Source of the DNA: Qipengyuania nanhaisediminis
GTDB taxonomy: Bacteria > Pseudomonadota > Alphaproteobacteria > Sphingomonadales > Sphingomonadaceae
Length of the DNA stretch: 64,000 nucleotides
NCBI RefSeq assembly: GCF_900115585.1
Contig: NZ_FOWZ01000001.1
Coordinates: 951,461 to 1,015,460, forward strand
Direction: 5' to 3'
Each line of letters begins with the position of its first letter. Position 1 is the first letter of the stretch. A model generated the notes under the pieces. It searched no databases. It was not told where the DNA came from and saw only the letters and a program-made list of their open reading frames with translations. This document shows, piece by piece, positions 1-64,000 of the stretch. A program made the position numbers and the translations under genes.

Positions 1-71
1 CGGTTATCACCCGACGCGGTTCGACCGCGCGAAACACTCGCTTCATCAATTTCCGGCGAGACGATTTACAG

Positions 72-91
72 ATATAAAAATATCTTTATAT
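72..91. promoter_or_regulatory. Palindromic operator upstream of the ArsR-methyltransferase gene
   Basis: The sequence shows ATATAAA, a six-base AT-rich spacer and TTTATAT: a perfect 7-bp inverted repeat ending nine bases before the ATG at 101. A second, overlapping dyad (GATAT-AAAA-ATATC, 71-84) shares the site. The stretch is strikingly AT-rich against its GC-rich surroundings. ArsR-family repressors bind short AT-rich dyads like this near their own promoter, so autoregulation and control of the downstream metF-metH genes is the inference. The position would block the promoter or the start of transcription. Confidence 0.65.
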
Positions 92-100
92 GTTCGGGAA

Positions 101-1060
101 ATGCGGACCGAAGCGATCTTCCGTGCCCTTTCCGATCCGACCCGGATGCGTATCCTGCGCCTCCTGGGGTCGATGGAACTCGCGGTGGGCGAAATCGCAC
201 AAGTACTCGGACAGAGCCAGCCACGGGTGTCGCGCCACATCGGCATCCTGTGCGATGCCGGACTGGCCGAACGGCGCCGGGAAGGTAGCTGGATATTCCT
301 TCGCGCACGCAGCGATACTCCGATGTGCGGCGATGTCCTGGACCTTCTCTGCCAGGCGGAAGAGGTGGACGAGGAACTCGGGGCCCTGTGCGAGGGCGAT
401 CGACGCAAACTTTCCGAAATCCGTTCTGCAAGAGAGCATCAGGCCGAGCAGTATTTCGCAGATCATGCCCACGATTGGGACGAACTGCGCCGCCTCCATT
501 CCTCGGACGACGAAGTGGAAAGCGCCCTGCGATCCGCCCTGGGCGAAGGAGGGCTTGGACGCCTGCTCGATATCGGCACGGGAACAGGCCGGATGGCGGA
601 GCTGTTCGCCGAAAAAGCGGACCACATCGTCGCGCTGGACAAGAGCCTTGCCATGTTGCGCGTGGCCCGTGCCAAGCTCCAGCACCTGCCTACCGATCGT
701 GTGGAGCTGATGCAGGGGGACTTCGCTTCTCTCCCGTTCCCGCAAGACAGTTTCGATACGGTCCTGTTTCACCAGGTGCTGCATTTCGCAACCGACCCAC
801 GCCCGGTTCTGGCGGAAGCGGCACGAGTTACGCGGGAAGGCGGCCGGATCGCCATCGTGGACTTCGCTGCACACCACCGTGAAGACCTGCGCGAGCGCCA
901 TGCCCACGCACGCCTGGGTTTTGCCGACGAGCACATGGCGGGATTGCTGTTCGAGGCAGGATACGATCCGGCCGACCCGATATCGCTCGAGGATGGCGAG
1001 CTGGCAGTTAAAATATGGGTCGCGCGCCGCGATGCGGCCCAAGCAAGGAAAGTAATGTGA
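101..1060 (+). CDS. ArsR-family HTH regulator fused to a SAM-dependent methyltransferase domain (SamR/SahR-like methionine regulator)
   Basis: A 319-aa protein in two parts. Residues about 1-75 are an ArsR/SmtB winged helix (LSDPTRMRILRLL, then a recognition helix with QPRVSRHI). The region usually holding the metal-binding CxC motif has no cysteines, so metal sensing is unlikely. Residues about 130-300 form a class I methyltransferase fold with motif I DIGTGTGR, followed by an acidic residue at the next strand (ALDKS) and QGDFASLPF. ArsR-family methionine regulators that respond to SAM or SAH are known in Proteobacteria, and the neighbours metF and metH fit such a role. The ATG at 101 lies just after the operator at 72-91. 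The stop overlaps the metF start by four bases. Whether the methyltransferase domain is catalytic or only senses ligand cannot be told from sequence. Confidence 0.85.
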   Translation: MRTEAIFRALSDPTRMRILRLLGSMELAVGEIAQVLGQSQPRVSRHIGILCDAGLAERRREGSWIFLRARSDTPMCGDVLDLLCQAEEVDEELGALCEGDRRKLSEIRSAREHQAEQYFADHAHDWDELRRLHSSDDEVESALRSALGEGGLGRLLDIGTGTGRMAELFAEKADHIVALDKSLAMLRVARAKLQHLPTDRVELMQGDFASLPFPQDSFDTVLFHQVLHFATDPRPVLAEAARVTREGGRIAIVDFAAHHREDLRERHAHARLGFADEHMAGLLFEAGYDPADPISLEDGELAVKIWVARRDAAQARKVM

Positions 1061-1977
1061 GTCCGACACTCGACCAGATGCGTGAAGCGCAGAGAGCCCT
1101 GGAAACCCCGCTGTTTTCGGGCCTTCCGGGCGATATCGACGTCAGTTTCGAATTCTTCCCGCCCAAGAGCGACAAGATGGCGCAGACGCTCTGGGAAAGC
1201 GTCGAAACCCTGGCGCCCCTGTCGCCGCGCTTTGTTTCCGTGACATACGGGGCGGGCGGTTCCACCCGGGAACGAACCCATGCGGCAGTCCGCCGGATCG
1301 TGAACGAAACCTCGATGCCCGCTGCGGCCCACCTGACGTGCGTCAACGCGACGCGCGAGGAAGTCGACGCCGTGGCCCGCGAATACTGGGACGAAGGTGT
1401 GCGGCATATCGTCGCGCTACGCGGGGATCCGCCGGAAGGCGGAACCGCCTACACGCCGCACCCCGGTGGTTATGCCAATGCGGTCGAATTGATTGCCGGC
1501 CTGAAGCGGATTGCCGATTTTGAAATCTCGGTCGCAGCCTACCCCGAAGTGCACCCGGATTCTCCCGATCGGCAGGCCGATCTCGACAATCTGAAGCGCA
1601 AGTTCGATGCCGGCGCGACCCGCGCGATCACCCAGTTCTTCTTCGAGCCGGAATGTTTCTTCGATTTCCGAGACAAGGCCGTCGCTGCCGGGATCGAGGG
1701 CGAGATCGTGCCCGGGATCATGCCGGTCCTGAGCTTCGGCGCCGTCCAGCGCATGAGCGGCCTGTGCGGCACCGGCATCCCCGAATGGATGGAAGGGCTG
1801 TTTGCAGGGCTCGATGAGAAGCCCGATGCCCGCCAGCTGGTTTCGGCCACCATCGCCGCCGAAATGTGTCGCCGCCTGTATGCCGGCGGCGTTCGCCAGT
1901 TCCATTTCTACACTCTCAACCGCGCCGAGCTGAGCTATGCGATTTGCCATATGCTCGGCCTGCGACCTAAGGCCTGA
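1057..1977 (+). CDS. metF: 5,10-methylenetetrahydrofolate reductase
   Basis: The enzyme reduces methylene-THF to methyl-THF with FAD and NAD(P)H, supplying the methyl group for methionine synthase. The N-terminal FEFFPPK motif carries the expected catalytic glutamate (Glu32), and RGDPP supplies the conserved FAD-side aspartate. The chosen GTG start at 1057 follows an AAGGAAAG ribosome site at 1046-1051 and overlaps the regulator stop as GTGA, giving 306 residues, normal for the family. An upstream in-frame ATG at 1015 would add 14 residues inside the previous gene and lacks a good ribosome site. It is followed after two bases by metH, so all four genes from 101 to 5632 are probably one transcript. 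Confidence 0.93.
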   Translation: MSPTLDQMREAQRALETPLFSGLPGDIDVSFEFFPPKSDKMAQTLWESVETLAPLSPRFVSVTYGAGGSTRERTHAAVRRIVNETSMPAAAHLTCVNATREEVDAVAREYWDEGVRHIVALRGDPPEGGTAYTPHPGGYANAVELIAGLKRIADFEISVAAYPEVHPDSPDRQADLDNLKRKFDAGATRAITQFFFEPECFFDFRDKAVAAGIEGEIVPGIMPVLSFGAVQRMSGLCGTGIPEWMEGLFAGLDEKPDARQLVSATIAAEMCRRLYAGGVRQFHFYTLNRAELSYAICHMLGLRPKA

Positions 1978-1979
1978 CA

Positions 1980-3019
1980 ATGTCCAAGAGAGACGAATTC
2001 ATCGCCGCTGCAGCGCAGCGCATCCTGATCAAGGACGGGCCCTATGGCACCGAGATCCAGCGCGCCAATCTCGCCCCCGAGGACTATGCGGCGGGCACAG
2101 ACCTGACGCAGGACCAGAAAGGCAATAACGACCTGGTCAACCTCACCCAGCCGCAGGTGATCCGCAAAATTTGCGACAGTTATATCGACGCGGGCGCACA
2201 TATCCTCGCAACCAACACCTTCAACGCCAACCGGATCAGCCAGGCGGATTATGGCGCCGAGGGGCTTGTGCGCGAGATCAACGTTTCAGCCGCTCGCATC
2301 ATCCGTGAGGCAATCGACGCACGCGAGGATGGGGTCCAGCGTTTTGTCGCAGGGGCGGTGGGGCCGACCAACAAGACCCTATCCCTTTCGCCGGATGTCG
2401 AAGACCCCGGTTACCGTGAAGTGAGCTTCGACGAGATCGTCGACGTCTACCGCGAACAATGCGCAGCGCTGATCGAGGGCGGGGCCGATTTCATCCTGGT
2501 GGAGACGGTTTTCGATACGCTCAATTGCAAGGCCGCGATCATGGCCGTGAAGCAGTTGGAGCGCGAGCTCAGGCAGGACATCCCGGTGATGATCTCGCTC
2601 ACCCTGACCGACCTTTCCGGGCGCAACCTGTCCGGCCACACGGTGGAGGCATTCTGGCACACGGTGCGTCACGCCAAGCCTTTGACAATCGGCCTCAATT
2701 GCAGCTTCGGCGCGGAGCAATTGCGGCCCCACGTCCAGATCCTGTCAGACATCGCCGACACCTACCTCATGGCCTATCCCAATGCGGGCCTGCCGAACGA
2801 TCTCGGTGAATATGACGAGGTGCCTGAGACGACGGCCGCGCTGACCCGCGTGTGGGCGGAAAACGGCCGTATCAATGCGCTGGGCGGATGCTGCGGATCG
2901 ACGCCTGATCATATCGCCGCGATGGCCCGCGCCGTTGAAGGGCTGACGCCGCGCAGTGTCCCGGACAGCGAGGCTGAAATGCGCCTCGCAGGACTTGAAC
3001 CTTTCACGATTGCCGCCTG

Positions 3020-3020
<1 letters not shown>
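1980..3020 (+). CDS. metH: Methionine synthase, homocysteine-binding module (split MetH, part 1)
   Basis: This 346-aa protein is the zinc-dependent homocysteine-activating barrel of cobalamin-dependent methionine synthase. The three zinc thiolates are visible: Cys241 in LNCSFG and Cys304-Cys305 in GGCCGSTP. The N-terminal DGPYGTE and the ATNTFNAN segment are typical of the S-methyltransferase family. In Escherichia coli this module is the first of four on one chain. Here it is a separate gene that ends exactly where the next begins (TGATG, one base shared), so the two halves are translationally coupled. It could be mislabelled as a stand-alone homocysteine S-methyltransferase, but adjacency to the remaining modules argues for split MetH. 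Confidence 0.93.
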
Positions 3021-5632
<2,612 letters not shown>

Positions 5633-5689
5633 CCGCAGCGCCGTGATCGCGCAGGGCTGAACCGTCGGCTGCAGGAGCGATTCTGCGGC

Positions 5690-5886
5690 AGGCGCGCATG
5701 GGAGAGCCTGTGCGGGGGACACCCGCCCGGCGCCGAAGGAGCAACCGCCCCGGAAACTCTCAGGCCAAGGGACCGTGCGCTGCCATCGACACTCTGGAAA
5801 GCGTTTGTCGCAGCCGCGGCAGACCACCGAAGGGGTACGCGTGCTCATTTGCGCGCCAGTCTCTCAGGTTTCCCGACAGAGGGGGC
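5690..5886 (+). promoter_or_regulatory. Tandem glycine riboswitch upstream of the gcv operon
   Basis: Two glycine aptamers follow each other. The first (about 5690-5778) has GGAGAGCC, the core GCCGAAGGAGCAA and closing AACTCTCAGGCCAAGG. The second (about 5785-5886) has CTCTGGAAAG, ACCGAAGGGG and TCTCTCAGGTTTCCCGACAGAGG. These are the conserved blocks of the glycine riboswitch family, and the downstream gene is gcvT, its commonest target. Glycine binding normally switches the cleavage operon on. The region therefore should not be read as coding, although an open frame runs through it. The boundaries are approximate because pairing was judged by eye. Confidence 0.93.
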
Positions 5887-5898
5887 ATGGGTTGTTTC

Positions 5899-5916
5899 AG
5901 CGCCGTTCGCGGCGCT
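5899..5916 (+). promoter_or_regulatory. UUCG-loop hairpin between glycine riboswitch and gcvT (candidate expression platform)
   Basis: AGCGCCG, a TTCG loop and CGGCGCT form a perfect eight-pair (including A-T) stem directly after the second aptamer. It has no following T-run, so it is not a classical terminator. Its place between the aptamer and the ribosome site at 5932-5937 suggests a part in translational control, or simply insulation of the aptamer fold. The role is inference. Confidence 0.5.
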
Positions 5917-5943
5917 TCCATGCTTGCCACCAAGGGATGCGTC

Positions 5944-7131
5944 TTGAGCGATAATACCGACACACCGCAGGAAATCGAACAGCTGCCGCTGGATGCCTGG
6001 CATCGCCGCAAGGGCGCCCGCATGGTGCCGTTCGCGGGCTATGAAATGCCGATCCAGTACTCGGCGGAATCGGGCGGCGGGATCGTTGCCGAGCATGAAT
6101 GGACGCGCAGCCAGGCGGGCCTGTTCGATGTCAGCCATATGGGCCAGCTGATGCTGACCGGCGACAACGTCGCGGCGGAGCTCGAAAAACTGCTGCCCGG
6201 CGCGATCACCACGCTGAAGCCCGGCAAGGTGCGCTATTCGTTGCTTATCGACGAGGACGGCGGCATTCTAGATGACCTCATGGTCACCAATGCCACGCCG
6301 TGGATCGAGGCCGACGAAGAAGCTGGCACCGAAGGGCATTGGGGCGATCCGGCCTACTACCTGGTCGTCAACGGCGCGATGAAGTGGGACGATATCGCCC
6401 ACCTTCGCGAGCACCTGCCCGACGAAATCACGCTGACCCACATGGACGAGCACGCGCTGGTCGCCCTGCAAGGTCCCAACGCTGCCACCGCGCTCAACCG
6501 CGTCATGCGCAACACGATCGAAGACATGATCTTCATGGAAAGCGTGGTCCACGACTTCGGCGAATGGCCGCTGCGCATCACACGCGCGGGCTATACCGGC
6601 GAAGACGGCTTCGAAATCTCGGTTCCCGCCGAATTCGCCGAGAGCCTGTGCGATCGCTTGTGTGCCGAAATCGAGGTTCGCCCCTGCGGCCTGGGCGCGC
6701 GCGACAGCCTGCGCCTCGAAGCCGGCCTGCCGCTCTATGGCCATGACATCACGACCGAAACCGATCCCGTCTCGGCCGATCTCGGCTTTGCGCTGACCAA
6801 GCGTCGCCGCGAGGAAGGCGGCTGGATGGGCTATGAAAAAGTGATGGACGTTTTCAACTCCGGCGCCGCACGCAAGCGCGTCGGCCTGACCTTCGAAGGG
6901 CGCCTGCCCGCCCGCGAAGGGGCCAAGGTTTTCGACGGCGATACCGAAATCGGCCGCATCACCAGCGGCGGCTTTTCGCCTTCGCTCGGACACCCGATTG
7001 CGATGGGATACCTTGAAAAAAGCCACATCGAACCGGGAACCGAGGTCGAGGTCGAGGTTCGTAACAAGAGACTGCCCGCGAAGGTCACGACCATGCCCTT
7101 CGTCCCCCACCGCTATCACAGAGGGAAGTGA
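5944..7131 (+). CDS. gcvT: Glycine cleavage system aminomethyltransferase (T protein)
   Basis: The T protein takes the methylene group from the lipoyl arm of H protein to tetrahydrofolate, releasing ammonia. The sequence has the N-terminal [15 protein letters not shown], the folate-site segment [13 protein letters not shown] and the C-terminal [12 protein letters not shown]. Start choice matters because the frame stays open through the riboswitch. A TTG at 5944 has AAGGGA at 5932-5937 and gives 395 residues. An ATG at 5920 sits next to the hairpin with no clear ribosome site, and one at 5887 lies on the aptamer edge. TTG is preferred. The stop is followed within five bases by gcvH. Confidence 0.93.
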
Positions 7132-7136
7132 GACAG

Positions 7137-7508
7137 ATGGCCCGTTATTTCACCGAAGAACACGAATGGATCGACCTGGAAGGAGACACCGCCACGGTCG
7201 GCATCACCGATTACGCGCAGGGTCAGCTTGGCGACATCGTGTTCGTCGAACTGCCCGAAAGCGGCACCATGCTGGAAAAGGGCAAGGACGCTGCCGTGGT
7301 CGAAAGCGTCAAGGCCGCGAGCGACGTCTACGCGCCCATCAGCGGTGAAGTGACGGAAGCCAATTCCGCGCTCGAAGACGATCCGGCGCTGGTCAACACC
7401 TCGCCCGAGGAAGACGGGTGGTTCTTCCGCATGACCGTTTCCGACAAGTCCCAGCTCGAAGGGCTGATGGACGACAAGGCCTACAAGAGCTTCTGCGACG
7501 AGCTTTGA
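7137..7508 (+). CDS. gcvH: Glycine cleavage system H protein (lipoyl carrier)
   Basis: The H protein shuttles the aminomethyl group between P and T proteins on a lipoylated lysine. The 123-aa chain begins [11 protein letters not shown] and has the lipoylation site [12 protein letters not shown] with Lys59 as the attachment residue. The ATG at 7137 follows GAGGGAAG at 7121-7128. An upstream in-frame GTG at 7128 overlaps that site and is less likely. The gene sits between gcvT and gcvPA in the order usual for alphaproteobacteria with a two-chain P protein. Confidence 0.95.
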
Positions 7509-7542
7509 TCTAAACGCCCGACCGGGCGCCAGGGGTTATTCA

Positions 7543-8910
7543 ATGCGTTATCTGCCGCTTACCGAAGCCGATCGTTCGGCGATGCTTGAGACGATCGGTG
7601 CGCCCGATGTGGACGCGCTGTTTTCCGACGTGCCCGAAGAGGCGCGGCTGACCGGCCCGATCGAGGGCCTGCCCATGCACGCCAGCGAAATGGCGGTCGA
7701 AAAGCACATGCGGCGGCTGTCGAAGAAGAACCTTGCGGCTTCCGATGCAGCGTTTTTCCTCGGGGCAGGGGCGTACAAGCACCACGTCCCGGCCAGCGTC
7801 GATCATATCATCCAGCGCGGCGAATTCCTTACCGCCTACACGCCCTACCAGCCGGAAATCGCGCAGGGCACGCTGCAGATGCTGTTCGAGTTCCAGACGC
7901 AGGTCGCGCGGCTCTATGGCTGTCATGTGGCCAATGCCTCGATGTACGACGGCTCGACTGCCTGCTGGGAAGCGGTTGCCATGGCCAGCCGGATCGCGCG
8001 CGGCAAGAAGCGCAAGGTCGTGCTCTCGGGCGCCTTGCATCCCCATTACGCCGAGGTCGTGAAGACCATGGCGAAGTTCACCGAAGACGAGATCGCTCAT
8101 GCGAGTCCCGCCTTGCAGGCACAGCCCGACAATGACGGGCTGATCGCACGGATCGACGACGACACCAGCTGCGTGGTCGTCCAGTACCCCGACATCCTCG
8201 GCCGCGTGACCGACCTGCAGCCGATCGCCGATGCGGCGCACGAGAAGGGCGCGCTGCTGATCGTCGTCAACACGGAGCCGGTGGCTCTGGGCGCAATCAG
8301 GTCGCCCGGCGAAATGGGCGCGGACATCGTGGTGGGTGAAGGGCAGTCGCTCGGCGTCGGCCTCCAGTTCGGCGGCCCGTATCTCGGCCTCTTCGCCGTC
8401 ACCAGCCCGAAGCACGTGCGCCAGATGCCGGGTCGCCTGTGCGGTGAGACCGTCGACGCGGAAGGCAAGCGCGGTTTCGTCCTGACGCTGTCGACGCGCG
8501 AACAGCATATCCGCCGTGAGAAAGCGACGTCGAATATCTGCACCAATTCAGGTCTCTGTGCTCTGGCATTCAGCGTGCACATGACGCTGCTGGGCGAGAA
8601 GGGCCTGCGCCGCTTGGCGATGGAGAACCACTGCCTCGCCTGTCACGCCGCCGACCGGCTCGCAAAGGTGCCGGGCGTGAGCGTCCTCAACGACAGTTTC
8701 TTCAACGAATTCACGATCCGGCTCGGCACCGATGCGCGCGCAGTCGTGCGCACTCTGGCAGAGCGGGATATCCTCGCCGGCGTATCGCTCGGCCGGCTAT
8801 TCCCGAACAATGCCGAGCTTGCCGATGGCCTGCTGGTCGCGGTCACCGAAACCACCACCGAGGAGGACATCGAGACCCTTGCCTCCGCACTCGAGGAGGT
8901 GCTGTCATGA
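7543..8910 (+). CDS. gcvPA: Glycine dehydrogenase (decarboxylating) subunit 1
   Basis: This 455-aa chain is the N-terminal half of the P protein, which decarboxylates glycine with PLP and loads the aminomethyl group on H protein. Family features include [11 protein letters not shown] at the start, [11 protein letters not shown] and GRLCGETVD. The PLP lysine is on the partner chain, so this half is structural and shapes the active site. It ends in an ATGA overlap with gcvPB, which fits equal expression of the two subunits. The 34-base gap from gcvH contains a small CGCCC/GGGCG hairpin at 7515-7528 that could modestly tune expression. Confidence 0.94.
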
Positions 8911-10514
8911 GCGCGCCGAACCAGTCCGGCTGGAAGCCCGGCACCCCGGTAGAAGATCACAACGCGATGAGCGGACCCGACACCGTCACCGGCAACCGCG
9001 CGCTGATGCTTGAGGAGCCGCTGCTGTTCGAGATCGGTCATGTCGAGACGACCGGCGTGGACCTGCCTGAACCTTCGGGCGCGACAACGCGTCTCGGAGG
9101 CATGGACCGCGCAGAGGCGATCGGCCTGCCGGGCCTGTCCGAGCCTGAGGCGGTGCGCCACTACACGCGACTGTCGCGCCAGAATTACGGCATCGATCTC
9201 GGCTTCTTTCCGCTGGGCAGTTGCACGATGAAGCATAACCCGCGCCTCAACGAGAAGGTCGCGCGGATGCCCGGCTTCGCCGATGTCCATCCGCTGCAGC
9301 CGGTCCAGACCGTGCGCGGTGCGCTGGAAGTCATCAACGAGCTGGCTCACTGGCTTATCGCACTCACCGGCATGCACGGCGTTGCGATGAGCCCGAAGGC
9401 GGGCGCGCATGGTGAATTGTGCGGGATCCTCTGCATCCGCGCCGCCCTCGAAGCACGCGGCGATGCCCGCAAGGTCGTGCTGGTCCCCGAAAGCGCGCAC
9501 GGCACGAACCCGGCGACCGCTGCCTTTGCCGGCTACGAGGTCGAGGATATTCCCGCCACGCCCGAAGGCCGCGTTGATCTCGAAGCGCTCAAGGCGCGCC
9601 TTGGTCCGGATGTGGCCGCGGTGATGATCACCAATCCCAATACCTGCGGCCTGTTCGAGCGCGACATGAAGGCGATCTCGGACGCGGTGCACGCAGCGGG
9701 TGGCTTCGTCTATTGCGACGGCGCGAACTTCAACGCCATTGTCGGCAAGGTCCGCCCTGGCGACCTTGGCGTCGATGCGATGCATATCAACCTGCACAAG
9801 ACATTCTCGACCCCGCATGGCGGCGGTGGACCCGGTTCCGGCCCGGTCGTGCTGTCGGAAGCGCTCGCGCCGTATGGCCCGCTTCCCTACGTGGTTCGCG
9901 GCAAGGATGGCGAGGTGCACCTCGTGGAAGAAGAAAACGCGGACCAGTACGGACACACGCAATCCTTCGGCCGCATGACCGCGTTCCATGGCCAGATGGG
10001 CATGTTCAGCCGTGCGCTGACCTATATGCTCAGCCACGGTGCGGACGGGCTGAAGCAGGTGGCCGAGGACGCCGTGCTGAATGCCAATTACGTGCTGCGC
10101 AGTCTCGACGACGTGCTCGATGCGCCCTTCGGGCCGAGTGGGCCGTGCATGCACGAGGCGCTGTTCTCCGACGCCGGTTTTGCCGAGGACATCTCGACGC
10201 TCGATCTCGCCAAGGGGCTGATCGACGAAGGCTATCACCCGATGACCATGTACTTCCCGCTGGTGGTGCATGGCGCGATGCTGATCGAGCCGACCGAGAC
10301 CGAGAGCAAGGCTGCGCTCGACCAGTTCATCGCCGCGCTGCGCAGCGTGGCGGAACGGGCGAAGGCCGGGGATGCGACGCTCAAGACCGCGCCGCACTAC
10401 GCGCCGCGCCGCCGCCTCGATGAAACGCTCGCCGCACGCAAGCCCGTGCTGGCGTATGAGGAGCCGGTGGCGCCTTCAGGCCAGCCGACGATGAGCGAGC
10501 AGGGCGGGCGTTGA
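8907..10514 (+). CDS. gcvPB: Glycine dehydrogenase (decarboxylating) subunit 2
   Basis: The catalytic half of the two-chain P protein, 535 aa. The PLP-binding lysine is Lys298 in [16 protein letters not shown], and the aminotransferase-like fold shows [10 protein letters not shown] and [11 protein letters not shown] upstream. The ATG overlaps the gcvPA stop as ATGA and is preceded by GAGGAGGT. It completes the T-H-P1-P2 set. The L protein (dihydrolipoyl dehydrogenase) is not in the window and is normally shared with other complexes. Confidence 0.95.
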
Positions 10515-10530
10515 TCGCCGAGCGGCGGTC

Positions 10531-11265
10531 ATGAAGATCGTCTTCAGCCGCAAGGGCTTCGACAGCGCGGCAGGCGGCGGTGCCTCGCCGATTGTGGACG
10601 GTGTGCCCGTGAGCCTGCCGATTCCCGCCGGCGTGGCTTCGAACACGAGCTATGGCGCGCTCGGGCTGGGCGAACACGCGCAGGCAGCCAGCCGGGGCAA
10701 GCTCGGCGAGGCGGACCTGTGCCACCACGATCCGATGTTCACGGGCGACGGCAACTGCATCTTCGGACAGGTCGGCGCGGCGCAGACGCATCTCGCCAAT
10801 CAGGGTGTCGGCGTGGGCGATATCTTCCTGTTTTTCGGCCTGTTCCGCGAAGAGGCGAGCGGCGAGCCCCATCACCGCATCTTCGGCTGGATGGAGGTGG
10901 AGCGCATGGTTCACCTCGCCAGCTGCAGCGAAGAGGAGCGCGATGAATTCCGCGCTCATCACCATCCGCACGTGCTCGCCATGCACGGCAGCAACGACTG
11001 CCTCTATGTCGGCCCGGGTGGCACAGCCAACCGCGCCTCACCCGCATTGCGGCTCACGGTCGAGGAAGGGCCGCCATCGCTGTGGAACCGGCCCTCCTGG
11101 CTAAAGCGCGGCGGGCTGACCTATCACGACCGCGCGGACCGCTGGCTTCGCGGACGCAGGCTGAAAAGCGTCGCGCGTGGCCAGCAATTCGTCGCCGACA
11201 TCGGTCGCCGCAAAGCCCCGCGCGAATGGCTCGCGGAGGTGCTGGAAGACCTCAGAGCGTCTTGA
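10531..11265 (+). CDS. Nmad3 (nucleotide modification associated domain 3) family protein
   Basis: A 244-aa protein starting MKIVFSRKGFDS and followed by GGGASPIVDG, a hallmark opening of the Nmad3 family; CHHDPMF, GQVGAAQTHL and GDIFLFFGLF are further shared blocks as I recall them. Nmad families were defined by computation from gene neighbourhoods of DNA hypermodification systems; no reaction is established here. The gene lies 16 bases after gcvPB on the same strand and may be read through from the gcv operon. Its last 14 bases overlap the end of convergent mmsB. No DNA methylase, glycosyltransferase or phage gene is nearby, so a housekeeping role is as likely as DNA modification. Confidence 0.75.
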   Translation: MKIVFSRKGFDSAAGGGASPIVDGVPVSLPIPAGVASNTSYGALGLGEHAQAASRGKLGEADLCHHDPMFTGDGNCIFGQVGAAQTHLANQGVGVGDIFLFFGLFREEASGEPHHRIFGWMEVERMVHLASCSEEERDEFRAHHHPHVLAMHGSNDCLYVGPGGTANRASPALRLTVEEGPPSLWNRPSWLKRGGLTYHDRADRWLRGRRLKSVARGQQFVADIGRRKAPREWLAEVLEDLRAS

Positions 11266-12118
11266 TCACCGAGGAGAAATCGAGGCCGCCGTGTTCCTTG
11301 GCGAGTTCCTCGTAGATCTCCGCCGCTTTCGCGCCGAGCACGGTGGTCGCATCCACATCCTTCGCCGCATCCATCGCCAGGCGCAGGTCCTTCAGCATCA
11401 GCGCCGTGGCGAAGCCGCCCTTGTAATCATTGTCCGCCGGGCTTTCGACGCCCACGCCGGGCATCGGCGTATATGCGTTGAGCGACCAGCAATAGCCGGA
11501 GGACTGCGAGCTGATCTCGTAGAACTTCTGCGGGTCGAGACCGAGCTTTTCGGCCATCTTCATCGCTTCGGCGGTGCCGATCATCGAGATGGCGAGCAGC
11601 ATGTTGTTGCAGATCTTGGCCGTCTGTCCCGCGCCTGCATCGCCTGCGTGGATCACGGCCTTGCCCATCGCCTGAAGCACCTCTTCGGCGCGCCCGAATG
11701 CCTTGTCGGTCCCGCCGACCATGAAGGTGAGCGTGCCGCCGTTGGCCGCCGCGATCCCGCCCGAAACAGGGGCGTCGACCATGTCGTATCCGGCAGCTTC
11801 GGCCTTGGCGATCACCTCCTTGGCGGTGGCGACGTCGATAGTCGAGCAATCGAGCAGGACTGCGCCTTCGGGTGCCTTTCCGATCACGCTGCCTTCGTAG
11901 ACCGATTTCACGATCCCGCCATTGGGGAGCATGGTCACGACACCGTCGACACCCTGCACGGCTTCGGTTGCGTCGGTGAAGGTCGCGCAGCCATTGTCCC
12001 TGGCCGTCGCCAGCGCCTCTTCCGATAGGTCGAAGGCGTTCACCTCATGCCCCGCCTTCACGAGGTTCGCGGCCATCCCGCCGCCCATATTGCCGAGGCC
12101 GATGAAGGCGATTTTCAT
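11252..12118 (-). CDS. mmsB: 3-hydroxyisobutyrate dehydrogenase
   Basis: Oxidises 3-hydroxyisobutyrate to methylmalonate semialdehyde with NAD, the penultimate step of valine degradation. The 288-aa chain has the Rossmann motif GLGNMGGGM, the substrate signature DAPVSGG at about residue 115, and the catalytic Lys168 in QTAKICNN. The start follows a GGAGAGAG ribosome site. The gene lies downstream of the enoyl-CoA hydratase but is set apart by a terminator and a 213-base gap with two hairpins, so it probably has its own promoter. The other pathway genes are directly upstream on the same strand. Confidence 0.93.
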   Translation of the reverse strand: MKIAFIGLGNMGGGMAANLVKAGHEVNAFDLSEEALATARDNGCATFTDATEAVQGVDGVVTMLPNGGIVKSVYEGSVIGKAPEGAVLLDCSTIDVATAKEVIAKAEAAGYDMVDAPVSGGIAAANGGTLTFMVGGTDKAFGRAEEVLQAMGKAVIHAGDAGAGQTAKICNNMLLAISMIGTAEAMKMAEKLGLDPQKFYEISSQSSGYCWSLNAYTPMPGVGVESPADNDYKGGFATALMLKDLRLAMDAAKDVDATTVLGAKAAEIYEELAKEHGGLDFSSVIKTL

Positions 12119-12134
12119 GATCTCTCTCCGTCTA

Positions 12135-12185
12135 CCCGGTCTTCGCCGGGCTTCGATTGGGTGACAAAGGCGACAGTGTGTCGCC
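12135..12185. promoter_or_regulatory. Two hairpins in the mmsB leader region
   Basis: The 213-base gap between mmsB and the hydratase gene holds CCCGG-TCTTCG-CCGGG (12135-12150) and the perfect dyad GGCGACA-GTG-TGTCGCC (12169-12185). Both lie upstream of the mmsB start on the minus strand. The second could be an operator or a leader hairpin. The remaining part (12186-12316) is relatively AT-rich (a TTTTTAAAAGTTATTC stretch) and likely holds the mmsB promoter, but no convincing -35/-10 pair was identified. Confidence 0.4.
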
Positions 12186-12316
12186 CTTGCGATTAGATTC
12201 CATGCATCTGATTTTTAAAAGTTATTCACCGGAATCCGAAGTTTACACTGTGCGCCCGCTTTTCTGGGGCGACGAACTTTCGTTGAAAGCGCACCTATCG
12301 CCAGCGCAGTCTTGTA

Positions 12317-12340
12317 GGAAAGGGCGTTGGCTTAACGCCC
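12317..12340 (-). terminator. Terminator hairpin overlapping the hydratase stop codon
   Basis: On the minus strand GGGCGTT, a five-base loop region and AACGCCC form a seven-pair stem followed by TTTCCT. The TAA stop of the enoyl-CoA hydratase gene (12332-12334) lies within the hairpin. It separates the valine operon from mmsB. The T-tract is weak, so termination may be partial. Confidence 0.55.
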
Positions 12341-13114
12341 CTTCCACTTGCCTTCGCGCTTTTCGACGAAGGCGGCCATGCCTTCCTTCTTGTCCTCGCT
12401 CGCGGTGAGGATCTGGAAGATACGGCGCTCGATGATCAGGCCCTGGTCGAGGCTGGTTTCAAAAGCGGCGTTGACCATTTCCTTGTTCGCGATGGCAGCC
12501 ATGGGCGGCATCGAAGCGATCTGCGCGGCGGTGTTCATCGCATCGTCGAGCAATTCGTCATGCGGCACCACGCGCGCGACAAGATTGCTGCGTTCGGCTT
12601 CCTCGGCGCCCATCATGCGGCCCGTCAGGCACATTTCCATCGCCTTCGACTTGCCGATGGCCTTGGTCAGGCGCTGCGATCCGCCCATGCCGGGGGCAAC
12701 GCCCAGCTTGATTTCGGGCTGGCCGAACTTCGCGTTCTCGCTGGCGATGATGAAGTCGGCCATCATGGCCAGCTCGCACCCGCCGCCAAGCGCAAAGCCG
12801 TTCACCGCGGCAATCCACGGCTTGCGGGTCTTCTTCACGATCTCGCTGGTCCAGGGCGAGAAGAAATCTTCGAGATAGAAGTCGGCAGCCGCCTTCTCGC
12901 TCATTTCCTTGATGTCGGCACCTGCGGCAAAGGCCTTGTCGCCCGAACCGGTGAGCACGGCGCACAGCTGGCTGCTGTCGGCCTGGTAGGCGGCAAACGC
13001 ATCGGTTAACTCTTCCAGCACCTTACTGTTCAGCGCATTCAGCGCCTTGGGGCGGTTGAGCGTGATCAGCGTGACCGCATCACGCTGTTCGACGGTGATG
13101 GTCTCGTAACTCAT
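12332..13114 (-). CDS. Enoyl-CoA hydratase (probable methacrylyl-CoA hydratase)
   Basis: A 260-aa crotonase-fold protein starting [10 protein letters not shown]. Both catalytic glutamates of enoyl-CoA hydratases are present, in GGGCELAM and in [14 protein letters not shown], and the oxyanion-hole segment is AAGADIKEM. In this operon the likely substrate is methacrylyl-CoA, giving 3-hydroxyisobutyryl-CoA. General short-chain hydratase activity is equally possible from sequence alone. The start was set at 13114 because it overlaps the previous stop as ATGA and a GGAA ribosome site precedes it; a longer open frame upstream lies inside the neighbouring gene. Confidence 0.9.
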
Positions 13115-14178
13115 AGGGGTTTCCATTCTTCGTCTGCGGGAAGCGGGGCGAAGATGCTTTCGAGCAGTTCCTCGCTCACGCCCTCGGGCGTTGCCGGATC
13201 CCATTTGGGGTCATTGGTCTTGTCCACGATGACCGCGCGCACGCCCTCGGCAAAGTCGGGGCGGGTCAGCACGCGGCTGGCGATGCGGTATTCCATCGCC
13301 ATGTTGTCGGCGAAACTGTCGAGCTCGCGGCTGGTCGCCAGCTGGCGCAGCGCGACCTTGCAAGTCTGCGGGCTCTTGGTGCCCAGCGTGTCGCGTTCCT
13401 TGGCCGCCCATTCGTCACCATCATCGGCCGCCTTTTCGAGGCTGGCGAGAATGTCTTCATAGCGATCGGAGGCGAAGTGCTTCGCGATCTTGTCGGCATT
13501 GCCCTCGATCCGTGCCTTGGGCGGGGTGCCGACCGGTTCGGAGAGGATACCGCGAATTCGGTCGGGCTTGTCGATGATGCGCGCCTTGACCTCGGGGATC
13601 ATCTCGCTCGGCACGTAATGGGTGGCGATACCGGCCCAGAGGCATTCCGCCCCGTCGAGCCGTGCGCCGGTCAGCGCAAGGAATTCGCCCAGCCGCCCGC
13701 CAAGACGCGAGAGGTGCCAGCCGCCGCCCACGTCCGGAAACAGGCCGATGCCGGTTTCGGGCATGGCGAAGCGGGTGTTCTCGGTCGCGACGCGGTAGGT
13801 GCAGGGCAGGGCAATGCCCACGCCGCCGCCCATGGTGATGCCGTCCATGAAGGCCACGATGGGCTTTCCATAGGTCATCATCTGGTGGTTGAGCTGGTAC
13901 TCGTCGTGGAAGAACTTGCGGCCGCTCTTACCCTCGTCATTGAGGGCGGAATGGCGCAGCAGGTTGATATCGCCGCCCGCGCAGAAACCGCGCCCCTCGG
14001 AATGATCGAGGATGACCGCTTCGATGGCGTCGTCATTCGCCCACTCGGTAAGCGCCGCGCTCATCGCGTGGCACATGTCGAGCGTCAGCGCGTGCAGCGC
14101 CTTCGGGCGGTTGAGGCTGATATGGCCGACGCGGCCATGGGTATGGATAAGAATGTCGTCAGTCATGTCGGTGCTCAC
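13111..14178 (-). CDS. 3-hydroxyisobutyryl-CoA hydrolase
   Basis: A 355-aa crotonase-superfamily protein of the longer HIBYL-CoA hydrolase type, which frees 3-hydroxyisobutyrate from CoA. Diagnostic blocks include [26 protein letters not shown] and [13 protein letters not shown], and the C-terminal extension typical of this branch. It is translationally coupled on both sides: a GTG start overlaps the acyl-CoA dehydrogenase stop, and its own stop overlaps the hydratase start. A nearby in-frame ATG at 14166 is an alternative start, four residues shorter. Valine-pathway neighbours support the substrate. Confidence 0.92.
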
Positions 14179-15320
14179 TGGCGCAGGAGGTCACGGCCCA
14201 CGATCATGCGCATGATCTGGTTCGTGCCTTCGAGGATCGAGTGGACGCGCAGGTCGCGCCAGAACCGCTCGATCGGGTATTCCTTCAAATAGCCATAGCC
14301 GCCGAACAGCTGCAGCGCGTCGTTGACGATCTTGCTGCCATTGTCGGTCGCAAGGCGCTTGGCCATGGCGGAAAAGCGCGACTTATCGGGCGCGTTGTCG
14401 GTCACCTTGGCGGCCGCGAGATAGAGCAGCGCGCGCGAGGCCTCGAGGTCGGTCGCCATGTCGGCCAGCATGAACTGCGTGTTCTGGAAGTCGGCAATCG
14501 GCGTCTCGAACTGCTTGCGGTCCTTGGTGTAGGCCACGGCCTCGTCGAGGCAGCGCTGCGCACCGCCGAGCGAGCAGGCCCCGATGTTGAGGCGTCCGCC
14601 GTCGAGGCCCATCATCGCGAAACGGAAGCCTTCGCCTTCGTCGCCCACGCGGTTGGCCACGGGTATGCGCGCATCTTCGAAGATGACCTGCGCGGTGGGC
14701 GAGGCATTCCAGCCGAGCTTCTTTTCCGGCTTGCCGAAGGATACGCCGGGCGTGTCCTTGTCGATCACCAGGCAGGTAATGCCCTTGGTCTTATGGTCGG
14801 AGGTGCGCACCATGGTGACGTAGACGTCGTTGACGCCGCCGCCCGAGATGAACTGCTTGGTGCCGTTCAAAACGTAATGGTCGCCATCCAGCACGGCGCT
14901 CGTCTTCAGGCCCGCCGCGTCGGAGCCACTGCCCGGTTCGGTCAGGCAGTAGCTGGCGATCTTTTCCATGCTGACGAGGTCGGGAAGGTAGCGGTCCTTC
15001 ACGTCCTGCGACCCGAACTGGTCGATCATCCAGCTCGCCATATTGTGGATCGAGATGAAGGCGCTGGTGGTCGGGCAGCCATAGGCCATGGCTTCCATGA
15101 TCAGCGCGGCTTCGAGGCGTCCGAGGCCGATGCCGCCGCTCTCTTCGGAGACGTAGATCGCGCCGAAGCCGAGTTCGGCAGTGCTCTTGATCACATCGCG
15201 CGGGAAGTGGCTCTTTTCGTCCCATTCGCCGGCGAAGGGCGTGATGTTGTCGGCGGTGAAGCGCTGCGCCATTTCCTGGATCGCGAGCTGCTCTTCGGTA
15301 AGCTGGAATTGTCCTGTCAT
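14175..15320 (-). CDS. Acyl-CoA dehydrogenase (probable isobutyryl-CoA dehydrogenase)
   Basis: A 381-aa FAD enzyme oxidising a short branched acyl-CoA to the enoyl-CoA. The family blocks AYCLTEPGSGSDAAG-type (seen as SYCLTEPGSGSD) and the C-terminal ILEGTNQI with the catalytic glutamate (Glu364) are intact. Position ahead of the hydratase and HIBYL-CoA hydrolase points to isobutyryl-CoA as substrate, the first committed step of valine breakdown. Related dehydrogenases act on 2-methylbutyryl- or butyryl-CoA, so specificity is inferred from context. Confidence 0.9.
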   Translation of the reverse strand: MTGQFQLTEEQLAIQEMAQRFTADNITPFAGEWDEKSHFPRDVIKSTAELGFGAIYVSEESGGIGLGRLEAALIMEAMAYGCPTTSAFISIHNMASWMIDQFGSQDVKDRYLPDLVSMEKIASYCLTEPGSGSDAAGLKTSAVLDGDHYVLNGTKQFISGGGVNDVYVTMVRTSDHKTKGITCLVIDKDTPGVSFGKPEKKLGWNASPTAQVIFEDARIPVANRVGDEGEGFRFAMMGLDGGRLNIGACSLGGAQRCLDEAVAYTKDRKQFETPIADFQNTQFMLADMATDLEASRALLYLAAAKVTDNAPDKSRFSAMAKRLATDNGSKIVNDALQLFGGYGYLKEYPIERFWRDLRVHSILEGTNQIMRMIVGRDLLRQ

Positions 15321-15368
15321 GGGGGCGCTCTAAACCTCTCGCGGGGGCAAGGGAAGGGGTGGGCGGCC

Positions 15369-15758
15369 TCAGCCTCTAACGATTGCTTCCGCCTCGATTT
15401 CGACTTTCCATTCCTTGCGGCAAAGCCATGCGCAGCCGACCATCGTTGCGGCCGGTTTGGCATCGCCGAAAAAGCGCGCGTGGACTTCGCCGACGGCGGC
15501 CTGATCGTCGAAATCGGTGAGGAACATGCGGGTGCGCACGACATCCGCAGCCGAGCCGCCGAGTTGCTCGATTGCCCGGACGATCAGTGTAAAGCAGCGC
15601 GCGGCCTGTGCGGCGGCATCGCCTTGGGTGCTCGACCCGTCATCCTCGATCGGACCGGTGCCTGCGACCACGATGCGATCGCCGTCCCTTACCGCGCGGC
15701 AGAAGCCGAATTGCTCCTCGAACGGCGAACCCGAGGATGCCCGCTGCCGCTGGCTCAT
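15369..15758 (-). CDS. Rid family protein (YjgF/YER057c/UK114)
   Basis: A 129-aa single-domain Rid protein. RidA itself hydrolyses reactive enamine/imine intermediates from PLP enzymes; other Rid clades have different or unknown activities. The chain shows GTGPIEDDG, a central ARCFTLIVRAIEQLG helix and the RTRMFLTD strand characteristic of the fold, ending VEIEAEAIV. The arginine in this last block (RTRMF) matches the conserved Rid active-site region, so activity is plausible. The start overlaps the stop of the preceding lipoprotein gene as ATGA. It sits in the valine operon, possibly protecting against by-products of amino-acid breakdown. Confidence 0.85.
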   Translation of the reverse strand: MSQRQRASSGSPFEEQFGFCRAVRDGDRIVVAGTGPIEDDGSSTQGDAAAQAARCFTLIVRAIEQLGGSAADVVRTRMFLTDFDDQAAVGEVHARFFGDAKPAATMVGCAWLCRKEWKVEIEAEAIVRG

Positions 15759-16048
15759 CCGCAGGTGACCGCGGTGATCTTCATGTCGCGATCATAGCGC
15801 ACGTTCACCCGGTCTTCGCGGTAATCCATCGTCCAGGCGGATTCCGGCGGGCCCCAGCGCAGGGTCCGCGCGCCGCTTTCTGCAAGGATTGCCGCGCCCA
15901 TGTCCGAAGTCGCCTCGTGCCCGACATGATACTGCACGGGTGCAGCATCGCAGGTGCCGGCGCTTGCGGCGGGAGCATCAGCCCCCTCATAGGCGGTGGC
16001 GCAGGCTGCCAGCGGCAGGGCGGCACAAATCGCAAGAACAGCTTTCAT
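15755..16048 (-). CDS. Peptidase inhibitor I78 family lipoprotein
   Basis: A 97-aa precursor with a signal peptide and lipobox LAAC at about residues 14-19 of the start, so a lipid-anchored periplasmic protein. The mature part carries the I78 features: a CDAAPVQYHVGHEA opening, an RTLRWG segment and the closing DRVNVRYD...ITAVTCG, with two cysteines likely bridged. I78 proteins resemble plant potato-I-type inhibitors and are assumed to inhibit serine peptidases. The start at 16048 was picked because only this gives the signal peptide. It abuts two other lipoprotein genes. Confidence 0.85.
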   Translation of the reverse strand: MKAVLAICAALPLAACATAYEGADAPAASAGTCDAAPVQYHVGHEATSDMGAAILAESGARTLRWGPPESAWTMDYREDRVNVRYDRDMKITAVTCG

Positions 16049-16050
16049 CG

Positions 16051-16539
16051 TCACTCTCCTTCGGTTTCGCACTTCGTATAGCTGAGAGGTTCCTCGAGCG
16101 CATCTTCGCCAGATTCTGAGCGCGTGAGCGTCGCGCCGCCTTCCGACAGGCGCCACTCGATATCGCGGGTCCATTCCTGGCCTTCGCCGGTAAAGGCGAA
16201 GCGGGCGCGGATCATGCCGGTGTCCTGCTCCTCGATCTCGTCCACGACGGCGCGCGATTCGTAGAATTCGATCCGCTCTGCGTCGATGGTGATGAGGCCC
16301 TTGGCATCGCCCCGGGTCGAGGTGCAGTCGGCCGGAACGAGTCCCCAGCGCCCATGCAGAGCCTCCGGTATGGCCGTGCCGAGAAGTTCAGGCAACGGAG
16401 TGGCCCCGTCACCGATGCCGCCATCGGGCTCGACCGGCATCATGGTCTCTTCCGGCTCCGGCCCGTCTTCGACCGGCTCTGTGCAGGCTGAGACGAGAAC
16501 GAGAGAGGCGAGGGCGGCAATGCTGGAGGTGATACGCAT
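16051..16539 (-). CDS. Small lipoprotein of unknown function, paralogue of next gene
   Basis: 162 aa with a signal peptide and a lipobox-like LVSAC cysteine, then a Pro/Glu-rich linker and a compact domain of about 105 residues. That domain starts IPEALHGRWGL, has an internal cysteine (PADC) and ends YTKCE. The upstream neighbour shows the same plan: MPQEMHGIW, an internal EECD cysteine, a serine-rich strand before the end and a final YRRC. The two are therefore diverged tandem copies of one family, perhaps lipocalin- or META-like beta barrels. No function is assigned. Start at 16539 is chosen for the signal peptide. Confidence 0.75.
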   Translation of the reverse strand: MRITSSIAALASLVLVSACTEPVEDGPEPEETMMPVEPDGGIGDGATPLPELLGTAIPEALHGRWGLVPADCTSTRGDAKGLITIDAERIEFYESRAVVDEIEEQDTGMIRARFAFTGEGQEWTRDIEWRLSEGGATLTRSESGEDALEEPLSYTKCETEGE

Positions 16540-16543
16540 AGGT

Positions 16544-17062
16544 TTACTCCGGGCAACGACGGTACTGGACGACCTGCATCGTCCCGTCGCCGTCATCGAG
16601 ATTGATAGCGAGCGTCCCGTCACTCTGCAGCGCGAAATCTCGCCGCTCGCTCGTCGGGGTGTCGGCATAGGTGGTGTCGAAAGTGGCATCGATCATGGTG
16701 TCGGTGCGATTATGCACTTCCATGATCCGGCCACTCATTTCGAAATAGACGTAGCCGGTGTCGCGCACCGTGATGAGGCGATCCCAGTCGACTGTTCCGC
16801 GCAGGCGCGGATCGCATTCTTCCGCATCGGGCGCGCGCCCGAGGATGTCCTTGTGCCAGATGCCGTGCATTTCCTGCGGCATTGTCTTGGCGAAGCTCGT
16901 TGGTTGAGGTTCGGCTTCGGCGGCCTGTGGTGAAGGGGCCGATTGCGTTTCCACTGCCTCGGAAGGACTAGTGATGGGCTGCGAAGGCTCGTCGTCTGCG
17001 CTCCCGCAAGCTGCGAGCGACAGAGGGCAAAGAAGGAGGGCGAGGCGTCGGGGTGAAATCAT
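16544..17062 (-). CDS. Small lipoprotein of unknown function, paralogue of previous gene
   Basis: 172 aa. Signal peptide ISPRRLALLLCPLSLAAC ends in a clear lipobox cysteine, followed by a Ser/Pro/Glu linker of about 45 residues and a globular domain beginning MPQEMHGIW. The domain shares an HGxW opening, one central and one terminal cysteine, and a predicted all-beta character with the adjacent gene. Two start codons are possible: the ATG at 17062 is well spaced from GGAGG, while that at 17068 is almost on top of it, so 17062 is used. The gene follows mmsA by 33 bases and is probably co-transcribed. Confidence 0.75.
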   Translation of the reverse strand: MISPRRLALLLCPLSLAACGSADDEPSQPITSPSEAVETQSAPSPQAAEAEPQPTSFAKTMPQEMHGIWHKDILGRAPDAEECDPRLRGTVDWDRLITVRDTGYVYFEMSGRIMEVHNRTDTMIDATFDTTYADTPTSERRDFALQSDGTLAINLDDGDGTMQVVQYRRCPE

Positions 17063-17095
17063 TGTCATTCCTCCCCAACGCATCGCCCGCTTTCC

Positions 17096-18592
17096 TTATC
17101 CCATCGTCGGGATAACGAAGGCGTTGGAGCCGTCACCGCCGCCGTCGGGCCAGCGCTGGGTGACCTTCTTCGCCTTGGTCCAGAATTTCAGGCCTTCCAT
17201 GCCGTACTGGTCGATGTCGCCGAAGCCCGAGCGCTTCCAGCCGCCGAAGCTGTGGTAGCTGACCGGCACCGGGATAGGCACGTTGATGCCGACCATGCCG
17301 ACGTTCACGCGGCTGGCGAATTCGCGCGCGGCGTGGCCGTTGCGGGTGAAGATGGCGACGCCGTTGCCGTACTGGTGCTCGCTCGGCAGGCGTACCGCGT
17401 CCTCGAAATCCCTGGCGCGCACGATCTGGAGGACGGGGCCGAAGATCTCTTCCTTGTAGCTTTCCATGTCGGGCGTGACGCGGTCGAGCAGCGTCGGGCC
17501 GACGAAGAAGCCGTCCTCGTGACCCTGCAGGCTGAAGCCGCGGCCGTCGATGACGACTTCGGCGCCTTCCTTTTCGGCCGTGTCGATCCACCCTTCGACG
17601 CGTGCTTTGTGCTCCGGCGTGACGACTGGGCCGTAATGCGCCTCGGGATCGTTGGAGACGCCGACGCGCAGGGCGTTGATAGCGGGGATCAGCTTTTCGC
17701 GTAGGCGATCCGCTGTGTCTTCGCCCACGGGGACGACTACGGGCAGAGCCATGCAGCGTTCGCCTGCCGAGCCGAAGGCGGCCCCGGCGAGATCGTTCAC
17801 CACCTGGTCGAGATCGGCATCAGGCATGACGATGCCGTGGTTCTTCGCGCCGCCGAACGCCTGCACGCGCTTCGCATTCGCCGTGCCGCGCGAATAGATA
17901 TACTGCGCGATATCGGAGGAGCCGACGAAGCTGATTGCCGGAATGTCGGGGTGGTCGAGGATCGCGTCGACCATTTCCTTATCGCCGTGGACGACCTGCA
18001 ACAGGCCCTCGGGCGCGCCAGCTTCCACGAACAGTTCGGCGAGGCGCACCGGCACGCTCGGATCGCGCTCGGAGGGCTTCAGGATGAAGGCGTTGCCGGC
18101 AGCGATCGCCATGCCGAACATCCACATCGGGATCATGGCTGGGAAGTTGAACGGGGTGATGCCCGCACCGATGCCGAGCGGCTGGCGCATCGAATAGACA
18201 TCGATGCCGGGGCCTGCGCCCTGCGTGTATTCGCCCTTTAGTGCCTGCGGGATGCCGCAAGCGAACTCGATGACTTCGAGGCCGCGCTGCACGTCGCCAT
18301 GTGCATCCTCGACGACCTTGCCGTGTTCGCTGGAAAGCAGCTCGGCCAATTCCTGCTTGTTCGCTTCGACAAGACGCTTGAACTCGAACATCACGCGCGC
18401 GCGGCGCTGCGGATTGGTCGCCGCCCATTCGGGCTGGACCTTCTTGGCTTCGTCCACGGCCTTCTGCAGCAGGGCTGCATCGCCCAGGGCCACTTCGGCC
18501 TGGACTTCGCCCGTGGACGGGTTCCAGATCTGGTGCTTGCGGGTGGCGGAACCGGTGGCTCCACCGGCGATGAAATGGTCAACCTGACGCAT
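17096..18592 (-). CDS. mmsA: Methylmalonate-semialdehyde dehydrogenase (acylating)
   Basis: Converts methylmalonate semialdehyde, CoA and NAD to propionyl-CoA and CO2, the last step of valine degradation. The 498-aa aldehyde dehydrogenase has PFNFPAMIPMWM for cofactor binding and the nucleophile Cys in GSAGERCMAL, both diagnostic of the CoA-acylating MmsA branch. The start at 18592 with GAGAGG upstream gives MRQVDHFIAGG, a normal N-terminus; a longer frame upstream is unlikely. It leads the valine gene run and is separated from the catabolic enzymes by lipoprotein and Rid genes. Confidence 0.94.
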   Translation of the reverse strand: MRQVDHFIAGGATGSATRKHQIWNPSTGEVQAEVALGDAALLQKAVDEAKKVQPEWAATNPQRRARVMFEFKRLVEANKQELAELLSSEHGKVVEDAHGDVQRGLEVIEFACGIPQALKGEYTQGAGPGIDVYSMRQPLGIGAGITPFNFPAMIPMWMFGMAIAAGNAFILKPSERDPSVPVRLAELFVEAGAPEGLLQVVHGDKEMVDAILDHPDIPAISFVGSSDIAQYIYSRGTANAKRVQAFGGAKNHGIVMPDADLDQVVNDLAGAAFGSAGERCMALPVVVPVGEDTADRLREKLIPAINALRVGVSNDPEAHYGPVVTPEHKARVEGWIDTAEKEGAEVVIDGRGFSLQGHEDGFFVGPTLLDRVTPDMESYKEEIFGPVLQIVRARDFEDAVRLPSEHQYGNGVAIFTRNGHAAREFASRVNVGMVGINVPIPVPVSYHSFGGWKRSGFGDIDQYGMEGLKFWTKAKKVTQRWPDGGGDGSNAFVIPTMG

Positions 18593-18681
18593 GGGGGAAT
18601 CCTCTCTTTTCTTGCCAACGGCTGTGGCAAGCGGATGCTCCGAAATCAACCGGTTTCAGATGAAACCTTTGCCTTTCGGGA

Positions 18682-19896
18682 CTATCCGACCGCCGCCATC
18701 ATCTGTGCGCACAGGATCGCGCCATAGGTGCCAAGCGCATAGCCGAGCACTGCAAGCAGCACACCGACCGGGGCCAGTGCCGGATGGAACGCGGCCGCCA
18801 CGACGGGCGCCGAAGCGGCACCGCCCACATTCGCCTTGCTGCCTACCGCAACGAAGAAGAACGGCGCCCTGATCAGCTTTGCCACGACTAGCAGCAGGAT
18901 GACGTGGAAGAGCATCCAGATCAGGCCCACGGCCATAAAGCCGGGCGCATCGCCCAACTGCGTGACGTCCATCTTGGTGCCGATGATCGCCACCAGCAGG
19001 AAGATGAAGAGCGTGCCGAACTTGCTCGCGCCGACGCCTTCCAAATTGCGCGCGCGGGTGAAGCTGGCGGCAAGGCCGAGCGTGGTCGCCACCACGACGA
19101 CCCAGAAGAAACTGCTCGCCAGCGTTGCCTCCTCGCCCTGCCATTCGGCGAAGAACCCGCCCAGCATGGTGCCTGCAAGGTGGCACAGGCCGACCACAGC
19201 CAGGGTTGCTCCGAACAGCAGGACGTAATCGTTTGCTGTCGCCACGCGCTCTACCGAGCTGGTGTAATCGGCCATCTTGTCGCGCAGCCGGTCTATGGCG
19301 CTGCTGTCCGCGCCAAGCCAACCGTCGACCTTCTCGCTTGCGCCTGCACCGTAGAGCAGGAAGATCATCCAGATATTCGCGACGATGATGTCGACCGCGA
19401 TGAGCGCGGAGTATTTCTCGATATTATAGCCATAGACTTCCAGCATCGCGGTCTGGTTGGCCCCGCCGCCGATCCAGCTGCCCGCGAGAGTGGCAAGGCC
19501 GCGCCATGCCGCGTCCTGTCCGGTGCCGATGATCGACGGATCGAATTGCGCGACGATATAGAGCGCGAGGGGGCCGCCGATCACGATGCCCAGAGTCGCG
19601 GTCAGGAACATGATGATCGCCTTGCTGCCAAGGCCAAGGATACCCTTCAGATCGATGCTGAGCGTCATCAGGAACAGCGCAGCGGGCAGGAAAAAGTCCT
19701 TCGCTACAGTCCAGAGGTTGCTCTCGCTCACATCAATGAGCCCGAATGTGACCATCAGCGAGGGCACGAGGTAACAGACGAGGATGATCGGCACGAAGGT
19801 ATAGAACTTCTGCCATCCGGGCCGATCGCGCGTTACGAATACGAAGGCGAGCACCAGGCCCAGGAGGCCAAGGATGATGCGGTCGTCGGTAATCAC
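18682..19896 (-). CDS. DUF819 family integral membrane protein
   Basis: 404 aa with roughly ten to twelve hydrophobic segments, beginning ILGLLGLVLAFVFV and including GSWIGGGANQTAM, a glycine-rich re-entrant-like motif repeated in diverged form near the C-terminus (NVGGAASAPVVAAA). These are the marks of the DUF819 (YjcL-like) family, distant from known carboxylate and GltS-type transporters. Substrate unknown. The GTG start follows GGGAGAG. It is 27 bases downstream of a Cds1-like cysteine/PLP enzyme gene on the same strand, so a role in sulfur amino-acid transport is a guess only. Confidence 0.8.
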   Translation of the reverse strand: MITDDRIILGLLGLVLAFVFVTRDRPGWQKFYTFVPIILVCYLVPSLMVTFGLIDVSESNLWTVAKDFFLPAALFLMTLSIDLKGILGLGSKAIIMFLTATLGIVIGGPLALYIVAQFDPSIIGTGQDAAWRGLATLAGSWIGGGANQTAMLEVYGYNIEKYSALIAVDIIVANIWMIFLLYGAGASEKVDGWLGADSSAIDRLRDKMADYTSSVERVATANDYVLLFGATLAVVGLCHLAGTMLGGFFAEWQGEEATLASSFFWVVVVATTLGLAASFTRARNLEGVGASKFGTLFIFLLVAIIGTKMDVTQLGDAPGFMAVGLIWMLFHVILLLVVAKLIRAPFFFVAVGSKANVGGAASAPVVAAAFHPALAPVGVLLAVLGYALGTYGAILCAQMMAAVG

Positions 19897-19923
19897 GTGA
19901 AATCTCTCCCGGAAGGGGCTGTA

Positions 19924-20997
19924 TCAGCCGGCAGCGAAAGTGCCGGTTTCGAAGAAATGGGCGATCTTCTTGCGCTGGGGGAGGATGTCGAAGCCTTTGT
20001 CCGCCAGCCAATCATCGTCGAAAATCGTGTCTGCATAGCGCGCGCCGTCATCGCACAGGATCGAGACGATCGAACCCTTGAGGCCGCGCTCCGCCATGTC
20101 GGCGGCAATCTTGGCGCAGGCCCAGACATTGGTGCCGGTCGATCCGCCGCAGGGCCGCCCGAGCCGTTCGCTCACCTCGTGCGCGGCGGCGATGGAGCAG
20201 GCGTCGGGCACGGCTTCCATGGCATCGACCACGTCCGGCAGGAAGCTGGGCTCCACCCGCTGGCGCCCGATCCCTTCGATGCAGCCCGAGGGGTGGTCGA
20301 CGCGTTCGACCGACCGGTCGGCCCAATGGCGGTGGAAGACCGAGCCTTCGGGATCGGCGACGCAGACCTTGGTGTCGTGGCGATTGTAGCGGGCGAAGCG
20401 GCCAATGGTGGCGGACGTCCCGCCGGTCCCCGCTCCGCATACGATCCAGCGCGGCACCGGATGCGGCTCGCGCTGCATCTGGGCGAAGATCGATTCCGCG
20501 ATGTTGTTGTTGCTGCGCCAGTCCGTCGCCCGCTCGGCGAAGGTGAACTGGTCGATGTAATGGCCCTTCAGATCATCGGCGAGCGCCTGCGCCGCGTCAT
20601 ACATCTCGCCGGGATTATCGACGAAGTGGCATTTGCCGCCGTAGAAGGCGATGGCATCGATTTTCGCCTGCGCCGTCGTCTTGGGCACGACGGCGATGAA
20701 GGGGAGGCCCAGCATTCGCGCGAAATAGGCTTCGGACACAGCGGTCGACCCGCTCGATGCCTCGACGATGGCCGTGCCCTCGCAGATCCAGCCATTGCAC
20801 AGGCCGTACAGGAACAGCGAGCGTGCGAGCCGGTGCTTCAGGCTGCCGGTAGGGTGGCTGGATTCGTCCTTGAGATAGATGGCGATGTCGGGAAGTGCGG
20901 GGACGGGCAGGGGGATGAGATGCGTGTCCGCGGACCGATTGAAATCGGCCTCGATCCGCCCGATCGCCCAGTTCACCCATTCGCGCCTCGTCGTCAT
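19924..20997 (-). CDS. PLP-dependent cysteine synthase-family enzyme (Cds1-like L-cysteine desulfhydrase candidate)
   Basis: A 357-aa fold-type II PLP protein. The cofactor lysine is Lys54 in [11 protein letters not shown], the substrate loop is [12 protein letters not shown], and the phosphate-cradle glycines are [10 protein letters not shown]. The sequence is not a standard CysK/CysM: the N-terminus, [11 protein letters not shown] and the C-terminal [16 protein letters not shown] match the group that includes mycobacterial Cds1, which releases sulfide from cysteine. Reaction is by family analogy. Likely co-transcribed with the DUF819 gene. Confidence 0.78.
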
Positions 20998-21110
20998 CCG
21001 GCCCTTCTATAGTCTTGGCCGCGAAGGTGAAGCCGCCGCCCCGGGTTTTCCGCCGCTCACCGAATCGATTGACCGCAAGCCGCAGCCCATGGCAAGCGCC
21101 GCTCCACCAG

Positions 21111-21184
21111 GCGGGTGTAGCTCAATGGTAGAGCAGCAGCTTCCCAAGCTGACGACGAGGGTTCGATTCCCTTCACCCGCTCCA
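21111..21184 (+). tRNA. tRNA-Gly (CCC)
   Basis: A 74-base cloverleaf: acceptor GCGGGTG pairs with CACCCGC, D-arm GCTC/GAGC, anticodon loop TTCCCAA giving anticodon CCC, T-arm with loop TTCGATT, discriminator T and an encoded CCA. The outer pair of the anticodon stem (27-43) appears to be a G-A mismatch. It reads GGG glycine codons. It stands alone between the convergent Cds1-like and SDR genes on the minus strand, and no integrated element abuts its 3' end. Confidence 0.97.
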
Positions 21185-21190
21185 GCGAAT

Positions 21191-21985
21191 TTATTTCGGC
21201 GGCATGCGGATCGCGCCGTCCAAGCGGAACTGGTGGCCGTTGATGTAGCTGTTGCGGGCGATCTCGACGACCAGAGAGGCGAATTCCTCCGGATGGCCGA
21301 GCCGTTTGGGGAAGGGGACGCTGGCGTTGAGCTGGTCCCACATCTGCGGGTTGCGATCCTTCATCCCCAGCATCAGCGGGGTCGCGAAAATGCCCGGCAT
21401 GACCGAGTTTACGCGAATTCCGAGGTCCATCAGGTCGCGGGCCATCGGCAGCACCAGCCCGTTCACGCCCGCCTTGCAGCTGCCGTAAATCACCTGGCCG
21501 ATCTGCCCGTCCTGTGCGGCGACACTTGCGGTCAGGGTGATGGCGCCGCGCTCTCCGTCTTCGTTGAGCGGCTCGCTATTGGCCATGCCGAGAGCGGAAT
21601 GGCTGGCGATGCGGTAGGATGAGACGAGAATGCCCTCCGCGCCGAATGCATAGTCCTCGGTGGAAAGGCGCTTGTAGCCGCCACTTTCCTTGTCCCAGCC
21701 CAGCGTCTTGCCCCGACGGCTGGTCATGGCGCAATGGACCGTGACACGCTCCTGTCCGTGGGCCGCACGGGCGGACGCGAACCCGTCGACCACCGATTGT
21801 TCATCGGTGATGTCGACCCGCGTGAAATGCCCGCCGATTTCGCTCGCGTGCGCTTCGCCCGCTTCCTCGTTCACGTCGAAGATCGTCACCTTGAGCCCGG
21901 CCTCGGCCAGCGCGCTCGCGCTCGCCTTGCCGAGACCCGACGCGCCGCCCGTGACGACTGCTGCCATTCCCGCTTTCAGTTCCAT
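21191..21985 (-). CDS. Short-chain dehydrogenase/reductase (3-hydroxyacyl-CoA dehydrogenase-like)
   Basis: A 264-aa classical SDR. The NAD-binding motif is TGGASGLGKA, the acidic residue FDVNEE points to NAD, and the catalytic set is Ser in TASVAA with Tyr-x-x-x-Lys in YGSCKAG. It most resembles the HSD10/2-methyl-3-hydroxybutyryl-CoA branch, with the typical NSVMPGIFATPLM block. The usual NNAG after strand 4 is replaced by HCAMTSRRG, which is uncommon. It ends only six bases from the tRNA. Substrate inferred, not shown. Confidence 0.82.
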   Translation of the reverse strand: MELKAGMAAVVTGGASGLGKASASALAEAGLKVTIFDVNEEAGEAHASEIGGHFTRVDITDEQSVVDGFASARAAHGQERVTVHCAMTSRRGKTLGWDKESGGYKRLSTEDYAFGAEGILVSSYRIASHSALGMANSEPLNEDGERGAITLTASVAAQDGQIGQVIYGSCKAGVNGLVLPMARDLMDLGIRVNSVMPGIFATPLMLGMKDRNPQMWDQLNASVPFPKRLGHPEEFASLVVEIARNSYINGHQFRLDGAIRMPPK

Positions 21986-22059
21986 GCCTACCTCCCTGCT
22001 GTCATTTGGTTTTCACGCTGCTATCGCATGGCGAGGCCTCCGGGCCAATGGAGAGAAGA

Positions 22060-23379
22060 ATGACCACCCAGATGCAGCGCCGCCAGTTCCTGTCCACGAC
22101 CGCAACCGCCTTCGGTGCCCTGACGCTGAGCGGGTGCATGACGCGCGGGGCGGATTTGACGGATGCGGGATACGGCCCGCTGGTCCATGATCCGAATGGC
22201 TTGCTCGACCTGCCCGAAGGTTTCTCCTACCGCCTGCTGTCCAGCCTTGGCGATGCGATGAGCGATGGTGGGACGGTGCCGAACAAGGCCGACGGGATGG
22301 GCTGCCTGCCGCTGCCCGGCGGAGAGATCGCGCTGGTGCGCAATCATGAACTCAAGCAAGCCGACGAGCCCGGCGGGGCGATCGCCGACGGGTACGACCG
22401 GATAGCGGGGGGTGCGGTGCTGCCGGGTGGTACGACCACGCTGGTGCTCGATGCGGCAACGCTGGAAAAGAAGCGCGAATATCGCTCGCTGGCCGGGACC
22501 ATCCGCAATTGCTCAGGCGGGGTGACCCCGTGGGGCAGCTGGCTGACCTGCGAGGAACATGTCACCAAAGCGGACGATATCGGGCCGGAGAAGCTGGGAC
22601 GCGACCATGGCTGGGTTTTCGAAATCCCGGCCGATGCCGAAGGGCAGGTCGACCCCGTGCCGCTGAAAGCAATGGGCAGGTTCAACCACGAGGCCGCCTG
22701 CGTCGACCCGGAAACCGGCATCGTCTACCTGACCGAAGACCGCGACGATTCCGTGCTCTACCGCTTCATCCCCAAGGTCTGCGGCAAACTGGCCGAAGGC
22801 GGCAGGCTGGAGGCGATGGTGATCGACGCCATGCCCGACACCCGCAACCACGATGCGCCCCTGATGCCGGTCGGGAAAAGCTATCCGGTGCGCTGGATCG
22901 CACTGGACGATGTTGAGGCTCCCGAAGACGATTTGCGTGAACGCGCGGCGGCGCAGGGGGCATCGATCATCGCACGCGGCGAAGGTATCCACATGGGCCC
23001 GGACGAGCTTTACGTGTGCTCGACCAGCGGTGGGGCGGCAAAATATGGCCAGGTGTTCAAGCTGGTGCCCGGACGCGGTGCCGGTCCCGACCGCTTCGAG
23101 CTTTTCTTCGAAAGCGAAAATGCGGCGCAGTTCAATTACGGCGATAACCTCACGGTCGGCCCGAACGGTCACCTGATCGTGTGCGAGGACCAGTACACGC
23201 CGATCGTCGACAACCGGCTCATCGGCATCACGCCCGCTGGCGAGCCCTATGCCTTCGGCCGCCTGCGCATGCAGACCGAACTGGCAGGCGGGTGCTTCTC
23301 GCCCGACGGGAAATGGTTCTTCGTCAATGCCTATGCGCCGACGCGCACGATCGCGATTACCGGTCCGTGGAAGGTGTGA
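22060..23379 (+). CDS. PhoX/DUF839 family Tat-exported lipoprotein phosphatase candidate
   Basis: 439 aa. The N-terminus has RRQFLSTTATA, a twin-arginine motif, followed by LSGC, a lipobox, so it is probably folded before export and then lipid-anchored. The rest is the PhoX/DUF839 beta-propeller: LDLPEGFSYRLLS, TWLT-type ligand strand seen as SWLTCEEH, FNHEAACVDPETG and YLTEDR, matching blocks that hold the Ca/Fe cofactor in PhoX. Alkaline phosphatase activity is the family function, though many DUF839 members are untested. The ATG at 22060 has GAGAGAAG upstream; a longer frame lacks the export signal at its start. Confidence 0.85.
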   Translation: MTTQMQRRQFLSTTATAFGALTLSGCMTRGADLTDAGYGPLVHDPNGLLDLPEGFSYRLLSSLGDAMSDGGTVPNKADGMGCLPLPGGEIALVRNHELKQADEPGGAIADGYDRIAGGAVLPGGTTTLVLDAATLEKKREYRSLAGTIRNCSGGVTPWGSWLTCEEHVTKADDIGPEKLGRDHGWVFEIPADAEGQVDPVPLKAMGRFNHEAACVDPETGIVYLTEDRDDSVLYRFIPKVCGKLAEGGRLEAMVIDAMPDTRNHDAPLMPVGKSYPVRWIALDDVEAPEDDLRERAAAQGASIIARGEGIHMGPDELYVCSTSGGAAKYGQVFKLVPGRGAGPDRFELFFESENAAQFNYGDNLTVGPNGHLIVCEDQYTPIVDNRLIGITPAGEPYAFGRLRMQTELAGGCFSPDGKWFFVNAYAPTRTIAITGPWKV

Positions 23380-23390
23380 CGCCGCTTTAA

Positions 23391-23945
23391 ATGAGCGCGC
23401 TGCTGTTCGCCCTTGTCGCGGCTTTCGCGCTTTCGATCGGCGCGCGCGACCAGCTGCTGATCGCGGATCTGCGCGCCCGGCTGGGCCCGTCGCCCGGCCT
23501 TATTGCGACGGTAGTGGCTGTGGCGGCGGCAACTGGGGCACTGGCCGGCTGGGCCGGCGGCAGGTTCGCCGCCTTGCTGTCGGTCAATACAGCGCAGATG
23601 TTCGTCGCGCTGGCGCTGTTGCTCGCGGCGGTCGAACTCGCGTGGCCCAATCGCGGCAAGCCGCCTGCGGAACCGACCCGTTCGCTCTTCGCCATCGGGG
23701 TCGCTCTGGCATTACGCCAGCTCACCGATGCCGCGCGCTTTGTGGTCTTCGCGATTGGTGCGGCGCTCGCCTTCCCGCAGATGGCAGCGCTCGGCGGCGC
23801 TTTGGGTGGAGCGGCGGCGATTGCGACCGGCTATGTGCTTGGCGAAAGGCTGCGCTTGCTGCCCCATCGCGCGGTTCGACTGGGTTTGGCGGCCATCATC
23901 TTCATCGGCGCGATAATAATCGGATTTTCCGTTCGTCTTGCGTGA
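23391..23945 (+). CDS. Small polytopic membrane protein, degenerate TMEM165/GDT1-like
   Basis: 184 aa with about six hydrophobic helices arranged as two similar halves separated by a charged loop (around residue 85). GDT1-family cation transporters carry E-x-G-D-K/R-T/S in each half. Here the equivalent places read SIGARDQL and LTDAARFV: the position and hydrophobic context fit, but the key acidic residues are lost. The protein is therefore either a non-transporting relative or an unrelated small membrane protein. It starts 11 bases after the PhoX-like gene. Confidence 0.55.
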   Translation: MSALLFALVAAFALSIGARDQLLIADLRARLGPSPGLIATVVAVAAATGALAGWAGGRFAALLSVNTAQMFVALALLLAAVELAWPNRGKPPAEPTRSLFAIGVALALRQLTDAARFVVFAIGAALAFPQMAALGGALGGAAAIATGYVLGERLRLLPHRAVRLGLAAIIFIGAIIIGFSVRLA

Positions 23946-24052
23946 TAAGGATCGTTTATTCCGATCTCTGCAACAGCCAAAGACCATGAAACCCTTTGTC
24001 CGTCCTCCCGTTGGTCGAGTGTACAGTTCATAATCCAAGAAGGGGATTTTCC

Positions 24053-24514
24053 ATGGCCGAACTCGGCAACAATTCGAAAGCCGGTCTCGTTACCGCGCTC
24101 AACGGCGCACTGGCCGACACGCTGGCGCTCTATATGAAGACCAAGAACTTCCATTGGCATGTCGCGGGCCCGCGCTTTCGCGACCTCCACGTCCTGTTCG
24201 ACGAGCAGGCCGCCCAGCTGATCGCCACTGTCGACGACCTGGGTGAGCGCGTGCGCAAGAACGACGAATACACGCTGACCTCGATCGGCTCGGTCGCCAG
24301 CGAGACCAAGATCGCCGACCAGGACGACGTCACGATCACCGCAGACGCGATGGTGAAGGAGCTGCGCGACGACAACCGCAAGCTGCATGATCGCCTCGGC
24401 AAGGTGAAGGAAGAAGCCGAAACCGTTGGCGATAACGCGACCAGCGGCATCGTCGACGACTGGATCGACCAGTGCGAAGAGCGCATCTGGTTCCTCAACC
24501 AGACCAGCAAGTAA
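24053..24514 (+). CDS. dps: Dps-family DNA-protection ferritin
   Basis: A 153-aa four-helix protein. The ferroxidase residues of the Dps family are visible: KNFHWHVAGPRFRDLHVLFDEQ region, with the two histidines, Asp and Glu that bind iron at the dimer interface (quoted here only by motif: NFHWHV, LHVLFDE). Dps stores iron as ferric oxide using hydrogen peroxide and shields DNA in stationary phase. The ATG at 24053 follows AGAAGGGGA; an upstream frame adds no recognisable domain. A strong terminator follows at 24542. Confidence 0.93.
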   Translation: MAELGNNSKAGLVTALNGALADTLALYMKTKNFHWHVAGPRFRDLHVLFDEQAAQLIATVDDLGERVRKNDEYTLTSIGSVASETKIADQDDVTITADAMVKELRDDNRKLHDRLGKVKEEAETVGDNATSGIVDDWIDQCEERIWFLNQTSK

Positions 24515-24541
24515 GCTTCGCAGAAAAATACCAATTCACAG

Positions 24542-24576
24542 CCCGTTCGCACCTTGGGTGCGGGCGGGTTTGTTGT
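24542..24576 (+). terminator. Rho-independent terminator after dps
   Basis: A 12-pair stem (CCCGTTCGCACC with GGTGCGGGCGGG, two G-T pairs) closed by a three-base loop and followed by TTTGTTGT. It ends transcription of dps before pgl. Confidence 0.8.
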
Positions 24577-24587
24577 ATGTGTGAGCC

Positions 24588-25208
24588 ATGGCAGACGTAA
24601 CGATCATCGAACGGGCTAGCGACGAAGCAATCGCCGACTGGCTCGCCGCACGACTTTCCGAGGCAATGGATGCAGGGGAAGGTCCGGTCACGATCACCGT
24701 CCCCGGCGGTTCGACGCCGTTCCCGATTATAGAGAAGCTGCTCGAACACGACCTCGATTTCTCGCGGCTGGTCGTGTGGCCGAATGACGATCGCATCGTT
24801 CCCGAAGATCACGAAGCGTCGAACACGGGCAAACTCAGGGCGCTCTTCGAACCGGCCGGTGCGGAAGTGGTGACGCTGACGATCATGGAGGCGGTGCCGC
24901 ATTTCGACCTCGCCTGGCTCGGCATGGGTGCGGACGGTCACATCGCTTCGCTGTTTCCCAACACCGATCCGCAAATCGATGAAGAGCGGCGGATCATCCG
25001 CCTGACGCCTGATCCCCTGCCGCCGGAAGCGCCGTTCGACCGGATAAGCCTCACGCTGCCGTCATTGCTCGATTCCGCCCAGATCGCCTTCGTGATCCGT
25101 GGTTCGGACAAGCGCACGGTTTTCGACGATGCCGTGTCCGGCCAGAGCGACCTGCCTGTCGCACGGCTGCTCAAAGGTGCGAGCCAGCCCGTCACATGCT
25201 TCACCTGA
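24588..25208 (+). CDS. pgl: 6-phosphogluconolactonase
   Basis: A 206-aa protein of the glucosamine-6-phosphate isomerase/6-phosphogluconolactonase fold, hydrolysing the lactone formed by glucose-6-phosphate dehydrogenase. TVPGGSTPFPI is the phosphate loop, WPNDDRIV replaces the more common W-x-DER, and LGMGADGHIASLFP contains the catalytic histidine. The usual partners zwf and edd are not in the window. The 3' end overlaps the Nudix gene by 13 bases. Confidence 0.9.
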   Translation: MADVTIIERASDEAIADWLAARLSEAMDAGEGPVTITVPGGSTPFPIIEKLLEHDLDFSRLVVWPNDDRIVPEDHEASNTGKLRALFEPAGAEVVTLTIMEAVPHFDLAWLGMGADGHIASLFPNTDPQIDEERRIIRLTPDPLPPEAPFDRISLTLPSLLDSAQIAFVIRGSDKRTVFDDAVSGQSDLPVARLLKGASQPVTCFT

Positions 25209-25666
25209 TCCCGGCGCCGCTGCACCGGCTCGCCCTTCGCATCGCTTACCGCTTGCGCGCGCGCCTGCGCAAATCCACCGGTACGACCCGTGACGGGGTG
25301 AGCGTAATCGTGCGTGACCTCGACGGGCAATTGCTACTCGTGCGCCACAGCTACGGCCCCGAAGGCTGGTTCTTTATCGGCGGCGGCATCGATCGCGGTG
25401 AAACGGCGGAACAGGCGGCGCGGCGCGAGATGCGCGAGGAGGTCGGCTGCGAAGCGACCGCGATCAGGCCAATCGGCACCATCGAAGAGGAATTGTCGGG
25501 CGCCGCGCATACGGCGCATATCTTTGCTGCGGTGATCGACGACCTGCCCAGACCCGATGGCCGCGAAATCGTGGAAGCGCGGTTCTTTCCCACCCACTCG
25601 CTGCCCGAGCCGCTGAGCCCGCGCACGCGCGAGCGGCTGGCCTTGTGGCGCGCCAACGCCGCCTAG
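25196..25666 (+). CDS. Nudix hydrolase
   Basis: A 156-aa protein with a complete Nudix box, GGIDRGETAEQAARREMREEVG, in outline G-x5-E-x7-R-E-x-x-E-E-x-G, at about residues 64-85. The leading LLLVRHSYGPEGWFFIGGG strand is typical. It cleaves a nucleoside diphosphate linked to another moiety; the substrate cannot be deduced. It starts inside the end of pgl, so is likely co-expressed. Its stop overlaps the end of convergent dinB by four bases. Confidence 0.88.
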   Translation: MLHLIPAPLHRLALRIAYRLRARLRKSTGTTRDGVSVIVRDLDGQLLLVRHSYGPEGWFFIGGGIDRGETAEQAARREMREEVGCEATAIRPIGTIEEELSGAAHTAHIFAAVIDDLPRPDGREIVEARFFPTHSLPEPLSPRTRERLALWRANAA

Positions 25667-26781
25667 AGCAGGCTCAGCTGCGCGTCGGGCCGCCGCGGTT
25701 CTTCCTCTTCGTCCTTTTCGAGCTTCGAAAGGGTTAGCCCCATCAGCCTGATCGGCATGGGGAGCGGAAGAACCTCTTCGAGCAGGATCCGGGACACGCT
25801 CGCGAATTCCTCCTTGTCGGTGATCGGGCGGGGCACTGACTTGGCCCGGCTGAAGATCTGGAAGTCGGTGTATTTCAGCTTGAGGGTGACCGTGCGCCCG
25901 CTTGCCTCGGCGCGCTCGATCCTTTCCCAGACGATGTCGATGATGTTTTCCAGCGTCTCGCGCAGTTCCGATCCCGAGGATATGTCGCGGCTGAAGGTGC
26001 GTTCGCCGCCGACCGACTTGCGGGTGCGGCTGGCGCGCACCGGGCGCAGGTCGATGCCGCGCGCGGCGCGGTAGAGATAATCGGCGAAGCTGCCGAAATG
26101 GGCGCGCAGCCACTCGAGGTCCTTGGCTGCGAGGTCCGCACCTGTTGCGATGCCGAGACGGGTCATCTTCTCCTCCGCCTTTGGACCGACGCCGTGGAAC
26201 CGCCTGACGGGCAGGGACTGGACGAAATCCGCGCCCTGGCCCGGGCGAATGACGCACAGTCCGTCGGGCTTGTTCTGGTCGCTGGCGAGCTTGGCGAGGA
26301 ACTTGTTGTAACTGACCCCGGCGCTGGCGGTCAGCTTTGTCTTGGCGCGGATTTCCTGCCGGATCAGTTCGGCGATGCGGGTCGCGCTGCCAATGCCCAG
26401 CCGGTCCTCGGTCACATCGAGATAGGCTTCGTCGAGGCTGAGCGGTTCGACCAGTTCGGTGTGGTGGCGGAAAATCGCCCTGATCTGCTGCGAGACCTCG
26501 CGGTAGACGTCGAAGCGGCTCTTGCAGAAGATGAGATCGGGGCACAGCCGCTTGGCCGTGACCGAGGGCATGGCGCTGCGCACGCCGAACTTGCGCGCTT
26601 CGTAGCTGGCCGCGGCCACGACGCCGCGCCCACTCGCCCCGCCGACTGCCACGGGCTTGCCGCGCAGGTCCGGATTGTCGCGCTGTTCTACGCTGGCGAA
26701 GAAGGCATCCATGTCGACGTGGATGATCTTGCGCAGGCCATCGGCCTCCTCGTCATCATCCCTGTCCTGCGCTTCGCTCAT
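25663..26781 (-). CDS. dinB: DNA polymerase IV (Y-family translesion polymerase)
   Basis: A 372-aa Y-family polymerase. The catalytic carboxylates lie in HVDMDAFFASVEQR and SLDEAYLDVT, the helix-hairpin-helix in RRFHGVGPKAEEKM, and the little-finger domain follows at about residue 240. It performs error-prone synthesis past lesions. The C-terminal clamp-binding motif is probably the QLSLL at the very end. No alphaproteobacterial LexA box (GTTC-N7-GTTC) was seen upstream, so SOS control is not evident. Confidence 0.93.
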   Translation of the reverse strand: MSEAQDRDDDEEADGLRKIIHVDMDAFFASVEQRDNPDLRGKPVAVGGASGRGVVAAASYEARKFGVRSAMPSVTAKRLCPDLIFCKSRFDVYREVSQQIRAIFRHHTELVEPLSLDEAYLDVTEDRLGIGSATRIAELIRQEIRAKTKLTASAGVSYNKFLAKLASDQNKPDGLCVIRPGQGADFVQSLPVRRFHGVGPKAEEKMTRLGIATGADLAAKDLEWLRAHFGSFADYLYRAARGIDLRPVRASRTRKSVGGERTFSRDISSGSELRETLENIIDIVWERIERAEASGRTVTLKLKYTDFQIFSRAKSVPRPITDKEEFASVSRILLEEVLPLPMPIRLMGLTLSKLEKDEEEEPRRPDAQLSLL

Positions 26782-26846
26782 GTCACTCCAGATAGCGATA
26801 CGGGTTGCAAAGCGGAACCTTGTGCGGCACCCGCCATTTTGTGCAA

Positions 26847-28112
26847 ATGCGAAACGATCAACTTGCGACGGGCGAACGCCCCACTGCCGAGGCCGCCAAG
26901 CGCGGACCCATTGGCGAGCGCGAGCTGATCTGGATGATGGCGCTGCTGATGGCGCTCAACGCTTTCGGTATCGATGCCATCCTCCCCGCGCTCGACGCCC
27001 TGGCGACCGATCTCGGCGCGCAGGGCAACAACCGGCAGTTCGTGGTAGGTGCCTATTTGCTCGCAGCAGGGATCGGCACGCTGGTGCCGGGTGCCTTCGC
27101 CGATCGCTACGGGCGCAGGCCCGTGCTGTTCGTGGCCCTGTTCCTCTATATCTCGCTTTCGATCGCCTGCGCGCTGGCCAGCACATTCGACATGCTGGTG
27201 GTGTTGCGCGCGGCACAGGGCTTCTTCGCAGCGGGCATCATCGCCCTGCCGCCTGCGATCATTCGCGACCGGGTTGGCGGCGACAAGATGGCGCGCATGA
27301 TGAGCCTGATCTTCGTGATCTTCCTGCTGGTACCTGCTGTCGCGCCCAGCATCGGGCAGGGCGTGCTCGTCCTGATGGGCGACTGGCGCTGGATTTTTGC
27401 CAGCATGGCGCTGGCCGGTGTGGTGATGAGCGCCTGGGTCTATTTCCGCCTGCCGGAGACGCTTCACGAGGAAGACCGGCAGGAAATCCGCATCGGGCCC
27501 ATCGCGCGCAACATGAAGAGCGCGGTCACCTTGCGCGAAACCATCGGCTACACGCTCGGCAGTGCGCTGGTCTTCGGCGGGTTGTTCGGCTTCATCAATT
27601 CCTCGCAGCAGTTGATCGGCGAGGCTTTCGGGGCGGGCGACCGCTTCCCGCTGATCTTTGCAATCTGCGCAGGCTGCATGGCGCTGGCCAATTGGTCGAA
27701 CAGTCGCATCGTCGAACGTTTCGGCGCGCGCAAGGTCAGCCATGCGGCGCTGTTCGCCTTTATCGCGGTGGCGGCGGCGCAGCTCTATTTCGCCAACCAG
27801 CCCGACGAAACGCTGTGGACCTTCGTCCCGCTGATGGCGGCGAACATGAGCCTGCTGGGCTTCATCGGCGCAAATTTCGGCAGCATCGCCTTGCAGCCCT
27901 TCCGCCACATCGCCGGCGCTGCGTCTTCGGCGCAGGGCTTCCTTCGCATGACCAGCGGCGCCTTGCTGGGGGCCTTCGTCGGCTATGCCTATGACGGCAC
28001 GGCCCGCCCGCTTGCAGCAGCGCTGCTCGTCACGGCGGTGCTGAGCCTTGCTTTCGTGTTGTTCTCCGAGCGCGGGGAGCTGTTCGGAGAAAAGATGCCC
28101 GAAGACGCCTAG
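26847..28112 (+). CDS. MFS multidrug efflux transporter, Bcr/CflA-like
   Basis: A 421-aa major facilitator with twelve predicted helices. The loop 2-3 motif appears as GAFADRYGRRPVL and motif C-like glycines follow, typical of drug/H+ antiporters of the Bcr/CflA branch. The ATG at 26847 was chosen; a TTG at 26805 is in frame but has no merit. It is divergent from dinB across 65 bases that include GGTTGC-N5-GGAACC, a near-dyad that could bind a regulator. Its stop overlaps the end of the convergent carboxylase gene. Confidence 0.87.
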   Translation: MRNDQLATGERPTAEAAKRGPIGERELIWMMALLMALNAFGIDAILPALDALATDLGAQGNNRQFVVGAYLLAAGIGTLVPGAFADRYGRRPVLFVALFLYISLSIACALASTFDMLVVLRAAQGFFAAGIIALPPAIIRDRVGGDKMARMMSLIFVIFLLVPAVAPSIGQGVLVLMGDWRWIFASMALAGVVMSAWVYFRLPETLHEEDRQEIRIGPIARNMKSAVTLRETIGYTLGSALVFGGLFGFINSSQQLIGEAFGAGDRFPLIFAICAGCMALANWSNSRIVERFGARKVSHAALFAFIAVAAAQLYFANQPDETLWTFVPLMAANMSLLGFIGANFGSIALQPFRHIAGAASSAQGFLRMTSGALLGAFVGYAYDGTARPLAAALLVTAVLSLAFVLFSERGELFGEKMPEDA

Positions 28113-29659
28113 GCTTCGGCGTGCAGGCGTCGCCAGGCGAGATCGGCGAATTCACACAGCAGGGGCCGCGTATCGCGCGGGTCGATGATATCCTCGACAT
28201 TGAAGCGTTCGGCGCTGCGGAAGGGCGATGTGACCTTGTCGAGCCGTTCGCGAATGGCGGCGAGTTCCGCTTCCGGGTCCTCCGCCGCCTCGAGTTCCGA
28301 CTTGTAGGCCACTTCCAGCCCGCCCGCGATCGGCAGGCTGCCCCAGTCGCCACTCGGCCAGCAGAAGCGGTACTGAAACGTCTCCGCATTGCTCATCGCG
28401 CTGCCCGCAATGCCATAGGCGCGGCGCAGCACGACCGAGGCGAGCGGGACGCTGGCCTTGTAGATCGCGTTCATTGCCTGCACGCCGTAACGGATCGTGC
28501 CCGCCATTTCCGCCTCGCGCCCGATCATGAAACCGGGGTTGTCGACGAGATGGACGATCGGCAGGCGAAACTGGTCGGCCAGCTTCACGAAGCGTTCCAC
28601 CTTTTCGGAGGTTTTCGCCTCCCACGATCCGCCGAGATAGGAGGGATCGCTGGCAAGGACCGCGACCGGCCATCCGTCGAGCCGGGCGAGGGCGGTGATG
28701 CAGGCGCGGCCCCACATGCGGCCGATTTCGAATACGGTGCCCTGGTCGAAAACCATCTCCATGCAGCGGCGCATGGAATAAACTTGTTTGTCCTCGCGCG
28801 GTACCAGGGAAAGCAGCGCTTCCTCGCGGCGGTGGACCGGATCTGTGCAATTGGATCGGCGCGCAAACTGGCCGACGTGTTCGGGCATGAAGGAGAGGAA
28901 ATGGCGCGCGCGGGCGAAGGCCTCGGCCTCGCTTGCCACCTCGTCGTCGATCACGCCATTGCGGGTATGGATGCCGCTGCCGCCGAGGTCTTCTTTCGCC
29001 TGGTTGTGATCGGTCGATCCCTTGTAACTATCGCCGAGGCCATCGACCACGGCGGGGCCGGCGGCGAAGATCTGGCTGAGGCCCTTCACCATGACCGAAT
29101 AATGGCTCGCCACCGCACGCGCCGCGCCAAGCCCTGCGGTGGGGCCGAGCGCGAGCGCGACGACAGGCACGGTATCGAGGTTCTTCACCACGTCCGACCA
29201 GCCGGGCACGGCGGGGATATAGGTCGCGCCGATCTGTTCGAGCGTCTTGACGCTGCCGCCGCCGCCCGTGCCGTCGATCATGCGGATGATGGGCAGCTTG
29301 AGCTCGTGCGCCATCTTTTCGGCCTGCACCATCTTGCGGGAAATGCCCGCATCGGCCGCACCGCCGCGAATGGTGAAATCGTCTGCCGTGGCCACGACAG
29401 GGCGGCCTTCGATCAGCGCTTTTCCGAACAGGAAGGGGGCAGGGAGGATACCGGCAAGGTCGCCGTTCTCGTCATAGCTCGCCTTGCCCGCGATCTTGCC
29501 GATTTCGCGGAAACTGCCGTCATCGACCAGTGCAGCGAGCCGTGCGCGGGCGTCCATCTTGCCGCGCGCGTGCTGGCGCGAAACCTTCTCCTCGCCGCCC
29601 ATTTGTTCGGCGAGCGCCTCGCGTCGGCGCAATTCGTCGAGTTCGTCCTGCCAGCTCAT
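28109..29659 (-). CDS. Acyl-CoA carboxylase, carboxyltransferase subunit
   Basis: A 516-aa crotonase-fold carboxyltransferase that moves CO2 from carboxybiotin to an acyl-CoA. It has HARGKMDARARL near the N-terminus, TGGGGSVKTLEQI, and the second-half oxyanion block MAGTIRYGVQAMNA. The sequence is diverged from textbook PccB (which opens with a different consensus), so propionyl-, methylcrotonyl- or another acyl-CoA is possible. It lies 56 bases downstream of its biotin-bearing partner. Propionyl-CoA from the valine pathway in this window makes that substrate attractive but unproven. Confidence 0.83.
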   Translation of the reverse strand: MSWQDELDELRRREALAEQMGGEEKVSRQHARGKMDARARLAALVDDGSFREIGKIAGKASYDENGDLAGILPAPFLFGKALIEGRPVVATADDFTIRGGAADAGISRKMVQAEKMAHELKLPIIRMIDGTGGGGSVKTLEQIGATYIPAVPGWSDVVKNLDTVPVVALALGPTAGLGAARAVASHYSVMVKGLSQIFAAGPAVVDGLGDSYKGSTDHNQAKEDLGGSGIHTRNGVIDDEVASEAEAFARARHFLSFMPEHVGQFARRSNCTDPVHRREEALLSLVPREDKQVYSMRRCMEMVFDQGTVFEIGRMWGRACITALARLDGWPVAVLASDPSYLGGSWEAKTSEKVERFVKLADQFRLPIVHLVDNPGFMIGREAEMAGTIRYGVQAMNAIYKASVPLASVVLRRAYGIAGSAMSNAETFQYRFCWPSGDWGSLPIAGGLEVAYKSELEAAEDPEAELAAIRERLDKVTSPFRSAERFNVEDIIDPRDTRPLLCEFADLAWRRLHAEA

Positions 29660-29715
29660 GCGTGCCCTCTCTCCTCATCGGACACGCTTGCAAGGGTCGG
29701 AGCGAAAGGGAAGCC

Positions 29716-31587
<1,872 letters not shown>

Positions 31588-31639
31588 ACGAATGCGCGCT
31601 AGCCGTAGCGGCCAGATCCATCAAGCGCCTGGCTTCAAG

Positions 31640-32626
31640 CTACCAACCGGCGACGGGCCTGAAATCGTGCCGCGACCAGATGATCGGTTCCTGTGGCCCG
31701 CTCGGCCGGTTCCACAGCGCTTCGAAAAAAGCGGTCGTCACGTGCCAGCTTTTCTCCAGCCCGCCGACACGTACGCGCTTGTCCCAGGCCAGCTGGCCGC
31801 GGCTGAGCACCTTGCGCCCGATCGCGCCGTAGATGTTGGCCGCCGCAAGCACGGCCCAGCGCTGGCGGAAGCGCAGCTTCTTCGCGCCGAGCTTCGATGC
31901 CGCTTCGTGCTTTTCCATCAGCGCGATGAGGCGTGGCATCAGGCTGGCGAGCTTGAAGCGGTTTTCGGGAAGGGCATGTTCGCCCGCTTCCCAATCCAGT
32001 TCGGCCAGCCACGTCGCGGGCAGGTAGCAGCGTCCGGCCTCAGCATCCTCGGTAATGTCGCGCGCGATATTGGCGATCTGGAAGGCAAGGCCGAGGTCGC
32101 AGGCGCGGTCGAGCGTTTCCCCGTCATCCTTGGGCACGCCCATGATGACCGCCATCATGATGCCGACCGATCCGGCCACGTGATAGCAATATCGCATCAT
32201 GTCGGCCTCGGTACGCGGCTGCCAGCGGGTCGCGTCGAGCGCGAAGCCGCCGATCATGTCGTTCGCCATGTCCCAGTCGAGCCCGCACTCGTCGGCCACC
32301 AGGCCGAAGGCATCGAAGGCGAAGTCTGCCGTGGGCTGTTCGTCGAGCGCGCGCTTGGTCAGCACGCGGATCGCCTGGACGCGGTCTTCTGCGCTTTTCA
32401 AATCGCCCTGGTCGCCCAGCGGACCGCCCTTGTCCTGGTTGTCGGCGATGTCGTCGCACCGGCGGCACCAGGCGTAGAGAAGCCATGAGCGCTCGCGCGT
32501 CGTGCGGTCGAACAGTTTCGACGCGGCGGCAAAGCTGTGCGAACCTTCCGCGATCGCCTCATACGACTTGGCGACCAGAGCGGCACGCTCGCGCCCGCCA
32601 CCTGCACGCGCAGGAGTGACGCGCAA
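31640..32626 (-). CDS. crtB: Phytoene synthase
   Basis: Condenses two geranylgeranyl diphosphates to phytoene, the first carotenoid-specific step. The 328-aa chain carries both aspartate-rich motifs, CDDIAD and DITEDAEAGRCYLP, and an ARDITED-type helix. A TTG at 32626 is the only in-frame start; there is no strong ribosome site. It ends the crtY-crtI-LOG-crtB operon, 29 bases after the LOG gene. Confidence 0.93.
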   Translation of the reverse strand: MRVTPARAGGGRERAALVAKSYEAIAEGSHSFAAASKLFDRTTRERSWLLYAWCRRCDDIADNQDKGGPLGDQGDLKSAEDRVQAIRVLTKRALDEQPTADFAFDAFGLVADECGLDWDMANDMIGGFALDATRWQPRTEADMMRYCYHVAGSVGIMMAVIMGVPKDDGETLDRACDLGLAFQIANIARDITEDAEAGRCYLPATWLAELDWEAGEHALPENRFKLASLMPRLIALMEKHEAASKLGAKKLRFRQRWAVLAAANIYGAIGRKVLSRGQLAWDKRVRVGGLEKSWHVTTAFFEALWNRPSGPQEPIIWSRHDFRPVAGW

Positions 32627-32655
32627 ATTGCTCGTGGTAAGGGGGCGCTGCGCGC

Positions 32656-33237
32656 TCAGAGGTCTTCCGCCTTCATCTTGAAGATCGGGGTATGCGGCGA
32701 ATAGCTTTCCATCTGCTGAAGCAGGCCGCTTAACGAGGTGTCGTGCACGAGGATGCCCTGGTGCGTAGGCCGCACGAAGCCGACATCCGCCATCTTGCGG
32801 TTGAAGGCGATGAGTTCATCGTAAAAGCCGAATGCGTTGAGCAGGCCGACCGGGTTGGAATGATAGCCCAGTTGCGCCCAGCTCATCGCTTCCCACAGCT
32901 CGTCCATGGTGCCGACGCCGCCGGGAATGGTGATGAACCCGTCGCTGAGATCGGTGAAGCGCTGCTTTCGTTCATGCATCCCGCCAACAGTGTGGAGTTC
33001 GGTGCAATCGTGGTTGGCGACTTCGGAATTCGCCAGCGCGTCGGGGATGATCCCGATCACTTCGCCGCCCGCTTCGAGCGCGCCGCGCGCAGTCGCGCCC
33101 ATAAGGCCGAGCCTGCCGCCGCCATAGACGACGCCGATCCCGCGTTCGGCCAAGCCGGCGCCGACATCATAGGCAAGCTGGATGTAGCGCGGATCTTCAG
33201 GCGAAGCGGAACCGCAATAAACCGCTAGTCTCTTCAT
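32656..33237 (-). CDS. TIGR00730/LOG family nucleotide phosphoribohydrolase-like protein
   Basis: A 193-aa Rossmann-fold protein with the family signature PGGVGTMDELWE at about residue 105 and an N-terminal YCGSASPEDP. LOG enzymes release cytokinins or hydrolyse nucleotide 5'-monophosphates to base and ribose phosphate; many bacterial members are lysine-decarboxylase misannotations. It is translationally coupled to crtI (ATGA overlap) and followed by crtB, so it is embedded in the carotenoid operon. A direct link to carotenoid chemistry is not known to me. Confidence 0.85.
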   Translation of the reverse strand: MKRLAVYCGSASPEDPRYIQLAYDVGAGLAERGIGVVYGGGRLGLMGATARGALEAGGEVIGIIPDALANSEVANHDCTELHTVGGMHERKQRFTDLSDGFITIPGGVGTMDELWEAMSWAQLGYHSNPVGLLNAFGFYDELIAFNRKMADVGFVRPTHQGILVHDTSLSGLLQQMESYSPHTPIFKMKAEDL

Positions 33238-34775
33238 TTTTCGAGCAAATCCTCAACCATGAGCCCCGCGGTCGCCTTGGCGCTGCCGACCACGCCGGGG
33301 ATGCCGGCGCCCGGGTGCGTGCCTGCGCCCACGAGGTAGAAATTATCGATCACGTCGTCGCGATTGTGCCCGCGGAACCATGCGCTCTGCGTCAGCACAG
33401 GTTCGAGGCTGAAGGCGCTGCCCATATGGGCGTTTAGGTCCATCGCGAAATCGCGCGGCGCGTAGTGGAACTTGGTCTTGATCCGGCCATGGAGGTCCGG
33501 GATCAGGCGGCGCTCGACCTCGTCGAGGATGCGCTTTTCAAGGATCGGGCCCATCTCTTCCCAGTCGACCGAAAGCTTGCCCATGTGGGCGACGGGGACG
33601 AGCGCGTAAAAGGTGCTCATGCCTTCGGGCGCCATGCCGGGATCGGTCACGCTGGGGTGATGGAGGTAGATCGAGAAATCCTGCGGCAGGACGCCGTGAT
33701 CGTAAATGTCTTCCAGCAGACCCTTATAGCGCGGTCCGAACAGGATCATGTGATGCGGGATGCCCGGCCAGGTGCCCTCGATGCCGAAATGGACGACGAA
33801 GAGGCCCGGCGAAAAGCTCTTTCGCGACAGCGACTTGGCGTAGCTCTTGCCGCGTTTCGTTTCGCCCAGCAGGTCCTTGTAGCTGTGCATGATGTCGGCA
33901 TTGCTGGCGACCGCGTCGAAGCGCTCCTTCCAGCCCGAATGGGTTTCTACCTCGCTGGCCCGGTTGCCCAGCGTGTGCACCTGGACGACGGGATCATGGA
34001 GGCGCACGGTGCCGCCGATCCGCTCGAAATGTTTCACCATGGCAGCAATCAGCCGGTTGGTGCCGCCCTTGGCCCACCAGACACCGCCGTCCTTTTCCAG
34101 CTTGTGAATGAGGGCGTAGATGCTGCTGGTCTTCATCGGGTTGCCGCCGACGAGAAGGGTGTGGAAGCTCAGCGCCTCGCGCAGTTTCTCGTTTTCGACA
34201 TAGCTCGACACCATGGAATAGACGCTGCGCCACGCCTGCTTCTTGGCCAGCGCGGGCGCGGCCTTGAGCATCGACTTGAAGTCGAGGAAGGGCTTGTGGC
34301 CCAGCTTGACGTAGCCTTCCTCGTAGACGCCTGCCGAATATTCGAGGAAGCGTTGGTACCCGGCGACGTCCGCAGGATTGAGCTGCGCGATTTCGCCGAA
34401 CAATTGCTCTTCGTCGTTGGAATAGTCGAAGTTCGTCCCGTCGGGCCAGTTGAGCCGGTAGAAGGGCATGACCGGCATGATCTCGATGTCGTCGGCCATG
34501 TCGTGACCGCTCAAGGCCCACAATTCGCGCAGGCAGTCGGGATCGGTGATGACGGTGGGGCCGGCGTCGAAGGTGAAGCCGTCCTTTTCCCAGTAGTATG
34601 CGCGGCCACCCGGTTTGTCGCGCGCCTCGATTACCGTGGTTGCGATGCCTGCCGACTGGAGGCGGATCGCGAGCGCAAGACCGCCGAAACCCGAACCGAT
34701 CACGCAGGCGGTGCGGCCCGTGTGCGGTATCTCGGTAGCGTCGGAAGGGGCGGGAGGTGTCGTCTCGGCGTTCAT
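33234..34775 (-). CDS. crtI: Phytoene desaturase
   Basis: A 513-aa FAD enzyme introducing four double bonds into phytoene to make lycopene. The N-terminal dinucleotide motif is GSGFGGLALAIRLQ and the C-terminal signature is VGAGTHPGAGIPG with VVGSAKAT. These mark the bacterial CrtI family rather than plant-type desaturases. It overlaps crtY and the LOG gene by four bases at each end, giving a tight operon. Confidence 0.95.
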   Translation of the reverse strand: MNAETTPPAPSDATEIPHTGRTACVIGSGFGGLALAIRLQSAGIATTVIEARDKPGGRAYYWEKDGFTFDAGPTVITDPDCLRELWALSGHDMADDIEIMPVMPFYRLNWPDGTNFDYSNDEEQLFGEIAQLNPADVAGYQRFLEYSAGVYEEGYVKLGHKPFLDFKSMLKAAPALAKKQAWRSVYSMVSSYVENEKLREALSFHTLLVGGNPMKTSSIYALIHKLEKDGGVWWAKGGTNRLIAAMVKHFERIGGTVRLHDPVVQVHTLGNRASEVETHSGWKERFDAVASNADIMHSYKDLLGETKRGKSYAKSLSRKSFSPGLFVVHFGIEGTWPGIPHHMILFGPRYKGLLEDIYDHGVLPQDFSIYLHHPSVTDPGMAPEGMSTFYALVPVAHMGKLSVDWEEMGPILEKRILDEVERRLIPDLHGRIKTKFHYAPRDFAMDLNAHMGSAFSLEPVLTQSAWFRGHNRDDVIDNFYLVGAGTHPGAGIPGVVGSAKATAGLMVEDLLEK

Positions 34776-35956
34776 CGATGGTTCTCATGGACGAGCGGCG
34801 CGCCCTTGCCAAGCAAGGCCGTTACCGCGCGGGAAATTGGAACGGGCGGTTTGCCCGAGAGGATGCGCAGCTTGTCGAAGCGGGTCGAGCGTGCGGCATA
34901 GAACCGCTCGATCAAAGGCTCCGGCAGTCGATAGAAGCGCTCGAACACACGGTATCGTTCCTCCGGAATGGCCGCATCGAACAGCATTTTTCCAAGCAGG
35001 CGATAGAAACGGGTGGCGCGCCAGTGGTCATGCGCGCGTTTCTCGACGAAATCGGCGAGTTCTGGGCCAGGCAAATGGGCCGCCCCGGCAATTGCCAGCG
35101 CGTTCGCAGCGGCGACCGGCATGGTGTAGCTGGTGAGCGGATGGACGAACCCGCCGCGAGCGCCTGCCAGCGCCACGCCGGGCTGCTGGAGTGAAGCGCG
35201 ATAAGCGGCAAAATCGCCGCCGGTGATGACGGGCAGGACGCCGGTTTCCTCGTGGATCACCTCAGCGCTCCAGTCCTTGGACGTGGCATATTCTTCGATC
35301 CGCCGCGCCAGCATTTCCCGGTCGAGAACCGGACTGTCGGCGTAATAGGTGTCCTCGACGAAAATCTCGTCCTCGCCGAGCGGGAGCAGGTAGATGAAAC
35401 GGTAGGCGCCGGGCTGGTCGACCGTCGCATCCATGATGACGGGACGCTCGATCCCGTGCGGTTCCCGGGTACGAAGGTGCTGGCCGAGGAAGACCTGCCA
35501 GCCACCGGCAAGATGCTCGCTCGGCACGGCATCGCGGCAATCGATTACGGCACGGGCCTCGATATCGGGCCTGCCGCCGACCTCCACCCGGTCCGCGGCG
35601 AGGCCGGTCGCGCGCGTCCCGGTGAAGATCGCATCCTGCGGCAATTGGCGGCGCAGGTGCGCATCGAAATCGCGGCTGTCGAGGGAGCGGTAATTGGCGG
35701 CCAGCTGGCGCGTGTGGGCCGGAAACCGCACTTCGTTGCCACCGGTCCAGCTTGTCGCCGTGAAGCCGGAAAGCAGGTCCGTCGCCTCGGGGCCGAGATC
35801 GTGTTCGAACCAGCTCCAGCGATGATTGCCGCCGAAACTCTCGCCCGCTTCCACGAGTGCGATACGCATGGCGGGATGCGCACGATGGATGGAGAGCGCG
35901 GTGAGGCCCCCGGCCAGTCCGCCGCCGACAATGGCAATATCGTATTCGCGCCCCAT
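34772..35956 (-). CDS. crtY: Lycopene beta-cyclase
   Basis: Cyclises both ends of lycopene to beta-carotene. The 394-aa chain has the FAD motif IVGGGLAGGLTAL and the CrtY blocks EDTYYAD and GGFVHPLTSYTMP. Start at ATG 35956 is preferred; an in-frame GTG at 35965 is the alternative. It is first in the operon and divergent from a MipA/OmpV gene across 124 bases. No crtZ hydroxylase or later genes are in the window, so the final pigment is unknown. Confidence 0.93.
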   Translation of the reverse strand: MGREYDIAIVGGGLAGGLTALSIHRAHPAMRIALVEAGESFGGNHRWSWFEHDLGPEATDLLSGFTATSWTGGNEVRFPAHTRQLAANYRSLDSRDFDAHLRRQLPQDAIFTGTRATGLAADRVEVGGRPDIEARAVIDCRDAVPSEHLAGGWQVFLGQHLRTREPHGIERPVIMDATVDQPGAYRFIYLLPLGEDEIFVEDTYYADSPVLDREMLARRIEEYATSKDWSAEVIHEETGVLPVITGGDFAAYRASLQQPGVALAGARGGFVHPLTSYTMPVAAANALAIAGAAHLPGPELADFVEKRAHDHWRATRFYRLLGKMLFDAAIPEERYRVFERFYRLPEPLIERFYAARSTRFDKLRILSGKPPVPISRAVTALLGKGAPLVHENHR

Positions 35957-36023
35957 GGGGACCACCGCTTACGTCCCGTGGCCGTGCGCGGCAATCGGTT
36001 TTGCCCGACACGGCAGTGTTCGT

Positions 36024-36048
36024 GGAACGCCTGCGGGACACGGTCGTT
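36024..36048 (+). promoter_or_regulatory. EcfG-type general-stress promoter upstream of MipA/OmpV gene
   Basis: GGAAC, 16 bases, then CGTT: an exact match to the consensus of the alphaproteobacterial general stress sigma factor EcfG. It is oriented with the MipA gene, 33 bases before its ATG, leaving a short leader. The presence of ecfG in this genome is assumed from taxonomy. Confidence 0.65.
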
Positions 36049-36080
36049 TGGCGGACAAGGGCAATTCGAGGGAAATTCCA

Positions 36081-36965
36081 ATGAAATACGTCGCAATCCT
36101 TGGCGCAGCCGGTCTGGGCCTGTGTGCCGCAGCTCCTTTGGCAGCGCAGGACTATGCCGAGGTCGAAGGTGCGCCCGGCGGGCCGCCATCCACCGTTTTC
36201 GACGGCGATTTCCTGAGCGTTGGCGTGGGTGTCGGCTACAATGCGAGCTATTCCGGCAGCGACGATTACAACATAAATATCCTGCCGATCGTGCAGGGTT
36301 CTGTCTGGGGCATCGACATCAATCCGCGCCCGGCGGGCCTTGCGCTCGACCTCATCCCCGATGCCGACGATGCGACGGTCAATTTCTCCGCCGGACCCAT
36401 GTTCCGACTGCGCAGCGACCGCGTCGATGCAGAGGATATCAACGACGATATCGTCGCAGCCTACGGCGAACTCGACCGTGCGGTCGAAATCGGCGGAAGT
36501 TTCGGCGTGTCATTTCCCAAGGTGCTCAACCCGTTCGACAGCCTGAGCGTCAATGTCGACGCGACCTGGGACGTCGCCGGCGCGCATGAGGGCATGACGA
36601 TCAGCCCCTCGATCACCTATTTCACGCCGCTCAGCCGCGCGACGGCCGCCTCGCTGACGCTCAGCACCAGCTTCATCGACGACGACTTCGCGGATTACTA
36701 TTATTCGGTGCCCGACGTGAATGCGGCGTTGCCCGATGCGGATCTGCTTCCCGGTTTCCAGGCAGAAGGCGGGATGCAAAGCTACGGGATAAACCTTTTC
36801 CTCGCCCATGACCTGAGCGGCGATGTCACCGATGGCGCGCTTTCCATCATTGGGATCGGCGGCTGGTCGAAGCTGGTCAATGACGCTGCCGACACGCCGT
36901 TTACGAGCATTCGCGGCGATAACGACCAGTATTTCGTGGCTCTGGGCGTGGGCTACACCTTCTAG
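36081..36965 (+). CDS. MipA/OmpV family outer-membrane protein
   Basis: A 294-aa precursor with a signal peptide (KYVAILGAAGLGLCAAAPLAAQ) and then a series of amphipathic beta strands ending in VGYTF; a terminal aromatic residue is typical of outer-membrane barrels. MipA/OmpV proteins are associated with murein synthesis scaffolds and with osmoporin-like functions. ATG at 36081 follows GAGGGAAA. The probable EcfG promoter suggests stress induction. Its stop overlaps that of the next, convergent gene by four bases. Confidence 0.88.
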   Translation: MKYVAILGAAGLGLCAAAPLAAQDYAEVEGAPGGPPSTVFDGDFLSVGVGVGYNASYSGSDDYNINILPIVQGSVWGIDINPRPAGLALDLIPDADDATVNFSAGPMFRLRSDRVDAEDINDDIVAAYGELDRAVEIGGSFGVSFPKVLNPFDSLSVNVDATWDVAGAHEGMTISPSITYFTPLSRATAASLTLSTSFIDDDFADYYYSVPDVNAALPDADLLPGFQAEGGMQSYGINLFLAHDLSGDVTDGALSIIGIGGWSKLVNDAADTPFTSIRGDNDQYFVALGVGYTF

Positions 36966-37483
36966 GATCTACGCTCTGCAGCAAGGCGGTTGTGCTTTTC
37001 GGCCAGCGCCTGCGCCCGCTCTATCCGCTCGCGGAACTTGCCTTCGAAGGGATCGCCTGCGGAGATCGCTTTCGTGCGCACACCCGCGATGTCGAGACCG
37101 TAGAGCTTGTCGTTTGTGCCCATATAGGCCTTGGCCGGCACGCCTTCGCCGCCGAGGTCGTCCAGCAGGTGCTCGATGCCGGAAGTGCTGACACTCACCA
37201 GCCATTCGCCATAGCTGGTGGCGAACAACACATAGACGCTGCCATCGTCTCCGGTCGGCGTGTGAAACAGCCGCGCGGTGCCCTTGCGCTCTCGTCCGCC
37301 CGCATAGGCGCGCCTGCGCTGGATACCCAGCCAGATGTTATAGATGCCGGCCCAGACCAGGATCGCCCCGAAGAGGACGAAGATCACGCCGAGGAAAGTC
37401 GGGATTTCCTCAAGGTCGGGAAACATGCCGAGACCGGCCGCGATCATGGCCAATCCGATGACGATGGTCACTAATCCGATCAT
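36962..37483 (-). CDS. Uncharacterised membrane protein, two N-terminal helices
   Basis: 173 aa. Two transmembrane helices (LVTIVIGLAMIAAGLGMF and FLGVIFVLFGAILVWAGIYN) are followed by a soluble domain with VLFATSYGEWLV, GTNDKLYGLD and a C-terminal charged helix. No family recognised. The ATG at 37483 lies inside a perfect inverted repeat at 37482-37520, which could hide start and ribosome site in the mRNA. A TTG at 37501 would add six residues and is the alternative. Confidence 0.65.
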   Translation of the reverse strand: MIGLVTIVIGLAMIAAGLGMFPDLEEIPTFLGVIFVLFGAILVWAGIYNIWLGIQRRRAYAGGRERKGTARLFHTPTGDDGSVYVLFATSYGEWLVSVSTSGIEHLLDDLGGEGVPAKAYMGTNDKLYGLDIAGVRTKAISAGDPFEGKFRERIERAQALAEKHNRLAAERRS

Positions 37484-37520
37484 GGCCTGCCAACTCCGCA
37501 ACTTGAAGTTGGCAGGCCAT
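37482..37520. repeat. 14-bp perfect inverted repeat overlapping a start codon
   Basis: ATGGCCTGCCAACT and its exact complement AGTTGGCAGGCCAT are separated by 11 bases. On the minus strand the second arm ends with the AT of the start codon at 37483, and the GGAG that could serve as ribosome site is at the loop edge. It also lies 36 bases downstream of the S9 peptidase stop on the same strand, so it could instead act as a transcript-end hairpin; there is no T-run. Confidence 0.8.
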
Positions 37521-37535
37521 TAGCACGATCGGGTT

Positions 37536-37553
37536 AAGGCTTTCGCCTTTTTT
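37536..37553 (+). terminator. Rho-independent terminator reading on the plus strand
   Basis: AAGGC-TTTC-GCCTT followed directly by further Ts (six in a row at 37548-37553). It would stop plus-strand transcription that passes through the convergent membrane gene, for example from MipA, and so limit antisense transcription into the S9 peptidase gene. The five-pair stem is short. Confidence 0.5.
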
Positions 37554-37556
37554 CGG

Positions 37557-39617
37557 TCAGTCGCCCTTCGAGGCGGTGCCGACAGTGCCGTCGGCAAGCT
37601 CGGGACGGCTGTCGGGCATGGCCGCGTCGCGGTCGCCCGTCTTCAGGTAGGTGTCGAACCAGCGCATCATGCGCAGGTTGTAGTCGTAGCGTGCGGCTGC
37701 CTTGCGGTTGCCGTGGCCTTCACCCGGATAGAGCACCAGGCGTACCGGCACGTCTGGCTTGCGCACCTTCATCGAGCGGTAGAGCTCGTAGCTCTGGCTG
37801 GGCGCGACGCGCGTGTCTTCCGCGCCATGCATGATCAGTAGCGGCGTATTGGCCTTGTCGACGTGATAGATCGGCGAGACTTCGAGCATCTTCTGCCAGT
37901 CGTCCCACGGCCAGGCGCGGCTGTGCACATTGTACATCTCATACGGAATGTCGGTCGTGCCGAACTTCGAGATCTGGTTCGAAATGCCGACGAACATCAC
38001 GCCCGCCACGAACTCGTCGCTGAAATAGGTCGAGGTCCATGCGGTCGCATAACCGCCATAGGAACCGCCGGTCACGCCGACGCGGTCGGCATCGGCCACG
38101 CCCGCTTCGACAAGCGCGCGCTTCGCATCGACGAGATCGGTGAACTCGGGATCGGTATAGCGGCCCTGGTGCTGCTTGGAGAAGGCCGTGCCGTAGCCGG
38201 TCGATCCGCGATAGTTGGGCAGGAAGACCGCATAGCCCTGGCCTGCGGCGACCTGGCCCGGCTTGGAGTAGGCGGTCTGCCAGCCATTGCTGTCATGCGC
38301 TTCGGGGCCGCCGTGGACGTTCAGGATCAGCGGAGCGCCGCCGCGAGGGGCGCCGCCGACCGGCTCGATCAGGACGCCTTCGACCTGCTGGCCGTCACGC
38401 GCGGTGAAGGTGAATGCCCGCTGTTCGCCGAAATCGATTTCGGACAGCCAGCTGTTGTGCTGCGTCCAGCGCTGGAATGCGCCGTTGTTCCACACGAACA
38501 GTTCGGTCGGGTGCTTCGGGCTGCTCGCCTCGACGGCGATGACATTGCCGCCGGCTTCGACGCTGCTGAGGACCAGCGCGCCGCCATCATGTTCCTCGGC
38601 GACGGTGCCATCGGCGTTGTAGACGCGCAGCGAAGACTGCACGCCTTTATGGATGACTGCGGCAAGGCGGCCGTCGGCAAGCCATTCGGCATCGACGGCT
38701 GCTTCTGCAGCACCGGCGTTGAGCGCGCGGTAGTTACCCGTTGTCACGTCGACGAGGTGCAGCGTCGTGTCGGCGGGGTCATTCATGTCGACACCCGCGA
38801 TCATGGACAGCTGCGTGCCGTCGGGCGAAATCTCGATATCGCCGAGCTTGCCCGGCGTTTCGACCACGTTGAGCACCTTGCCGCTGGTAAGGTCGATGAT
38901 GTGCGCGCGCTTCGAGGTGTATTCGTCGTCGATCTGCGGCGTGGGTGCGCTTTCGACGACGCCGGTCGTGCCGTTCGGCGCGACGTGGAAGCCGCTGACA
39001 TAGCCCGGGATGGTCAGTTCGGTCGGCTCGGCATCGACTTCGCCGCCGACCTTGGCTGCGAACAGGCGGTTGAGGCGTGCCTCTTCTTCATAAACGATCG
39101 CGTTGAAGCCGGCCTTGGACTGCTTTTCGCGGTCCTTGTCGTCTTCTGCCGAAGCCAGCATCCAGATCGCCGAGCCGTCCGGTGCCCAGGCATAGGACCG
39201 CACGCTGGCGTCCTTTACCGCGGCGAGCTTGCGGTGCGCGCCGCCGTCTACCGGGATGCCCCAGACCGCGCGGTCCTCGTCCTCGTCTGCCCAGACGAAG
39301 CTGATCATGCGGCCGTCGGGCGAAAAGGCGATGCCCGACACGCTCATGTCTTCGGGCAGGAATTCGCGCGCATTGGCAGGGCCATAGGCGACGTTCAACT
39401 GCTGCGTGGTGGAACCGTTTTCCTCGCCTTCGGTCACGTCGGGAAGGCTGGCGGTGGTGTAGGCGATGCGGCTGCCATCGGGCGAAACGGCGACCGTGCC
39501 GACGCTTTCGAGCGCGGCGACGTCTTCGGGCGTCATCGGGCGCGCCTGCGCCTGTGCGGAAATGGAAGCTGTGGCAAGCAGGCCGGTGGCAACTGCAAGG
39601 CGACGAAGGGTAATCAA
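37557..39617 (-). CDS. S9 family prolyl oligopeptidase-like peptidase, secreted
   Basis: A 686-aa precursor with signal peptide TLRRLAVATGLLATASISAQA. Residues about 40-400 are a WD40-type propeller (repeated SPDG motifs), and about 430-680 an alpha/beta hydrolase. The triad is visible: Ser519 in GGSYGG, Asp in HGAEDTR and His in GEGHGN. Such enzymes cleave short peptides or acyl-amino acids. The TTG start at 39617 has GGAGAG upstream and yields the signal peptide; ATG-initiated frames further upstream do not. Divergent from the amidohydrolase gene. Confidence 0.9.
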   Translation of the reverse strand: MITLRRLAVATGLLATASISAQAQARPMTPEDVAALESVGTVAVSPDGSRIAYTTASLPDVTEGEENGSTTQQLNVAYGPANAREFLPEDMSVSGIAFSPDGRMISFVWADEDEDRAVWGIPVDGGAHRKLAAVKDASVRSYAWAPDGSAIWMLASAEDDKDREKQSKAGFNAIVYEEEARLNRLFAAKVGGEVDAEPTELTIPGYVSGFHVAPNGTTGVVESAPTPQIDDEYTSKRAHIIDLTSGKVLNVVETPGKLGDIEISPDGTQLSMIAGVDMNDPADTTLHLVDVTTGNYRALNAGAAEAAVDAEWLADGRLAAVIHKGVQSSLRVYNADGTVAEEHDGGALVLSSVEAGGNVIAVEASSPKHPTELFVWNNGAFQRWTQHNSWLSEIDFGEQRAFTFTARDGQQVEGVLIEPVGGAPRGGAPLILNVHGGPEAHDSNGWQTAYSKPGQVAAGQGYAVFLPNYRGSTGYGTAFSKQHQGRYTDPEFTDLVDAKRALVEAGVADADRVGVTGGSYGGYATAWTSTYFSDEFVAGVMFVGISNQISKFGTTDIPYEMYNVHSRAWPWDDWQKMLEVSPIYHVDKANTPLLIMHGAEDTRVAPSQSYELYRSMKVRKPDVPVRLVLYPGEGHGNRKAAARYDYNLRMMRWFDTYLKTGDRDAAMPDSRPELADGTVGTASKGD

Positions 39618-39739
39618 GATGTTCTCTCCTGCAAGAATCTTCTGCCCGGCTACATAGCGATAGCGCGGCGAAGGGCAAACCGGGGCTTGTCGGCGGCGGG
39701 TCGTGCAGGCATCACGGGCCAGCAAGAGGAGAGGAATTC

Positions 39740-41014
39740 ATGCGCAATCTGATCACGGGCCTTGCCGCAAGCGTGCTGGCGGCTGCAACGCCGCTCGCTG
39801 CCCAGACCACCGTCATCCATGCCGACGGAGTGGTGACCGATGCCGACAGCGCTCCGCTGGGGCGTTCGACCGTGACCGTGACCGACGGCCGGATCGTCAG
39901 CATCGTGGATGGCTGGCAGGCCGTGCCCGAAGGCGCCGAGATGGTCCATCTGGAAGGCAAGACGCTGGTGCCGGGCCTGATCGACCTGCACACGCACCTG
40001 TCCGGCGATCCGAGCGGCGAGTTCTGGCGCGCGGCGGTCCAGCCGCCCGAATGGTATTCGCTGGTGGCGGCCAAGAATGCGCGCGTTACCGCCAAGGCCG
40101 GTTTCACGACCGTTCGCGATCTTGGCGCGCGGAGCGACCAGGTGATGCAATCGCTGCGCCGCGCGACGGCTGAGGGAATGCTTCCCGGGCCGCGCATCGT
40201 CACGTCCGCGCGCACCATCGCGATCGTCGGCGGTCATGGCGACATCAACGGCTTCCGCCGCGAGGTGAACGATGCGCTGGGCACATCCTTCGCCTGCACC
40301 GGCGCGACCGAATGCGCGGAGAAGGTGCGACTGGCATCGAAATACGGTGCCGACCTTATCAAGATCACTGCGACCGGCGGTGTGCTGAGCCAGCAAGGCC
40401 GCGGGCTCGAAGCGCATTTCACCTTCGACGAGATGAAGACCATCGTCGATACGGCCCATTCGCTTGGCCTCAAGACCGCCGCACACGCGCATGGTGCGCG
40501 CGGTATCGAATTGGCGGCACGCGCCGGGGTCCAGACGATCGAGCACGGCACCTATATCGATGAACAGGCGGCCAAGGTGATGCGCGAGAACGGCACCATC
40601 CTCGTGCCGACCCTCATGGCTTTCCAGGGCATCAAGGAGAACCTTGGCAAGGGCTTCTACACGCCGGTAGTCGAAGACAAGATCCGCGCTGTCAGCGCCT
40701 ATGCCGAGACAATCGTCGAACGTGCGCGCAAATGGGGCGTGACCATGGCGTTCGGTACCGACGCGGGCGTGTTCCCGCATGGCGACAATGCGGGCGAACT
40801 CGCGCTGATGCGCAAGGGCGGGATGAGCGATGCGCAGGTGCTCGCCAGCGCCACCACGGGCGCAGCAAAGGTGCTCGGCATGGAAAATGAAATCGGCCGT
40901 ATCGCGCCGGGTTTTTCCGCCGACATGGTTGCGGTTGACGGAAACCCGCTCGACGATGTCAGCGTGCTTGAGGACACGGGCTGGGTCATGGTTCGCGGCC
41001 GCGTCATCGATTGA
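39740..41014 (+). CDS. Secreted amidohydrolase (Xaa-Pro dipeptidase/imidazolonepropionase-like)
   Basis: A 424-aa precursor with a signal peptide ending about residue 21. The binuclear metal set of this branch is complete: His84 and His86 (HTH), Lys208 expected to be carboxylated (KITATGG), a histidine in AHAHG (249/251), His269 (IEHGT) and Asp341 (GTDAG). Close relatives hydrolyse proline-ended dipeptides or acyl-amino acids. Placed between an S9 peptidase and two DUF885 proteins, it fits peptide breakdown at the envelope. Confidence 0.9.
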   Translation: MRNLITGLAASVLAAATPLAAQTTVIHADGVVTDADSAPLGRSTVTVTDGRIVSIVDGWQAVPEGAEMVHLEGKTLVPGLIDLHTHLSGDPSGEFWRAAVQPPEWYSLVAAKNARVTAKAGFTTVRDLGARSDQVMQSLRRATAEGMLPGPRIVTSARTIAIVGGHGDINGFRREVNDALGTSFACTGATECAEKVRLASKYGADLIKITATGGVLSQQGRGLEAHFTFDEMKTIVDTAHSLGLKTAAHAHGARGIELAARAGVQTIEHGTYIDEQAAKVMRENGTILVPTLMAFQGIKENLGKGFYTPVVEDKIRAVSAYAETIVERARKWGVTMAFGTDAGVFPHGDNAGELALMRKGGMSDAQVLASATTGAAKVLGMENEIGRIAPGFSADMVAVDGNPLDDVSVLEDTGWVMVRGRVID

Positions 41015-41134
41015 GGGGCCGCCCTCGGCGCTCGTCCCTGATCGACCATCTTCGGTCGCCGGTCCGTTTGCCGCTTGTCGTGGCGGTCCGGCAAGCATAG
41101 GCCGCTGCCAGAATCGAGACAGGGACTTTACGCA

Positions 41135-42955
41135 ATGAATTTGCTTCGCACCGCGCTGATCGGCGCATCCGCACTCACGCTTTCCGCTTGCGCGAGTGTC
41201 CCGCCCGTTGCGGAGGGACCCGCTGTCTCCGCAAGCGACGAGGTCAGCGAGCACGACCGGCTGTTCGCCCTGTTCGAAGACGCGGACGAGCGGGACCTGG
41301 CCCTCAATCCCCTGTCGGCGCTGTTCCGCGGCGATACGCGCTATGCGGACAGGATCGGGGATTACTACACCGACGCCTATAACGATGCCTCGCGCGCGGA
41401 TGCGCAGCTCAACCTTGCGAAACTGGCCGAAATCGACCGTAACAAACTGTCCGAAACCGACCGCATCGCTTACGATGTCTTCGCCTACAACCAGCGCGAG
41501 GCGCTGGCCGGGCTGACTCCCCAAATCCTGGCAGTGACACAGGTCCGGCCGGTCAACCACTTCACCGGCTTCCACACCTTCTATCCCAGCTTCGCGAGCG
41601 GGCAGAGCGCCGCGCCTTTCGCGACCCTCGAGGATTACGAAAACAATCTGAAGCGGCACGCCGACTATGCCGAACTGACCGACCGGATGATTGCCCGTTT
41701 CCGCGAAGGGATGGACAGCGGCGTGCTGGAGACGCAGCTGACGATCGGTAATGTGATCAGCCAGCTCGACACGCAACTGGCCCTCGACATCGAGGAATCG
41801 CCATTCTGGATGCCGGTGACGAACTTCCCGGAAGAATTCTCGCAAGCCGACAGGAATCGGCTGGAAGCCGAATATCGCACCAGCATCGGACAGGTTTACG
41901 CTGCACACGAGCGCCTGCGCGATTTCCTGCGCGACGAATATTACGCTGTCGCTCGTGAAAGCGTGGGCCTGTCGCAGATGAAGGGCGGCGAAGCCCTCTA
42001 CCGCCAGCTCGTCGAGGAAACGACCACTCTGCCGCTGGAGCCGGATTACCTGCACGATCTCGGCCTGTCGGAAGTCGCCCGTATCAAGACCGAGCTGGAA
42101 AAAGTGAAGGCCGAGGTCGGCTTTACGGGCACGCTCAATGAATTCTTCGACTATGTGCGCACCGATCCCAAGTTCCAGCCGGAAAGCCGCGAAGCGCTGA
42201 CGCAGACCTATTACGATATCGGCGCGCAGGTGGATGCGAAAATCCCGGAGTATTTCTCGCTCACGCCCAAGACCCCGCTCGAGATCAAGCCCTACGAGGA
42301 ATATCGCGAGAAGTTCGAGGCCGGTGGATCCTACCAGAGCGGTGCAGCGGACGGATCGCGCCCGGGAACGTTTTATTTCAACGCCTATGACCTGCCCAGC
42401 CGCCTGACGACCGGCAATATGACGCTGTATCTGCACGAAGGCGCGCCAGGGCATCACTTCCAGATCAGCCTGGCGCAGGAAAACGAGGCACTGCCGGCGT
42501 TCATGCGCTTCGGCGGGACGACGGCCTATATCGAAGGCTGGGCGCTCTATGCCGAGACGCTCGGTTACGAGATGGGCTTCTTCGAGGATCCGTGGAACCG
42601 GTACGGCACGCTTCAGGACGAACAGCTTCGCGCCATGCGGCTGGTGGTGGACACGGGCCTTCACGCCAAGGGCTGGAGCCGGGAACAGGCCATCGACTTC
42701 ATGCTGGAAAATTCCGGCATGACGCGCACGGAAGTGGTGGCCGAGGTGGAACGCTATATCGCCATTCCCAGCCAGGCGCTTGCCTACAAGGTCGGTGCGC
42801 TGAAAATCCAGGAATTGCGGGGCAAGGCAGAAAGCGCGCTGGGCGACGCTTTCGATATACGCACATTCCATGCCCAGGTGCTCGATAGCGGCGGTCTGCC
42901 GCTGCCGGTGCTGGAAGCAAAGATCGACCGCTGGATCGCGGATGGCGGCAAGTAA
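41135..42955 (+). CDS. DUF885 family lipoprotein, probable metallopeptidase (first of tandem pair)
   Basis: A 606-aa precursor with lipobox LSAC at the start. The C-terminal half has the DUF885 signature LHEGAPGHHFQ, resembling an HExxxH-type zinc site, followed by IEGWALYAE with the possible third ligand. Family members are thought to be membrane-linked peptidases. The ATG at 41135 is chosen because it gives the signal peptide. It is followed after 22 bases by a paralogue with the same motif. Confidence 0.85.
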   Translation: MNLLRTALIGASALTLSACASVPPVAEGPAVSASDEVSEHDRLFALFEDADERDLALNPLSALFRGDTRYADRIGDYYTDAYNDASRADAQLNLAKLAEIDRNKLSETDRIAYDVFAYNQREALAGLTPQILAVTQVRPVNHFTGFHTFYPSFASGQSAAPFATLEDYENNLKRHADYAELTDRMIARFREGMDSGVLETQLTIGNVISQLDTQLALDIEESPFWMPVTNFPEEFSQADRNRLEAEYRTSIGQVYAAHERLRDFLRDEYYAVARESVGLSQMKGGEALYRQLVEETTTLPLEPDYLHDLGLSEVARIKTELEKVKAEVGFTGTLNEFFDYVRTDPKFQPESREALTQTYYDIGAQVDAKIPEYFSLTPKTPLEIKPYEEYREKFEAGGSYQSGAADGSRPGTFYFNAYDLPSRLTTGNMTLYLHEGAPGHHFQISLAQENEALPAFMRFGGTTAYIEGWALYAETLGYEMGFFEDPWNRYGTLQDEQLRAMRLVVDTGLHAKGWSREQAIDFMLENSGMTRTEVVAEVERYIAIPSQALAYKVGALKIQELRGKAESALGDAFDIRTFHAQVLDSGGLPLPVLEAKIDRWIADGGK

Positions 42956-42977
42956 GAACGAAAACAGGAGAGGCACT

Positions 42978-44774
42978 ATGAAAATGACTGCAACGCGCAC
43001 TGCGCTGGCCCTGGTAATGGTATCGGGCCTTGGCGCCTGCACCGCCGCAACGAACGGCATCGAAAGTGCCGCGCAGGCGGTGGGTGACAGCGCATCGCAA
43101 GCCGTCGCGGCCGCGGCGCTGGACGAACTGCTGGTCCGCAGCGAGGCCGCCTATCTCGATCGCAACCCGGTCGCGGCTTTCTTCCGTAGCGATTTCTCCG
43201 ATGCCGACCGGCTGGGCGACTTTTCGCCAGCCTATTACGCCAAGGAGCGCGCGGCCGCCGAGGCAGATCTCGCCGCCCTGCGCCTCATCGACCGCTCCGC
43301 GCTGAGCCAGACCGACCGGATCGTCTACGATACGTTCGAATACACGATGGAACGGCGGATCGCGGAAACCGCGCCGGATGTGTTGCCGACCGTCCTTGCA
43401 ACGCCCCTCGATCACTTTCGCGGGCTGCACGTGTTCTACCCGCGCTTCTCCGCCCCCGGCGCCCTGATGCCGTTCGATACGGTCGAGGATTACGAGAACA
43501 ACCTCTCGCGCCACCGCGACGCCGCCAAGATCATCGACCAGATGATCGCGCGCATGCGGACAGGCGCTTCGCGCGGTATTACCGTGCCGAGCCTGACGGT
43601 CGAGATCATGATCAAGCAGTTCGATACGCAGCTGAATGCGCCGGACGACAGGAACCCCTATTACGCGCCTCTGGCGGCATTCCCGAGCACCTTCGCAGAC
43701 GAGGAAAAGCGGGGCCTCACCACGGCCTATCGCGAGACGGTTCAGGGAACTCTCTTCCCCGCAATGAAGCGCATGCGCGATTTCCTCGCGGACGAATATC
43801 TGCCCGTCGCGCGCGAGACGATTGCGGCAACCGCCAATCCGGGCGGCGATGCCTATTACAGCTACCGCATTCACGAAATGACGACGCTGCCGCTGACGGC
43901 CGAGGAAATCCACCAGACCGGCCTTTCCGAAGTTGCGCGCATCAACGCAGCCATTGCCGCGGCGAAAGCCGAAGCAGGGGATCGCATGGCGCCGACCTAT
44001 ACCACCAAGGCCGAATTGCAGGAGGCGTGGTATGAAGTCGCCAGGGAAGTCGATCCCCTGATGGATCGCCTGTTCCTGAACCAGCCCAGGACGCCGCTGC
44101 GCATAGAGCCTTACGAGGAATATCGCGAGGCCTTCAATCTTGCCGCATCCTACATGGCAGGCAAGCCCGACGGGACGCGTCCGGGGACCTTCTATTTCAG
44201 CGGCTACAACGTGGCGGAGCGCAAGCTCGGTACGTCGATCAATCTCTACATGCACGAAGGCAATCCGGGCCACCACTTCCAGACGATGCTCGCCTTCGAG
44301 AATGAGGAACTGCCCGACTTCATGCGCTATGGCGGGTTCACCGCATTCAGCGAGGGCTGGGGCCTCTACGCCGAGAGCCTGGGGTACGAGCTCGGCCTTT
44401 ACGACGATCCGCTGGACCGTCTTGAAGCGCTGCAGGGCGGCGAGTTGCTGCGCGCGGTGCGGCTCGTCGTCGATACCGGGATGCACGCCAAGGGCTGGAG
44501 CCGCGAGCGGGCGATCGAATACATGGTCGAAAACGGCCAGGCGCGCGACTTCGCGGAAAGCGAAACGGCCCGCTACATCGTGATGCCCGCCCAGGCGCTG
44601 GCGTACAAGACCGGCGAATTGAAGATCAAGCAGCTGCGCGCCAAGGCCGAAGCGGCATTGGGCGACGATTTCGACGTGCGCCGTTTCCATGACCAGGTGC
44701 TTGCGACGGGCGATGTTCCGCTCGAAGTGCTCGAGGCGAAGATCGACGACTGGATCGCAAGCGGCGGAAAGTAG
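42978..44774 (+). CDS. DUF885 family lipoprotein, probable metallopeptidase (second of tandem pair)
   Basis: A 598-aa paralogue of the preceding gene: same length, same lipobox near residue 20 (LGAC), same HEGNPGHHFQ site and EGWGLYAE block, and the shared AKGWSREQ/RAI near the end, but clearly diverged elsewhere. ATG at 42978 follows CAGGAGAGG. Tandem duplication followed by divergence suggests different peptide preferences. A GTCCCG/CGGGAC hairpin without a T-run follows at 44787-44801. Confidence 0.85.
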   Translation: MKMTATRTALALVMVSGLGACTAATNGIESAAQAVGDSASQAVAAAALDELLVRSEAAYLDRNPVAAFFRSDFSDADRLGDFSPAYYAKERAAAEADLAALRLIDRSALSQTDRIVYDTFEYTMERRIAETAPDVLPTVLATPLDHFRGLHVFYPRFSAPGALMPFDTVEDYENNLSRHRDAAKIIDQMIARMRTGASRGITVPSLTVEIMIKQFDTQLNAPDDRNPYYAPLAAFPSTFADEEKRGLTTAYRETVQGTLFPAMKRMRDFLADEYLPVARETIAATANPGGDAYYSYRIHEMTTLPLTAEEIHQTGLSEVARINAAIAAAKAEAGDRMAPTYTTKAELQEAWYEVAREVDPLMDRLFLNQPRTPLRIEPYEEYREAFNLAASYMAGKPDGTRPGTFYFSGYNVAERKLGTSINLYMHEGNPGHHFQTMLAFENEELPDFMRYGGFTAFSEGWGLYAESLGYELGLYDDPLDRLEALQGGELLRAVRLVVDTGMHAKGWSRERAIEYMVENGQARDFAESETARYIVMPAQALAYKTGELKIKQLRAKAEAALGDDFDVRRFHDQVLATGDVPLEVLEAKIDDWIASGGK

Positions 44775-44829
44775 GCGGGGCGCGGAGTCCCGCAACGGGA
44801 CACGCGCTTGCCTGCGCGGCAGAATGTCG

Positions 44830-44855
44830 GGAACCGGATTGGCGACTCAGGGGTT
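44830..44855 (+). promoter_or_regulatory. Near-consensus EcfG promoter upstream of the 49-aa gene
   Basis: GGAAC, 17 bases, GGTT: one mismatch from the EcfG consensus (CGTT). It lies 43 bases ahead of the ATG at 44899 in the same orientation. This would give the small gene its own stress-responsive transcript within an otherwise featureless gap. Confidence 0.45.
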
Positions 44856-44898
44856 TTACGCGGCAGGACGGTGGGAAAGTATTTCATGGAGGTAACCC

Positions 44899-45048
44899 AT
44901 GTCGAGCTTGTCCTTCCATAGTAGCCGCCCCGATGGGTGGGTTAAGCCCAAGGCCTATAGCGACGCGTCCCTGCGCTATAAGCACCACGGCAAGATCCTC
45001 CCGATGGAGCAGCCGGGTTTCTTCGCCCGCCTGTTCGGGGCTCGCTAA
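44899..45048 (+). CDS. 49-residue basic protein of unknown function
   Basis: The frame ATG-TAA encodes 49 residues starting MSSLSFHSSRPDGWVKPKAY and ending GFFARLFGAR, net basic with many aromatics. It is preceded by a perfect GGAGG at 44888-44892 with six-base spacing, and followed by a strong terminator, so it has all the signs of a real, separately transcribed gene. It has no membrane helix or cysteine. I do not recognise a family; conservation in related genomes is unknown to me. Confidence 0.78.
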   Translation: MSSLSFHSSRPDGWVKPKAYSDASLRYKHHGKILPMEQPGFFARLFGAR

Positions 45049-45082
45049 GCGGTTCAGTCTCAAGGACACCCGTAAAAGGGAA

Positions 45083-45120
45083 GGGGCCGGAGGTCGAAAG
45101 ACCCCCGGCCCCTGATTTTT
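45083..45120 (+). terminator. Rho-independent terminator after the 49-aa gene
   Basis: GGGGCCGG and CCGGCCCC flank an inner GGTC-GAAA-GACC stem, followed by TGATTTTT. On the other strand the hairpin is followed by CCCTTTTA, so it may also serve the convergent AGCS gene. Confidence 0.88.
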
Positions 45121-45144
45121 GTGCCTGCGCAAGGCCGGAAGAGG

Positions 45145-46668
45145 TCAGTACTCTTCCGGTTCCTCGGGAGTGTCGGCCGTGTGCGTGGGGCCCGCATCCT
45201 TCTCGCCCCGGGCCAGCTTGAACACCACGCCGCTCAGCAGGGCGAGGGCAAGCAGGTTGGGCAGCGCCATTGCGGCATTGGAAATGTCGCCGAGGCGCCA
45301 GACCAGCTCGGAAGGCTGTGCCGCGCCGAGGAAGATCACCACGCACCACAATACGCGCCACGCCATGTGCAGCTTCTTCTCGCCCGAGCGGGTCGAACCC
45401 TTCATCCGGTCGTAGAGGAAGGTGATCGCCCGTTCGCCGTAATAGGACCACGTCAGCAGCGTGGTGAAGACGAACAGGATCAGCGCGATCGAGGCCACCA
45501 GCGTGCCGATGGGGACGCCTGCCAATGTGAACGGGAAGGCGGCGGCAAAGGCGCCGCTCGTCATCTCGAACCCGACCCGGTCGGACTGCCACGCGTGCAG
45601 CACGGCCTCGCCGCCCGCGGTAAAGTCGCCGCGCACGGTCAGGATGACCAGTGCGGTCATGGTGCAGATCACGATCGTGTCGATAAACGTGCCGAGCATG
45701 GCCATGCGGCCCTGCGTTTCGGGATCGTTCGTCTGTGCCACGGCGTGGGCGATGGCGGTCGAACCCTGGCCCGCCTCGTTGGAGAACAGGCCGCGTGCGA
45801 CACCGGCGCGGATGGCGATGATGATCGCCGCACCGACGAAGCCGCCGCTGGCCGCCTGCGGGTTGAACGCCCCGTTGAAGATCAGCGAGAAGGTTTCACC
45901 CAGGTCGCCGAAGTTCAGGATCAGCGCGATCACGGCCATGACGATGTAGGCCGCCGCCATGAACGGTACGACCTTTTCGGCCACATTGCCGATCGACTTG
46001 ATGCCGCCGATGATGACGATGAACACCAGGATCGCGACGATCAGGCCGCCGAGCCATTCCTCGATGCCGAAAAGCTCGTTGAGGCCGTCGGCCACGGCGT
46101 TCGCCTGGATGGAGTTGCCGGTCACCAGCGCCGAGAACAGCGTGCCGAGGCAGAACACCACGGCGAGCCAGGTCCATTTCTTGCCCAGGCCCATCATGAT
46201 GTAGGTCATCGGACCGCCGCGCAGCACGCCGTCGCTGGTGCGTTCGCGATAGCGGATCGCCAGCGAACCTTCGGCGAAGGCCAGTGCCATGCCGAACAGG
46301 GCGGTGATCCACATCCAGAAGATCGCCCCGGGTCCGCCCAGCGCGATGGCAGTCGCCACGCCCGCAAGGTTACCCGTGCCGACCTGCCCGGAAAGCGCGG
46401 TCGAAAGCGCGGCGAAGGGAGAGATTTCGCCTTCGCCCTGGCTCTTGCGGCCTGCGAACAGGCCCTTGAAGGCGCTGCCGAGCTTGATGATCGGGTAGAA
46501 GCGCAGACCGATCATGATCCATAGGCCGATGCCCAGCAGGATGATGGTCATTGGCGGGAAGGGTAGTACTTCCACCCCGTTCCACGTACCTACCCAGATG
46601 AAATCGGATACATTGGTGACCGGCTCTACCAGCCGATCGCCAAGACTTGGTGCCTGGCTTGTTGCCAT
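45145..46668 (-). CDS. AGCS family sodium/alanine (glycine) symporter
   Basis: A 507-aa membrane protein with about eleven helices. The AGCS signatures are present: GTGNLAGVATAIALGGPGAIFWMW and NEAGQGSTAIAHA (fragments GTGNLAG, EAGQGS shown). These carriers import alanine or glycine with sodium. A transport role for products of the neighbouring peptidases is likely. The start at 46668 is followed by a hydrophilic tail before the first helix. Confidence 0.9.
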   Translation of the reverse strand: MATSQAPSLGDRLVEPVTNVSDFIWVGTWNGVEVLPFPPMTIILLGIGLWIMIGLRFYPIIKLGSAFKGLFAGRKSQGEGEISPFAALSTALSGQVGTGNLAGVATAIALGGPGAIFWMWITALFGMALAFAEGSLAIRYRERTSDGVLRGGPMTYIMMGLGKKWTWLAVVFCLGTLFSALVTGNSIQANAVADGLNELFGIEEWLGGLIVAILVFIVIIGGIKSIGNVAEKVVPFMAAAYIVMAVIALILNFGDLGETFSLIFNGAFNPQAASGGFVGAAIIIAIRAGVARGLFSNEAGQGSTAIAHAVAQTNDPETQGRMAMLGTFIDTIVICTMTALVILTVRGDFTAGGEAVLHAWQSDRVGFEMTSGAFAAAFPFTLAGVPIGTLVASIALILFVFTTLLTWSYYGERAITFLYDRMKGSTRSGEKKLHMAWRVLWCVVIFLGAAQPSELVWRLGDISNAAMALPNLLALALLSGVVFKLARGEKDAGPTHTADTPEEPEEY

Positions 46669-46907
46669 GGTTAGGAAACCCCTCTCGCGTCCCTTGAAAT
46701 CAAGTCGCGCACGCTAGAGATGCTTGGCCGCCTTGGAAAGACGCAAAAGCGCGCCTCTCCCCCGCTTGCGTTTTGCGCGGGTGGAGCCTACATGGCTTGT
46801 CGTCTTCCGACATCGATGATGGATACAGCCCCTCCCGGACTTGAACCGGGGCGGCGAAACCCCCATCCCGGAAGGCACGAGCAGTTCAAGTGCGAGAGTG
46901 ACAGGCC
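46669..46907 (+). promoter_or_regulatory. secE leader region: candidate promoter and hairpins
   Basis: The 239-base gap holds a sigma70-like pair TTGCGT (46766-46771), 17 bases, TACATG (46789-46794) oriented to secE. Downstream, CCCGG-ACTTGAA-CCGGG (46834-46850) makes a hairpin in the leader that resembles a T-arm in the antisense reading but has no tRNA around it. No tRNA-Trp, common before secE elsewhere, is present. Confidence 0.4.
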
Positions 46908-47114
46908 ATGGCCGACAAAGGAAACAAGACTTCCCCCGCCGAATTCATCCGGCAGGTGCAGACCGAAGGCCGCAAGGTCGTTTGGCCGACGCGCGAAGAG
47001 ACGATCCGCATCTCGATCTTCGTTTTCATCATGATGGTGATCCTCTCGCTCTTCTTCCTCGGCGTGGATTCGGTGTTCAGTGCAGTCGTGCGCTGGCTCA
47101 TGACCCTCGCCTGA
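46908..47114 (+). CDS. secE: Protein translocase subunit SecE
   Basis: A 68-aa single-helix SecE. The cytosolic amphipathic segment FIRQVQTEGRKVVWPTREET is the conserved family signature (VVWPTREE) and the helix is ISIFVFIMMVILSLFFLGV. Part of the SecYEG channel. Followed by nusG 49 bases on, the usual order. Confidence 0.95.
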   Translation: MADKGNKTSPAEFIRQVQTEGRKVVWPTREETIRISIFVFIMMVILSLFFLGVDSVFSAVVRWLMTLA

Positions 47115-47163
47115 CAGGCATAACGGCCCGACAAGACCCTCCGACAGGATAAAAGATTAGATC

Positions 47164-47700
47164 ATGGCACGCTGGTACATCATCCACGCCTACTCCGGCT
47201 TCGAGAACAAGGTTCGCGATTCGATCATCGCCGAAGCAGAGCGTCTGGGCCTTTCCGAAGGCGTCGAAGAGGTCGAGGTTCCGACCGAAACCATCACCGA
47301 GGTGAAGCGCGGCAAGAAGGTCCAGGTCGAGCGCAAGTTCATGCCCGGCTACGTGCTGGCCAAGCTGAACATGACCGACGACGTGTACCACCTCGTGAAG
47401 AACACGCCGAAGGTCACCGGCTTCCTCGGCAACAACAACAAGCCGCAGGCGATCTCCGAAAAGGAAGCCGCGCGCTATTTCGGCGGCGTCGAAGAAGCCA
47501 AGTCCGCTCCCAAGAAGCAGGTCAATGTCGATTACGAGATCGGCGACCAGGTCAAGGTGCTCGACGGCCCCTTCGCCAGCTTCAACGGCCTTGTCGAAGA
47601 ACTCGATTTCGACAAGCAGAAGGTCAAGGTTTCGGTTTCGATCTTCGGCCGCGCCACGCCGGTGGAACTCGAATTCGAACAGGTCGAGCTGGTCAAGTAA
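47164..47700 (+). CDS. nusG: Transcription termination/antitermination factor NusG
   Basis: A 178-aa protein with an N-terminal NGN domain (WYIIHAYSGFENKV, FMPGYVLAKL) and a C-terminal KOW domain (GDQVKVLDGPFASFNG). It links RNA polymerase to Rho or the ribosome. The ATG at 47164 is unambiguous. In many bacteria rplK follows at once; here two minus-strand genes intervene. Confidence 0.96.
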   Translation: MARWYIIHAYSGFENKVRDSIIAEAERLGLSEGVEEVEVPTETITEVKRGKKVQVERKFMPGYVLAKLNMTDDVYHLVKNTPKVTGFLGNNNKPQAISEKEAARYFGGVEEAKSAPKKQVNVDYEIGDQVKVLDGPFASFNGLVEELDFDKQKVKVSVSIFGRATPVELEFEQVELVK

Positions 47701-47723
47701 CCGCAAGACATCGCGATTCGAAA

Positions 47724-47757
47724 AAGGGGCGCTTCTCGAAAGAGAGGGGCGCCCCTT
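47724..47757. terminator. Hairpin terminator between nusG and convergent CPBP gene
   Basis: AAGGGGCGC pairs with GCGCCCCTT (nine pairs), enclosing a TTCTC/GAGA inner stem with a GAAA loop. T-richness is modest on both sides (TTCTCG downstream on plus, TTTTTCG on minus), so it can end transcripts from both directions, better on minus. Confidence 0.7.
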
Positions 47758-47778
47758 CTCGTATCTGCGTTTGCGCCC

Positions 47779-48561
47779 TCAACTGGTGCCGAGCATGCCC
47801 AGGCTGTTGGCGTAGGCGAGGCTCATCATGATCGTGTCGACCGCGGCGTGGGCAAGGATGCAGGCCCACAGATTGCCGCCGCACTTTACGCGCAAATAGC
47901 CGAGGCCTGCGCCGACGACGCCGGTGATGAGGACGCCGCCCAGTCCTTGGTAAAGGTGGGGGAAGCTGAACAGCACCGCCTGGATCAGGATCACCAGCCA
48001 TATCTTGTCGCCGATGCCGCGCAGACGCTGCAGCCGGTCCATCAGGAAGCCGCGATAGAGCAATTCTTCCCCGAAGCCGGCCGCGAACCAGGCAACGAAG
48101 ACGATCCACATGACGAAGCTCGTCGGGCTTTCGGTCACGAAATCCATCACCGCCACGACATTGGGCGTATCGATGCCCAGCTGGCTGACCAGCCATGAGC
48201 CTAATTGGAACCACGCGATTATCAGCACGGTCGCGAGCGAGGCGAGGGCGAAGGTATTGCCCCAGCTCTTGGGCGCGCGCAGGTTCCACGCAGCAGCCAG
48301 GTGGCCATCGCGGCCCAGCCAGAACCAGCACAGCAGGAGTGCGGCGGCCATGCTGCCCGCGACCGATCCGATCAGTCCTTCGGATGTCATGCCCAGCATG
48401 AGTACCGCCGGCACGGACGCGGCGAAAAACACGATGGTCACGGTCACGAACTGGAGGATGAAGCGGCCCCAGCCGAGCGTGCCGGGCACAGCCGCAGCTT
48501 GCGAAACGGGCGAATTCTCGACCCCGGTCAGGCTGGTCTCATTGGTCGCGGTGCCGGTCAT
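47779..48561 (-). CDS. CPBP family intramembrane metalloprotease
   Basis: A 260-aa polytopic protein of the CPBP/Abi family. The glutamate motif EELLYRG, the FSFPH motif (F-x3-H) and the last-helix AHAAVD are present in order, as in prenyl-protease Rce1 relatives. These proteases act in the membrane on unknown bacterial substrates, sometimes bacteriocin-related. Adjacent to PspA on the same strand; the two could act together in membrane stress. Confidence 0.87.
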   Translation of the reverse strand: MTGTATNETSLTGVENSPVSQAAAVPGTLGWGRFILQFVTVTIVFFAASVPAVLMLGMTSEGLIGSVAGSMAAALLLCWFWLGRDGHLAAAWNLRAPKSWGNTFALASLATVLIIAWFQLGSWLVSQLGIDTPNVVAVMDFVTESPTSFVMWIVFVAWFAAGFGEELLYRGFLMDRLQRLRGIGDKIWLVILIQAVLFSFPHLYQGLGGVLITGVVGAGLGYLRVKCGGNLWACILAHAAVDTIMMSLAYANSLGMLGTS

Positions 48562-48674
48562 TCCTACCCATCCCCTGCTGGTGTCCCGGATGCATCCCGC
48601 ACCGGGCGCGCCGCATCAAGTCGGGGCGGGGGTAAATCCCCAGCCTAGCGCCGGTTCGAGCCGTGCCGGGATTG

Positions 48675-49331
48675 TCAAACGGAGGTGCCGGAACCGGCCC
48701 GCAGCGCGGCCAGCTCGTCTTCGAGCGCGTTTTCGCGGCGCATATCTTCCAGTTCGCGGTCGACGGCGGCCTTGCGGGCGGCAGCGTGCGATCCGTCGAG
48801 AGCATAACCGGTGCGCTTTTCCAGCGCCTCGATATGGCCGAGCCGACGATCCACGGAGCTTTCGGCGGCAGCGGTCCGGCTGGCGACGGGCGCAAGGCGG
48901 TCTGCCGCCAGCTGGTCGGCCAGGCGCGTGCGCACGTCGTCACGCTTGGCTTCGAGTTGCAGTTCGAGTTCCTGCATCTCGATAAGGCCTGCCTCGATGG
49001 CGGCGATCTCTTCCTCGATCTTGCTGACGGAAAGCCGGGTATCCTCGCGGGCGATCAGCGCTTGCCGGGCAAGGTCCTCGCGGCCCTTGTTCATCGCCGA
49101 CTTCGCCTTGTCCTGCCATTCGTCGATCTGGGCGCGGGTATCTTCGAGGCGGGCGTCCAGCCGGGTCTTGTAACGGCGGGCCTTGCTCATATCGCCGGTC
49201 AGGCCGACCAGCGCTTCCTCGATTTCGCGCTGCAGGCGCAGCAATAGCTTGGCCGGATCGGACGCCTTGTCCAGCGCGCTCGACACATTGCTCGAGATGA
49301 GATCCCTCACTTCGATCGCAATACGAAACAT
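48675..49331 (-). CDS. pspA: PspA/IM30 family membrane-stress protein
   Basis: 218 aa, almost wholly coiled coil, with the amphipathic start FRIAIEVRDLISSNV and SALDKASDPAKLL typical of PspA/IM30. These proteins form rods or rings on damaged inner membranes and preserve the proton gradient. No pspB, pspC or pspF is nearby. The ATG at 49331 aligns best with family N-termini; a GTG at 49340 would add three residues. Confidence 0.85.
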   Translation of the reverse strand: MFRIAIEVRDLISSNVSSALDKASDPAKLLLRLQREIEEALVGLTGDMSKARRYKTRLDARLEDTRAQIDEWQDKAKSAMNKGREDLARQALIAREDTRLSVSKIEEEIAAIEAGLIEMQELELQLEAKRDDVRTRLADQLAADRLAPVASRTAAAESSVDRRLGHIEALEKRTGYALDGSHAAARKAAVDRELEDMRRENALEDELAALRAGSGTSV

Positions 49332-49773
49332 TTCCACCACCCCTCAGTAAAAGTCCCGGTGTATTCTATATTCGAGTCCTTAACAGAACCTCTTGTTCGG
49401 GAAAGGGAAGAATTTACCGTATCTGTAGATGACGGTTTCCTACAATTGCCCCCGGCGGGTAAATTTACCCCATGCCTGAACTTCTAAATTCCGCTGCAGA
49501 CGCTATCGGAAGTCCCTTTCATCGCCTCAGCAGATTTATGCTCCAGGACCCTGTTCCACATGTTCCACTCTGTAGGGCAGTGCGCGGGCAAGTCCAAATG
49601 GCGTCCAACACGGCGCTTCAGGCTTGCAATCGGGCGCAGAATCGCTATGTGCGCGCCTTCCCAAGCCCATGGCTAGGATACCCACGCGGGAGGTCTGCTT
49701 CGCGGACCGCTCGACCGCTTAACATGAGGCTGCCTTCGCAAGAGTGCGGCCGACAGTGTGAAAGGAGGCCGTA
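49332..49773. promoter_or_regulatory. 442-base divergent intergenic region (pspA / rplK) with palindrome
   Basis: No credible gene was found here. A perfect 14-bp palindrome GGGTAAATTTACCC lies at 49457-49470, and a single TTTACC half-site at 49415-49420. A sigma70-like pair TTGCAA (49624-49629), 16 bases, TATGTG (49646-49651) points toward rplK, leaving a leader of about 115 bases, usual for ribosomal-protein transcripts. The open frame at 49472-49774 has no ribosome site and poor composition and is not called. Confidence 0.5.
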
Positions 49774-50205
49774 ATGGCCAAGAAGATCGAAGGCTATATC
49801 AAGCTGCAGGTGCCCGCGGGCACTGCAAACCCGTCACCCCCGATCGGCCCGGCACTGGGTCAGCGCGGCGTGAACATCATGGAATTCTGCAAGGCGTTCA
49901 ACGCCGCCACACAGGACCTCGAAAAGAACGCTCCGATCCCGACGGTCATCACCGTCTATGCCGACCGTTCGTTCAGCTTCACCACCAAGACGCCGCCGGC
50001 TTCCTTCTACCTGAAGAAGGCCGCGAAGCTTAAGTCGGGTTCGAAGGAGCCGGGCAAGGTTTCCGCCGGAACCATCAAGCAGAGCGCGGTGAAGGAAATC
50101 GCAGAAGCCAAGATGGCTGACCTCAATGCGAACGACATCGACCAGGCAATGAAGATCATCGAAGGCTCCGCGCGTTCGATGGGCCTCGAAGTGGTGGAGG
50201 GCTAA
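49774..50205 (+). CDS. rplK: 50S ribosomal protein L11
   Basis: A 143-aa L11. The N-terminal [22 protein letters not shown] and the C-terminal rRNA-binding domain with [12 protein letters not shown] are standard. L11 forms the GTPase-associated centre with 23S rRNA and is needed for RelA control. Preceded by GAAAGGAGG. Followed after four bases by rplA. Confidence 0.97.
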
Positions 50206-50209
50206 GACC

Positions 50210-50902
50210 ATGGCAAAGCAGACTAAGAACCAGCAGGTTCGTGCCAAGCTCGACAGCGAAAAGCTGTACACCGTCGACGAAGCTCTCGCCACGCTGCGCG
50301 AGCACAAGGCGAAGTTCGACGAAACCGTCGAAGTCGCGATGAACCTGGGTGTCGACCCGCGTCACGCCGACCAGATGGTCCGCGGCATGGTTTCGCTCCC
50401 GAGCGGCACCGGCAAGGACGTCAAGGTCGCCGTCTTCGCTCGCGGTGACAATGCCGAGAAGGCAACTGCCGCCGGCGCCGACAAGGTCGGTGCGGAAGAC
50501 CTCATGGAAGACATGCAGAACGGCAACCTCGACTATGACCGCGTGATCGCCACGCCGGACATGATGGGTGTCGTCGGCCGTCTCGGTAAGGTGCTGGGTC
50601 CCAAGGGCCTGATGCCGAACCCGAAGCTGGGCACCGTGACCCCGAACGTGGAACAGGCCGTAAAGGACGCCAAGGGCGGCCAGGTCGAATTCCGCGTCGA
50701 GAAGCAGGGCATCATCCACTCGGGCATCGGCAAGCTGTCGTTCAAGGACGACGCGCTGAAGGAAAACTTCAAGGCGCTGACCGATGCGATCGTCAAGGCG
50801 AAGCCGACGGGTGCCAAGGGTAAGTACGTAAGGAAGGTCACGCTGACCTCCTCGATGGGCCCGGGCCTGAAGGTCGACCTCGGCGAGGTGGAGGGAGCGT
50901 AA
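50210..50902 (+). CDS. rplA: 50S ribosomal protein L1
   Basis: A 230-aa L1 with [17 protein letters not shown], the [15 protein letters not shown] signature and a full C-terminal half. Forms the L1 stalk and represses its own operon in many bacteria. The ATG follows rplK by four bases. The usual rplJ-rplL-rpoBC do not follow; a minus-strand gene does. Confidence 0.97.
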
Positions 50903-50976
50903 GGCTCTTTCCTACCCGCTCAGCGGTAGCGTATCGCCGCGCTCATGCAGCGAAGCGGTAGCGCAGAAATAGAAAC

Positions 50977-51010
50977 GGGCCGGGGGGGAAACCTCCGGCC
51001 CTTTCTCTTT
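50977..51010 (+). terminator. Rho-independent terminator after rplA
   Basis: GGGCCGG...CCGGCCC with an inner GG-GAAA-CC, followed by TTTCTCTTT. Ends the rplK-rplA transcript just before the convergent DUF2339 gene. Confidence 0.8.
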
Positions 51011-51020
51011 GGGGGGGGCT

Positions 51021-53948
51021 TCAGTCCTGCGGAGCGGCGCGCAATTGGCGTTTGTAGAACCAGCCGATCCCGATCAGGCTGGCACCCAGTGCCAGGAAGC
51101 TCGCCACCTGCAGCAGGCCTTCGAGACCTGCGGCGTCGAAGCCGAAGACCTTGATGACGGTGCCGGTCATCAGGACTAGCGACCCGATCCTCCAACTCCG
51201 TTCGCCGCGGCGGCTGCCGATCATGAGGAATGCGATGCCGAGCAGGATGCCGAGGAGCGAGCGCAGGAGATCCTCGGTCTGCGTCATCGCGGTCTCGACC
51301 AGGTAGCTGCCCGCAAACACCTGCCGCAGCAGGGCGATCGCGCCGATGCTCACGACCAACATGATCGCTGCGTCGATGGCACTGCGGAAACGCGGCACCC
51401 ACAGGCGCAGCGACAGCAGGATCGCTGCGGCGACCACTGTCATGGCGAGGGCGAGATTGGCGATTGGCACCGGGCCAACGGCCTGCATGGCGAACAGCGG
51501 ATTGTGCCAGAAGCCCGTAAAGAGCGCGAAGTGAGCCAGCGCGGTGACGGCAAGCAGGCTCGCGACAAGCGGGCTGGCACGCAGGCTGGCAATGCCTTTA
51601 GCCGCGAGCCATGCCGCGCCGAGCAACAGCGTTTCGAACAGGATACGCTCTGCCAGACCCATACGTTCGAATGCGGGCAGCGTGTCGATCGCAAAGACCT
51701 GCTTGAACAGGACATGCGCCGTGATGAACGCAGGGACCAGTGCCGCCCAGAACAGCGGGACCGGCTGCTCGAGAATGCGGCCCTCGGTAATCCGCGCCAT
51801 GGCGAGGGCAATGGCGAAGGGGAGGATAAAGCCGAGGGTTTGCCGGATGGTCGGCAAATCGGTCAGCATGAAGGGATCGCCAAACAATGCGCCGCCTGCA
51901 CCTTCGAGCCAGATGGTCAGCGGTTCGGCGGCCCACGCAATCGTCGCGAGGACAAGCCCCAGCACTGCCCATTCGCGCTGCTGCTGTTTCCAGCGCAGGA
52001 GGATGGCCATGGCTGTGGCCAGCCAGACGGCGGCGATAGGCGGAAGGACCTGCAGCGCTGCGCCGAACACGACCAGGGCGGCGAGAAATTCCGCAACGCT
52101 GCGTGGCAGCTTGTCCTTGGCGAAATACCCGAGCGCCAGCAGCGGCAAGGCAGCCCCGAGCCACCGAAGCAGGCCGAGCCAATAGGGAGACTGCGCGCTT
52201 CCTGTCAGCGCGTCCATCTCGGCCATCCCGGCAGCGGTGCCCGGCAGGCTCAAGGTAGAAGCGAAGGCGAATGCAGACGCGGTAGCCAGGAAAGCGGGAT
52301 GTTGGGCCAACCGGTTGCGCAATGTCCAGACGATCGCGGCGCCGATGGCGCCAAGCGCGATAGGCAAGGTCCAATCGGGGAGCAGGCTGTTGGCGGCAAG
52401 TCCCGCCAGCAAACCGGCGGACGCAAGATTGAGCGTGACGGAAACATTGTCGGCGCGGCTCCAGAGGGCCTTCGCGCCGGCGACGGGGAGGGCGGCGAGC
52501 GCAAGACAAGAGATGCCCGCCAGCGGGCTCGAAGAACCATCCAGCGTCAGCGCCCCAGTGAGACCAAGGCCTGCAGAAACCGCGGCGACCATGACGCGGT
52601 CGACCAACTGGTCCTTGTCCTTCAGCACATGGAACAGCGGAACGCCCGCAAACATGGCTGCAAGCGCAATGAGGACTGCGATGAAAGAGCCGGTTGCAGG
52701 ATCGCTCCAGAAGGCGAGCAACAAGATGCCGATGGCTGCGGCCACGGCATTCGCAGGGCGCATCGGCGGCTTTTGCCAACCGAAGAACGCGAGCGAGGCG
52801 CCGAGCAGGAGGTAAAGGCCCCATGCCAGGGGCGAATAGCCGCCCTCGTCGACGAGCACGGCCAGCTGGAGGCTGGCGATGGCCGCTGCGGCCAGCCGGA
52901 GGGGTTGTTCGAATTTCTCGCTGGCGAGGAACGAGGGAAGGACCGCGCCGAGCAGCACGAAGAACAGGCCGAGCGCGACGATATCGGTCGCGGAGAAGCC
53001 CGTGCCGGTGAGCAGCAATCCGCCCCATCCGAGGCCGCCGATGAGGGCCGCCATGCCGAGCCACGGGCGACGCTGGCGATTGCCGGTCTGGGTGAGGCCG
53101 CCTGTAACCAGGGCGAGATATAGGGCGAGGAGCGGGAGGTTCGCCTCTTCGCTGCCCACCAGCGCAGGTGCGGCAAAACCGCCCACAAGGCCGAGGACTG
53201 CGCTTGGCAGGCCGAACCGGTAGGACAGGGCGATCGCAAGGGCCGTGACGGCCGCAAGGCCAAGGAAGGCGAAGGTCTGTCCGATCAGCCCGTACTGCGT
53301 GCCGGCAAGATAGAAGCCGGCGTAAAGGGTGGCGAGGCCGGCGCCTGCGAGGGCCTGGCAAACGCGCTCGTCGCCCACTTTATCGGCATTGCGGTATGCC
53401 GCCTCGGCCCCGCCGAGGAGGGCGATGCCGAACAGGAAGGACAGGGCGACCCGAACGCTGGAGGTCAGCAGGCCGGCCTCGATCGAATACCGGACCAGCA
53501 ATACGCCCGCGACGGCAAGTGTGACGCCGCCCATCCAAACGAAGAGGTTGCGTCCGAAAATCTCCTCGAAATCGAAGGAGAACCGCTCGAACAAGCCCGG
53601 TTTTTCGGGACCGGTGGGATCGGGCGTCTCATCGGGCTGACCCGACGCGTCGTCATGTGCCCGCGCCGGAATATCCTCCGGAGCGCCAACGAGCTTGACC
53701 GATTTGGGTACGGAAAGGGAGCGCGCAGCAGCGGGTTCAGGCGCGTCGCGGACCTCATCCGCAACAGGTTCTGCTGTAGCTGGCGCCTCCTCCCGCTCGG
53801 GAGCCGTAGCCGTAGCGCCTTCTCTAAAGAGCGCGTGCACGTGATCGAGCGATCCCTCGAGCCCTTCAAGGCGCTGCTGAAGGGCGCGCAGATGCGTGCG
53901 CTGGTAGAATGCGACCCCGAAGAGGACCAGGATAAGAAACCAGTCCAT
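51021..53948 (-). CDS. DUF2339 family giant integral membrane protein
   Basis: 975 aa. A short anchor helix (WFLILVLFGVAFYQR) and a coiled-coil plus Ala/Glu/Pro-rich segment to about residue 130 are followed by about 25 hydrophobic helices, with the family opening NLFVWMGGVTLAVAGVLL. DUF2339 proteins are poorly characterised; some are linked to envelope or glycan processes. The ATG at 53948 has AAGGGGG upstream; a TTG three bases earlier is in frame. Confidence 0.85.
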   Translation of the reverse strand: MDWFLILVLFGVAFYQRTHLRALQQRLEGLEGSLDHVHALFREGATATAPEREEAPATAEPVADEVRDAPEPAAARSLSVPKSVKLVGAPEDIPARAHDDASGQPDETPDPTGPEKPGLFERFSFDFEEIFGRNLFVWMGGVTLAVAGVLLVRYSIEAGLLTSSVRVALSFLFGIALLGGAEAAYRNADKVGDERVCQALAGAGLATLYAGFYLAGTQYGLIGQTFAFLGLAAVTALAIALSYRFGLPSAVLGLVGGFAAPALVGSEEANLPLLALYLALVTGGLTQTGNRQRRPWLGMAALIGGLGWGGLLLTGTGFSATDIVALGLFFVLLGAVLPSFLASEKFEQPLRLAAAAIASLQLAVLVDEGGYSPLAWGLYLLLGASLAFFGWQKPPMRPANAVAAAIGILLLAFWSDPATGSFIAVLIALAAMFAGVPLFHVLKDKDQLVDRVMVAAVSAGLGLTGALTLDGSSSPLAGISCLALAALPVAGAKALWSRADNVSVTLNLASAGLLAGLAANSLLPDWTLPIALGAIGAAIVWTLRNRLAQHPAFLATASAFAFASTLSLPGTAAGMAEMDALTGSAQSPYWLGLLRWLGAALPLLALGYFAKDKLPRSVAEFLAALVVFGAALQVLPPIAAVWLATAMAILLRWKQQQREWAVLGLVLATIAWAAEPLTIWLEGAGGALFGDPFMLTDLPTIRQTLGFILPFAIALAMARITEGRILEQPVPLFWAALVPAFITAHVLFKQVFAIDTLPAFERMGLAERILFETLLLGAAWLAAKGIASLRASPLVASLLAVTALAHFALFTGFWHNPLFAMQAVGPVPIANLALAMTVVAAAILLSLRLWVPRFRSAIDAAIMLVVSIGAIALLRQVFAGSYLVETAMTQTEDLLRSLLGILLGIAFLMIGSRRGERSWRIGSLVLMTGTVIKVFGFDAAGLEGLLQVASFLALGASLIGIGWFYKRQLRAAPQD

Positions 53949-54004
53949 CAAACCCCCTTGTCTGCAATCAGGCTAGCGCGAGCGTGGCCCAAGGCAAGCG
54001 GAGA

Positions 54005-54760
54005 TCAGATTCCGCCGGGGGTAAATTCGAAGCCTTCTTCGGTCAGGCGCTCGCACAATTCGGCCATGCAGGCATCGAGTGCGGCGCGATCGGTTGACCG
54101 GATGACGAAATTGGACCCGACCTTGCCCTCGCGGAAAAAGGGATAGCTGCCGATCTGGCATTCGGAATGCGCCTTCTCCACGTCGCGCAGCTGGGTGGAA
54201 ATCTCGCTTTCGGGAATGAAGCCGCCGACCGTCTCGCTGAGCAAAGGCTCCCCGCCTTCGAGCGTTCCGGTTAGCGCGTCGAGCATGCCTGCGGTGATAT
54301 GCGGGACACCCGCCATGAGGTGCAGATTGCCGATCTTGATGCCGGGGGCACCGGACATCCTGTTCGGGATCAGCTCCCCGCCCTCGGGCACGCGCGCCAT
54401 GCGCAGGCGGCCCTCGTTCAGCCCGCCCTTGTCTTCGTAATAGCGTTCGAGGATCGCGCGCGCTTCGGGGTGGATGACGACATCGACACCCAGCGCCTTT
54501 GCAACTGCATCGACAGTGATGTCGTCATGTGTCGGGCCGATGCCGCCGGTCGTGAACAGGTAATCATAGCTTTCGCGCAGGGCATTCACCGCCCCGACGA
54601 TGGTGTCGATCACATCGGGGACCACGCGCACCTCGGCGAGCCTGATATTCTGGACCTGCAGCCAGCTTGCCACCTGGGCGATGTTCTTGTCGTGCGTACG
54701 TCCGGAAAGGATCTCGTCCCCGATTACGACGAGCCCGGCGGTGTAAATGCGTTTGGTCAT
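54005..54760 (-). CDS. CinA N-terminal (molybdopterin-binding-like) domain protein
   Basis: A 251-aa protein with VVIGDEILSGRTHDKN and FTTGGIGPTHDDITVDAVAKA, the MoaB/MogA-like fold of CinA. Full-length CinA has a C-terminal pyridine-nucleotide amidase, absent here. CinA homologues have ADP-ribose pyrophosphatase or competence-linked roles. It follows the monooxygenase gene by 33 bases. Confidence 0.87.
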   Translation of the reverse strand: MTKRIYTAGLVVIGDEILSGRTHDKNIAQVASWLQVQNIRLAEVRVVPDVIDTIVGAVNALRESYDYLFTTGGIGPTHDDITVDAVAKALGVDVVIHPEARAILERYYEDKGGLNEGRLRMARVPEGGELIPNRMSGAPGIKIGNLHLMAGVPHITAGMLDALTGTLEGGEPLLSETVGGFIPESEISTQLRDVEKAHSECQIGSYPFFREGKVGSNFVIRSTDRAALDACMAELCERLTEEGFEFTPGGI

Positions 54761-54793
54761 GCGGACAGACGTAGTGTCGCTTGCTGCGGAAAG

Positions 54794-56296
54794 CTACTCC
54801 GCAGCTTCGAGAGTTTCATCGGGCGATTTGGAATTCGCACCCTTGCGCCTGAAAGCGAGGATCCCGTCGTCGATCGGCTCTTCGCGCATCCGCTTACGAT
54901 CCTGCACATATTCCTGGTTGAGGCGCCAGGGATAGCCGACCGCGTTCTTCGGCATGATGGCCTTGCCGCGCTGGATGTAGCCCGAGGAGAAGTCGAAGAT
55001 ATCGTCCTCCTCCAGATCGTGGTTCTCCGGGAGTACCGGCACGGCCACGTCGACGCCGACCGCATCCATCTCGTTCAGGACGCGGCAGATGTAGTCAGAG
55101 TTGATATCCGCACGCAGGGTCCAGCTGGCATTGAGATATCCGAACACTACCGCAAGGTTCGGCACGTTCGAGAACATGCAGCCCTTGTAGTAGAAATGGT
55201 CAGCCAGATCGACCTTCTCGCCTTCGAGCGACAGGTCGATCTTGCCCGCCACGGCCAGCTTGAGACCGGTCGCGGTAACGACGATATCGGCGGGCAGGAA
55301 GGTATCGTCCTGCAACCGCACGCCTCCTTTTTCGAAGGCCTTGATGTGACCTGTGACCACGTCAGCCTTGCCGCTCTTCAGCGCTTCGAAAAGATCGTCG
55401 TCGGGGACGAGGCACAGGCGCTGGTCCCAGGGATCGTAGGGCGGGGTGAACGGTGTCAGGTCGTAATCCTTGCCCATGGATTTGCGAATGCGTTTGTGGA
55501 GGCCGTCCTTCACCTTCTGCGGCTTGTTGCGCGCCATTTTGAAGCTGAAATCCTGCATCTTGATGTTTTTCCAGCGCGTGATGCGGTAGGCGGTCTCTTC
55601 GGGCAGGACCTTGCGCAGGAAATTCGCGAGCGCGTCTTTCGCAGGTCGCGAGAACATCCACGTCGGCGTGCGCTGGAGCATGGTGACCTTGGCCGCCTTG
55701 TCGGCCATCGACGGCACGATCGTAACGGCGGTCGCCCCGGATCCGATCACGACGACCTGCTTGCCGGTATAGTCGAGATCTTCGGGCCAGAATTGCGGGT
55801 GGATCACTTGGCCTTCGAACTCGCCGAAGTCGAAACCCGGGTCATAAGGCTCGTCGTAATCGTAATAGCCGGAACCGAGATACAGCCAGTTCGCTGTCAG
55901 GTGCTTGCGCTCCCCGTCCTCGCCTTCGACGGTAACGTGCCAGCGCGCGTCCGCACCGCGCCAGTCGGCCGCGATGACCTTGTGCCCGAAGCGGATGTGT
56001 TTGCGGATGCCGCGCTCGTCGGCGATCTTCTCGAGATAGTCGAGAATGGCCGGACCGTCGGCGATCGACTTTTCGTGCTTCCACGGCTCGAAATCGAAGC
56101 CCAGCGTGTGCATATCGCTGTCGGAGCGGATGCCGGGATAGCGGAACAGGTCCCAGGTGCCGCCGAGATTTTCGCGCCGTTCGAGAATCGCATAGCTGCG
56201 ATTCGGCGATTTTGCCGTCATGTGCGCTGCCATGCCGATGCCGGAAATACCGGCACCTACGATCAAAACATCGAAATCAGTGGCGCGGTCGCTCAT
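54794..56296 (-). CDS. Flavin-containing monooxygenase of the Baeyer-Villiger type
   Basis: A 500-aa FAD/NADPH monooxygenase. FAD motif GAGISGIGMAA, the BVMO fingerprint FEGQVIHPQFWP (F-x-G-x3-H-x3-W-P), and the NADPH motif VIGSGATAVT are in the correct order. Such enzymes insert oxygen next to a ketone. Start at 56296 with GGGAGA upstream is preferred over a frame 24 bases longer. Substrate unknown; the sequence group is the widespread 'NAD(P)/FAD monooxygenase' related to actinobacterial EthA-like enzymes. Confidence 0.87.
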   Translation of the reverse strand: MSDRATDFDVLIVGAGISGIGMAAHMTAKSPNRSYAILERRENLGGTWDLFRYPGIRSDSDMHTLGFDFEPWKHEKSIADGPAILDYLEKIADERGIRKHIRFGHKVIAADWRGADARWHVTVEGEDGERKHLTANWLYLGSGYYDYDEPYDPGFDFGEFEGQVIHPQFWPEDLDYTGKQVVVIGSGATAVTIVPSMADKAAKVTMLQRTPTWMFSRPAKDALANFLRKVLPEETAYRITRWKNIKMQDFSFKMARNKPQKVKDGLHKRIRKSMGKDYDLTPFTPPYDPWDQRLCLVPDDDLFEALKSGKADVVTGHIKAFEKGGVRLQDDTFLPADIVVTATGLKLAVAGKIDLSLEGEKVDLADHFYYKGCMFSNVPNLAVVFGYLNASWTLRADINSDYICRVLNEMDAVGVDVAVPVLPENHDLEEDDIFDFSSGYIQRGKAIMPKNAVGYPWRLNQEYVQDRKRMREEPIDDGILAFRRKGANSKSPDETLEAAE

Positions 56297-56382
56297 TGGT
56301 CTGTCTCCCATGACAGACAAGCTAACCCATCATCAAAGGAAGCGCCAGTCTCGGTTGCTTAAAGCAACTTGATTGTCGTGCG

Positions 56383-57801
56383 CTACGGCTTCGGCGTCTG
56401 TTCGCCATGGCGGGATTGTGCGGCGAGCATCCTCCGCCTTTCCCGGGGCGATTGCGCGAGAAATTCGGCCACGGGTGCCTGGCTGTCCGCAGTCCGGTCC
56501 AGCACTGGCGTTGTGAAGGCCCTCTTCAGGGCGAGGACCAGCACGAAGGGACCGATGTAGAACGGCATCTGGCGGGCCAGCGTGACCAACGTCCCGTCGC
56601 GGAAAACGTGGATCGCCGTCGCGGCAATCAGGGCGTACAATATCTGCCGGGCGGGCGTAGCCTTGTCGCCAAGAAGCAGCAGGAATGCGGCGGAGTAGAG
56701 CAGGGCGAATACCAGCGCCTGGATCGCCACACCCGGATAGCCGAGCGCCATCCAGCCCTGGCCAGGCAGCGATCCGGTCATTCCGATCGGAGTGCCGTAA
56801 TCCCACAGGCTGAAGAACTGGACGGGGGACCCGACCGGCTTGTCCTTCCAGATGACGCGCGGAACGGGTTCCGTAAAAATCTGCAGGTTGCTGGCGAAAT
56901 AGTCGTAAGTGCCGGTACGCTGCGGGACCGCGTAAACAATGTACTCGAAATACTCGAGATTTGCGAAATCCATGCCTTCGAAGGGGCTGAGCTCGAAATT
57001 GTTCGCGTAATCCGCCTCTCCGGCCTGCCCGGCAAGGCCGCGCAAGGATGCGCCCCGGTCGAGAACGATCTGGTTGAAAGCCAGGATTGCCAGCAATGCG
57101 AGCGCTGCCGCGCGCCAATCGACCCAGCGCCTGCGATACTCCAGCAATGCCAGGATCCCGATTGCAATTGCCGTGTAGATGATCGGTCCGCGCGTGCCCC
57201 CACCGCCCTGAAGGATCACGAAGGTTGCGAAAAATGCCCAGCTCCACCAGCGATACCGGGCGAGCCAGACGAGGAGCACGGTTATCGGCGCAAGGATGAG
57301 CGCCGCATCGGTGAACCAGCCGACCGCATCGGTGTTGATCGCCGCGCCGGTGGACAGGTCGCGCACCATCGAGCCGTAATTGTCGGCCTGGCGCTGCCAG
57401 TTGCCCAGCTGCGACCAGATGGCGAGCGGCGCAAAAATGGCGCAGACCATCAGGATAGGGCGCTTCATTGCAGCGCGGGCGCTTTCGAAGCGATCCTGCT
57501 CCAGGGCGACTGGCAATCTCGGGGCGACATAGAGCGAGGTGGCCACGAATACGATCATCGCGAGGTTCGTCGCCAGAATCACGGTGATCTTGTCGCTCAT
57601 CGAAGGCTGGAAATCGTACACCCGGTACACGAAGCTGAAGTCGTAGATGCGGGCGACGATCGGCCTGAACACGAAGACGAGGCCGTGAAAGGTCAGATAA
57701 AAGGTCGCCGGATGCATGATGCAAGCCGATGGATGGCGCAGGTAGACGACGCTCGTCACCAGGAACGTCAGAAACGATGCGAGGAGCAGCAGGTCGTACA
57801 C
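56383..57801 (-). CDS. O-antigen/oligosaccharide repeat-unit polymerase (Wzy-like)
   Basis: 472 aa with about twelve helices, a long periplasmic loop and the PRVIWKDKP motif that recurs in repeat-unit polymerases of the O-antigen/exopolysaccharide type. The nearby GGGGTRGPI fits the glycine-arginine motif seen before it. Polymerases link lipid-borne repeat units in the periplasm. GTG start at 57801 is the only one in frame. It follows a flippase by 45 bases. Confidence 0.78.
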   Translation of the reverse strand: MYDLLLLASFLTFLVTSVVYLRHPSACIMHPATFYLTFHGLVFVFRPIVARIYDFSFVYRVYDFQPSMSDKITVILATNLAMIVFVATSLYVAPRLPVALEQDRFESARAAMKRPILMVCAIFAPLAIWSQLGNWQRQADNYGSMVRDLSTGAAINTDAVGWFTDAALILAPITVLLVWLARYRWWSWAFFATFVILQGGGGTRGPIIYTAIAIGILALLEYRRRWVDWRAAALALLAILAFNQIVLDRGASLRGLAGQAGEADYANNFELSPFEGMDFANLEYFEYIVYAVPQRTGTYDYFASNLQIFTEPVPRVIWKDKPVGSPVQFFSLWDYGTPIGMTGSLPGQGWMALGYPGVAIQALVFALLYSAAFLLLLGDKATPARQILYALIAATAIHVFRDGTLVTLARQMPFYIGPFVLVLALKRAFTTPVLDRTADSQAPVAEFLAQSPRERRRMLAAQSRHGEQTPKP

Positions 57802-57846
57802 GGCAGGAGACAGGGTAGGCCCCGAGCGCGCTGCCCGGCAAGGTGC

Positions 57847-59217
57847 TCAGCGACTTCTCCGCAATTCCCTCAAGGCCCAGGCAACATCGCCAATCCTATC
57901 GCGCGAGAACAGACTTGCGACAAATTCGCCCGCGCCAAGGTTGGACATCCGCAAGGCACCCCTGAAGGCAGGGAGGAGCTGGAACAGTTCGGCAAATACG
58001 ATCGGCGCCAGGACCAATGGCAGGGCAAAGCCCCGGTCGGCGAGGCTCGCAGCCAGGATCAGGCCTGCCAGCGAGGCGATGAAATACCACGTGACCGTCG
58101 TGCTGTGACGATTGGCTGCTGCTATCATTGCAAAGGGAGCAGCGGCCAGTGCGCGCAGCCCGGCGGCAAGGAGGAGGACCGAGGCAACCTCCGGGTCGAA
58201 TGGCGCCTGCGCGCGGGTGAAGATGCGCTGCGCCAGATCGCCGAAGACGAGCAGGGCGGCAGAGAAAGCAACCGCAATGCACGCCGCCAGAATGGTCACG
58301 ACCGCCAGCAGGCGTCTCCTCGTTTCCAGGTCTTCCGGATCGAGGTGCGTGCTTTCGTAAAACTGCATGGAAAAGCTGAAGCTGGTGAACAGATCGAGCA
58401 GCCGGGTCAGTGTGCGGGTGGCGACGAAACCGGCCAGGAGGATCGCGCCGGACGATATGCCGATCACCATCACATAGCCCTGCAGGTTGAGGCCGTGCAC
58501 GAGGGGCAGCAGCATCAGGGCAAGTGAAGGGAGCATCAGCGACCTCGTCGAACTCCCGAGCCTGCTCGATGGACCATGGAACATTGCGGGCGCCGTCCTG
58601 CGCGCCTGTGCCGCGATCCAGATTGCGGCGGCAATACGCGTTGCTGCCAGTGCCGTCGCAAGGGTTGCGATGTCGTCGGACAGGCTGACCGATACCGCGA
58701 TGACCACGATCTCGGCCAGGATACTGGCGGAATTGAATGCGATGTGGTCGGCATAGCGACCGACCGCGCGAAAGGGTATTTCGAGCGCCGCGACCTGGCT
58801 GGTGGCCACGATATAGATCGCAAGAGCGAACAGTGTCTGCTTCAGCGTGTCCGGCGGCACTGACTGTAAAGCAGCGACGGCGTCCCCCGCATGCGCCACC
58901 GCAAGGGGGAAGAGCGCTGCCAAAACAAGGGTGGCCGCCGTAGCGATGATCCAGGATGACCGGAAGTGGGCCCTGGCCTGCGCCACGTCCCCTTTCTCAT
59001 GCGCTGCCACTGCCGCCGTGCCGCCCGCACCGGAAAAGCCTGCCGAGACGAAACCGAAATAGGCGGGCAGGGCAAACAGCAGCAGCCAGGCGCCAACGCG
59101 CTCTGCCTCCCAGCTTGCAAAAAGGATCGGCAGGGTGAGGAATTGTGCTGCGATCCGTGTGGCAAGCGAGCCGAAGTTCGCGGCGGCCCCTCGCAAGATG
59201 CGTTGCCGGGCCTTCAC
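57847..59217 (-). CDS. Oligosaccharide flippase-like membrane protein (Wzx/MATE superfamily)
   Basis: 456 aa with 12-14 helices in two halves. GFSGAGGTAAVAAHEKGD follows the first helices, and the overall pattern fits MOP-superfamily flippases that move lipid-linked sugars across the membrane. GTG start at 59217. Between a PilZ gene and a Wzy-like polymerase on the same strand, so this is a partial exopolysaccharide locus; no glycosyltransferases are present. Confidence 0.78.
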   Translation of the reverse strand: MKARQRILRGAAANFGSLATRIAAQFLTLPILFASWEAERVGAWLLLFALPAYFGFVSAGFSGAGGTAAVAAHEKGDVAQARAHFRSSWIIATAATLVLAALFPLAVAHAGDAVAALQSVPPDTLKQTLFALAIYIVATSQVAALEIPFRAVGRYADHIAFNSASILAEIVVIAVSVSLSDDIATLATALAATRIAAAIWIAAQARRTAPAMFHGPSSRLGSSTRSLMLPSLALMLLPLVHGLNLQGYVMVIGISSGAILLAGFVATRTLTRLLDLFTSFSFSMQFYESTHLDPEDLETRRRLLAVVTILAACIAVAFSAALLVFGDLAQRIFTRAQAPFDPEVASVLLLAAGLRALAAAPFAMIAAANRHSTTVTWYFIASLAGLILAASLADRGFALPLVLAPIVFAELFQLLPAFRGALRMSNLGAGEFVASLFSRDRIGDVAWALRELRRSR

Positions 59218-59292
59218 GATAGATCGCCAGTCATGGTGCAGCCTCTGCGCGCGGCTAGGTCGCGCTGCAAAACCGCAGGGGGAAGGTGTCGC

Positions 59293-59592
59293 TCAGCCCT
59301 CGTCCTGGGACATGAAGGCGACGATATGGCCGAGCACGGCCTCATGAAGCGGCTGGTCGAACTCGGCGCCCACGAGACTGCCCTCGCGCCACCGGATATG
59401 GGCGTGCAGGGGGCCGATGTTGCCAAGTTTGAGCGATACCTCCGTGCCCACCTTGAGCACTGAAAACTTGTCGAAGAACCGGCAGCCGGTCTCTGAGACA
59501 TCCTTGATCCAGACATCGCGAGAGCCCCCCTGACGCTCCCGATAGGCACCGGCAACGCGTACAAAATGTCGATCCTCGCGCCTTTTTTCCAT
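59293..59592 (-). CDS. PilZ-domain (c-di-GMP binding) protein
   Basis: 99 aa, a stand-alone PilZ domain. The c-di-GMP motifs are RREDRHFVRV (R-x3-R) and DVSETGC (D-x-S-x2-G), spaced as in binders. It probably senses c-di-GMP and acts on a partner; the flippase and polymerase genes follow 75 bases on. Start at 59592 follows AAGGAG; ATG at 59622 would add ten residues. Confidence 0.88.
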   Translation of the reverse strand: MEKRREDRHFVRVAGAYRERQGGSRDVWIKDVSETGCRFFDKFSVLKVGTEVSLKLGNIGPLHAHIRWREGSLVGAEFDQPLHEAVLGHIVAFMSQDEG

Positions 59593-59717
59593 TCGGCTCC
59601 TTCCGGATACGGACCTGTTCATCCCACGAGGCAGGAAATGGTGCAAGGGCAGGGCGGCTTTACTCGACGCGTCTTTCCACTAGCTATAGAGGGGCGCCGA
59701 GGGAGCGAACGAGAGGT

Positions 59718-60737
59718 ATGACGACAAACAAGCCGCACCGTGTGACGTCGATCGATGTCGCGGAGAAAGCCGGTGTAAGCCAGTCGACGGTCAGCCGGGC
59801 CCTGTCGGGTTCGGAAACGATTACCGAAGCGACGCGCCGCAGGGTCGAACAGGCGGCCGCGGAATTGGGCTATCACGTCAACATGCGTGCTGCCGGCCTG
59901 CGCAAAGGCGAAACCGGCAGCATCGCCATCGTCGTGATCGGTCGCGAGGGTCAGGGTCCCGCGGCGATCAATCCGTTCTACTATAGCCTTCTTGGAAGCA
60001 CCTGCGCTGCGGCTGCCGAGCGCGGGTACGAGGCGCTGGTATCGTTCCAGGCGCAGGAAGACGAGTTCTTCGGTCACTATGTCGCCCGGCGCCAGGCCGA
60101 TGGCGTGGTCGTGATCGGTACGGCCACAAACGGACCGGCATGGGACTATTTCCGCAGCGTGGCGGACGAAAGTTCTTCCATCGCGTTCTGGGGCTCTCCC
60201 TTCGATGATGCGGTTTGGGTCCGTTCGGACAATATGGCCGGCGGATGCCTCGCCGTAGAACGGCTGGTCAAGGGCGGTGCGAAGGACATCGTCTTCGTCG
60301 GCGACCCCAATTCTTCGCAAAAGCAGTTCCGCGAACGGTTCGAGGGTTATCAGGCCGGAATGAAAGCGGCGGGCCTCGAAGCGCGACCGGCATTCGTTTC
60401 GGTCGGGTCGGATCGCGTTTCCCAAGGACGCAATGCGATTATCCGCCTGACCGAGAGCGGTACGGATTTCGACGGCCTGTTTTTCGCGTGTGATGCCATG
60501 GCACTTGGTGCGCTGGAGGAACTGGCCTTGCGCGATCTCAACGTGCCTGCCGATGTCGGTGTGGTCGGCTTCGATGGTCTCGGGTCGGGGGAGTTCAGCA
60601 ATCCGCCATTGACCACTGTCGAGCCGGATTTTGCCGAGGCGGGCAGACTGCTCGTCGAAACCGCGCTGGCAGGCGAGGGAGAGCAAGGCGTCAGGCGCGT
60701 GCCGGTCAAGCTCGTCGAACGAGCGAGCGTTTCGTGA
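59718..60737 (+). CDS. LacI-family transcriptional regulator
   Basis: 339 aa with an N-terminal LacI HTH (IDVAEKAGVSQSTVSRALSG and the hinge helix RAAGLRKGET), then a periplasmic-binding-protein-type sensor core ending FDGLGSGEF. Ligand unknown. It is divergent from the PilZ gene and followed by a large secreted protein on the same strand. GAGAGG lies one base before ATG, a tight spacing. Confidence 0.9.
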   Translation: MTTNKPHRVTSIDVAEKAGVSQSTVSRALSGSETITEATRRRVEQAAAELGYHVNMRAAGLRKGETGSIAIVVIGREGQGPAAINPFYYSLLGSTCAAAAERGYEALVSFQAQEDEFFGHYVARRQADGVVVIGTATNGPAWDYFRSVADESSSIAFWGSPFDDAVWVRSDNMAGGCLAVERLVKGGAKDIVFVGDPNSSQKQFRERFEGYQAGMKAAGLEARPAFVSVGSDRVSQGRNAIIRLTESGTDFDGLFFACDAMALGALEELALRDLNVPADVGVVGFDGLGSGEFSNPPLTTVEPDFAEAGRLLVETALAGEGEQGVRRVPVKLVERASVS

Positions 60738-60745
60738 ATTCAGGT

Positions 60746-60758
60746 CGTTCGTCGAACG
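60746..60758. promoter_or_regulatory. CGTTCG-T-CGAACG palindrome, candidate operator
   Basis: A 13-bp perfect palindrome in the 85-base gap between the LacI-family gene and the next gene, with a second 8-bp TTTGCAAA palindrome at 60763-60770. Either could be a regulator site, including for the LacI protein just upstream, though a hairpin after the stop is equally possible. Confidence 0.4.
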
Positions 60759-60822
60759 TCCGTTTGCAAAGCGCATCGCCCACGGTCTAAGTCGCTCCCC
60801 TGTTCCCGGGAGAGAGACCGTT

Positions 60823-63800
60823 ATGAAATCGAGTATTGCCTCCACCCTCGCGCTTGTCCTTTGCGCGACTGCCGCCCACGCGCAGGATTCCGAGCCGAGC
60901 CCCAATCCGGTCGAGGAGCAAGAGGTCGATGCCTCGCAGGACGCTTTGCCGCCGGACGGTAGCTGCGAGGTTGTGGATGCAGCGCCGGCTACCGTGCCGA
61001 TTGCGGGTCAGGATACCGGTTCCGAAAAGTGGGACGTTATGGCGCCTGCAGGGACGGTGCTGAAGGAAGTACCCATTCGCACTGACGAGGGTACGTGGAT
61101 CGATGTCGACGTCTCGCCCGATGGCCGGACGCTCGCATTTGCGCTGCTTGGCGATATCTACACAATGCCGACTACAGGCGGCACTCCGACCCGCATCGCA
61201 GAAGGCCTCGCATGGGAAGTACAGCCTCGCTTCTCTCCTGACGGCTCCCGGATTGCCTTCACCTCCGACCGCGGGGGCGGCGACAACATCTGGATCATGA
61301 ACCGCGACGGTTCGGACAAACGTCAGGTCACGAAAGAGGACTTCCGCCTGATCAACCAGCCAAGCTGGTCACCCGACGGGCGCTACATCGTGGCGAAGAA
61401 ACATTTCACCACGCAGCGCAGCTTGGGCACCGGTGAAATCTGGCTCTACTACGTCTCGGGCGGCGGCGGCGTCCAGCTGGTGAAGCGCGCCAGCGAGGCC
61501 CTGCAGAAAGAGCTGGGCGAACCGATCTACGCGCCTGACGGCAATGCGATCTACTACACCCGCAATGTCACTGGCGGACCAATCTTCGAATACGCGCAGG
61601 ACAGCACGCAGGGCATCTTCAATGTCGAACGGTACGACATCGACACGGGCGAAGTGACGACTGCGGTCGGCGGGTTCGGCGGTTCGGTGCGTCCGACACC
61701 TTCACCCGATGGCAAGAGCATCGCTTTCGTCCGCCGCGACAAGGACCAGTCCCAGCTGTGGGTGAAGGACATCGCCAGCGGCCGCGAGCGGATGGTGTAC
61801 GGCAAGCTCGATCTCGACATGCAGGAGACCTGGGCGGTCTACGGCGTCTATCCGATGATGGACTGGACGCCCGACAGCGCGTCCATCGTGACCTGGGCGG
61901 GCGGCAAGCTCTGGCGCGTCGCTGCCGACGGTTCGGGGGCGAGCGATATTCCCTTCCGCATCGACGATACGCGCGCCGTGGCCGCTGCGCCGCACCCCGT
62001 CATCGAGGTGGCACCCGATAGCTTCACCGCCAAGATCCCGCGTTTCGCCACCGTCTCGCCCGACGGGCGGACCATCGTCTTCGAGAGCCTTGGCAAGCTT
62101 TACACCAAGCCGGTGGGTGGCAACGCCGCCCCGCAGCGCCTGACGTCCGGCAATGAGGATACGCTGGAACTGTGGCCGACGTGGTCGCGCGACGGTTCGC
62201 GCATCGCCTTCGTGCGCTGGAGCGATGAAGGACTTGGCCAGATCGTCACCGTGGATTCCCGTGGTCGCGGCGAGCGCACCGTGACCCGCCAGCGCGGACA
62301 CTACGCGGTGCCGCAATTCTCGCCGGACGGACGCACGATCGCCTTCGAGAAACGCGGCGGCGGGTATCTTACCTCGCCCGACTTCTCCGAAAACGAAGGG
62401 GTCTATGTGGTCGCTGCCGGTGGGGGTGATGCGCGACTAGTTACCCGCAATGGTTCGACGCCGCAGTTCGGTGACGACGACGACCGTCTCTTCATGCTCG
62501 CCAGCGCGGACGGCAAATTGCAGCTGATCTCCAGCGATCTCGATGGCGAAGCCCGGCGCGTCCACGCGCAGGGCGAGCTGGCCAATGATTTCCGGGTTAG
62601 CCCGCGCGGCGATTACGTGGCTTTCAGGCAGAACTACGAGGTCTTTGCCATGCCGCTACTTCCCGGCGGGCAGGCTGTGACAGTGGGCGAGAAGGCCAGT
62701 TCTCTTCCCGTCACCAAGGTGAGCACGGGCGGGGCGGATTATATCGGCTGGACCGAGAACGGCTCGACCCTGCACTGGTCGATGGGGCCGACGCTATACA
62801 GGGCCAGCACATCGGCGCTGACACCGGGCGCGCCGCAAGCCGAAGACGCACCCAAGTTCTCGCCGCCGGACACCGGTACGTCGATGGCGCGCACGATCGC
62901 GGCCGACAAGTCGAGCGGCCTAGTGGCCATCACCGGAGCGCGCGTGCACACCATGGCCGGCGATGGTGCCGGAACCATTGAGAACGCGACTATCCTCATC
63001 GACGGCGACCGTATTGCCGCGATTGGTCCTGCATCGCAGGTCAGCGTGCCGAACGGTGCCCGGCGTATCGACGCCAGCGGCAAGACCATCATTCCGGGGC
63101 TTGTCGATGCCCATGCGCACGGGCCGCAGGGGACGGGCGACCTTATCCCGCAGCAGAACTGGTCGCTGGTCCAGAACCTGGCCCTGGGGACGACCACGAT
63201 CCACGATCCCTCGTCGTCGGCCAGCATGATCTTCGCTGCGGCAGAACGTCAGCAGGCCGGAACGCTGCTTGCCCCGCGCATCTTTTCGACCGGCGAGATC
63301 ATCTACGGAGCCAAGGCGCCCAGCGTTTATGCGCGCGTCGACAGCTATGAGGATGCGCTCGCCCATGTCCGCCGGATCAAGGCACAGGGCGGTATGTCGG
63401 TGAAGAACTACAATCAGCCCCGCCGCGAACAGCGCCAGCAGGTTGCCGCCGCTGCGCGCGCGGAGAACATGCTGGTGGTGGCTGAAGGCGGTTCGCTGTT
63501 CGGCATGGACATGAACCTGATCGCAGACGGCAACTCCACGCTGGAGCATAATATTCCACTCGACGTGATGTACGAGGACGTGCTGCAGATGTTCGCGCAG
63601 TCAGACACGAATTACACGCCGACACTCACGGTCACTTACGGCGGTCTCGCCGGGGATCCCTATTGGCGCCAGGCAACCGATGTCTACGACAACCCCCTTC
63701 TGGTCCACACGCCGCCCAAGCTGTTGCTTGCCAGCACCGCACGTCGGACGAAGGCTCCGGAATGGGCTTTCGTGGATGACAATTCGGCGCGCGAAGCCCG

Positions 63801-64000
63801 AAAGCTGGCTCAGCGCGGGGTTAAGGTCAGCATCGGTGCTCACGGCCAGCAGCCCGGCATTGCCGCGCACTGGGAATTGTGGAGCTTCGCACGCGGCGGC
63901 ATGAGCCCTGTGGAGGCACTGCGTGCCGGGACGATCGAACCGGCCCGGTCCCTGGGAATGGAGCGCGATGTCGGCAGCCTCGAAGTCGGCAAGCTCGCCG
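60823..64000 (+). CDS. Secreted PD40 beta-propeller/amidohydrolase fusion (3' end beyond window)
   Basis: The frame runs open from ATG 60823 to the end of the window, at least 1059 residues, so the stop is outside. Signal peptide SSIASTLALVLCATAAHA, then about ten TolB/PD40-type repeats (SPDGRTLAFA, SPDGSRIAFTSD, DGSRIAFV) to about residue 700, then an amidohydrolase domain: His764 and His766 in DAHAHG, a lysine in SVKNYN, LEHN, and ALRAGTIEPARSLGM. The usual catalytic aspartate site (GTDAG) reads GAHGQQ and the second AHAHG-like site reads VAEGG, as happens in this branch. A periplasmic hydrolase of peptide-like or cyclic amide substrates is probable. Confidence 0.9.
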   Translation, partial: MKSSIASTLALVLCATAAHAQDSEPSPNPVEEQEVDASQDALPPDGSCEVVDAAPATVPIAGQDTGSEKWDVMAPAGTVLKEVPIRTDEGTWIDVDVSPDGRTLAFALLGDIYTMPTTGGTPTRIAEGLAWEVQPRFSPDGSRIAFTSDRGGGDNIWIMNRDGSDKRQVTKEDFRLINQPSWSPDGRYIVAKKHFTTQRSLGTGEIWLYYVSGGGGVQLVKRASEALQKELGEPIYAPDGNAIYYTRNVTGGPIFEYAQDSTQGIFNVERYDIDTGEVTTAVGGFGGSVRPTPSPDGKSIAFVRRDKDQSQLWVKDIASGRERMVYGKLDLDMQETWAVYGVYPMMDWTPDSASIVTWAGGKLWRVAADGSGASDIPFRIDDTRAVAAAPHPVIEVAPDSFTAKIPRFATVSPDGRTIVFESLGKLYTKPVGGNAAPQRLTSGNEDTLELWPTWSRDGSRIAFVRWSDEGLGQIVTVDSRGRGERTVTRQRGHYAVPQFSPDGRTIAFEKRGGGYLTSPDFSENEGVYVVAAGGGDARLVTRNGSTPQFGDDDDRLFMLASADGKLQLISSDLDGEARRVHAQGELANDFRVSPRGDYVAFRQNYEVFAMPLLPGGQAVTVGEKASSLPVTKVSTGGADYIGWTENGSTLHWSMGPTLYRASTSALTPGAPQAEDAPKFSPPDTGTSMARTIAADKSSGLVAITGARVHTMAGDGAGTIENATILIDGDRIAAIGPASQVSVPNGARRIDASGKTIIPGLVDAHAHGPQGTGDLIPQQNWSLVQNLALGTTTIHDPSSSASMIFAAAERQQAGTLLAPRIFSTGEIIYGAKAPSVYARVDSYEDALAHVRRIKAQGGMSVKNYNQPRREQRQQVAAAARAENMLVVAEGGSLFGMDMNLIADGNSTLEHNIPLDVMYEDVLQMFAQSDTNYTPTLTVTYGGLAGDPYWRQATDVYDNPLLVHTPPKLLLASTARRTKAPEWAFVDDNSAREARKLAQRGVKVSIGAHGQQPGIAAHWELWSFARGGMSPVEALRAGTIEPARSLGMERDVGSLEVGKLA

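Follow-up and report, generated by a model that had tools for sequence, protein, structure and literature searches.

Near the beginning of the window, as we call the whole analysed stretch of 64,000 nucleotides of Qipengyuania nanhaisediminis DNA, lies a gene for a SahR-type regulator that we predict with high confidence to repress the sahR-metF-metH1-metH2 operon together with metK through a palindrome in the promoter, SAH being the likely signal for its release. Judged by its sequence, operator and gene order, the gene at 101-1060 is SahR, a kind of regulator published in 2014 and not a new one. The fused regulator-methyltransferase is assigned to this described kind because of the published SahR features.

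The sahR operon

The features of the locus are the following:

65 to 70, forward strand: -35-like element TTTACA, supported by conservation across loci
72 to 91, no strand assigned: predicted SahR operator, the 20-bp palindrome ATATAAAAATATCTTTATAT, between the -35-like and -10-like elements
87 to 94, forward strand: predicted -10-like element (TATATG at 87-92 or TATGTT at 89-94), overlapping the operator's right end
101 to 1060, forward strand: sahR, ArsR winged helix joined to a methyltransferase-like domain, 319 aa
113 to 316, forward strand: ArsR/SmtB-type DNA-binding domain, residues 5-72 (NF033788, 79 bits, cut-off 55)
551 to 1036, forward strand: methyltransferase-like sensor domain, residues 151-312 (Pfam and AlphaFold2 model)
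569 to 589, forward strand: SAM/SAH-binding loop DIGTGTG, residues 157-163
770 to 784, forward strand: HQVLH, residues 224-228, at the end of strand beta4 (strand 218-224), of presumed functional role
1057 to 1977, forward strand: metF, methylenetetrahydrofolate reductase, with a GTG start (TIGR00676, 337 bits, cut-off 293.7)
1980 to 3020, forward strand: metH1, homocysteine-binding part of a split methionine synthase (PRK09490 positions 8-355 of 1234)
3020 to 5632, forward strand: metH2, folate, cobalamin and activation parts of the split methionine synthase (PRK09490 positions 358-1230 of 1234)

The original prediction had sahR heading metF and a split metH with overlaps of four and one bases, and this gene order is confirmed: sahR and metF share the bases GTGA (1057-1060), metH1 and metH2 share base 3020, and metF and metH1 are separated by 2 bases without overlap. 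The TIGR00676 score of metF was taken with the earlier start at 1015, the ATG of this open reading frame being in the metF frame. The score of metH1 against PRK09490 is under the cut-off set for the whole protein, and metH2 reaches 1182 bits against TIGR02082 (cut-off 1011).

Downstream of the operon, a tandem glycine riboswitch at 5689-5889 (two RF00504 aptamers, 52.6 and 40.8 bits) sits between metH2 and a frame that reads by eye like gcvT. The glycine-cleavage genes, which supply one-carbon units, would thus come after the met genes that spend them, with a switch of their own.

Operator and promoter

The predicted operator consists of the arms ATATAAA and TTTATAT around the centre AATATC, with 9/10 positions pairing, and it ends nine bases before the ATG at 101, as had been stated for the dyad. 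The free N6 spacer originally given to this dyad had to be abandoned: the six central bases belong to the palindrome, which is 20 bp long, and relatives carry forms of it such as ATATAAAGATATCTTTATAT. Under a first-order Markov model of the window, the dyad arms are expected 1e-6 times in 64 kb and 5e-5 times in the genome, or about 0.004 times genome-wide with up to one mismatch.

The promoter elements around the operator were recognized mainly by comparison with the 72 operator-bearing loci of relatives described below. TT.AC directly precedes the operator in 61 of them, the hexamer before the operator matches TTGACA at 4/6 positions at least in 63 (versus 2.7% in the background), and the gap between operator and start codon is 7-13 bases in 69. 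A promoter scan of positions 1-6000 returned one promoter-like match, at TTTACA; because shuffled sequences give 1.2, the scan has no weight of its own and needs the conservation beside it. With the -10-like element placed over the operator's right end, transcription would begin at or near the start codon at 101. The sahR mRNA is predicted to be leaderless or near-leaderless, with few bases or none ahead of its start codon, and we infer from this layout that bound SahR would block RNA polymerase directly. Riboswitch control of sahR, metK and ahcY was rejected, as no SAM or SAH riboswitch was found at the Rfam gathering cut-offs in the window, in the stretch upstream of sahR, or in the metK and ahcY loci.

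The exact operator occurs once in the 2.9-Mb genome, at sahR. The sole copy with one mismatch, ACATAAAGCTTTCTTTATAT, lies 19 bp before the start of the unlinked SAM synthetase gene metK, and no operator was found at ahcY of the same genome. The ahcY query comprised 490 residues and began at a GTG that precedes the likely start codon, so that distances at ahcY can be off by about 20 codons. The matrix scores are 37.9 for the sahR site and 32.6 for the metK site; the third-best sequence, with two mismatches, scores 12.5.

This third sequence (C12:1961-1980 of the same genome, locus L003) is AT-rich and palindrome-like and is located on a 12-kb contig between genes that read by eye like an Rrf2/NsrR-type regulator and a haemoglobin. 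It was rejected as a SahR site and left out of the site count because of its low score and because another owner of the sequence is plausible.

The regulator protein

Pfam, an AlphaFold2 model and the positions of the cysteines all agree with the initial description of the protein as an ArsR helix-turn-helix (HTH) domain, without metal-binding cysteines, fused to a methyltransferase fold. Above the Pfam cut-offs are the ArsR HTH (HTH_20/HTH_5) at residues 10-58 and Methyltransf_11/25/31 at residues 154-258, and in the model (mean pLDDT 90, pTM 0.84) residues 153 to 310 form the succession of strands known from class I methyltransferases. The best Foldseek match is Rv2258c (PDB 5f8c/5f8e), over 361-368 columns; a PDB sequence search gave no chain that spans both domains among the best 60 of 72 and the best 60 of 131 matches, and our statements about the pocket are based on sequence and secondary structure.

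In the alignment of 117 proteins, the recognition helix region, which contains GQSQPRVSRH, keeps Q40, P41 and S44 throughout. The DIGTGTG loop is nearly invariant (D157, G159, G161 and G163 in 100% of the proteins, T160 in 99% and T162 in 98%), and beyond this SAM loop the family conserves H224-Q225, as well as D254, H258, R264, H269 and an RLGF stretch after beta5. Within HQVLH, H224 and H228 occur in 117/117 and Q225 in 114/117 proteins, and we take the position of HQVLH to be the place of catalytic motif IV of class I methyltransferases. The conserved pocket residues fit either a discrimination of SAH from SAM that would be signalled to the winged helix, or retained chemistry; two points favour the sensor reading, namely that SAM-cycle genes are the ones marked by operators and that the Desulfovibrio SahR is cited as SAH-responsive.

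Databases label relatives of the protein as 'metalloregulator ArsR/SmtB', in line with a metal- or arsenic-sensing ArsR repressor that stands beside the met genes by chance. We find this hardly credible, however, as the conserved metal-binding cysteines of metal-sensing ArsR/SmtB proteins are absent from the 117 aligned proteins, and throughout the family the operators go with metK and ahcY. Cysteines of SahR are found solely at residues 51, 76, 84 and 97, none of them conserved family-wide; the best cysteine column, that of residue 51, has it in 43/117 proteins, and the S. meliloti relative has no cysteine at all. The methyltransferase domain of the window protein is free of cysteine, and in a search for ArsM-type conserved cysteines in residues 120-319 no column was above 19/117. 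With no conserved cysteines in the aligned proteins, metal sensing and ArsM-type chemistry were both rejected.

Relation to SahR and SamR

According to what is reportedly described by Novichkov et al. in 2014, SAH releases SahR from DNA, and its sensor domain is related to SAM-dependent methylases. The joining of an HTH to a methyltransferase-like domain, said to be a property of SahR, is shared by the window protein. The original idea that such a regulator reads the SAM/SAH state through an enzyme-like domain at the adjacent operator is supported, but it had been anticipated by the SahR work of 2014 and is not new.

SahR was defined as a SAH-responsive ArsR-family regulator with a 20-bp palindrome, present in 7/7 Sphingomonadales genomes; its core regulon consists of sahR, ahcY, metH, metH2, metF and metK, where 'core' means present in >70% of SahR genomes and hence not in all (PMC4239095). 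As far as the available text of this source goes, the same traits recur here: the ArsR family, a 20-bp palindromic operator, a site for autoregulation, metF/metH/metH2/metK as targets, and the Sphingomonadales. Two differences from that text are the ahcY gene of Q. nanhaisediminis, which has no operator, and the placement of the operator between -35-like and -10-like elements with the start codon nine bases on. Desulfovibrio SahR is cited as SAH-responsive in two of the sources (PMC4239095, PMC8877191). Expression of sahR in Ensifer aridi was highest in the strain deleted for sahR, a gene listed there at 1023 bp (PMC8877191); the S. meliloti relative found in this study has the same length. 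The SamR regulator of Xanthomonadales is a distant SahR homologue that likewise stands beside metH genes and has metK and metF in its regulon; in contrast to the protein described here, it has a 24-bp motif of another type and about 30% identity to SahR (PMC4239095).

Conservation of the locus in relatives

The scan of species genomes covered the best 80 of 91 matched loci, which encode relatives of 44-96% identity. The original prediction had staked itself on the presence of the dyad and of the metF linkage in homologous loci, and on this count it was not refuted: metF is next to sahR in 75/80 loci (metH1 in 74/80 and metH2 in 72/80, the missing cases being five Sphingobium-like loci and short contigs), and an operator of >20 bits lies within 200 bases upstream of sahR in 72/80, a count that is partly by construction, because the scoring matrix was derived from 18 distinct sahR sites of the same 80 loci. 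Outside the stretch before sahR, no match above 15 bits was found in 988,325 bases of these loci. The counts for metK, for ahcY and for other families are independent of the matrix-building sites.

The exceptions are of two kinds. In L028, L030 and L089, the left half-site at sahR has decayed, and the site before metK is kept in their genomes. The Sphingobium-like loci L063, L074, L079, L082 and L087, which form one clade (support 0.997), have neither an operator nor metF beside the sahR-like gene; each of the five genomes holds an exact operator site elsewhere, and in Sphingobium sp. SYK-6 such sites stand before metK, before ahcY and before a gene whose product resembles, by eye, a MetE-type methionine synthase. 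Two Sphingobium-like genomes also contain a second SahR-like paralogue without a SahR operator (L182, L183), and the top-scoring sequences at these loci are AT-rich and of a different kind (ATATTCCTATATTCGCATAT-like).

A draw of 190 alphaproteobacterial genomes yielded 94 with a match at 1e-25 or better, and 27 of the best 30 loci, which were the ones used, come from other families. A full metF is next to the regulator gene in 26/27 of them, with a 79-residue metF-like piece in L131, and the operator is present in 24/27; it was not found in L133, L143 and L152. Relatives also occur in eleven plasmid records. The operator was found in 4/4 of those examined (S. meliloti, R. leguminosarum, Methylobacterium aquaticum and Sphingomonas parapaucimobilis), and the relative from S. 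meliloti, with 39% identity over 95%, has metF as well.

Regulator and operator in the family

Among 59 genomes of the same family, SahR was called at 200 bits at least in 52, two more have partial matches and were counted apart, and five have none at 1e-25; for sites, both short stretches (about 480-510 bases) and longer loci were scanned whole. The search for the motif before other methionine genes in relatives, suggested at the outset, was successful: the SahR-bearing genomes have operators at sahR in 49/52, at metK in 47/52 and at ahcY in 45/52 cases. The SahR-less genomes have them at metK in 2/5 and at ahcY in 2/5 (Fisher p 0.017 and 0.033, values that overstate independence because the genomes are related), and the genomes with partial matches in 2/2 and 2/2. 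An earlier, smaller count of metK sites (24/30) is superseded by these figures. In 27 of the 28 long sahR loci (L225-L252), 8-29 bases separate the best site from the matched start; the remaining one, L243, has no site.

The three SahR-less genomes that lack the operator at both metK and ahcY (G008, G014 and G026, three of the five) are nearly complete. The other two, G017 and G025, have sites at metK and ahcY, yet no SahR was detected at 1e-25; here the coupling may not be strict, or the gene may have been missed, or a divergent SahR, another divergent regulator or relic sites may be involved. SahR-like copies that are 45-47% identical, with no site above threshold at sahR, metK or ahcY, are found in G032 and G045. 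SahR is present in G013 with a site solely at sahR, and G034 has sites at metK and ahcY and none at sahR.

The top-ranking sequences of G038 share the beginning ACTTAAA at sahR, metK and ahcY alike; in G030 it is seen in one of the three (loci L264, L279, L305, L310, L327 and L328). Except for two sahR sites these sequences are below threshold and may be due to chance; because most of the sites are so weak, co-evolution of protein and site in the two genomes is a mere hint.

The composition of the regulon bears on the identity of the effector. If SAM rather than SAH were sensed, it would act as a co-repressor, and the methionine genes would open when SAM falls. The targets in the Q. nanhaisediminis genome, metF, metH and metK without ahcY, would suit this scheme, as would the pocket loop, which is that of a general SAM binder; for SamR, the absence of SAM-cycle genes except metK from its regulons was read as a hint of SAM (PMC4239095). 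We nevertheless consider SAM an unlikely effector, given that ahcY is retained in the regulon of most SahR-bearing genomes of the family, at the frequency given above, and that the SahR of Desulfovibrio is the one cited as responding to SAH.

ArsRM of Brevundimonas and the question of catalysis

A 2023 study of Brevundimonas sp. M20 described ArsRM, an ArsR-methyltransferase fusion encoded by the first gene of a metRFHH operon (PMC10190100). It shifts its own promoter fragment in an EMSA and the promoter has the AT-rich palindrome CTTTATATAAAG. Arsenite methylation, followed with a coupled SAH kit as the SAH formed out of SAM and arsenite, was reported at 0.87 U/mg, the assay legend listing controls that lacked SAM, arsenite or protein; for E. 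coli with the protein, an arsenite MIC raised to 1.5 mM was reported (PMC10190100). The operon order (regulator, metF, metH part, metH), the gene length of 960 bp and the binding to a promoter with an AT-rich palindrome agree with what is seen or predicted here; the difference is that ArsRM is presented as an arsenite methyltransferase (PMC10190100). We take ArsRM to be very likely SahR under another name.

A term search of the available text of PMC10190100 found no mention of SahR. In full-text searches, metRFHH was found in this paper alone, and the combination of SahR, arsenite and methylation gave two papers, with titles on protein lysine methylation and erythrocyte band 3. The two strands of literature, with SahR as a SAH sensor in one and ArsRM as an arsenite methyltransferase in the other, thus appear to be unconnected. 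If both are one family, as it seems, then SahR proteins would be enzymes unless the reported arsenite methylation is an artefact or a side reaction.

The residues named for ArsRM can be compared with those of the family, by a mapping made from the residue names in the text of PMC10190100 and not from a sequence alignment. Six of the eight named SAM contacts (H223, Q224, H227, F254, R263 and H268) map at a constant +1, and their window counterparts H224, Q225, H228, F255, R264 and H269 are kept in 117, 114, 117, 106, 117 and 117 of the 117 aligned proteins. The two others differ: C134 corresponds to S134/S135 in the window protein, with cysteine in 2/117 (column 134) and 0/117 (column 135) proteins, and P296 falls on column 297, where 59/117 have proline and the window protein has glutamate. 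Of the arsenite contacts, Q224 corresponds to Q225 (114/117), whereas Y228 corresponds to F229 in the window protein, in a column with tyrosine in 75/117 and phenylalanine in 42/117.

These data bear on the alternative that SahR is bifunctional, being a regulator and also an enzyme with a methyl acceptor in the cell, such as the arsenite claimed for ArsRM. In its favour are the six retained SAM contacts, H224-Q225 at the presumed motif IV position, and the activity and raised MIC reported for ArsRM, whose gene heads an operon of the same kind. We regard the alternative as quite unlikely all the same: the contacts C134 and P296 do not hold in the family, the tyrosine contact is phenylalanine in the window protein, cysteine reaches no more than 19/117 in any column of residues 120-319, and the gene neighbours are methionine genes. 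Moreover, the activity of ArsRM comes from one coupled SAH kit, with neither a mutant protein nor a separate identification of the product described in the available text (PMC10190100). Catalytic competence had been named as the open question about the fused domain; with the arsenite claim for ArsRM it was already a published subject, but the answer for SahR is beyond what sequence can decide.

A further variant, which we hold to be very unlikely, is that SahR slowly converts bound SAM to SAH on the DNA via a catalytic H224-Q225 and so makes its own inducer. If this were true, operator-bound SahR would be a timer of methyl flux and not a passive SAH meter, and the arsenite activity from Brevundimonas would be a glimpse of this SAM-to-SAH chemistry.

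Proposed mechanism

The preferred reading remains that of a repressor released by SAH. SahR would bind, presumably as a dimer, to the 20-bp palindrome inside the promoter and would repress the unlinked metK as well as the sahR-metF-metH1-metH2 operon that its gene heads. By analogy with the published SahR proteins, SAH accumulating from methylation reactions would fill the methyltransferase-like pocket, SahR would leave the DNA, and the switch would open. More MetF and MetH would then return homocysteine to methionine, and more MetK would convert methionine into SAM.

Overall, the AT-rich dyad and the gene of a kind that databases label 'metalloregulator' resolve, in this Qipengyuania-like alphaproteobacterium, to a SahR methionine switch. 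How far such a switch can be read from DNA alone is shown by the operator, which stands before three SAM-cycle loci across the family and is missing from metK and ahcY in three of the five SahR-less genomes.
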